NCBI GenBank assembly: GCA_015056105.1
Contig: SVGX01000011.1
Span: 1-38,435 of the forward strand
DNA length: 38,435 bases
From: Clostridiales bacterium
GTDB lineage: Bacteria > Bacillota > Clostridia > Christensenellales > CAG-138
Reading direction: 5' to 3'
The position numbers and the translations under genes are program-made. The notes under the pieces are model-generated. The model was not told the origin of the DNA. It saw nothing but the letters and a program-made list of their open reading frames with translations, and did not search any database. Every line of letters begins with the position of its first letter. Position 1 is the stretch's first letter. Shown here piece by piece: positions 1 to 38,435 of this stretch.

Positions 1-1839
<1,839 letters not shown>

Positions 1840-1871
1840 TGTGTTTCTCTCCCTTCCGTCCCGGTTGGTTC

Positions 1872-4800
1872 TTACTGTTCGCCGTCTTCGCCGTCAAACA
1901 CGGTGAAGCCGTCAAACTGCGCATCGTCTGCCCCCTCTTCATCATCTTCGCCGAAATCGAAATCATCGAATTCGTTGAATGCGTCGCCGGCAGTGGGCAG
2001 CAGCGTGGGCGCGTCTTCGGTGCCCGCAATGTTCACATCGATGGGCGCCGCATCGTCTTCATCGACAAGCTCGCCGATCTTGATCTCTTCCTTGTTTTCC
2101 GCAAGCACCTTGATGTCAAGGCCAAGGGACTGGAGCTCCTTGATGAGTACCTTGAAGGATTCGGGAACGCCGGGTTCAGGCACGTTTTCGCCCTTCACGA
2201 TGGCCTCATAGGTCTTGACGCGGCCGACCACGTCGTCCGACTTGACGGTGAGGATCTCCTGCAGGGTGTTAGCGGCGCCGTAGGCTTCGAGCGCCCAAAC
2301 TTCCATTTCGCCGAAGCGCTGGCCGCCAAACTGGGCTTTGCCGCCAAGAGGCTGCTGCGTGACGAGGGAGTAGGGGCCTGTGGAGCGGGCGTGGATCTTG
2401 TCGTCCACCAGGTGGTGGAGCTTGAGGTAGTACATGTAACCGACGGATACGCGGTTTTCAAAGGGTTCGCCGCTGCGGCCGTCGTAAAGGATGGTCTTGC
2501 CGTCCGCATCGCGGCCCGCCTGGGTAAGAAGACCCTTGATGTCCTCTTCGGAAGCGCCGTCGAATACGGGGGTGGCGATGTGCCAGCCAAGGGACTTGGC
2601 GGCCATGCCAAGGTGCAGTTCGAGAACCTGACCGATGTTCATACGGGAAGGAACGCCGAGGGGGTTCAGCACGATCTGAAGCGGCGTGCCGTCGGGCAGG
2701 AAGGGCATATCCTCTTCGGGGAGGATGCGGGAAATAACACCCTTGTTGCCGTGGCGGCCTGCCATCTTGTCACCAACGGAGATCTTACGCTTCTGGGCGA
2801 TGTAAACGCGCACCAGCTCGTTGACTCCCGGAGGCAGCTCGTCTTTGTTTTCGCGGGTGAAGACCTTGACATCCACAATGACGCCGCCTTCGCCGTGGGG
2901 CACACGGAGGGAGGTGTCGCGGACTTCGCGGGCCTTCTCGCCGAAGATGGCGCGAAGCAGACGCTCTTCCGCGGTGAGCTCGGTCTCGCCCTTCGGGGTG
3001 ACCTTACCGACAAGGATATCGCCGCTTCTGACTTCCGCGCCGATGCGGATGATGCCGCGCTCGTCAAGGTCGGCCAGCGCGTCTTCGCCCACATTGGGGA
3101 TATCGCGGGTGATCTCTTCTTCGCCGAGCTTGGTATCGCGGGCTTCGGTCTCATGCTCCTCGATGTGGATGGAGGTGTAAACATCCTCCTTCACGAGCTT
3201 CTCGCTGATGAGAACGGCGTCCTCGTAGTTGTAGCCTTCCCAGGTCATGAAGCCGATGAGAATGTTGCGGCCGAGGGCGATCTCGCCCTGCTCGGTGGAA
3301 GCACCGTCCGCAAGTACGTCACCCTTCTTCACCCGGTCGCCGGCCTTCACGATGGGCCTCTGGTTGATGCAGGTGCCCTGGTTGGAACGCTGGAACTTGA
3401 TGAGTTTGTACTGGTGACGGATGCCGTCATCGGATTCGGTGACCACCTTATCCGCGCTGACGGAAACAACGGTGGCATCCTCGCGGGCAAGCACCACAAC
3501 GCCGCTGTCGTGGGCGGCCTTGTATTCCATACCGGTGCCGACAACGGGGGCTTCCGGCACGAGGAGCGGCACGGCCTGACGCTGCATGTTGGAACCCATC
3601 AGCGCGCGGTTCGCGTCGTCGTTTTCAAGGAAGGGGATCATCGCCGTCGCCACGGAAACGAGCTGCTTGGGCGAAACGTCAACGTAGTCCACTTCGGTGT
3701 TCTTTACTTCGATGATCTGGTCGAGCCTGCGGGCGATGACACGCTCCTTGTCGAACCAGATCCTGCCGTCTTCGTGCCTGCTGGTGGGCTCGCTGGCCTG
3801 CGCCACGATGAAATCATCCTCTTCGTCGGCAGTCAGGTACACGATGTCCTCAAGGATGGTGCGGTTCTTCGCATCCACCTTGCGGTACGGCGCTTCGATG
3901 AAACCGTACTTATTGATGCGGGCATAGGTGGAAAGGGAGTTAATAAGACCGATGTTGGGACCTTCGGGGGTCTCAATGGGGCACATGCGGCCGTAGTGGG
4001 AATAGTGAACGTCGCGCACATCGAAGGTGGCGCGCTCACGGTTGAGACCGCCGGGGCCGAGAGCGGAGAGACGGCGCTTGTGGGTCAGCTCCGCAAGGGG
4101 GTTGGTCTGATCCATGAACTGGGACAGCTGGCTCGAACCGAAGAATTCCTTGATGGCAGCGGTCACAGGGCGGATGTTGATAAGGTTGGAGGGCATGGCG
4201 GTATCCATATCCTGCAGGCTCATGCGCTCGCGCACAACGCGCTCAAGGCGGGTCATGCCAACGCGGATCTGGTTCTGCAGAAGCTCGCCCACGCTGCGGA
4301 TGCGGCGGTTGCCCAGATGGTCGATATCATCGGTGCGGCCGATGCCGTAGTTCATGCCGATCAGATAGCTGATGGATGCCACGATGTCATCGGGCACGAT
4401 GTGGCGGGGGATCAGGTCATACACATGGACCTTGAGGAATTCCTTTTTGGCCTCTTCATCCATTTCCTTCGCCTCCTCAAGCAGCTGCATGAGGGTGGGG
4501 TAGTGGACCTTCTCGTTGAGGCCCGCCTCTTCGGGATCGAAGGAAAGGAACCTGGAAGCATCCACAAAGTGGTTGCCGAGGACCTTGATCTTTTTATCCT
4601 CAATGGCAAGGTAAACATATTTGATGCCGGCGTCTTCGATGGCCTTTGCGGCTTCGCGGGAGATCACTTCGCCTTCCGCAGCAAGAAGTTCACCGGTGGT
4701 CTTGTCAACAACGGTCTCCGCGCTCACAAAGCCCGCGATGCGGGAAGCGAGGGAAAGCTTTTTGTTGAACTTATAGCGGCCGACGCGAGCAAGGTCATAG

Positions 4801-5597
4801 CGCTTGTCGAAGAAGAGCGCGTTGAGAAGGCTGCGGGCGCTTTCCTCCGTGGGAGGCTCGCCGGGACGCTGACGCTTGTAAATCTCGATAAGACCGTCCT
4901 CGACGGACTTGGTGGTATCCTTTTCAAGGGTCGTCAAAAGACGCTCCTCTTCGCCGAGGAGGTCGATGATCTCCGCATTGGTGCCGTAGCCGAGGGCACG
5001 AAGAAGCGCGGTAATGAACACCTTGCGCTGGCGGTCGATCTTGACATACATGATCTCGTTGGAGTCGGTCTCATACTCAAGCCAGGCACCGCGGTTGGGG
5101 ATCACCTGAGCGGAGAAAAGGTGCTTGCCCACCTTGTCGATGGCCTCGGTGAAATATACGCCGGGGGAGCGCACAAGCTGGCTGACGATAACGCGCTCTG
5201 CGCCGTTGATGATGAAGGTGCCCTGCTCGGTCATCAGCGGGAAATCGCCCATGAAGACAGGCTGCTCCTTCACTTCGCCCGTTTCCTTATTGATAAGGCG
5301 GACGATAACGCGAAGCGGAGCGGAGAAATTCACATCCCGCTCTTTGCATTCTTCCACGGAGTATTTAGGGTGGTCAAAGTCGATGTTATAGTCCACAAAT
5401 TCGAGGACCAGCTTTTCGGAATAGTCGGTGATGGGCGAGATATCCGCCAATACCTCTTTAAGATCTTCCTTGACGAACCGCTCATAGGAATTCTTCTGAA
5501 TTTCAATGAGGTCGGGCATGTCAAGAACTTCGTTGATACGGGAGAAGCTCATGCGCTTCCTTGTGCCCATCTGCACTTCATGCACCATCGCGTTCAC
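1872..5597 (-). CDS. rpoB: DNA-directed RNA polymerase subunit beta
   Basis: 1241 aa ORF with beta-subunit motifs ([55 protein letters not shown]). Upstream of rpoC on the same strand. Confidence 0.98.
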
Positions 5598-5751
5598 TCC
5601 TATACTTTCACCGCGTTTGCGGCTTGATTGCCGGGTGCGTCACCCCAGCGGACATTTTTCCCAATTTGAATATATTCCATACCCAAATTCAGCCAAATCT
5701 GCGTTTATGCCGGAAAAAGCTGACAATCCGCACAGATTACCATGCTAACGC

Positions 5752-5788
5752 AGTTTATTATTGTATCACCGGCTGTCAAGCTTGTCAA
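5752..5788 (-). promoter_or_regulatory. Two overlapping sigmaA-like promoters upstream of rpoB
   Basis: Minus strand: TTGACA (5783-5788) -17 bp- TACAAT (5760-5765), overlapping TTGACA (5774-5779) -16 bp- TAAACT (5752-5757). Leader of ~150 nt to the rpoB ATG. Confidence 0.7.
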
Positions 5789-5886
5789 CGCATATAAAAG
5801 GTTTTTTTCCGATTTTTCTGGGTTTTTTTGCCGTTTTTCGTGAAATGATATATTTATAAAAGGAAAAGAAAGCGGTTTCACACAAA

Positions 5887-5918
5887 CGCGCCCCGGCGAA
5901 AAACTCCGCCGGGGCGCG
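5887..5918 (-). terminator. Hairpin downstream of the PIN/TRAM gene
   Basis: CGCGCCCCGGCG (5887-5898) / CGCCGGGGCGCG (5907-5918), perfect 12-bp stem. Weak T-rich tail on the minus strand. Confidence 0.6.
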
Positions 5919-5931
5919 GGGCATGTCTTTT

Positions 5932-7032
5932 TTACTTGATTTTCGCGAAGATCATCCTGCCGGCAGCGGTCTGCAGCACGCTTGTCACGACCGCTTCCAC
6001 CGTTTCGCCCACGCGTTTTTTGCCGCCGTCCACCACGATCATGGTGCCGTCATCAAGGTAGGCGACACCCTGGCCGGCCTCCTTGCCTTCCTTCACGACG
6101 GTAATGGTCATCTCCTCGCCGGGAATGACCACGGACTTGATGGCGTTGGCAAGCTCGTTGATATTGAGCACCGGTACCCGCTGTACGCCCGCCACCTTGT
6201 TGAGGTTGTAATCGTTGGTCACCACAACGCCGCCAAGGTCGTAGGCAAGGCGGATCAGCTTCGCATCCACCTCGGCGATTTCCTCGTAATCGGTCTCATT
6301 GACACGGATGGGAATGTCGAGCTCTTCCTGCATTTTGTTGAGGATATCAAGGCCGCGGCGTCCCCTGTTGCGCTTGAGGGAATCGGCGCTGTCGGCAATG
6401 TGGCGAAGTTCCTGCAGCACAAAGCCCGGCACCACCAGCGTGCCTTCAATAATGCCGGTGCGGCAGATATCCGCGATGCGCCCATCGATGATGACGGAGG
6501 TGTCGAGCACCTTCGGCCTTGCGGCGGCGCTGGTCTTGCCGCTTTTATCCTTCGTGCCCCGCTTGAACCAGCCGGGCATGTTGATCTCCCCCTTGCGCCT
6601 TGTGACGGTGGTCCAGCCAAGGTAGCCGAGCATCAGATACAGCACGATATTCACCATCAGCTCCAGCCATTTGATGGGGATGCTGGCGGTCAGGGTGCTC
6701 AGGAGAAAGGCGATCACAAGGCCCACGACAAGGCCCACGACCCCAAGGAATATCTCCGAAAGCGCCATTTCGGAAAGTGCCGCTTCCATCCTTCGCAGGA
6801 AGGTGATAAAGCCATCGATGATGTGCGGGGAAATAATAAAAAAGATGATTCCGAAAAGAAGACCCGCCGCAATAAAGATGACCGGTATCACCCAGGAAAG
6901 CAGAGCATCATACATGCTCAGCATCCCGAAGGAAACGAACAGCCGGTTCAGACCTTCCACAGCCGCAACACCCAGGAACATGCCGAAGGCAGCCGCGAAA
7001 AGCCGCGCGATTTTTCTCGCCAAATTGATCAC
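5932..7032 (-). CDS. PIN/TRAM domain membrane protein, YacL-like
   Basis: N-terminal hydrophobic helices, then VLDTSVIIDGRIADI...VLQELRHIADS...KLIRLAYDLGGVVVTNDYNLNKVA (PIN) and a TRAM-like C-terminus. ORF opens at 7098, but the homologous-looking start is probably GTG 7032 or TTG 7023 after AAAAAGGAG. Confidence 0.88.
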   Translation of the reverse strand: MINLARKIARLFAAAFGMFLGVAAVEGLNRLFVSFGMLSMYDALLSWVIPVIFIAAGLLFGIIFFIISPHIIDGFITFLRRMEAALSEMALSEIFLGVVGLVVGLVIAFLLSTLTASIPIKWLELMVNIVLYLMLGYLGWTTVTRRKGEINMPGWFKRGTKDKSGKTSAAARPKVLDTSVIIDGRIADICRTGIIEGTLVVPGFVLQELRHIADSADSLKRNRGRRGLDILNKMQEELDIPIRVNETDYEEIAEVDAKLIRLAYDLGGVVVTNDYNLNKVAGVQRVPVLNINELANAIKSVVIPGEEMTITVVKEGKEAGQGVAYLDDGTMIVVDGGKKRVGETVEAVVTSVLQTAAGRMIFAKIK

Positions 7033-7059
7033 GCTCCTTTTTCGCCCGAAGGCTTTTTT

Positions 7060-7086
7060 AAAAATAAAAATAAAAATAAATATAAA
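7060..7086. repeat. Short AT-rich hexanucleotide-like repeat (AAAAAT)n
   Basis: Sequence reads aaaaataaaaataaaaataaatataaat between carD-like and PIN/TRAM genes. Confidence 0.7.
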
Positions 7087-7119
7087 TGAATGGCACATCC
7101 CGTGCCGCAGCTTGCTTTA

Positions 7120-7587
7120 TTATCCGCCGACGCTGCGGAAAAGCTCTTCCGCACTGCGGCCGCTTGCAGCGCTCAGCTCCGAAACGAGGACCTGCCGCGC
7201 GCCGGCAAGCATCTTCCTCTCCCCGGAGGAAAGGCCCTTTTCCGCTTCCCGCCTTACAAGGCAGCGGACCACCTCCGCCACCTCATACACGCTGCCGCGT
7301 CTGAGTTTTTCATAGTTTTCCCGGTAACGCTGGTTCCAGTTGCCGCTTTCCTCCGGCGGCTCTTCCCTGAGAAAAGCAAGCACCCTTTCACATTCGTCGG
7401 CACCGATCACATAGCGAAGCCCCACGCTTTCCGCCCGCTTGACGGGCACGAAAGCGGTCATCCTGCCGATGAGAAAGCGCAGCACATAATAGCTTGCCGT
7501 TTCGCCAAGCACCGTGCGCTCTTCGATCCCCTCTATTTCGCCTACGCCATGCATCGGGTAACACACCCGCTCGCCGACCTTGAACAC
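7120..7587 (-). CDS. CarD family transcriptional regulator
   Basis: FKVGERVCYPMHGVGEIEGIEERTVLGETASYYVLRFLIGRMTAFVPVKRAESVGLR matches the CarD/CdnL N-terminal RNAP-interaction domain. Likely GTG start at 7587 with AGAAAGGATG upstream; the ATG ORF extends to 7641. Confidence 0.9.
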   Translation of the reverse strand: MFKVGERVCYPMHGVGEIEGIEERTVLGETASYYVLRFLIGRMTAFVPVKRAESVGLRYVIGADECERVLAFLREEPPEESGNWNQRYRENYEKLRRGSVYEVAEVVRCLVRREAEKGLSSGERKMLAGARQVLVSELSAASGRSAEELFRSVGG

Positions 7588-7670
7588 GGCTTTTTCATCC
7601 TTTCTGAAACTGTACGGTAAAAAGAAATTTTCTGAAATCATGATAGGGAAAGGTATATCTTGCTATCATA

Positions 7671-7700
7671 ATTATAAACTTCCGCTGCCGCGCTTGTCAA
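7671..7700 (-). promoter_or_regulatory. Consensus sigmaA-like promoter of the carD-like gene
   Basis: Minus strand TTGACA (7695-7700) -18 bp- TATAAT (7671-7676). Confidence 0.75.
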
Positions 7701-7723
7701 AGGAAAGAGCACGTTTCGGCATG

Positions 7724-9094
7724 TTACGGCTCTTCCTTTATGCTCTTCATGCCGTGTTTCGGCATGCCGCCCGGGATCTCCTCTTCCCGGAAGGTCCTGC
7801 CGCTGCGGATGTGATTTTCCCGTATCTTCGCTTCGTTTCCGAGGCTGCCGGGGATATAGTACCGCCTGCCCTTCACGGAAGGGGGCATGTATTCCTGCTC
7901 CACCACATGGCCGGGATAATCATGGGGATACTTGTAGCCCTTGCCGTGTCCAAGTTTTTCCGCACCGTAAAAGGCAGTATCCCGAAGGTGGATGGGCACG
8001 GGCTCATCCACCGTGGTCTTTGCATCCCGGAATGCCGCATCCACCGCACATACGATAGCGTTGGATTTCGGGCTTTCGCAAAGAAAGATAATGGCCTGGG
8101 CAAGGGGCAGCCTTGCTTCCGGCATGCCGATATGTTCAAGGGCTGTGGCGGCAGAGACCGCCTGTACCATAGCCTGGGGATTCGCAAGGCCGATATCCTC
8201 CGATGCGTGGGCGATGAGCCGCCTTGCGATAATGCGCGGATCCACCCCCGCGTAAACAAGCCTTGCAAACCAGGCAAGAGCCGCATCGCTGTCGCCGCCG
8301 CGAAGGCTTTTGCAGAAGGCGGAAAGCATATCGTAAAACTGCTGGTCGTCACACTTGACCACCTTTTGCTGCACGGATTCCGCCGCCACCGCAAGGTCGA
8401 TGCGGATAACGCCATCCGCGGGGGGCGTGGTGCGTACCGCAAGCTCCAGCGCATTGAGGGCCGAGCGGGCATCTCCGTTTGCGATCCGGGCGATGTGGGC
8501 AAATGCGTCGGGATCGACGGCAACACTGTAATTGCCAAGGCCCCGCTCCTTATCCGAAAGGGCGGCGCGCATGGCGCTTTCCACATCCTCCGTGGAGAGG
8601 GGATAGAACTGAAAGAGCCTGCACCTTGATACCACGGCGCTCGTCATGGATACCATGGGGTTTTCCGTAGTGGAGCCGATAAAGCGGATCACGCCGCTTT
8701 CAAGGGCGGGAAGGATGCTGTCTGACTGGGTCTTTGACCAGCGGTGGCACTCGTCGAGCAGCAGGTATGTGCTCTGCCCGTAAAGGGCAAGAGCTTTTTC
8801 CGCCTCTTCGATGACGGCGCGCACTTCCTTCACGCCGGCGGTGACGGCGTTGAGCTTCGCAATGCGCGCGCCGGTGGTGTTGGCAATGACGCTTGCAAGG
8901 GTGGTCTTGCCGCAGCCCGGCGGGCCGAAGAAGATGGAGCTTGTCAGGCTGTCCGTTTCGATGGCGCGGCGAAGGAGCCTTCCCTTCCCCACGATATGCG
9001 CCTGCCCGATAAATTCATCCAGCGTGCGCGGGCGCATCCGGTCCGCAAGGGGCGCGCGCTTCTGCGCATTGCCCGAAAAAAGGTCTCCCTGCAT
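7724..9094 (-). CDS. rarA: Replication-associated recombination protein A (RarA/MgsA-type AAA+ ATPase)
   Basis: MRPRTLDEFIGQAHIVGKGRLLRRAIETDSLTSSIFFGPPGCGKTTLA...LLLDECHRWSKTQSD...GSTTENP; C-terminal MgsA-like region ending in a KYPHDYPGHVVEQEYMP motif. Confidence 0.95.
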   Translation of the reverse strand: MQGDLFSGNAQKRAPLADRMRPRTLDEFIGQAHIVGKGRLLRRAIETDSLTSSIFFGPPGCGKTTLASVIANTTGARIAKLNAVTAGVKEVRAVIEEAEKALALYGQSTYLLLDECHRWSKTQSDSILPALESGVIRFIGSTTENPMVSMTSAVVSRCRLFQFYPLSTEDVESAMRAALSDKERGLGNYSVAVDPDAFAHIARIANGDARSALNALELAVRTTPPADGVIRIDLAVAAESVQQKVVKCDDQQFYDMLSAFCKSLRGGDSDAALAWFARLVYAGVDPRIIARRLIAHASEDIGLANPQAMVQAVSAATALEHIGMPEARLPLAQAIIFLCESPKSNAIVCAVDAAFRDAKTTVDEPVPIHLRDTAFYGAEKLGHGKGYKYPHDYPGHVVEQEYMPPSVKGRRYYIPGSLGNEAKIRENHIRSGRTFREEEIPGGMPKHGMKSIKEEP

Positions 9095-9360
9095 GGCATT
9101 GGCTCCCGTTTTTTACATAGAATGGTTTGCTGTCATTATACATGCTGCCCGGCGTTTTCCGCAACGGCTCTTTCCTCTTCCCCTCCTTTCCTTTGCAAAG
9201 AGTTCACAAAAATGCAATGCCCGGTGCTGCTGTTATTCTCTCTGCATCCTGCCGGCATATTTCTTTAAATATAAAACCATTTACTTTCACCCATGCCGCA
9301 ATGTAATATAGTATTGATACTTGCGGCCGTCACCACCGGCCCGGAAAGGGATCTATCTCT

Positions 9361-10767
9361 ATGCGAGCAAGCCGCGCAATCAACATTCTTGATGAAAGCG
9401 TATCCGCGCCGCGGATCATCTGGCGCCTTGCATGGCCCACCATCCTTGAGCAGATGCTCGTTTCCATCGTGCAGTATGTGGATACGGCGATGGTCGGATC
9501 GCTCGGCAAAAACGCCACCGCTTCCATTGCTGTCACATCTTCCTTCACATGGCTGATGAACGGTTTCTTCTCCGGCATTGCCATGGGTTTCGGCGTGCCC
9601 GTGGGCCGCTATATCGGCGCGGGAAAACACGAAGAAGCCCGCACCGTCATCCGCCAGGCGGTGCTGACCATCTTCGGCTTCGGCCTGTTTGCCACACTCG
9701 TCATGCAGATCATCGCCCCCTTCCTGCCCGGCTGGCTCGGCGCGGAAGAGGCCATCCGCGGCGATGCTTCCGCCTACATTGCCATCGTCAGCTCCGTGTA
9801 TGTGTTCTCCCTCGCCATCAACGCCTGTTCGAACATACTGCGCTGCGCCGGCGATACGCGAACGCCCCTTATTTTCAATGTTGCCACCAACGTGATCAAC
9901 GTGGTGCTCAACTTCCTTTTCATCTTCCCCACCAGGGAAATGAACATCCTCGGCCTTTCCTTCACGATGCCCGGCCTCGGCCTCGGCGTCCGGGGCGCAG
10001 CCATCGCCACCGCCGCCGCCTGTGCCTTTTCCGGCACGATGCTCCTCCGGGCGCTGTTCCGGCACACCTTCCCGGCCTCCATCTCCATCAAGGATAATTT
10101 CCGGCCCGACAGGCACATCCTTGCGGATATGGTGCATCTCGGTTCCCCCATCACCTTTGAGCGCGTGATGGTATCCCTCGGGCAGATCACCCTGACGGCC
10201 CTTGTTACATCCCTCGGCACCGCTTCCCTTGCGGCCCACAGCCTTGCCACCACCGCGGAATCCATCATCTACATGCCCGCTTTCGGTATCTCCGTGGCGG
10301 CAACGGCCCTTGCGGCCCAATCCCTCGGCGCAAAGCGGCCGGATCTTGCCAAGCGCTTTGCGGATTACTGTTTGATCGGCAGCGTGATATTCATGAGCGC
10401 CATGGGTGCGGTGCTCTTCTTCGGCGGCGAATGGCTCGTTTCCCTGTTCACCCCGGACGCGGAGGTGGTCATGCTCGGCGGAAAGATCCTGCGCATCGAA
10501 GCCTTTGCGGAGCCCTTCTACGGCATCATGATGGTCGTGGTGGGTCTCCTTCGCGGCGCGCGGCAGATGAAAGCCACCTTCATCATCTCCGCCATCGGCA
10601 TGTGGGTGGTGCGTATCCCCCTGGCGCTGCTGCTGCTTGAAACCACGAGCCTTGGCCTGAGCGCCGCCTGGGTCGCCATGTTTGCGGATCTGACCACCCG
10701 CGGTATCCTGAGCCTCATCTACTTCCTCAAAGGCAGCTGGCTCAAGCGGGATACCGGCACCGCATAA
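9361..10767 (+). CDS. MATE family efflux transporter
   Basis: 468 aa multi-TM protein with MATE-like duplicated halves (WPTILEQMLVSIVQYVDTAMVGSLG...; GSPITFERVMVSLGQITLTALVTSLGTASLAAHSLA). Confidence 0.93.
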   Translation: MRASRAINILDESVSAPRIIWRLAWPTILEQMLVSIVQYVDTAMVGSLGKNATASIAVTSSFTWLMNGFFSGIAMGFGVPVGRYIGAGKHEEARTVIRQAVLTIFGFGLFATLVMQIIAPFLPGWLGAEEAIRGDASAYIAIVSSVYVFSLAINACSNILRCAGDTRTPLIFNVATNVINVVLNFLFIFPTREMNILGLSFTMPGLGLGVRGAAIATAAACAFSGTMLLRALFRHTFPASISIKDNFRPDRHILADMVHLGSPITFERVMVSLGQITLTALVTSLGTASLAAHSLATTAESIIYMPAFGISVAATALAAQSLGAKRPDLAKRFADYCLIGSVIFMSAMGAVLFFGGEWLVSLFTPDAEVVMLGGKILRIEAFAEPFYGIMMVVVGLLRGARQMKATFIISAIGMWVVRIPLALLLLETTSLGLSAAWVAMFADLTTRGILSLIYFLKGSWLKRDTGTA

Positions 10768-11812
10768 CACATTCCCCATACAGCTTTTCCACCGTGGCCG
10801 AAGCAAACGCTTCGGCCTTTTCTTTGTCGGAAACAAACGCCGCATCCGCCCCCGCCGCGCAAAGAAGATCGAAAAAATCGCCACCTTGTGTCAGAACGCC
10901 CACAGCATACACCGCCGTGCCCGCCCCTTTGGAAAGACTCTCCGGCAAAAAGACGCCGAAGGGCGGCCGCTCCGCTTCATCCCGGGGCGCTTCGAGCATC
11001 CGCACAAGCGTGCCGCACCGTTCCCACACAGCGGGCGGGAATATATCGCCTCCCGTCAGCAGCAGCACCGCAGCGGGCCGTTCCACCCGCTCAAGCAGCG
11101 GTCTGCGGTTCAAAAGCCGCAGCGCCGCCGCAAGCCCTGCCGCCGCATCGCCTCCGCCCTCCGCCGGGGCCGCATCGATGGCCGCAAAAAGCAGCTCGAT
11201 CTCATCTGTCAGCGGCGTACGCCAGCGGGAATCCCCCGCCGCGCCGCAGGGCACAACAGCGACCCTGTTTCCGCCTCCCTCCGAAAGCACCGCCTCCGCG
11301 ATGGCCGCCGCAAGGGCGCGGCTCACCGTTTCCCGGCCGAAGCAGCCGTTTTCCGCGGAAACATCGATGCGCAAAGGCACGCCGTCCCCGCCCCGGACGA
11401 AATGATATTTCCAGCTTTCAAAGCCCCGCGCTTCTTCCGAAAGCAGAAAGCTTTCCCGGAAGCGGTATTCCTTTTCCGCATCGAGCAGCACTTTTCGCCC
11501 GAGCGCCGCATCGTATGCGGAAAGCTGTCCCTCCCCTGCTTCTCCCGCCGCCGCAGCTGCCGGGAACGTGACACCCATCGCTTCCTCCTCTGCCGAAACG
11601 GCGGCGGGAGCAAGATAAAAGTGATCGCCATTCAAGCAGGGACAGGAAAACCAGGGCTGTGAATCTTCCCCGTCCCACAGGGCGCCGAGGGCGGACATCT
11701 CCGCCACGATCACAACATCCATGCCCGCGGCCGCGGCGGCCCCTGCGGATGTGCTGCCGCAGAAGGCAAATGCCGCCGCTGCCACTGCCGGAATGAACCG
11801 GAAAAACCGCAT
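10742..11812 (-). CDS. Secreted hypothetical protein, possible degenerate vWA domain
   Basis: Start likely MRFFRFIPAVAAAAFAF (11812) after a GGGGATGAG RBS; signal peptide. vWA-like order of elements: VVIVAEMSALG ... RVAVVPCG ... FAAIDAAPAEGGGDAAAGLAAAL ... AAVLLLTGGD ... TAVYAVGV. 3' end overlaps the MATE gene by 26 bp. Confidence 0.6.
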   Translation of the reverse strand: MRFFRFIPAVAAAAFAFCGSTSAGAAAAAGMDVVIVAEMSALGALWDGEDSQPWFSCPCLNGDHFYLAPAAVSAEEEAMGVTFPAAAAAGEAGEGQLSAYDAALGRKVLLDAEKEYRFRESFLLSEEARGFESWKYHFVRGGDGVPLRIDVSAENGCFGRETVSRALAAAIAEAVLSEGGGNRVAVVPCGAAGDSRWRTPLTDEIELLFAAIDAAPAEGGGDAAAGLAAALRLLNRRPLLERVERPAAVLLLTGGDIFPPAVWERCGTLVRMLEAPRDEAERPPFGVFLPESLSKGAGTAVYAVGVLTQGGDFFDLLCAAGADAAFVSDKEKAEAFASATVEKLYGECVMRCRYPA

Positions 11813-12056
11813 GCCCTCATCCCCTTTCGCGTTCGTTTTCTCTATCATGCATGAAAAAAACGGCCTTTGCATCCCATTCGGGAGGATTAGATCCCTTTCC
11901 CGAAAGGTTCTCCTTTTTTGCATGCATAGAATTTAACACGTTTTTTGCGGCAGCCCTTTTGCTTGTGCCCGCCTTCGGCCGTATGGTAAAATGATGCCGA
12001 TAAGCCGCATGAGCCGGTTTCACAAAATACACCTTCCGAAGATGGGAAACAACGCC

Positions 12057-13091
12057 ATGAATCAAGCGAACGAAACGATCCTGCGGGCCGTGATCGAAAA
12101 GGCAAAAACGCTGGGCGATGATGCGCCGGCCCTGATCGGCATATACGGCAGTGCCGCCACCGGCGATACCCACGAAAAGTCCGATCTTGACCTGCTGATA
12201 CCGGCATGCGGCGAAAGTGCCCGCCGCCTTGCCGCAGCCTTTATTCTTGACGATCCCGGTGTGGGCTACGATATTTACTGTGCCGATCCAAGCAGCCTTC
12301 TTGCGGATGCCCAATGCCGCCACGCCCATCTTTCAAGGCTCCTCGATGCAAAGATCGTCTTTATCCGCGACGAGGAAGCTTTCCGCCGGTTCTGCGAACT
12401 ACAGGAACAGGCAAGGCGCATCCTTGCTTCAAGCGAGCGGTTCGACCGGGTATACGAACTGGAGGAAAAAGCAAAGGCTGCCTTTGCGGATGCCTGCCTT
12501 TGCGAAGGGTTGGGGCAGGTGCGCCTTCATGTTTTCGGCGTGATGCATTGCCTGATGGATGCCGCCATGCTTTTTCACGGCACTTATTTCAGGCTGGGCA
12601 CAAAACGGGCGCTCGAAGAGCTTTCCGCCCTGCCTGTGGATCCCGCCTTCCCCGCCATGCTGCAGGCCGCCGCAGCGGCAAAAACGGCCGGTGAATTAAG
12701 AGGGATCGCCAGGGATCTTCTTCTGTATGCCCGGGCGCATTTTCACGCCCCGAAGGAAAAAGCGGCGCCCTCCTGCAGCCTTGCCGGCACCTATGAAGAA
12801 ATGTATTCCAACTGGCGCAACAAGGTGGAGGAAGCCGCAAAGAACGGCGATATTTTTTCTTCTTTCGTTAACATGTGCAGCATGCAGTACATGCTCAATG
12901 CCATCTGTTCGGAAACCGGGATCGGCACTGACAGCCTTTTGGAAGCGTACGACCCCGCCCGTTTGGAGCACAACACCCTCCTGTTGGATGCCTGCCTGCA
13001 AAAATACGAATCGGTATATCGGGCTGCCGGGATCTCCATCAACCGTTTTGCGGATGCGGAAGCCTTCGCGGCGGATTATTTGCGCAAATAG
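12057..13091 (+). CDS. Nucleotidyltransferase domain-containing protein
   Basis: ALIGIYGSAATGDTHEKSDLDLLI = GS-x2-G-x-D-x-D pol-beta NTase signature, followed by a helical C-terminal region. ORF opens at 11991; start probably 12042 or 12057. Confidence 0.8.
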   Translation: MNQANETILRAVIEKAKTLGDDAPALIGIYGSAATGDTHEKSDLDLLIPACGESARRLAAAFILDDPGVGYDIYCADPSSLLADAQCRHAHLSRLLDAKIVFIRDEEAFRRFCELQEQARRILASSERFDRVYELEEKAKAAFADACLCEGLGQVRLHVFGVMHCLMDAAMLFHGTYFRLGTKRALEELSALPVDPAFPAMLQAAAAAKTAGELRGIARDLLLYARAHFHAPKEKAAPSCSLAGTYEEMYSNWRNKVEEAAKNGDIFSSFVNMCSMQYMLNAICSETGIGTDSLLEAYDPARLEHNTLLLDACLQKYESVYRAAGISINRFADAEAFAADYLRK

Positions 13092-13120
13092 CGCGCGGAA
13101 AAAGCTGCCCGCAAATACAC

Positions 13121-13153
13121 AACGGCCCGTGATATGCATCACGGGCCGTTTTT
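13121..13153. terminator. Bidirectional rho-independent terminator
   Basis: AACGGCCCGTGAT / ATCACGGGCCGTT stem with T-run on the plus strand, between convergent genes. Confidence 0.85.
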
Positions 13154-13170
13154 ATGCAGCAGCTTTGTTT

Positions 13171-13938
13171 TCAGCTTCCCTGCACGAGCTCCAGCACTGT
13201 TTTCACAAAGAAAATGGTAAGCACGACGAGAATGATCGGTTTTGCTGCCTTCGCACCGTTTTTCACGAACAGCCTTGTGCCAAGGTAATTGCCGAGGATG
13301 CTGAAGGCGCCTGCCGCAAGGCCAAGAGGGTAGATCACCTTGCCGTTGAGAAGGTATACCGTCAGCGCCGCCACGTTGGTGGAAAGGTTCATGGCCTTGG
13401 AAAGGCCGTTGGCATCCGCAAGGCGCAGCTTTCCGGCACCAACAAGGAAAAGGATCATGAACGTGCCGGTGCCGGGCCCGTAAAAGCCATCATACATGCC
13501 GATGAAAAAGGCAACCAATACCGTAACAAGAACGGTTTTCAGGAAGGGGATCTGCGTTTCGCCTTCCACCGCGCTGACGCCCCTGCCAAACAGCACATAG
13601 GCCGCCGTCAAAGGCAGGATGAAGAGCATCACGATCCTGAACACGCCGTCATCGATCAGCAGGGCCAGCTCCGCGCCGATGGTGGAACCAGCAAGGGCGC
13701 AGACCACCGCAAAGGGCGCAAGCTTCAGCGGAATGAATCCCTTCCTGCCGTAGCGGATGGTGGAAAGGGCGGTGCCCATGCAGGAACTCAATTTATTGGT
13801 GCCGATGGCCATGTGCACCGGGATGCCGGAAATGAGATACGCAGGCAGCGAGATAAGGCCGCCCCCGCCGGCAATGGCATCCACAAAGCCCGCGACGAAT
13901 ACGAGCGGGCACACGATGAGATATTGGAGAAACTCCAC
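13171..13938 (-). CDS. TauE/SafE family anion exporter (DUF81)
   Basis: VEFLQYLIVCPLVFVAGFVDAIAGGGGLISLPAYLISGIPVHMAIGTNKLSS...IGMYDGFYGPGTGTF, typical TauE/SafE motifs. GTG start inferred at 13938. Confidence 0.92.
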   Translation of the reverse strand: MEFLQYLIVCPLVFVAGFVDAIAGGGGLISLPAYLISGIPVHMAIGTNKLSSCMGTALSTIRYGRKGFIPLKLAPFAVVCALAGSTIGAELALLIDDGVFRIVMLFILPLTAAYVLFGRGVSAVEGETQIPFLKTVLVTVLVAFFIGMYDGFYGPGTGTFMILFLVGAGKLRLADANGLSKAMNLSTNVAALTVYLLNGKVIYPLGLAAGAFSILGNYLGTRLFVKNGAKAAKPIILVVLTIFFVKTVLELVQGS

Positions 13939-14063
13939 TGTGTTTTTCCGTCCTTCCCCGGCACAAAGCCAGTCTTTCCCCGCGGAAAAAACTTCCCGCG
14001 GCCCCGAACAGTATACATTCTTTTTTTTGATTTGTATACTGCAATTTGGCCGCATGCCGAAAA

Positions 14064-14093
14064 AAGGGTGAAAGCGCTGCCGCTTTCACCCTT
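14064..14093. terminator. Rho-independent terminator downstream of gpsA
   Basis: AAGGGTGAAAGCG-CTGC-CGCTTTCACCCTT, with T-run on the minus strand (aaaaa on plus). Confidence 0.8.
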
Positions 14094-14105
14094 ATATGCT
14101 TTTTC

Positions 14106-15065
14106 TCAGCGCAGTTCCGCCTTGCGCTGGCGCTTGAAGAGCACATCAATGCGCACATGGGGCTCCGCCCCCTCGAACAGAATGGCATATACCGTTTCGC
14201 AGATGGGAAGTTCCACGCCGTATTGCCTTCCGAAGTTCACGAGCGCCTGCACGGTATAATAGCCCTCCGCCAGCTTATCGTATTTTTCGCCCCGCACAAA
14301 GGCCTCGCCGAAGCGGCGGTTCTGGCTGTGGGGGGAAAACACCGTAGCTTCATAATCACCAAGGTGGCAAAGCCCGTAAGCGGAAAGCGGGTTGCCGCCC
14401 ATGGCTTCGATGAGCCTTGCGATCTCACGCGTACCGCGGGACATCAGCGCGCCCTTAAGGGTGGTAAGATCATGCCCGTCGAGCATACCCGCGGCGATGC
14501 CGATCACGTTTTTCGCCGCCGCGCCGATCTCGTTGCCAAGAAGATCCTCGCCGTAATAAAAACGGATCAGGTCCCCCGCAAATTCATCCGCAAGGTGCTC
14601 CTTAAGGGAAGCATCCTCGCTGTCTATCACCATGCAGTTGGGGATGCCCCGGGTGAATTCCTGCACATGGCCGGGGCCGATCCACACAGCGACCCGGTTG
14701 GAAGGATCAAGGTTATCCTTCACGATCTCACTCAGGCGCCGGCCGGTCTTTACCTCGATTCCCTTCATGCACAGCACGATATCCTTTTTCCGTATTCCCA
14801 TTCCGGCAAGCTGCTTCATGAGCCCATCGAGCTGCTGGGAGCCGATGGAAACAATAACGGTATCTGCCTTTGCCGCCTCTTCAAGGCAGGATGTGAGCTT
14901 CACGCTTTCCGTCAAAGCAAGATAATCGTTTTTCCGCTCTGCCGCAAGCCTTTGAAAGCGGGAAGAGTCTTCCCTGCCGTAAAGGGCCACATCATGGCCG
15001 AGCCTGTCAAGATACCAGGCGATGAAGGTACCCCACCGCCCGCAGCCGATCACAGATATTTTCAT
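14106..15065 (-). CDS. gpsA: NAD(P)H-dependent glycerol-3-phosphate dehydrogenase
   Basis: MKISVIGCGRWGTFIAWYLDRLGHDVALYGR...GPGHVQEF...GNEIGAAAKNVIGIAAGMLDG...SRGTREIARLIEAMGG...GLCHLGDYEATVFSPHSQNRRFG. Confidence 0.92.
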   Translation of the reverse strand: MKISVIGCGRWGTFIAWYLDRLGHDVALYGREDSSRFQRLAAERKNDYLALTESVKLTSCLEEAAKADTVIVSIGSQQLDGLMKQLAGMGIRKKDIVLCMKGIEVKTGRRLSEIVKDNLDPSNRVAVWIGPGHVQEFTRGIPNCMVIDSEDASLKEHLADEFAGDLIRFYYGEDLLGNEIGAAAKNVIGIAAGMLDGHDLTTLKGALMSRGTREIARLIEAMGGNPLSAYGLCHLGDYEATVFSPHSQNRRFGEAFVRGEKYDKLAEGYYTVQALVNFGRQYGVELPICETVYAILFEGAEPHVRIDVLFKRQRKAELR

Positions 15066-15099
15066 AGCCGGACTTCCTTGTTTGTTTATTTTTTATATT

Positions 15100-15729
15100 T
15101 TACCGCCGCTCGGCACGGTCATTTTTTGCTTTGAATTTGGGTTCCGTGCCGCTGAGGATGCGCTTGATGTTCGCCCTGTGCAAAAAGATGACGAAAACCG
15201 TCACGAAAGCGGAAAGAAGCATCGGCGCCAAAGCGGTATGGCCGAAAAGCAGCATGCCCACGGGATAAGCGATCGCGCAGGAAACGGAGCTGACGGATAC
15301 CGTCCTTGCGGCGAGGAACACGAGAAAGAACACCGCCACAAGAAACAGGAAAAACCGGACATCCAGCACCAGCGCCACCGCCGCGCTCACCGTAACGCCC
15401 TTTCCGCCCCTGAAGCCGAAAAACACCGGGTAGCAATGGCCGATCAGGCAGGCTGCCGCCGCGGCGCATTTGCCCGTTTCGCCAAGAAGAAGGCCGCCGA
15501 CGGTCACCGCCGCCGCGGTTTTCAAAAGATCGCCGATAAAGGTAATGACGCCCGCCTTCATGCCGAAAACGCGGGCCACGTTGGTCGCCCCGGCGTTGCC
15601 GCTGCCGCAGCCGCGGACATCCTGCTTATACTGTTTTTTTGTGAGGAGCACCGCCACGCTGATCGAGCCGAGAAGATACGCCGCGATTACCGCAAGGCAA
15701 AATTTCAATACGCTCATTTGTTTCTCCAT
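15100..15729 (-). CDS. plsY: Glycerol-3-phosphate acyltransferase PlsY
   Basis: YLLGSISVAVLLTKKQYKQDVRGCGSGNAGATNVARVFG...GHCYPVFFGFRGGKGV; small polytopic membrane protein beside gpsA. Confidence 0.93.
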   Translation of the reverse strand: MEKQMSVLKFCLAVIAAYLLGSISVAVLLTKKQYKQDVRGCGSGNAGATNVARVFGMKAGVITFIGDLLKTAAAVTVGGLLLGETGKCAAAAACLIGHCYPVFFGFRGGKGVTVSAAVALVLDVRFFLFLVAVFFLVFLAARTVSVSSVSCAIAYPVGMLLFGHTALAPMLLSAFVTVFVIFLHRANIKRILSGTEPKFKAKNDRAERR

Positions 15730-15824
15730 CCTTCCTCCGGAGAGGATTCCTGCCGTGCGCGGGATCGCACACAGCTATTATCATACACGATTCTGTCTTC
15801 CGCTTCAAACAAACCGGCATTTTT

Positions 15825-17219
15825 TCACAAAATTGCCCCAAGCCGCGCAAAGGCTTCCCCAAGCCGTGCGCGGTCCACGCCGGAATAATCCACCACGATC
15901 TGGTGCATTTCCGCCTCCACGGGGATATGAGAATATTCGGAAAGGAAAGCAAGGCGTACCCCGGCCGACAGCGCCTCCCTGCGCAGGGTCTCATCGCTCT
16001 TATTCGTTTTTACCTTCAGAAGGAAATGCAGCCCCGCATCCTGTTCAAGGATCTCCGCCCTTCCCGCAAGGGGACTTTCCGCGATCGCCCCGATCACCGC
16101 ATCCCGCTCTGCCCGGTAATGCTTCTTCATCCTGCCGATGTGCCTCTCAAAGTGTCCTTCCGCAATAAAGCGGGCAAGGGTATACTGTTCAAAACTCGGC
16201 ACGGTGCAGGCATAAAAGGAAAGCTCCCTTGAAAAGCGCTCCACGAGCTTTGGCGGCAGGACCATATAGCCGATGCGGATAGAGGGTGCAAGACTTTTGG
16301 AGAAGGTGTTGGTATAAATGACCCTCCCCGAAATATCGATGCTCTGCAGCGTAGGGAGCGGCCGCGGCGCAAAGCGGAACTCGCTGTCGTAATCATCCTC
16401 GATGATGTAGCGCTCCTTACCTGCCTCCGCCCAGGCGAGCATCTCCTGCCGCCGGCCGATGGGCATCACCACGCCCGTGGGAAAATGATGGGAAGGCGAA
16501 ATATGGGCAGTATCCGCACCGCTTTCATACAGCGTATCCACCCGCATGCCCTTTTCATCCACCTGCACATAGCGAAGGGGCATAGCGTTTTTTTCGTAGA
16601 TTTTCGCCGCTTTCACATGCCCCGGGTCCTCCACCGCATAGATGCGTTCCCTGCCAAGCAACTGCACGATGAGGTTGTAAAGATACTCCGCACCGGCGCC
16701 TACCACGATCTGCTCGCTCTGAACGGACATGCCCCGGCAGGCGAACAGGTAGTCCGCAATGGCACGGCGAAGCTCCGGCGCACCCTTTGCAGGAGTGGCG
16801 GCAAGAAGCCTGCGCCTTGGTCCCGAAAGCTCGCTGCGAAGGATCTTTGACCATACAGAGAAAGGGAAGCGGCTCTCATCCGGTCGGTTGCTGCAAAGAT
16901 CTACAAAGCAGTTTTCCGGCGTTTTTCCTTCGGGGACCGGCTCCGGCTTCATAAGCGCTGCAGCACCGGGGCGCTCCGCCCCTTCTGAAACAAAGTAGCC
17001 CCGCCTTTCCTCCGCGCGGATATAGCCCTCCGCCAAAAGCTGGGCATAGGCGTTTTCCACGGTAATCACACTCACCTTCATGTGCTGGGCAAGGCTGCGC
17101 TTGGAGGGTAACTTTGCATCCGCCTTCAGCTTTCCCGAAAGGATATCCTCCCGGATGCTGTGGTAAAGCCCAAGGTAAAGGGGCATGTCCTTTGTGGGTG
17201 CAGGGGTGTAGTTCAGCAT
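15825..17219 (-). CDS. MocR/PdxR-like GntR-aminotransferase fusion regulator
   Basis: N-terminal wHTH (LYHSIREDILSGKLKADAKLPSKRSLAQHMKVSVITVENAYAQLLAEGYI) fused to a class I aminotransferase fold (VIYTNTFSKSLAPSIRIGYMVLP, with the PLP Lys region). Confidence 0.93.
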   Translation of the reverse strand: MLNYTPAPTKDMPLYLGLYHSIREDILSGKLKADAKLPSKRSLAQHMKVSVITVENAYAQLLAEGYIRAEERRGYFVSEGAERPGAAALMKPEPVPEGKTPENCFVDLCSNRPDESRFPFSVWSKILRSELSGPRRRLLAATPAKGAPELRRAIADYLFACRGMSVQSEQIVVGAGAEYLYNLIVQLLGRERIYAVEDPGHVKAAKIYEKNAMPLRYVQVDEKGMRVDTLYESGADTAHISPSHHFPTGVVMPIGRRQEMLAWAEAGKERYIIEDDYDSEFRFAPRPLPTLQSIDISGRVIYTNTFSKSLAPSIRIGYMVLPPKLVERFSRELSFYACTVPSFEQYTLARFIAEGHFERHIGRMKKHYRAERDAVIGAIAESPLAGRAEILEQDAGLHFLLKVKTNKSDETLRREALSAGVRLAFLSEYSHIPVEAEMHQIVVDYSGVDRARLGEAFARLGAIL

Positions 17220-17229
17220 GGTTTCCTCT

Positions 17230-17279
17230 AACTGATATTATAAAAGAGAATAAATTTGGTTATTTTCATAATATCAGTT
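17230..17279. promoter_or_regulatory. Perfect 12-bp inverted repeat in a divergent promoter region (candidate MocR-type operator)
   Basis: AACTGATATTAT (17230-17241) and ATAATATCAGTT (17268-17279), 26-nt spacer. The arms contain TATAAT (minus) and CATAAT (plus). Confidence 0.8.
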
Positions 17280-17333
17280 TTCGCATATCATGGCAATGCC
17301 GCAAAACGCAGTTTTCGGCAGGAGGTCATTTTT

Positions 17334-17882
17334 ATGCGTCACACCAACTGGGGCGTGCAGCGACTCGTTCTGGCGGCACTTTTCGCCGCACTCTGCTGTG
17401 TTTCCACTATCGTCATCCAAATCCCCTCCCCCATGAACGGCTATGTGAACCCGGGGGATTGCTTCGTGCTGCTTTCGGGCTGGCTCCTCGGGCCCCTTTA
17501 CGGCAGCCTTGCAGCGGGCATCGGCTCCATGCTGGCGGATCTTTTTACCGGCTATGCCCATTATGCGATGGCTACCTTTCTTATCAAAGGAGCAATGGCG
17601 ATCGCAGCATACCTTGTATGCAAAAAGCTCGGCGCAGTGCTGAACGGGCACAGACTGCTTCCGATGCTCTTCAGTTCCCTCACCGCAGAGTGTATCATGG
17701 TAGTCGGCTACTATTTCTTTGCGGGGCTCATCCTCGGCAAGGGGCTTGGCGCTCTCGGTGCCGCGGCAAGCGTGCCGGGCAACATCATACAGGGCGCTGT
17801 GGGCACCGTGCTGGCGATCTTGACTGCAAGCCTTCTTCGCAAACAGCATGTTTTGGAGCGGTTCCACCTGCGGATGCCGTAA
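17334..17882 (+). CDS. ECF transporter S component
   Basis: MRHTNWGVQRLVLAALFAALCCVSTIVIQIPSPMNGYVNPGDCFVLLSGWLLGPLYGSLAAGIGSMLADLFTGYAHYAMATFLIKGAMA: typical ECF S-component architecture. RBS AGGAGG; ORF track start 17256 is longer. Confidence 0.9.
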   Translation: MRHTNWGVQRLVLAALFAALCCVSTIVIQIPSPMNGYVNPGDCFVLLSGWLLGPLYGSLAAGIGSMLADLFTGYAHYAMATFLIKGAMAIAAYLVCKKLGAVLNGHRLLPMLFSSLTAECIMVVGYYFFAGLILGKGLGALGAAASVPGNIIQGAVGTVLAILTASLLRKQHVLERFHLRMP

Positions 17883-18047
17883 AAAAGCGCGGATTTATAA
17901 AAAATAAAAGTTTTTTTGAAAAATGCAACCTTTTTCCCGCAACATGCGTTAGAATAGAGGAGTCAGCCGAAAAGGCGGCCAAAAAATTTAAAAAACGCTT
18001 GCGCGCAGCTGCAAAACCGCACGCCGCGCGCACAGGAGGTATTTTTC

Positions 18048-18602
18048 ATGAAACGCAACGCACTTTCCCTTGTTCTGCTTCTTGCCCTTGCAGCAGCGCT
18101 TCTGCTTTCCGCCTGCGGCGAAAAGGCACCCGCCGGTGAAGGCGGCGCGGCTTCCTATGAAAGCCTTTCCGAAGAGGATGCCATCAACCTTATCCAGTCC
18201 GCTTACGATGAGATCGGCGCGGAAAACCTGCCCATGATGATGAACATGCCCCTTGACCTGACCGATATGGACGGCGTCGGTTACCACACCGGCCTTTCCT
18301 CCGTTGAAGGTATCGACGGCATCATCATCTCCGAAAGCGGCGTGGGCTCCATCGCCTACTCCCTCGTTTATGTCCGCGTTGCGGAAGGTGCCGACAGCGA
18401 AGCCATCCGCAGTGCCATCGCCGACAGCATCGATCCCGCCAAGTGGATCTGCGTGCAGGCGGAGACCGTTAAGACCGTCACCCTCGGCACCGATGTGGTA
18501 CTCGTGATGGGCGCGCCCGATATGGTGGATACCGTAATGAACACCCTGCTTGCAAAGGCGGAAGGTTCCTTCGGCAGCATCGGCGAGCCCGTGACCAAAT
18601 AA
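18048..18602 (+). CDS. Lipoprotein, probable DUF4358-type
   Basis: MKRNALSLVLLLALAAALLLSACGEK lipobox; ...SLVYVRVAEGADSEAIRSAIADSIDPAKWICVQAE resembles DUF4358. RBS AGGAGG. Confidence 0.8.
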   Translation: MKRNALSLVLLLALAAALLLSACGEKAPAGEGGAASYESLSEEDAINLIQSAYDEIGAENLPMMMNMPLDLTDMDGVGYHTGLSSVEGIDGIIISESGVGSIAYSLVYVRVAEGADSEAIRSAIADSIDPAKWICVQAETVKTVTLGTDVVLVMGAPDMVDTVMNTLLAKAEGSFGSIGEPVTK

Positions 18603-18623
18603 AGAGAACATACCGCAGCATCG

Positions 18624-18648
18624 GGGCCGCAGGGCGGCCCCTTTTTTG
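18624..18648 (+). terminator. Rho-independent hairpin between the lipoprotein and MBOAT genes
   Basis: GGGGCCGC-AGG-GCGGCCCC-TTTTTT. Confidence 0.85.
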
Positions 18649-18683
18649 ACCCTTCGCTTTCCGACAGAAAAAAGGAGTTTCCC

Positions 18684-20078
18684 ATGCTTTTTTCAAGCGT
18701 AACCTTCCTTTATTTTTTCCTTACGGCGGTGCTGCTCCTTTATTTCCTCACGCCGCGCAAATTCAAAAACGCGGTGCTGCTGTTCTTTTCGCTCATTTTT
18801 TATGCCTATGGCGAACCGCGCCTTGTGGTGCTGATGCTTTTAAGCGTGCTTTCGGGCTATGTGCACGGGCTTTTGATGGGAAAATTCAAGGATAGCCCCC
18901 GGGCGAAAAAAGCATGCCTTGTCTCCTCCGTATGCTTTTCCCTTGCGCCGCTCCTCATCTATAAATACACGGATTTCTTCATCGGCAACCTGAACGCCCT
19001 CGGGGCTTCGCTGCCGCTTCTCGGGCTGACGCTGCCCATCGGCATTTCCTTCTACACCTTCCAGATCATCAGCTATACGGCGGATGTTTACCGGGGCGAT
19101 GCTGCGCCCCAGAAAAACCCCATCGACCTTGCGGCCTATATCGCCCTGTTTCCGCAGCTCATCGCCGGGCCCATCGTCCGGTATACGGATGTGGAGCGGG
19201 ATCTTTCCGCCCGCACCCATTCCGTGGAAAAGATCGGCGAAGGCGCCCTCCGTTTCAGCATCGGCCTTGGAAAAAAGGTGCTCATCGCCAACGTGCTCGG
19301 CGAGCTGAGCGCCGCCCTTCTCACGGCAGAGGGGAGCATCCTCGGCGCATGGGTGCGCGCCGCCGCGCTGATGCTGCAGATCTATTTCGATTTTTCCGGC
19401 TATTCTGATATGGCCATCGGCCTTGGCACCATGCTGGGGTTCCGTTTCCCGGAAAACTTCAACTATCCCTTCATCTCGCAAAGCGCCACGGAATTCTGGC
19501 GCCGCTGGCACATGACCCTCGGCTCCTGGTTCCGGGATTATGTCTACATCCCCCTCGGCGGCAGCCGTGTCAGCGCGGGAAAGCATATCCGCAACATTTT
19601 CATCGTCTGGTTCCTGACGGGTTTCTGGCACGGCGCAAGCTGGAACTTCATCCTCTGGGGCCTCTTTTTCGGCCTGCTGCTGCTGGCGGAAAAGTTCCTT
19701 TTGAAGGGTTTCTTTGAAAAGCTGCCCCGGATTCTGCGGCATGTGTATCTGCTGCTGGCGGCAGCGGTGAGTTTCCTTCTTTTCGATGCGCCGGATCTTG
19801 CCGCCGCTGCGGAACGGATCCTATCCCTTTTTGGCGGCGCGCCCCTTGTGAGCGGAGAGGGGCTTTATCAGCTCCGAAGCTACCTTGCGGTGCTGCTCAT
19901 TGCGGCGGTGGGCGCAACGCCCCTGCCGAAGCGGCTTGCGGAAAAGCTTGCCGCTACGCCGGCGGGCGAAAAGGCGATGCCCATCCTCGCGCCCCTCTTT
20001 ATGGCAGCGCTTATCATCGTCTCCACCGCCTACCTTGTGGATGGGTCCTTCAACCCCTTCCTGTATTTCCGTTTTTAA
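18684..20078 (+). CDS. MBOAT family O-acyltransferase (AlgI/DltB-like), copy 1
   Basis: LPIGISFYTFQIISYTADVYRGD...FPQLIAGPIVRY...IYFDFSGYSDMAIGLGTMLGFRFPENFNYPF...FWRRWHMTLGSWFRDYVYIPLGGSR...GFWHGASWNFILWG. Confidence 0.95.
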   Translation: MLFSSVTFLYFFLTAVLLLYFLTPRKFKNAVLLFFSLIFYAYGEPRLVVLMLLSVLSGYVHGLLMGKFKDSPRAKKACLVSSVCFSLAPLLIYKYTDFFIGNLNALGASLPLLGLTLPIGISFYTFQIISYTADVYRGDAAPQKNPIDLAAYIALFPQLIAGPIVRYTDVERDLSARTHSVEKIGEGALRFSIGLGKKVLIANVLGELSAALLTAEGSILGAWVRAAALMLQIYFDFSGYSDMAIGLGTMLGFRFPENFNYPFISQSATEFWRRWHMTLGSWFRDYVYIPLGGSRVSAGKHIRNIFIVWFLTGFWHGASWNFILWGLFFGLLLLAEKFLLKGFFEKLPRILRHVYLLLAAAVSFLLFDAPDLAAAAERILSLFGGAPLVSGEGLYQLRSYLAVLLIAAVGATPLPKRLAEKLAATPAGEKAMPILAPLFMAALIIVSTAYLVDGSFNPFLYFRF

Positions 20079-20090
20079 GGAGGATGCGCC

Positions 20091-21209
20091 ATGCATGACA
20101 AACTGAAAAACCGCATCCTTGCGGCGCTGTTCGTTCTCATCGTAACAGGCGGCTTCCTGCTGCATGTGCTCCTGCCCGACAAAACCCTTTCCACTGCAGA
20201 GCGCCGCAGCCTTGCAAAACTGCCGCAAGTTTCCCTTTCCTCCCTTCTCGGCGGGAATTTCTCGCAGAATTTCGACACCTATGCCCTTGATCAGTTCCCC
20301 TTCCGGGACGCTTTTCGCTCCGTGAAAGCCTTTGTGCAGTATAAGCTCCTCGGCAGAAAGGACAACAACGGCATCTTCCTGACCGAAGGCCACATCGGCA
20401 AACTGGAGTATCCCCTTTCGAAATCCTCCGCACGCAGGGCAGCGGAAAAGTTCGTGCAGCTTCGGGATACCTATTTCCCCGAATCGCAGGTCTTCCTTTC
20501 CCTCGTGCCGGACAAAAGCTATTTCCTTGCGGAAAAGAACGGCTACCCTTCCCTTGATTATGAGCGGATGTTCGCCATCATGCAGGAGAACACGCCGGGC
20601 TTTACCTACATCGATGTGACAGACACCCTCAGCGCGTCGGATTATTACACCACCGATGCCCACTGGCGGCAGGAATGCCTTGCGGACACCGTGGCGCGCC
20701 TTGCGGAGGCACTCGGCATCGAAGAAAGCCTGAATGGCGGCTACAAAGCCGTTTCCATCGAGGATTTCTACGGCGTATACCACGGGCAGGCAGCGCTTTC
20801 CTTCAAGCCGGATACCCTAACCTACCTCACGAGCCCCACCACGGAGGATGCCCTTGTTTACAACATCGAAACAGGCAAAACGGAAACGGGCGTTTACGAC
20901 CTTTCAAAGCTCACCGATGGCAAGAGCATGGATATGTATGATATCTTCCTTTCCGGTGCGGCAGCAGTGCTCAAAATCACCAACACCCATGCGGAGGGGG
21001 ATGCAAAGGGGCGGGAGCTGATCCTCTTCCGGGATTCCTTCGGCTCGAGCATCGCGCCGCTGCTTCTTGACTGCTACGAAACGGTGACCCTTGTGGATAT
21101 CCGCTACATCGCAAGCGAATTCCTTTCGCAGTATGTGGATTTCCACGGGCAGGATGTACTGTTCCTTTACAGCACATCCGTCATCAACAGCAGCGCCATG
21201 CTGAAATAA
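20091..21209 (+). CDS. DHHW family / AlgJ-AlgX-like protein, copy 1
   Basis: Signal/TM N-terminus, FPFRDAFRSVKAFVQYKLLGRKDNNGIFL, TTDAHWRQE, LILFRDSFGSSIAPLL. Immediately downstream of MBOAT copy 1. Confidence 0.88.
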   Translation: MHDKLKNRILAALFVLIVTGGFLLHVLLPDKTLSTAERRSLAKLPQVSLSSLLGGNFSQNFDTYALDQFPFRDAFRSVKAFVQYKLLGRKDNNGIFLTEGHIGKLEYPLSKSSARRAAEKFVQLRDTYFPESQVFLSLVPDKSYFLAEKNGYPSLDYERMFAIMQENTPGFTYIDVTDTLSASDYYTTDAHWRQECLADTVARLAEALGIEESLNGGYKAVSIEDFYGVYHGQAALSFKPDTLTYLTSPTTEDALVYNIETGKTETGVYDLSKLTDGKSMDMYDIFLSGAAAVLKITNTHAEGDAKGRELILFRDSFGSSIAPLLLDCYETVTLVDIRYIASEFLSQYVDFHGQDVLFLYSTSVINSSAMLK

Positions 21210-21346
21210 AATACTTTGGAACGGGATATTCAAAAATGTTACCGTTCCTTTTTTGTAATCTTTTTGACAATATCCGCGTTCCGTTTTACAATAGGGGTAT
21301 CACTTCGCGGCAACTGCACAAAGCCGCATTTCTTAGGAGGAATACA

Positions 21347-22756
21347 ATGGCATACGATCTTCAGAAGCTTGACGCGATGATGCAGGCCTTCATTGCGGAA
21401 AAGAAGCTGCCCGGCGTTTCCGTTGCCGTCCGCGGCCCGGAAGGCGTCATCTTTGAAAAGGGTTACGGCGTCGCCAATCTCGAAGGCCGCAAAGTGGATG
21501 AGCACACTATGTACGGCATCGCTTCCATGAGCAAATCCATGACCACCCTTGCCTGCTGCATCCTTGCAGCGGAAGGCAAGCTTTCCTTTGATGATCCTGT
21601 CTGCAAATATTTCCCCAACTTCCGCGTGCCCGGCAACCCCCAGCAGGATGTAACGCTGCGCCACCTTGCCATGCACACCGCCGGCATCCCGCCCATGGAG
21701 CCCCTTGAGTGGTCCATCGCCCTCAATACCCCCGGCCGCGACAGCGACTGGGTACGTGAAATGAAGAACACCGCCCCCAACAAGATGGAGACCATTGATC
21801 AGATCATCGATTACATCGCCACCAACCCCTATAAGACCCTCGGTCAGGCAGGCGAGATCATGAGCTACAGCAACGAAGGCTACGCCATCCTTTCCTACGT
21901 GGTGGATATCGCCTCCGGCACCACCCTGGAAGAATTCCTCATGGAGCGCGTCTTCAAGCCTATTGGCATGACCCGTTCCATTCTTGACCTTGATGCCAGC
22001 GAAGCCACCGCCATGGCCGGCGGCAACATCACGAGCCTCTTTGAACTCGGCGATGACGGCGAACTTGTCTGCGACGACCAGTGGTCCATCCTGCCGCCCT
22101 TCCGCGGCTGTGCCTGCGTGAAGTCCACCGCCCACGATATGGCCCGCTACTATCAGTGCATCGCCAACCGCGGCGTGATCGACGGCGTGCAGGCCATCCC
22201 CGCCGAAGCCATCGAGATCTTTGTCGGCGCCGGCTTCCCCCTGCAGGAGAAGGCCTTCTACTGCTACGGCCTCAACAAGCGCGTAAAGGCCGGCCACGTC
22301 ATCTGCGAGCACAGCGGCGGCCTCCACGGCGTTTCTTCCCACGGCGGTCTGCTTCTTGATGAAAACTACGGTTTCGCCGCCCTCTGCAACCAGGGCAGCA
22401 CCGATCCCGAGCCCCTCGTATGGATGATGTACAACATGATCATGGGTCTGCCCCTTGAGGAAAGCCACCGCTGGCTCTTCCCCACCGGCGAAGACTTTGC
22501 GGAGCCCGAGATGCTCGTGGGCAAGTACATCTGCTACGAAGGCATCCCGGTAACGGTGGATGTGTTCGTGAAGGACGGCAAGGCATGGGCCCGCAACGAT
22601 GAGACCGAGATCGAACTTCTCTGGTCCGGCGGCACCTGGTTCATGACGCGCCGCCTCGACAACGGCGCCCTCGGCAGGATGCACTTCTTCATCCGCGACG
22701 GCAAGGCATGGGCCGTGCAGGTCTATTCCCGCGTTTACCAGAAGCTCGAAGACTGA
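21347..22756 (+). CDS. Serine hydrolase (class C beta-lactamase/penicillin-binding fold)
   Basis: MYGIASMSKSMTTL (SxxK), MSYSNEGYAIL (YxN), CEHSGGLHG. RBS TTAGGAGG before MAYDLQKLDAMM. No obvious signal peptide. Confidence 0.92.
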   Translation: MAYDLQKLDAMMQAFIAEKKLPGVSVAVRGPEGVIFEKGYGVANLEGRKVDEHTMYGIASMSKSMTTLACCILAAEGKLSFDDPVCKYFPNFRVPGNPQQDVTLRHLAMHTAGIPPMEPLEWSIALNTPGRDSDWVREMKNTAPNKMETIDQIIDYIATNPYKTLGQAGEIMSYSNEGYAILSYVVDIASGTTLEEFLMERVFKPIGMTRSILDLDASEATAMAGGNITSLFELGDDGELVCDDQWSILPPFRGCACVKSTAHDMARYYQCIANRGVIDGVQAIPAEAIEIFVGAGFPLQEKAFYCYGLNKRVKAGHVICEHSGGLHGVSSHGGLLLDENYGFAALCNQGSTDPEPLVWMMYNMIMGLPLEESHRWLFPTGEDFAEPEMLVGKYICYEGIPVTVDVFVKDGKAWARNDETEIELLWSGGTWFMTRRLDNGALGRMHFFIRDGKAWAVQVYSRVYQKLED

Positions 22757-22788
22757 TCCGTTTCCTCTTTTTTAAAAAATCATCACCC

Positions 22789-22826
22789 ACAAGCGATGCG
22801 CTTTCCGGCGCATCGCTTGTTTTTTC
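22789..22826 (+). terminator. Rho-independent terminator after the serine hydrolase gene
   Basis: ACAAGCGATGCGC-TTTCCG-GCGCATCGCTTGT-TTTTT. Confidence 0.9.
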
Positions 22827-22864
22827 CTGTGTTTGGGGCTATAATTTAAGGTTAGAAATACCTT
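22817..22864 (+). promoter_or_regulatory. Promoter of the His-rich GTPase gene plus a start-site-proximal inverted repeat
   Basis: TTGTTT (22817-22822) -17 bp- TATAAT (22840-22845), followed by AAGGT-tagaaat-ACCTT... i.e. AAGGT (22848-22852) / ACCTT (22860-22864). Confidence 0.6.
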
Positions 22865-22896
22865 GCAGCGCGGCTGCGGAAAGAAGATGTTTTTTC

Positions 22897-24165
22897 ATGA
22901 CAAAAATCGATATTTTCTCCGGCTTTCTCGGTGCGGGCAAAACCACCCTCATCAAAAAGCTGATCAAAGAAGCCTATGCGGGCGAAAAGCTGGTTTTGAT
23001 CGAAAACGAATTCGGCGAGATCGCCGTGGATGGCGGTTTCCTGCAGGATGCGGGCGTGGATATCACGGAAATGAACTCCGGCTGCATCTGCTGCAGCCTT
23101 GTGGGCGACTTTGCGGAAGCCCTGAAAAAAGTGATCGCGGATTTTGCACCCGACCGCATCCTCATCGAACCCTCCGGCGTGGGCAAGCTGAGCGACGTGA
23201 TCCGTGCCGTCAACGGCATCGGCGAAGCTGCCCTTTCCCTCAACAGCGCCACCGCCGTGGTGGATGCGAATAAGTGCAAAATGTACATGAAAAACTTCGG
23301 CGAGTTCTTCAACGATCAGGTGGAACACGCCGGCGCCCTCATCCTTTCCCGCACGGACAGCATCGGTGCGGATAAACTGGCGGCGGCGGTGGCTCTGCTC
23401 CGGGAACACAACCCGGAGGCCGTGATCGTCACTACCCCCTGGAACGAGCTTTCCGGCGCACAGATCCTTGCCGCCATGGAACAAAAGGATACCCTCAGCG
23501 CCGCCATGGAAGCGCTGCAGCAGGAAAAGCACCACCATCATCACCATGATGACGAATGCTGCTGCGGCCATGATCACCATGAACACCATCACCACGATGA
23601 GGAATGCTGCTGCGGCCATGATCACCATGAACACCATCACCACGATGAGGAATGCTGCTGCGGCCACGATCACCATGAACACCATCACCACGATGACGAA
23701 TGCTGCTGCGGCCACGATCACCATGAGCATCATCACCATGATGACGAATGCTGCTGCGGCCACGATCACCATGAACACCATCACCATGATGGCGAATGCT
23801 GCTGCGGCCACGATCACCATGAGCATCATCACCACGATGGCGAATGCTGCTGCGGCCACGATCACGAACACGGCCACCACCATGCGGACGAAGTGTTCAT
23901 GAGCTGGGGCATTGAGACCACCCATAAGTTTGACCCTGCCGCCCTTGAAGAATCCCTCAACGCCCTTGCGGATGAAGAGCGCTTCGGCGCCGTGCTGCGT
24001 GCAAAGGGCATCGTGCAGGGCGAGAACGGAAACTGGCTGCACTTTGACCTTGTGCCCGGCGAGGTATCCCTCCGCGAAGGCAGCGCCGCCATCACCGGCA
24101 GGCTCTGCGTCATCGGCGCGAAACTGAACGAAACCGCCCTCAAGGCGCTGTTCCCCGCCAAATAA
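22897..24165 (+). CDS. CobW/COG0523-like GTP-binding protein with internal His/Cys-rich repeat region
   Basis: MTKIDIFSGFLGAGKTTLIKKL (Walker A), NSGCICCSL (CxCC metal motif), ILIEPSGVG, ILSRTD. C-terminal CobW-C-like tail RAKGIVQGENGNWLHFDLVPGEV. Confidence 0.95.
   Translation: MTKIDIFSGFLGAGKTTLIKKLIKEAYAGEKLVLIENEFGEIAVDGGFLQDAGVDITEMNSGCICCSLVGDFAEALKKVIADFAPDRILIEPSGVGKLSDVIRAVNGIGEAALSLNSATAVVDANKCKMYMKNFGEFFNDQVEHAGALILSRTDSIGADKLAAAVALLREHNPEAVIVTTPWNELSGAQILAAMEQKDTLSAAMEALQQEKHHHHHHDDECCCGHDHHEHHHHDEECCCGHDHHEHHHHDEECCCGHDHHEHHHHDDECCCGHDHHEHHHHDDECCCGHDHHEHHHHDGECCCGHDHHEHHHHDGECCCGHDHEHGHHHADEVFMSWGIETTHKFDPAALEESLNALADEERFGAVLRAKGIVQGENGNWLHFDLVPGEVSLREGSAAITGRLCVIGAKLNETALKALFPAK
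23548..23883 (+). repeat. Seven tandem 48-bp in-frame repeats encoding D(D/E/G)ECCCGHDHHEHHHH
   Basis: Units read directly, e.g. GATGAGGAATGCTGCTGCGGCCATGATCACCATGAACACCATCACCAC. Preceded by six His codons from 23530. The last unit has diverged at its end (HDHEHGHHH). Confidence 0.97.
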
Positions 24166-24175
24166 AGGAGACAAA

Positions 24176-25120
24176 ATGAAAGAGATCCCCGTATATCTGT
24201 TTACCGGCTTCCTTGAGGCAGGCAAGACCCGCTTCATTCAGGAAACGCTGGAGGATAAGCGCTTCAACGCCGGCGAAAGGACGCTGCTCCTTCTCTGCGA
24301 GGAGGGCGAGGAGGAATATGCCCCCGATACCTTTGCCGCCAGCGAAGTGTATATTGAAACCGTTGAAAACGAAAGCGATCTCAACGCAAAAGCGCTGGCG
24401 GCCATGCTCAAAAAATACAAGGCCACCCGTGTGATCGTGGAATATAACGGCATGTGGCAGCTTGATTCCCTTTACGGAAACATGCCCGAGGGCTGGAGCA
24501 TCTACCAGGAATTCCTGTTTGCGGATGCCCGCACCTTCCTCAATTACAACCAGAACATGCGCTCCCTTGTGGTGGATAAGCTCAAAAGCTGCGAGCTCGT
24601 GGTGTTCAACCGCACGGAAGAAACCACGGATAAGCTCATGTTCCACAAGATCGTCAGGGCTACCTCCCGCCGCACGAACATCGCCTTCGAATATGAAGAC
24701 GGCCGCGTGGAGTATGACGAGATCGAAGACCCCCTGCCCTATGATCTTGAAGCCCCCATCGTGGAGATCGCCGACAGGGATTATGCCATCTTTTACCGTG
24801 ACATTGCGGAAGACCCGGAAAAATATGAGGGCAAAACGCTGCGCTACAAGGGTATCGTTGCCAACGCAAAGGGCCTTGGCAAAGAGATCTTCATCATTGG
24901 CCGCCATGTGATGACCTGCTGCAAGGATGATATTCAATACAGCGCCCTTGTGTGCAATTACAAAGAAGCATCCACCCTCAAAAAGCGGGATTGGGTCATG
25001 CTTACCGCCACAGTGAAGCTTGAATACCATAAGGCCTACGGCATGAAGGGCCCTGTTTTGACCGCCATCAGCGTGGAGAGCGCCGAAAAGCCGGAAGAAG
25101 AGCTTGCTACCTTCTTCTAA
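24176..25120 (+). CDS. GTP-binding protein (COG0523-like) fused to a TIGR03943/YcgQ-like C-terminal region
   Basis: VYLFTGFLEAGKTRFIQETL (Walker A); C-terminus DPEKYEGKTLRYKGIVANAKGLGKEIFIIGRHVMTCCKDDIQYSALVCNY resembles the conserved gR..MtCC..D segment of YcgQ/TIGR03943. Confidence 0.82.
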   Translation: MKEIPVYLFTGFLEAGKTRFIQETLEDKRFNAGERTLLLLCEEGEEEYAPDTFAASEVYIETVENESDLNAKALAAMLKKYKATRVIVEYNGMWQLDSLYGNMPEGWSIYQEFLFADARTFLNYNQNMRSLVVDKLKSCELVVFNRTEETTDKLMFHKIVRATSRRTNIAFEYEDGRVEYDEIEDPLPYDLEAPIVEIADRDYAIFYRDIAEDPEKYEGKTLRYKGIVANAKGLGKEIFIIGRHVMTCCKDDIQYSALVCNYKEASTLKKRDWVMLTATVKLEYHKAYGMKGPVLTAISVESAEKPEEELATFF

Positions 25121-25240
25121 GCCCCTTCCGATTGTAAACTTTCTTTGCAAAATGCGTCCCTTTCCCCATCTTTTGATGACAGGGCGCGCCCGGTGCATGT
25201 ATACTGATAACGTATCCTATTTGCTGTTTTCAGGAGGTTT

Positions 25241-26092
25241 ATGACCTTGAGACACCTTCGTTTTCTTGCCCTTCTGCTTGCGGGGCTGCTGCTCCTGCCC
25301 CTTGCGGCCTGTGCAAAACCCGTTACCGAAGCAGGCAGCAGCGTGATCGATATCCCCGTTGAGACCCCCGCCCCCACCGAAGCGCCTGCCGTTCAGGGCA
25401 GCGTACCCACGGCACCCATCCCGGAGGAAACGCCCGCACCGGCCCTGTCTGCCGCACCGGAGACGACCGCCGCGCCCATTCCGGCGCCTGCGACCCCCGC
25501 ACCGGCAGAAACGCCCAGGCCCACCGAAGCGCCCGCTGCAACGGAGGCTCCCGCTGTGACCCCTGCGCCGGAAGCGGAAAACAATGCTCCCGTTCCTTCC
25601 GGCGACCTTCCCTATTACCTGTATGTGGAAAAGGGCTCCTTCACGCTGACCATCTATGAGCGCGCATCTGACGGCACCTATTCCAAGGTATACAAAACCT
25701 ACCGCATCGCTCACGGCGGCAACAAAACTCCCGCGGGTTCCTTCACCCTTGGCGGTGACAGGGAACGCTGGCATGAATTCCCCGATGGCGGTTTCGTGCA
25801 GTTCGCTACCCGTTACCATAAGCGGCTCTACATCCACTCCCCCCTTTACGGCGAGGAGAACAACGGCTACATGTGGCCCAAATATTATGACGGCGAACTG
25901 GGCATCGGCAAGGAATCCACCGGCGGATGTCTGCGCATGGTCACGGAAGCCGCCCGTTTCATCTATGAAAACTGCCCGGAAGGCACGGTGATGGAGATCG
26001 TAAACGGCGCCCCCAAGGGCACCACCAGCGATGAAGTCCCGAGCCGCAACGGCGAACGCTACGACCCGACGGATGTGGAGGCCAAACGCTGA
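25241..26092 (+). CDS. L,D-transpeptidase (YkuD domain) lipoprotein with Pro/Thr/Ala-rich stalk
   Basis: Lipobox LLPLAACAK; low-complexity PAPTEAPA stalk; HSPLYGEENNGYMWPKYYDGELGIGKESTGGCLRM matches the Hx...S-x-GCLR catalytic region. Confidence 0.9.
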   Translation: MTLRHLRFLALLLAGLLLLPLAACAKPVTEAGSSVIDIPVETPAPTEAPAVQGSVPTAPIPEETPAPALSAAPETTAAPIPAPATPAPAETPRPTEAPAATEAPAVTPAPEAENNAPVPSGDLPYYLYVEKGSFTLTIYERASDGTYSKVYKTYRIAHGGNKTPAGSFTLGGDRERWHEFPDGGFVQFATRYHKRLYIHSPLYGEENNGYMWPKYYDGELGIGKESTGGCLRMVTEAARFIYENCPEGTVMEIVNGAPKGTTSDEVPSRNGERYDPTDVEAKR

Positions 26093-26120
26093 CCCTTCGC
26101 TTCCGCCGAAAGGAGGCCCT

Positions 26121-27224
26121 ATGCGAAAGATCGCGCTTATTCTGCTCATGGCGCTGCTAATTACAGGCTGCGCGCCCGCTCTGCCCGCGGAGGATTCCGC
26201 CCTTGATGTGGAAGATGTGATCAGCATCCCCACGCCGGATGCAGTGCCTTCGCCTTCCGCTGTGCCTACGGAGGCACCCATGCCCCTTCCCACTTCAGCG
26301 CCCACGCCGGTGCCAACGCCCACGCCCGTTCCCCTGCCCCTTTATAAAGTAAGGGTCAGCGAGCTGAATGTCAGGAGCGAGCCATCCACCTCCTCTTCCG
26401 ACACGGTGATTGGCATGCTCAAATATGAGGACACGGTGGGCTATCTCGGCGAGGAGGGAGATTTTACCCGGGTACGCCTTCAGGACGGCACGGAAGCCTA
26501 CTGTTTTTCCGAATACCTCGTCCCGGCGGATACGGTGCTTTATGCCTATGTGAAGCCGGAGACCGCCCAGAAGGTGGATATCGCCACCGGCGCGCTTGTG
26601 TTTGAAGATGACGGCGTGACCCCCGTGATGGTGAAAAACGAGCTTGTTGACCTGAAGCTTTACCTCCCCGATGCGCAATATGAGCAGCTGTTCAATACCG
26701 ATCGCAACGTGATCGGCGAACCCCTTTACGGAAGGACTGTCTTTCTGCTGCAGAGGAGCGTGGCAAAAAAGCTGCAAAAGGCCTTCGATATCTTTAAGAA
26801 AGACGGCTACACCCTGAAGGTGTACGATGCTTACCGCCCTCTGCGGGTGCAGAAGCGGCTGTTCGAAGTGGTGAAGAACCCCCACTGGATCGCCGACCCT
26901 GCTACCACCGCTTCCAACCACAACCGGGGCGCGGCGGTGGACATGTCCCTGATCGACGATGCAACCGGCGAGGAACTTGAATTCCCCACGCCCATGCATA
27001 CCTTCTCGGAGGAATCCGCCCGCACCTCGACAACATGGTCGGAAGAAGCCAAAAAGAATGTGGATTACATGACTGAAGTCATGGATGAGTGCGGCTTCAA
27101 TTCCATCGAAAGCGAATGGTGGCATTTTTCCTGCAAGAACCGCAGCCGCTACATGACCACGGATATCGACCTTTCCACCGTGACCATGCTTCCCTATGAC
27201 GAGCTGCCGGAAAACGGCCGCTGA
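26121..27224 (+). CDS. SH3-domain lipoprotein with VanX-like D-Ala-D-Ala dipeptidase (M15) domain
   Basis: MRKIALILLMALLITGCAP lipobox; SH3 segment LNVRSEPSTSSSDTVIGMLKYED; VYDAYRPLRVQ, SNHNRGAAVDMSL and EWWHF, the conserved VanX active-site motifs. Confidence 0.92.
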   Translation: MRKIALILLMALLITGCAPALPAEDSALDVEDVISIPTPDAVPSPSAVPTEAPMPLPTSAPTPVPTPTPVPLPLYKVRVSELNVRSEPSTSSSDTVIGMLKYEDTVGYLGEEGDFTRVRLQDGTEAYCFSEYLVPADTVLYAYVKPETAQKVDIATGALVFEDDGVTPVMVKNELVDLKLYLPDAQYEQLFNTDRNVIGEPLYGRTVFLLQRSVAKKLQKAFDIFKKDGYTLKVYDAYRPLRVQKRLFEVVKNPHWIADPATTASNHNRGAAVDMSLIDDATGEELEFPTPMHTFSEESARTSTTWSEEAKKNVDYMTEVMDECGFNSIESEWWHFSCKNRSRYMTTDIDLSTVTMLPYDELPENGR

Positions 27225-27259
27225 CACAAAAGACGAATTTCAAAGGAGGATATTTCCCC

Positions 27260-27784
27260 GTGCAGATCAAGAAAACCCTCTCCATGACCCTTGCTGTGAT
27301 GCTGATGCTTTGCATCGTTTCCGCCTGCGGCGGTGCCCCCGCGGCCCCCGAAGGTGCTTTTTCCGAAAAGGACCTCGGCGTGATGATCGACGGCGCAGTG
27401 TATTACCTTCGCGAGGACAGCGCGCCCCTTCTTGAGGCCCTCGGTGGGGATTACGAATACAGCGAAATGGTGAGCTGCGTGTATGACGGCAAGGACAAGA
27501 CCTTCACCTACCCGGGCATCAAGGTGAACACCGTGCCTGTTGACGGCAAGGACATTACCGAAATGATCACCCTGACCGACGGCACCTATGAGACCCTTCG
27601 CGGCGCAAAGGTTGGCGACAGCATCGCCTCCGTCAAGGAAGTCTACGGCAGCGACTTTTTCGATGACGGCTACATCACCTATTCCATCACAAACGACCCC
27701 ACCGACATCGAGGCGGAACGCATCCAGTTTGAGCCCGCGGGCGACACCGTCGGCAAGATCTACATTTACTCCCCCAGCTATTGA
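27260..27784 (+). CDS. Small lipoprotein of unknown function
   Basis: MQIKKTLSMTLAVMLMLCIVSACGGAP lipobox; RBS AAAGGAGG; KVGDSIASVKEVYG segment. Directly upstream of MBOAT copy 2. Confidence 0.8.
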   Translation: MQIKKTLSMTLAVMLMLCIVSACGGAPAAPEGAFSEKDLGVMIDGAVYYLREDSAPLLEALGGDYEYSEMVSCVYDGKDKTFTYPGIKVNTVPVDGKDITEMITLTDGTYETLRGAKVGDSIASVKEVYGSDFFDDGYITYSITNDPTDIEAERIQFEPAGDTVGKIYIYSPSY

Positions 27785-27805
27785 TTTCTTTGAAGGGAGA
27801 GGCTC

Positions 27806-29209
27806 ATGGTCTTCAGCTCCCCCACATTCATCTTTCTGTTCCTGCCGCTGGTTTTTATCATCAACCTGTGCTGCAGAAAGAGCATAAAGTGGAGCAACGC
27901 GCTCCTTCTTCTCGCCTCACTGCTTTTCTATGCGTGGGGCGAGCCTGTTTACGTGCTGTTGATGCTCCTTACCACTTTTGTAAATTACCTTGCGGCACTT
28001 TTGATGGTGCGTTTCCCCGCAAAAAAGAAGCTGTTCGTCACATTGAGCGTGGTGTGGAGCCTCGGCATCCTCGTTTTCTTCAAGTATACGGATTTTCTCA
28101 TTGAAAGCGTGAACGGCCTTCTCGGCCTTTCCATGAAAACCGTAGGCATCGCTCTGCCCATCGGCATTTCCTTCTTCACCTTCCAGGCCATGAGCTACGT
28201 GCTCGATGTTTACAGGGGCGATGCGGAATGTGAAAAGAGCTTTTTCCGGGTGATGCTCTATATCTCCCTGTTCCCGCAGCTCATCGCGGGTCCCATCGTG
28301 AAGTATCACGATGTGGCAAAAGAGCTTTCCTGCCGCAGCGTCACGGCGAAAAAAACTGCAGAGGGCCTTCGCCGCTTCTGCTTCGGCTTTGGAAAAAAGG
28401 TGCTGCTTTCAAACGCCCTTGCCGTCACGGCGGATGCGGTATATGCCCTTTCCCCGGATGCACTCAGCGCCCCTGCCGCATGGCTTGGCGCCATCGCCTA
28501 TCTATTCCAGATCTACTTTGATTTTTCCGGCTATTCCGATATGGCCATCGGCCTTGGCCGCGCCTTCGGCTTCACCTTCCGGGAAAACTTCAACTATCCC
28601 TATGTATCCGCTTCCATGCAGGATTTCTGGCGCCGCTGGCATATCTCCCTTTCCACATGGTTCAAGGAATACGTGTACATTCCCCTCGGCGGCAACCGCA
28701 AAGGCAAACTTCGCACCGGCATCAACAAGCTTACCGTATTCCTTTTAACGGGCCTTTGGCACGGCGCCAGCTGGAATTTCGCCATCTGGGGCCTTTACCA
28801 CGGCGGCTTCCTGATGCTGGAAAGCTACGGCATTTTAAAGCCGAACCGGTGGCCAAAAATCCTGCGCCGCATCTATGCGGTGCTTGCTGCCATGGTGGGT
28901 TTTGTGTTCTTCCGGGCGGAAACACTGCAAAAAGCGGTGCTGGTGCTCAAGGAAATGCTCCTTGGCTGGCAGATGACCCCTGCCGCCCTGGCGGAGCTGA
29001 GCCTTCTCATTTCGCCCCTTTCTGTAGCGGCGCTCCTTCTTTCCTTCTTCGCCTGCACCCCTGTGATGCACGAGGCAGGGGAAAAGCTGGCGGCGAGATG
29101 CCCGAAATCAGAGTGGTGCATTTACCTTGCGGCACTGGTGCTGTTCCTGTTGAGCATCCTTTCCCTTTCCACCGCCGCTTACAACCCGTTCATCTATTTC
29201 CGTTTTTAA
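27806..29209 (+). CDS. MBOAT family O-acyltransferase (AlgI/DltB-like), copy 2
   Basis: LPIGISFFTFQAMSYVLDVYRGD...FPQLIAGPIVKY...IYFDFSGYSDMAIGLGRAFGFTFRENFNYPY...FWRRWHISLSTWFKEYVYIPLGGNR...LWHGASWNFAIWG. Confidence 0.95.
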   Translation: MVFSSPTFIFLFLPLVFIINLCCRKSIKWSNALLLLASLLFYAWGEPVYVLLMLLTTFVNYLAALLMVRFPAKKKLFVTLSVVWSLGILVFFKYTDFLIESVNGLLGLSMKTVGIALPIGISFFTFQAMSYVLDVYRGDAECEKSFFRVMLYISLFPQLIAGPIVKYHDVAKELSCRSVTAKKTAEGLRRFCFGFGKKVLLSNALAVTADAVYALSPDALSAPAAWLGAIAYLFQIYFDFSGYSDMAIGLGRAFGFTFRENFNYPYVSASMQDFWRRWHISLSTWFKEYVYIPLGGNRKGKLRTGINKLTVFLLTGLWHGASWNFAIWGLYHGGFLMLESYGILKPNRWPKILRRIYAVLAAMVGFVFFRAETLQKAVLVLKEMLLGWQMTPAALAELSLLISPLSVAALLLSFFACTPVMHEAGEKLAARCPKSEWCIYLAALVLFLLSILSLSTAAYNPFIYFRF

Positions 29210-29221
29210 GGGGGCAGACGC

Positions 29222-30634
29222 ATGAAAAAACCGTTTTTTATCGCCTTTACCGCCCTCATTCTCGCCGTTTCCATGGTGCCTGCCGCCGCGCTGCTCTTTG
29301 GCTACGAGGCGGAAAACCGGGAAAACAGACCCCTTGCCCGCTTCCCGTCCCTGTTTGAGCGGGGCAAGGTGAATCTTTCCTTCCCGCAGGGCTTTGATTC
29401 TTATTTTGAGGATCATTTCGGCTTCCGTGAGGAGATGGTATCCGCCTTCCACGGCATCACCATGTCCCTTCTTCACGATACGCAGAACGAGAAAGTCATC
29501 GTGGGCAAAAACCACATGCTCTTCTATGCAGAGACCCTTGATGATTACATGGGCCTTGCCTTGCTTTCCGATGAGGAGATCGCGCGCATCGCCGCCTGCC
29601 TTCGCATCGAAAAGGAATACTGCGAAAGCCGCGGCATCAGCTTTACCTTCTCCGTTGCCCCCAACAAAAACAGCATTTACGGTGAAAACATGCCCGACCG
29701 CCTTGCGCCCACCCATGAAGAAGGCAACCGCGCCCGGCTCTATGCGGCCCTTGCGGAGGAGGGCGTTCCCACCGTGGATTTTGCCGCCCTGCTGCTTGCT
29801 CACAAGGGGGATGGACAGCTTTACCACGACCGGGATACTCACTGGAACGAGCGGGGCGCCCTGCTTGCCTACAATGCCATCATGGCGCGCGTTGCGGCGG
29901 ATGCGGATTACGAGACCTATGCAGAACTTATACCCGCCACCCGATACGACGATGCGGGCGACCTGCACAACTTCGTGCTGCCCGCCCTTTCCGGCAGCCG
30001 CCCCCGCCCCGACTACGGCATTGAAGAAGCTTTCACCTACGATGAGGGTGCCCGCCCTGCGCAGGATACCACCTTCGGCACGGTGAGCGGCAAAAACGAT
30101 GTTTCGCTGCACCTGTTCCGGGATTCCTTCGGCAATGCGCTGCTGCCCCTTCTTTCCACCAACCTTGGAAGGGTCAAATACAGCGCGGAGTTCCCCTACA
30201 ACTACACCCTGCTGGATGCGGATGCGCCTGATGCTGTCTTCATCGAGCTTGTGGAGCGCAACATCAAAAACCTGCTGCTGAGCGCCCCCATGATGCCTGC
30301 CGTGGAAACGGAGGCGCCTTCCGCCGGCAGCGAAGGCGGCAGCGCAAAATACACCGCCTTCAAAAGCGGCGGCTATATGAAGGTACAGGGCTGCTTTGAT
30401 GCGGCGGTGCAGCCGCAGCGCATCTTCCTCACCCTTGAAAAGGAAGAGGAAAGCCACAGCTACGAAGCCTTCCCCATCCTCGAAGAGCAGGCCGCAAAGC
30501 TTGCAGGCAGCATGGAAAATCCCCGCGGTTTTTCCCTGATGCTGCCTGAGGGACTCAGCGGTGAATACGCCCTTACCCTCAACGCAGATGGAGTCCTTTA
30601 TACCCTTGCGCCGCTGAATCTCACGGAGGAATGA
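29222..30634 (+). CDS. DHHW family / AlgJ-AlgX-like protein, copy 2, with C-terminal extension
   Basis: FGFREEMVSAFHGITMSLLHDTQNEKVIVGKNHMLFY, HDRDTHWNERGALLAYN, LHLFRDSFGNALLPLL. Approximately 110 residues follow the core. Confidence 0.87.
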   Translation: MKKPFFIAFTALILAVSMVPAAALLFGYEAENRENRPLARFPSLFERGKVNLSFPQGFDSYFEDHFGFREEMVSAFHGITMSLLHDTQNEKVIVGKNHMLFYAETLDDYMGLALLSDEEIARIAACLRIEKEYCESRGISFTFSVAPNKNSIYGENMPDRLAPTHEEGNRARLYAALAEEGVPTVDFAALLLAHKGDGQLYHDRDTHWNERGALLAYNAIMARVAADADYETYAELIPATRYDDAGDLHNFVLPALSGSRPRPDYGIEEAFTYDEGARPAQDTTFGTVSGKNDVSLHLFRDSFGNALLPLLSTNLGRVKYSAEFPYNYTLLDADAPDAVFIELVERNIKNLLLSAPMMPAVETEAPSAGSEGGSAKYTAFKSGGYMKVQGCFDAAVQPQRIFLTLEKEEESHSYEAFPILEEQAAKLAGSMENPRGFSLMLPEGLSGEYALTLNADGVLYTLAPLNLTEE

Positions 30635-30638
30635 GCCT

Positions 30639-31184
30639 ATGCTGACACTGCGCACAGCTACCGCGGCGGATGCTGCCGCCCTTGCGGCTATTTACCGCCC
30701 CTATGTGGAGGAAACGGACGTCACCTTTGAGCTCACCGCTCCCGATGCGGCGGAATTCTGCCGCCGCATGGAAAAAACGCTCCTTCGCTACCCCTACCTT
30801 GTGGCGGAGGAGGAGGGCATCATCCTCGGCTATGCTTACGCTTCGCCCCTTATTGACCGCCGCGCGGCGGATGCTGCAGCAGAGGTATCATCCTATGTAC
30901 GTTGGGATGCCCGTGGAAAAGGCGTGGGGAACGCATTGCTCGAAGCGCTGGAGCTTCTGCTGCAAAAGCAGAATGTGAGCGCTGTCTACGCCTGCATCAC
31001 CTGCCCGAACCCCCAAAGCGAAGCCTTTTACGGAAAGCGCGGCTATGTGCCTTGCGCCCGGTTCCACCGCTGCGCCTTTAAGCTCGGTGCATGGAAGGAT
31101 GTGGTGTGGATGGAAAAGCACATCCTGCCCCATGAGGATACGCCGAAGGCATTTGTGCCCTTCGGGGCACTTGAAAGCAAATAA
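30639..31184 (+). CDS. GNAT family N-acetyltransferase
   Basis: MLTLRTATAADAAALAAIYRPYVEETDVTFE...SYVRWDARGKGVGNALLEALELLLQKQNVSAVYACITCPNPQSEAFYGKRGY. Confidence 0.93.
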   Translation: MLTLRTATAADAAALAAIYRPYVEETDVTFELTAPDAAEFCRRMEKTLLRYPYLVAEEEGIILGYAYASPLIDRRAADAAAEVSSYVRWDARGKGVGNALLEALELLLQKQNVSAVYACITCPNPQSEAFYGKRGYVPCARFHRCAFKLGAWKDVVWMEKHILPHEDTPKAFVPFGALESK

Positions 31185-31211
31185 ACAACCGCCCGAAGGG
31201 AGGCAAAAACC

Positions 31212-31655
31212 ATGCTCATCGCCATCATCGGCGAAAACTGTGTGGGAAAATCCACACTGGCCGGCCAAATCAGCGAACATATCGGTGCAAAAATCTATTC
31301 CGGCAAGGATTATTTGCGGCTTGAAAAGAACCCTTCCCTTGCGTTGTCCCGTTTCAGGCAGCTGCTGCAGGAAGCGGTAATCGGCGAACCCGTCATCTAC
31401 ATCATCACGGAAAAGGAACATGTTGAACTGCTGCCCGAAGGTGCCTTGCGCATCGTTCTCACAGCGGAGCTCGATGTGATCAAGGAGCGGTTCCGGGCAA
31501 GGATGCGCGGCAATCTTCCCCTGCCCGTTGAAAAGATGCTGGAAGCGAAACACGGCATGTACGATAACCTGCCCTGCAGCATGAAGCTCGATGCAGCTTA
31601 TGATATAAATGCAGTCCTTGAAACGATCATGGCTGCATCCGCGCAAATGGGATAG
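31212..31655 (+). CDS. Small P-loop kinase/ATPase-like protein
   Basis: MLIAIIGENCVGKSTLAGQISEHIGAKIYSGKDYLRL: Walker A GENCVGKS; 147 aa. Confidence 0.75.
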   Translation: MLIAIIGENCVGKSTLAGQISEHIGAKIYSGKDYLRLEKNPSLALSRFRQLLQEAVIGEPVIYIITEKEHVELLPEGALRIVLTAELDVIKERFRARMRGNLPLPVEKMLEAKHGMYDNLPCSMKLDAAYDINAVLETIMAASAQMG

Positions 31656-31678
31656 CGGCACATTTCCTTACACACAAA

Positions 31679-31707
31679 GACCCGGCCTGCAGAATGCAGG
31701 CCGGGTC
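31679..31707. terminator. Bidirectional terminator between convergent genes
   Basis: GACCCGGCCTGCA-GAA-TGCAGGCCGGGTC. Confidence 0.75.
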
Positions 31708-31723
31708 AGCTGCTTTTTGGGCA

Positions 31724-32557
31724 TTATCCCCGGTACAGGCTCTTCACAAGGGCGATCTCTCTTGCATAGCCCGCAAGGTCATTGGGCGTTTCAAGGCCGA
31801 TGGGCAGGCCCCGAAGGGCGCTGTGGTTCACAAGCTTCATCAGCGCATCAAGGCCGATATTGCCTTCCCCAAGGCAGGCGTGGCGATCTTTTTTCGTGCC
31901 GTAAAGATTCTTGCTGTCGTTGAGGTGGATCGCTTTGAGTTTATCAAGACCGATAATGCGGTCGAATTCGTTGAGCACGCCTTCAAGATCGTTGACGATA
32001 TCATAACCGCCATCGAACACATGGCAGCTGTCAAGGCAGACGCCCAGCTTTTCGGGCAGCTCTACCCGGTCGATGATGGCGCGGAGTTCCTCAAACTTGC
32101 CGCCCACCTCGCTGCCCTTGCCCGCCATGGTCTCAAGAAGCACGGTGGTGCCCTTTGCCTCCGGCAAAACAGCATTGAGCGTTTCCGCAATGAGCTCGAT
32201 GCCCCGTTCCATGCCCTGCTTCACATGGCTGCCGGGGTGGAAATTGTAAAGGCACCCGGGGATGTGGGAAAGGCGGAAAAGGTCATCGCGCATGGTGTTC
32301 ACCGCAAATTCCCGAAGCCCTTCATCCGCCGCGCAGGCATTGAGGGTATAGGGTGCGTGGGCAATGACGGAACCGATGCCCTCCTTTTCCGCAAAGGCAC
32401 AGTAGGCTGCCGCATCCTCAGCATCAAAGGACTTGGCACTGCCTCCCCGGGGATTCCGCGTAAAAAACTGGAAGGTATTCGCGCCGATGGAACGGGCTTC
32501 CTTCCCCATATGGAGAAACCCTTTCGAGGATGAAAGGTGACAACCGATATACAGCAT
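31724..32557 (-). CDS. nfo: Deoxyribonuclease IV (endonuclease IV, AP endonuclease)
   Basis: [39 protein letters not shown]...[10 protein letters not shown]...NFHPGSHV...[12 protein letters not shown]...[13 protein letters not shown]...[26 protein letters not shown]. Confidence 0.95.
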
Positions 32558-32726
32558 ATTGATCCTCCTGTTTTGTCTGCTATCAGTATACCATTTTCCC
32601 GCATTTTGGGAAAGCACCGCGAAAAAGGCGGCAGGGCTGTTCATTCCCTCCGGTTTGTGTTATTATATAAGATACGCCAATAGCATATTTCAATTTTCTT
32701 ATAACACAGCAAACAGGGAGGACTTC

Positions 32727-34697
32727 ATGACAGCACAGGAGATCCGTTATCTGAAACAGCTTGCCCGCGAATACCCCACACCCCAGGCCGCCAGCGCGGA
32801 GATCATCAACCTTACCGCCATACTGAACCTGCCCAAGGGCACGGAACACTTTATGAGCGACATCCACGGCGAGCACGAGGCGTTTCTGCATATCCTCAAC
32901 AACGGCAGCGGCGCCGTTGCCAGCAAGATCGACAAGGCCTTTGACGGCTCCCTCGTCAGCTCCGAGCGCCGCGCCCTTGCCGCCCTCATCTACTATCCCC
33001 GTGAAAAGCTTATCGAGGCCAAAGCCACTGTGGAGGATCTTCACGACTGGTACTGCGTCACCCTACGCCGCCTTATCGCGGTAGTAAAGCTTTCCACCAC
33101 CAAATATTCCCGTTCCAAGGTCAGAAAGGCGCTCCCCAAGGAGTTCGCCTACATCATGGAAGAGCTGATCAACACCTCCTCCAGCCCCAACCGGGACAGG
33201 TATTATGACAACATCATCCGTGCCATCATCGATACCGGCGTGGCAGATACCTTCATCACTGAAATGGCAACGCTCATCAAGCGCATGAGCGTGGACCAGC
33301 TGCACATTGTGGGCGATATTTTCGACCGCGGCCCCCATGCGGATGTCATCCTTGACCATCTGATGACCCACCACAACGTGGATATCCAGTGGGGCAACCA
33401 CGATGTGATGTGGATGGGTGCCGCCGCCGGCAGCGATGTCTGTGTGGCCACGGCGGTCAGAAACTGCGTGCAATACGATAACCTTGACATGCTGGAAAAC
33501 GGCTACGGCATCAACCTGCTGCCTCTGGCGCTTTTCTCCAATGAACAATACGGCGACAGCGATTCCTCCGTCTTCAAGCCCCGCAAGCTGCCGGAAGAGC
33601 CCTTCAAGCCCCGTGATCTGAACCTGTATGCCAGAATGCACAAGGCCATCAGCGTCATCCAGTTCAAACTCGAAGGCCAGCTCATCAAGCGCAGAAGCGA
33701 ATTCAGCATGGCGGACAGGGATGTGCTTTCCCGGGTTGACTGGGAAAAGGGCACTTACCGTGTGGACGATACGGACTATCCGCTGAAGGATACGTATTTC
33801 CCCACCGTTGATCCTAAGGATCCCACCCGCCTAAGCCCCGAGGAAGAAGCCCTCATGCAGCAGCTGACTGCCGCCTTCATGCACTCCGAGCGGCTGCAGC
33901 AGCATGCCCGTTTCCTGTATTCCGTTGGCTCCGTCTACCGCTGCTGCAACGGCAACCTGCTGTTCCACGGCTGCGTGCCCTGCAATCGGGACGGCAGCTT
34001 CATGGAATTCACCTTCGGCCGTAACGTGTTTGCGGGCCGTGACTTCCTTGATTTCTGCGACAGCAAGGCCCGCGAAGGCTACTTCGCCCCGGAAGGCAGC
34101 GAAGAGCGCGCATTCGGACGCGATTTCCTTTGGTTCCTCTGGTGCGGCCGCCACTCTCCCATCTTCGCACGCAGCCACATCACCACCTTTGAGCGTGCCC
34201 TTATTGCGGATAAGGCCACCCACAAGGAGCCCAAGAACCCCTATTACGAGTATTATGACGATGAGGACTTCTGCCGTGAGCTGCTTGCCTCCTTCGGTCT
34301 GAACAAGCCCTGGAGCCGCATCGTCAACGGACACATCCCGGTAAAGGCAAAGGAGGGCGAAAACCCCTGCAAAGCCCACGGCCGCCTTGTGGTCATCGAC
34401 GGCGGTTTCTGCCGTGCCTATCAGGGGCAGACGGGCATTGCCGGCTACACCATGTTCTTCAACTCCATCAGCATGCGCATCGCCGCCCACGAGCCCTTCA
34501 CCACCATTGAGGATGCCGTGCGCCACGATAAGGATATCACCTCCCACAGCTTCACCGTGGAGGAATTCCCCAAGCGTGTTATGGTGGCGGATATCGACAC
34601 GGGCGTGGAGATCCGGGGCCGCATCGAGGATCTCAAAAAGCTGCTTGAAGCCTACCGCAGCGGCGCCATCAAGGCGGATCCCAGCAAGCGCAAATAA
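32727..34697 (+). CDS. fbp: Fructose-1,6-bisphosphatase, class III
   Basis: MTAQEIRYLKQLAREYPTPQAASAEIINLTAILNLPKGTEHFMSDIHGEHEAFLHILNNGSGAV...LHIVGDIFDRGPHADVILDHLM...IQWGNHDVMWMGAAAGSDVCVA...IVNGHIPVKAKEGENPCKAHGRLVVIDGGFCRAYQ. Confidence 0.96.
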   Translation: MTAQEIRYLKQLAREYPTPQAASAEIINLTAILNLPKGTEHFMSDIHGEHEAFLHILNNGSGAVASKIDKAFDGSLVSSERRALAALIYYPREKLIEAKATVEDLHDWYCVTLRRLIAVVKLSTTKYSRSKVRKALPKEFAYIMEELINTSSSPNRDRYYDNIIRAIIDTGVADTFITEMATLIKRMSVDQLHIVGDIFDRGPHADVILDHLMTHHNVDIQWGNHDVMWMGAAAGSDVCVATAVRNCVQYDNLDMLENGYGINLLPLALFSNEQYGDSDSSVFKPRKLPEEPFKPRDLNLYARMHKAISVIQFKLEGQLIKRRSEFSMADRDVLSRVDWEKGTYRVDDTDYPLKDTYFPTVDPKDPTRLSPEEEALMQQLTAAFMHSERLQQHARFLYSVGSVYRCCNGNLLFHGCVPCNRDGSFMEFTFGRNVFAGRDFLDFCDSKAREGYFAPEGSEERAFGRDFLWFLWCGRHSPIFARSHITTFERALIADKATHKEPKNPYYEYYDDEDFCRELLASFGLNKPWSRIVNGHIPVKAKEGENPCKAHGRLVVIDGGFCRAYQGQTGIAGYTMFFNSISMRIAAHEPFTTIEDAVRHDKDITSHSFTVEEFPKRVMVADIDTGVEIRGRIEDLKKLLEAYRSGAIKADPSKRK

Positions 34698-34755
34698 TAC
34701 CGGCTGCCGCAGCCAAACCTGCTGCGGCAGCGCTGCATTTCCCGGAAAGGAAAAG

Positions 34756-35310
34756 ATGGCCATGCTTTTTATCTCCTATCAGGCTGCGGCGGCTTTCATC
34801 ACAGCGGCTTTTTTGCTGACAAGGCTCCTTTGCTTTTTCCGCAGAAAAGCCTTCTCCCTTCGGCGTGAAGCGGCGCTTCTCACGGTGCTCATCGCCCTGC
34901 TTGTGGTTTTGCGCTTCACCTTCTTCCCCTTTGACAGGGTGGATGGCAGGATACAGCCCCTTGTGTTTGATGCATCGCAGGCATTGCCGTTCGGGATCAA
35001 CCTTATCCCCTTCAAAAACCTGCTCGATTACCCGGAGCGGCGGCAGATCCTTCTCAACATCATCGGCAACACGGCCATGTTCATCCCCATCGGCGTCATA
35101 TGGCCTTCTGTTTTCAAAGAGCTTGACAGCCACAAAAAAGCCATTGCGGCAGGCGTCGGCTTTTCGCTTGTCATCGAGCTGCTGCAGCTGCCCTTCTTTT
35201 CAAGGGTCACGGATGTGGATGATCTTATCCTCAACACCTTGGGCTATCTTCTCGGCTACGGGCTGTTTCTTCTTGCAAAGCGAGTCTATGCCCTTTTCAA
35301 AGGGCACTGA
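34756..35310 (+). CDS. VanZ-like family membrane protein
   Basis: LRFTFFPFDRV...NLIPFKNLLDYPERRQILLNIIGNTAMFIPIGVIWPSVF...GFSLVIELLQLPFFSRVTDVDDLILNTLGYLLGYGLF. RBS GGAAAGGAAAAG. Confidence 0.92.
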   Translation: MAMLFISYQAAAAFITAAFLLTRLLCFFRRKAFSLRREAALLTVLIALLVVLRFTFFPFDRVDGRIQPLVFDASQALPFGINLIPFKNLLDYPERRQILLNIIGNTAMFIPIGVIWPSVFKELDSHKKAIAAGVGFSLVIELLQLPFFSRVTDVDDLILNTLGYLLGYGLFLLAKRVYALFKGH

Positions 35311-35327
35311 TATGCGTTTTTTACCCT

Positions 35328-35362
35328 GCGGAAAACAGAAAAAACTGTTTTCCGCTTTTTTA
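35328..35362 (+). terminator. Rho-independent terminator after the vanZ-like gene
   Basis: GCGGAAAACAG-AAAAAA-CTGTTTTCCGC-TTTTTTT. Confidence 0.9.
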
Positions 35363-35387
35363 TTGCAAAAATATATGTTTTTACCCC

Positions 35388-35416
35388 TTTACTTTAGCGC
35401 GCTGATGTGTTAGCAT
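35388..35416 (+). promoter_or_regulatory. Promoter of the amino-acid ABC transporter operon with an imperfect palindrome over the -10
   Basis: TTTACT (35388-35393) -17 bp- TAGCAT (35411-35416); GCTGAT-GT-GTTAGC at 35401-35414. Confidence 0.6.
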
Positions 35417-35466
35417 AGTAGTGCATTAAACGCACGGTGCGTGCATAGTAAGAAAGGATACTGACC

Positions 35467-36252
35467 ATGAAACGCTTTTTTCTGCTGACGCTTGTTGCTG
35501 CCCTTGTTCTCACCGCTGCCTTCGGCTGCGCCAAGAAGGAAGACAAGACCTTCACCGTCGGCTTTGATGCCGCTTTCCCGCCCTACGGTTACATCGATGA
35601 AAACGGCGACTACATCGGCTTTGACCTTGACCTTGCCGCAGAAGTCTGCGAACGCAGGGGCTGGGAACTCAAGCTTTCCCCCATCGACTGGAACGCCAAG
35701 GATTTCGAGCTTGAATCCGGCGCCATCGACTGCATCTGGAACGGCTTCACCATGAATGGCCGTGAAGAGCTTTACACCTGGACCGGCGCCTACTGCGACA
35801 ACTCCCAGGTATTCGTGACCCGCGCTGCGGACGGTATCAGTACTTTCGCCGACCTTTCGGGCAAGGTCGTCACCGTGCAGGCGGACTCCTCCTGCGAAGC
35901 TGCACTGAACGATGAGGAAAACCCCGAAGCCATTGCCCTGCGCGATTCCTTCGCTTCCCTTGAGCAGTGCGCAGAATACAACACCGCTTTCATGGAGCTT
36001 GAATCCGGCGCGGTGGATGCCATCGGTATGGATATCGGCGTTGCCCGCTTCCAGATCGAAGGCCGTGAAGACCAGTTCGTGATCATGGAGCAGCCCCTGC
36101 AGAGCGAGCAGTACGGCGTTGGCTTCAAACTCGGCAACACGGAGCTGCGCGATCAGGTAGAAGAGACGCTCCTCGAAATGGTAGAGGATGGCACCTTCGC
36201 CAAGATCTCTAATGAGTGGTTCGGCTATGATGTCTGCGTGCTTGGCAAATAA
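35467..36252 (+). CDS. Amino-acid ABC transporter substrate-binding lipoprotein
   Basis: Lipobox TAAFGCAKK; FTVGFDAAFPPYGYIDENGDYIGFDLDLAAEVCERRGWELKLSPIDWNAKDFELESGAIDCIWNGFTMN = SBP_bac_3 pattern. Confidence 0.95.
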   Translation: MKRFFLLTLVAALVLTAAFGCAKKEDKTFTVGFDAAFPPYGYIDENGDYIGFDLDLAAEVCERRGWELKLSPIDWNAKDFELESGAIDCIWNGFTMNGREELYTWTGAYCDNSQVFVTRAADGISTFADLSGKVVTVQADSSCEAALNDEENPEAIALRDSFASLEQCAEYNTAFMELESGAVDAIGMDIGVARFQIEGREDQFVIMEQPLQSEQYGVGFKLGNTELRDQVEETLLEMVEDGTFAKISNEWFGYDVCVLGK

Positions 36253-36274
36253 CCGAAACTGACCCTTCCGACAT

Positions 36275-36328
36275 AACGCGGGCGAAGAGGCGATGAAAGT
36301 CCGGACAGCCTCTGCCGCCCGCGTTTTT
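36275..36328 (+). terminator. Large intra-operon hairpin with T-run between SBP and permease genes
   Basis: AACGCGGGCG..GAGGC-GATGAAAGTCCGGACA-GCCTC..CGCCCGCGTT-TTT. Confidence 0.75.
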
Positions 36329-36363
36329 CCCTTTTCTGCATTCATTCACGAAAGGCTGCTTTT

Positions 36364-37014
36364 ATGAGTTTTGCAACGATGCTCCAACAGCTCGGCATGG
36401 GCATGATCACATCCGTGCTGATCTTTACCCTGACCCTTCTCGGCGCTCTGCCGCTGGCGCTGCCCATCGCCTTCGGGCGCATGAGCCGCTTCAAACCCCT
36501 CAGCATGCTGATGCGGGTGTATATCAGCGTAATGCGCGGCACGCCGCTGATGCTGCAGCTGCTGGTGGTTTACTTTGCGCCCTGGTTCGTGTTCAAGATC
36601 CCCCTTTCCAACGGCTACCGGTTTTATGCGGTCATCATCGCCTTTGTGCTCAACTATGCCGCCTATTTTGCGGAGATCTACCGCGCCGGCATCGAATCCA
36701 TCCCCAAGGGGCAATATGAAGCCGCGGAGGTGCTGGGCTATTCCAAAGGGCAGACCTTCAGCCGCATCATCTTTCCCCAGATGGTGAAGCGTATCCTGCC
36801 CCCCACCACCAACGAGATCATCACCCTTGTCAAGGATACCTCCCTCGCCTTTGCCATCGGCGTGCTTGAAATGTTCACCCTTTCCAAGCAGATCGCCTCT
36901 GCGGAAAAGAGCATGGTGCCCTATGCGGCGGCGGCAGTGTTCTACTACATCTTCAATGCGGTGGTGGCATGGACCATGGAACGCATTGAACACAAACTTT
37001 CCTACTACCGCTAA
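36364..37014 (+). CDS. Amino-acid ABC transporter permease
   Basis: YISVMRGTPLMLQLLVVYFAP...YAAYFAEIYRAGIESIPKGQYEAAEVLGYSKGQTFSRIIFPQMVKRILPPTTNEIITLVKDTSLA. Confidence 0.95.
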   Translation: MSFATMLQQLGMGMITSVLIFTLTLLGALPLALPIAFGRMSRFKPLSMLMRVYISVMRGTPLMLQLLVVYFAPWFVFKIPLSNGYRFYAVIIAFVLNYAAYFAEIYRAGIESIPKGQYEAAEVLGYSKGQTFSRIIFPQMVKRILPPTTNEIITLVKDTSLAFAIGVLEMFTLSKQIASAEKSMVPYAAAAVFYYIFNAVVAWTMERIEHKLSYYR

Positions 37015-37034
37015 GGGCCGAGAAGGAGCTTCCC

Positions 37035-37799
37035 ATGAATGTTCTTGAGATCAGCAATCTGAAAAAAAGCTTTGACGGCCGTGAGGTGCTCAAAGATATC
37101 TCCCTTTCCGTCAAAGAAGGCGAAGTGGTCGCCATTATCGGCCCCTCGGGCAGCGGCAAATCCACCCTGCTTCGCTGCGCCACCCTGCTTGAGACCATGG
37201 ACGGCGGCAGCCTTTCCTACCTGGGCGAAAACGCCGCCGCACCGGATGCTTCCGGAAAAACCGTCTACCGGGATGCCGCGAAGCTTCGGGAGATCCGCAG
37301 CAAATTCGGCCTTGTGTTCCAGAATTTCAACCTCTTCCCCCATTACAGCGTGATGAAGAACATCACCGATGCGCCCATCACGGTGCAAAAAAAGAGCAAG
37401 GCAGAAGCGGAGGATACCGCCCGTTCCCTGCTTGCAAAAATGGGGCTTTCCGACCGTGCCGACGCCTACCCCTACCAGCTTTCCGGCGGCGAACAGCAGC
37501 GCGTTTCCATCGCCCGTGCCCTTGCCATGGGCCCGAAGATACTGTTTTTCGATGAACCCACCAGCGCCCTTGACCCGGAACTGACCGGCGAAATTCTGCA
37601 TGTCATCCAGGCCCTTGCCAAGGAAAACATGACCATGCTCATCGTGACCCATGAAATGGCCTTTGCCCGCTCCGTGGCGGACCGCGTCATCTTCATGGCC
37701 GGCGGCGTGATCGTGGAGGAAGGCACCGCCGAGCAGGTGATCGACGATCCGCAAAACGAGCGCACCCGTGCGTTCCTTGCAAAACTGACACGGGAATAA
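37035..37799 (+). CDS. Amino-acid ABC transporter ATP-binding protein
   Basis: VVAIIGPSGSGKSTLLRCATLLE (Walker A), YQLSGGEQQRVSIARALAMGPKILFFDEPTSALDPE, TMLIVTHEMAFARSVADRVIFM. Confidence 0.97.
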   Translation: MNVLEISNLKKSFDGREVLKDISLSVKEGEVVAIIGPSGSGKSTLLRCATLLETMDGGSLSYLGENAAAPDASGKTVYRDAAKLREIRSKFGLVFQNFNLFPHYSVMKNITDAPITVQKKSKAEAEDTARSLLAKMGLSDRADAYPYQLSGGEQQRVSIARALAMGPKILFFDEPTSALDPELTGEILHVIQALAKENMTMLIVTHEMAFARSVADRVIFMAGGVIVEEGTAEQVIDDPQNERTRAFLAKLTRE

Positions 37800-37810
37800 A
37801 CATCTGTCTC

Positions 37811-37840
37811 TTGATTTTTCGCGCTTTAACGTGTTAAACT
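37811..37840 (+). promoter_or_regulatory. Promoter of the TrpR-like gene with a palindrome overlapping the -10
   Basis: TTGATT (37811-37816) -18 bp- TAAACT (37835-37840); palindrome TTTAAC-GT-GTTAAA at 37825-37838. Confidence 0.65.
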
Positions 37841-37877
37841 ATCCCTGTTAAGAAACCACTTTGCAAAGGGAGCCCCC

Positions 37878-38177
37878 ATGTACAAAACAAAGCTGAAAAA
37901 CGATGAAGCCGACCGCCTGTTCGATGCCATTCTCGCCCTTGAAAGCAAGGATGAATGTTACTGTTTTTTTGAGGATCTTTGCACGGTAACGGAGCTTCGT
38001 GCCCTCTCCCAGCGGCTTGAGGTGGCAAAGCTTCTTCGCAGCGGCGAGACCTATACCGCAATTGCGGAAAAAACCGGCGCTTCCACCGCCACCATTTCCC
38101 GTGTGAACCGCTCCCTTTCCTACGGTGCGGACGGTTATAAGACCGTGCTCGACAAAATGGCAAAGCAGGAAGGCTGA
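37878..38177 (+). CDS. TrpR-like protein, YerC/YecD family
   Basis: ECYCFFEDLCTVTELRALSQRLEVAKLLRSGETYTAIAEKTGASTATISRVNRSLSYGADGYKTVL: TrpR superfamily helix-turn-helix. Confidence 0.93.
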   Translation: MYKTKLKNDEADRLFDAILALESKDECYCFFEDLCTVTELRALSQRLEVAKLLRSGETYTAIAEKTGASTATISRVNRSLSYGADGYKTVLDKMAKQEG

Positions 38178-38232
38178 AAAACAGAATAAAAAAATAAGCA
38201 GAGCAAAATGGTCGTATTGATAAAACAGTTGG

Positions 38233-38261
38233 CAGGCACAGCAGAAGAATCGCTGTGCCTG
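38233..38261 (+). terminator. Hairpin terminator after the TrpR-like gene
   Basis: CAGGCACAGC-agaagaatc-GCTGTGCCTG followed by TTCTTGT. Confidence 0.65.
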
Positions 38262-38340
38262 TTCTTGTAAAAAATAATACCCACATGGCAGAATAAACCA
38301 AACAAACCGATAAACTTGAAGTTGTAGAAGGGAATAATTC

Positions 38341-38435
38341 ATGCGATTTTTTCACGCTATCGATGTGGATCGTCTATTGAAAATAAAAGGAAAACGAGGT
38401 TACGGCATCTCCCTTGCCGTTGTCAAAGGCGACGA
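38341..38435 (+). CDS. Start of an unidentified CDS running off the window
   Basis: ATG preceded by GAAGGGAATAATTC; MRFFHAIDVDRLLKIKGKRGYGISLAVVKGD..., no stop before the edge. Confidence 0.45.
   Translation, partial: MRFFHAIDVDRLLKIKGKRGYGISLAVVKGD

Follow-up and report, generated by a model that had tools for sequence, protein, structure and literature searches.

The window, i.e. the whole stretch of DNA analysed here (38,435 nucleotides), is one entire contig (C27) of a genome denoted G000, which comprises 88 contigs and 1.81 Mb and is estimated to be 87% complete; its sister species is denoted G003, and all comparisons were made with one genome per species. On the forward strand, at 22897..24165, lies a gene (gene A) for a 422-residue GTPase of the COG0523 (CobW) type that carries a repeat loop between its two domains. 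This assignment, already made in the preliminary description, is borne out by profile matches to PF02492 (E=2.6e-36, residues 6–177) and PF07683 (E=3.3e-9, residues 335–419; 36.9 bits against a cut-off of 22). The GTPase domain (residues 1–211, 22897..23529) contains a Walker A motif of the GxxGxGKT/S form (GFLGAGKT, residues 9–16) and the metal-site motif GCICC, an instance of GCxCC (residues 62–66, 23080..23094), each invariant in all 60 aligned orthologs. Also falling in invariant alignment columns are EPSG, from the hhhExxG motif (LIEPSG), and SRTD, which occupies the position of NKxD (or [ST]KxD) at approximately residues 151–154. The CobW_C domain (residues 335–419) spans 23899..24153. 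Every named COG0523/G3E equivalog model scores A under its cut-off, including those for CobW (TIGR02475, 78.8 bits, cut-off 332), ZigA (NF038288, 76.7 bits, cut-off 600) and HypB (TIGR00073, 21.7 bits, cut-off 121). In the predicted structure, the GTPase and CobW_C domains are confident except around GCxCC (residues 38–46 and 55–69), and the nearest solved structure is that of Escherichia coli YjiA, its Zn-bound form included.

Upstream of A, an intrinsic terminator (22789..22820, forward strand; a 14-pair stem followed by a T run) ends the preceding gene, which encodes a beta-lactamase-fold protein, and makes the GTPase gene a unit of its own. A putative sigma-70 promoter (22817..22845, forward strand), read from the sequence as TTGTTT (22817–22822), a 17-nt spacer and TATAAT (22840–22845), is alike in three genus mates and was missed by a strict consensus scan. 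A likely ribosome-binding site, GGAAAGAAG (22878..22886, forward strand), recurs as a motif upstream of orthologs. Just 3' of the -10 box there is an AAGGT...ACCTT inverted repeat that is common to G003 and lost in the other genus mates shown. No riboswitch was matched by Rfam at E<=1 in 22300–25400, no recurrent inverted repeat or palindrome resembling a Zur operator was present among 93 upstream regions, and no operator common to the upstream regions of A and znuA was found.

Ten bases separate the stop codon of A from the start of gene B (24176..25120, forward strand), which encodes a second, G3E-like GTPase (PF02492-like) fused to a DUF1980_C domain (PF21537; 24749..25099, placed by profile match, alignment and model). 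Across the 54 members compared, the weak GTPase match is found in 53 and the DUF1980_C match in all, and both the P-loop, GFLxxGKT, and a Cys-Cys pair within DUF1980_C (residues 248–249, nucleotides 24917–24922) are invariant. B is modelled with confidence (mean pLDDT 93), and the model matches YjiA across the GTPase part; among its weaker matches are MCM N-terminal and tRNA-synthetase structures, which hint at an OB-like fold for DUF1980_C. At 92 of 100 loci, A is followed by B on its own strand; where B was not seen, the contig ends too soon in seven cases, and the eighth is the distant G006. Of the 21 neighbourhoods examined, nearly all contain B, and no other neighbour of A comes close to this frequency. 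The usual partner of DUF1980 is an ArsP_1 permease. Such a permease was rejected as a constant companion here, having been matched in three of the five genus members, and recoding at the in-frame TGAs of the ArsP_1 matches was likewise rejected, as these TGAs looked like gene ends. B has DUF1980_C in common with TIGR03943/DUF1980 (YcgQ-type) proteins; however, it differs from them in joining this domain to a GTPase domain of G3E-like type and in that its TIGR03943 score (75.4) is below the cut-off of 88.8. Gene B appears to be a partner that is widespread in the COG0523 subgroup of A and so far undescribed.

The loop of A (23530..23883) has 118 residues, of which 54 are His, 21 Cys, 17 Asp, 16 Glu and 10 Gly, with no others, in agreement with the earlier count of about 21 Cys and more than 50 His. 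It is predicted to be disordered, with pLDDT<50 throughout residues 222–331. Within it, seven tandem 48-bp units (23548..23883) start at 23548, 23596, 23644, 23692, 23740, 23788 and 23836; Tandem Repeats Finder reports 23539–23865 with period 48, 6.8 copies, 95% matches and a score of 563. In frame, units 1–6 read D(D/E/G)ECCCGHDHHEHHHH, whereas unit 7 (23836–23883), DGECCCGHDHEHGHHH, is degenerate past ten codons, so that the seven near-identical repeats first described are indeed seven units of 48 bp, only six of which are near-identical. The 16-residue periodicity stands at z = 24 against shuffles of that loop and is not due to chance. The six full units differ at six nucleotide sites, four of them silent and two located in the single codon that varies among Asp, Glu and Gly, and the longest exact repeat within the array is 65 bp. 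It had been proposed that a two-unit block was duplicated, because units 4 and 6 share GAGCATCAT while units 3 and 5 share GAACACCAT. The former sharing is correct; the latter sequence is present as stated but occurs also in units 1 and 2, and identity at lag 96 (0.943) is no higher than at lag 48 (0.950). Block duplication was therefore rejected, and, given also the stepwise one-base differences between units 1, 2 and 3, duplication of single units fits better.

Orthologs of A are present in all five genus members, in 46 of 103 family genomes (E<=1e-30) and, as related stretches, at least 576 times in one scan of species genomes, the best 80 of which are, going by record titles, mainly from animal-gut and rumen Clostridia. 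Almost all gut-Clostridia orthologs have a loop at this position. Within the genus, CCC arrays are confined to G000 and G003, the latter having eight units of 15–16 residues (as opposed to seven in G000) at the same position with a different synonymous pattern, and the loops of G001, G002 and G004 are of the HEHEHE type and include short Cys motifs, for instance CPVCG; searched for as a nucleotide pattern in 396 genomes of the order, the CCC pattern occurs in only 2. The 110 loops of at least 30 residues have medians of 81 residues in length, 38 His, 6 Cys and an H/C/D/E/G fraction of 0.98, with Lys, Arg and hydrophobic residues nearly missing. This fraction is at least 0.9 in 98% of the loops, even though their units are unrelated. 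About half of the loops (57 of 110) show periodicity with z>5 when compared with shuffled versions of themselves, and the periodic units differ across lineages, as exemplified by ECECGHHHEHDH, DEDCHCHEHHHH, HEHHHHHDHEHEG and the 23-residue HDEHCCCGHDHHEHHEHHEHHHD. The Cys counts of G000 and G003 (21 and 22) are the highest among the loops compared; many orthologs have few or no Cys, and since six of the loops lack Cys altogether, the role of the segment does not depend on the CCC motif. As a separate observation, a P-type metal-ATPase of G003 (L016:2384-4591 = G003:C17:5383-7587), a protein unrelated to A, bears a similar His/Cys array at its N-terminus, in which units like DGCGCGHDHKHEHH recur at 42-bp spacing; the protein that matches it best in G000 is another ATPase, 35% identical.

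Comparisons between close relatives support the earlier suggestion of recent tandem turnover. Units within G000 are on average 94.6% identical to one another but 83.6% identical to those of G003 (maximum 88.9%), whereas the GTPase regions of the two species are 92% identical, which indicates that the arrays were rewritten after the species split. Likewise, in G060 and G071 the loops are different, while the GTPase DNA is 99.3% identical and the aligned surroundings are approximately 92–96% identical. Judging from these sequences, both the closer identity within than between sister genomes and the differing loops of G060 and G071, the segment turns over by tandem duplication with its metal-ligand composition retained. 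On a tree of the GTPase domain, the distribution of loops with at least two CCC motifs needs six changes, at least four of which are forced by well-supported branches, and CCC arrays are thus recurrent rather than a single invention. The CCC array that had been called striking is real but less singular than it appeared, since most orthologs have a repeat-built loop of their own and CCC arrays arose repeatedly. In the G056 bin there are two copies of the gene, L064 (G056:C71) and L065 (C41), whose GTPase regions are 96% identical and whose loops differ; this bin is possibly a mix of two related strains or species.

With regard to metal context, no match to CobN was obtained in G000 (87% complete) or in G003, and HypA gave only sub-threshold matches in these two genomes; both results argue against cobalt or nickel clients of the kinds already described. 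G000 and G003 both have ZnuABC. In G000, znuA-znuC-znuB is found at C3:1216-3811 (L194), near the start of a contig that, by comparison with G003:C32, probably follows the right end of the window (~38435). ZnuABC lies approximately 18 kb from A in G002 and G003, and, as the two are not adjacent, an operon link was rejected. G000 has one Fur-family gene. Permeases like SMU_747c of Streptococcus mutans pair with DUF1980 proteins. In Bacillus anthracis, the promoter of a permease related to SMU_747c is bound by Zur (PMC6336718), and by this analogy DUF1980_C may be linked, indirectly, to metals. Taken with the scores of the CobW and HypB models far under cut-off, the CobN and HypA results and the presence of ZnuABC make zinc the best guess for the metal of A.

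A is probably a COG0523 metallochaperone with an expandable, disordered metal-binding loop, most likely for zinc, that acts together with its DUF1980_C partner. The architecture, the composition, the turnover and the constant partner are read directly from the sequence. COG0523 proteins hold metal at GCxCC in a nucleotide-dependent manner; among them, CobW takes Co(II) and YjiA prefers Zn(II) (PMC7895991). Within the family, His-stretches are tied to metallochaperone roles and to zinc subgroups (PMC2770081). In G3E GTPases more widely, His-stretches are taken as marks of metallochaperone activity (PMC2770081). Metal binding by the loop, zinc as the metal, a role in reserve or capture and cooperation with B are inferred. 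The conserved core (P-loop, GCICC site and CobW_C) would handle one metal ion in a GTP-dependent manner, and the disordered loop between the two folded domains would bind several extra ions, zinc being the most likely. Metal so held would be kept close to the GCxCC site and to B, both of which the loop would supply from its flexible set of metal sites, whether as a local reserve or for faster capture under metal scarcity. Tandem duplication inside the gene would lengthen and rewrite the loop, with selection preserving composition rather than exact sequence or length. It is also conceivable, if unlikely, that the loop is hypermutable in the manner of a contingency locus, in which slippage or unequal recombination keeps changing unit number and sequence within populations and so lets gut Clostridia tune how much metal the two-GTPase module of A and B can hold, along with its Cys:His ratio and hence its metal preference.

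Several other explanations bear on the loop. With its 21 Cys and 54 His, the 118-residue loop would suit a metallothionein-like sponge for the detoxification or storage of excess Zn, Cu or Cd, as opposed to delivery under scarcity, and the array of DGCGCGHDHKHEHH-type units in G003 sits on a P1B-type ATPase, an efflux-type protein. Such a sponge is nonetheless a doubtful reading, for the protein that carries the loop is a COG0523 GTPase that keeps its GCxCC site intact and is constantly accompanied by a second GTPase, and many orthologs have few or no Cys. That the loop serves nickel or cobalt is suggested by HypB and CobW, the best-known G3E GTPases with His stretches (PMC2770081), but is very unlikely in view of the equivalog scores, the CobN and HypA results and the fact that B is the only recurrent neighbour of A.

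The loop might also be a largely neutral low-complexity linker, grown by slippage and tolerated because it is disordered. The wide variation in length and unit and the predicted disorder are what such a linker would display, but the near-uniform H/C/D/E/G composition of loops built from unrelated units makes it quite improbable, and the silent state of four of the six variable sites adds weak evidence of constraint. The array might, finally, be an artefact of a short-read assembly, as the genome, probably a MAG, is split into 88 contigs, of which the window is one, and the array is longer than a typical short read. This is exceedingly improbable, because the longest exact repeat is short enough (65 bp) to be crossed by short reads and because the eight-unit array of G003 was assembled independently with its own synonymous pattern; moreover, His/Cys loops occur also in records whose titles name strains, such as L098 and L147. 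The exact number of units rests on one assembly and could be off.

The host family of A is already known, as are the His-rich loops in it. With other COG0523/G3E GTPases (YjiA, ZagA/YciC, ZigA and CobW), A has the P-loop, GCxCC, ExxG and CobW_C in common; its subgroup differs in swapping the repeat unit between close relatives and in having a constant DUF1980_C partner. In a survey of 887 COG0523 members, His-stretches were present in approximately 40% and contained up to 29 His (PMC2770081), whereas the loop of A, with its 54 His and 21 Cys, is periodic and built from a Cys-rich unit. HypB, whose N-terminal His stretch binds Ni (18 Ni per dimer in the case of Bradyrhizobium japonicum; PMC2770081), resembles A in bearing a His-rich segment on a G3E GTPase, but the segment of A lies between domains and is Cys-rich, and the HypB model scores far under cut-off. 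Residues 203–256 of A are matched by phmmer (E=1.3e-4) to the His/Cys metal-binding tail of E. coli SlyD; this is a likeness of composition with an unrelated protein and no evidence of common origin. Paper searches brought up no publication on hypervariable arrays of His and Cys in this subgroup, though one may still exist. Nor was a description found of the Cys-rich periodic loop, of the repeated replacement of units within a subgroup that is otherwise conserved or of the GTPase-DUF1980_C protein as a near-constant partner, and the two-GTPase module is without a described function.

Many COG0523 subgroups are without a known client or metal, and that of A is widespread in gut Clostridia with a near-constant partner. 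Its natural loop variants differ in length and Cys content on a nearly unchanged core, and the role of His/Cys loops on G3E GTPases is therefore directly testable with native sequences. The loop is, in addition, a clear case of a protein segment of conserved composition whose sequence is repeatedly rebuilt via tandem duplication. Elsewhere in the window, an open frame of 1262 codons (1839–5627, forward strand) runs antisense to rpoB (1872–5597, reverse strand); codon usage and base composition are the likeliest cause of it.
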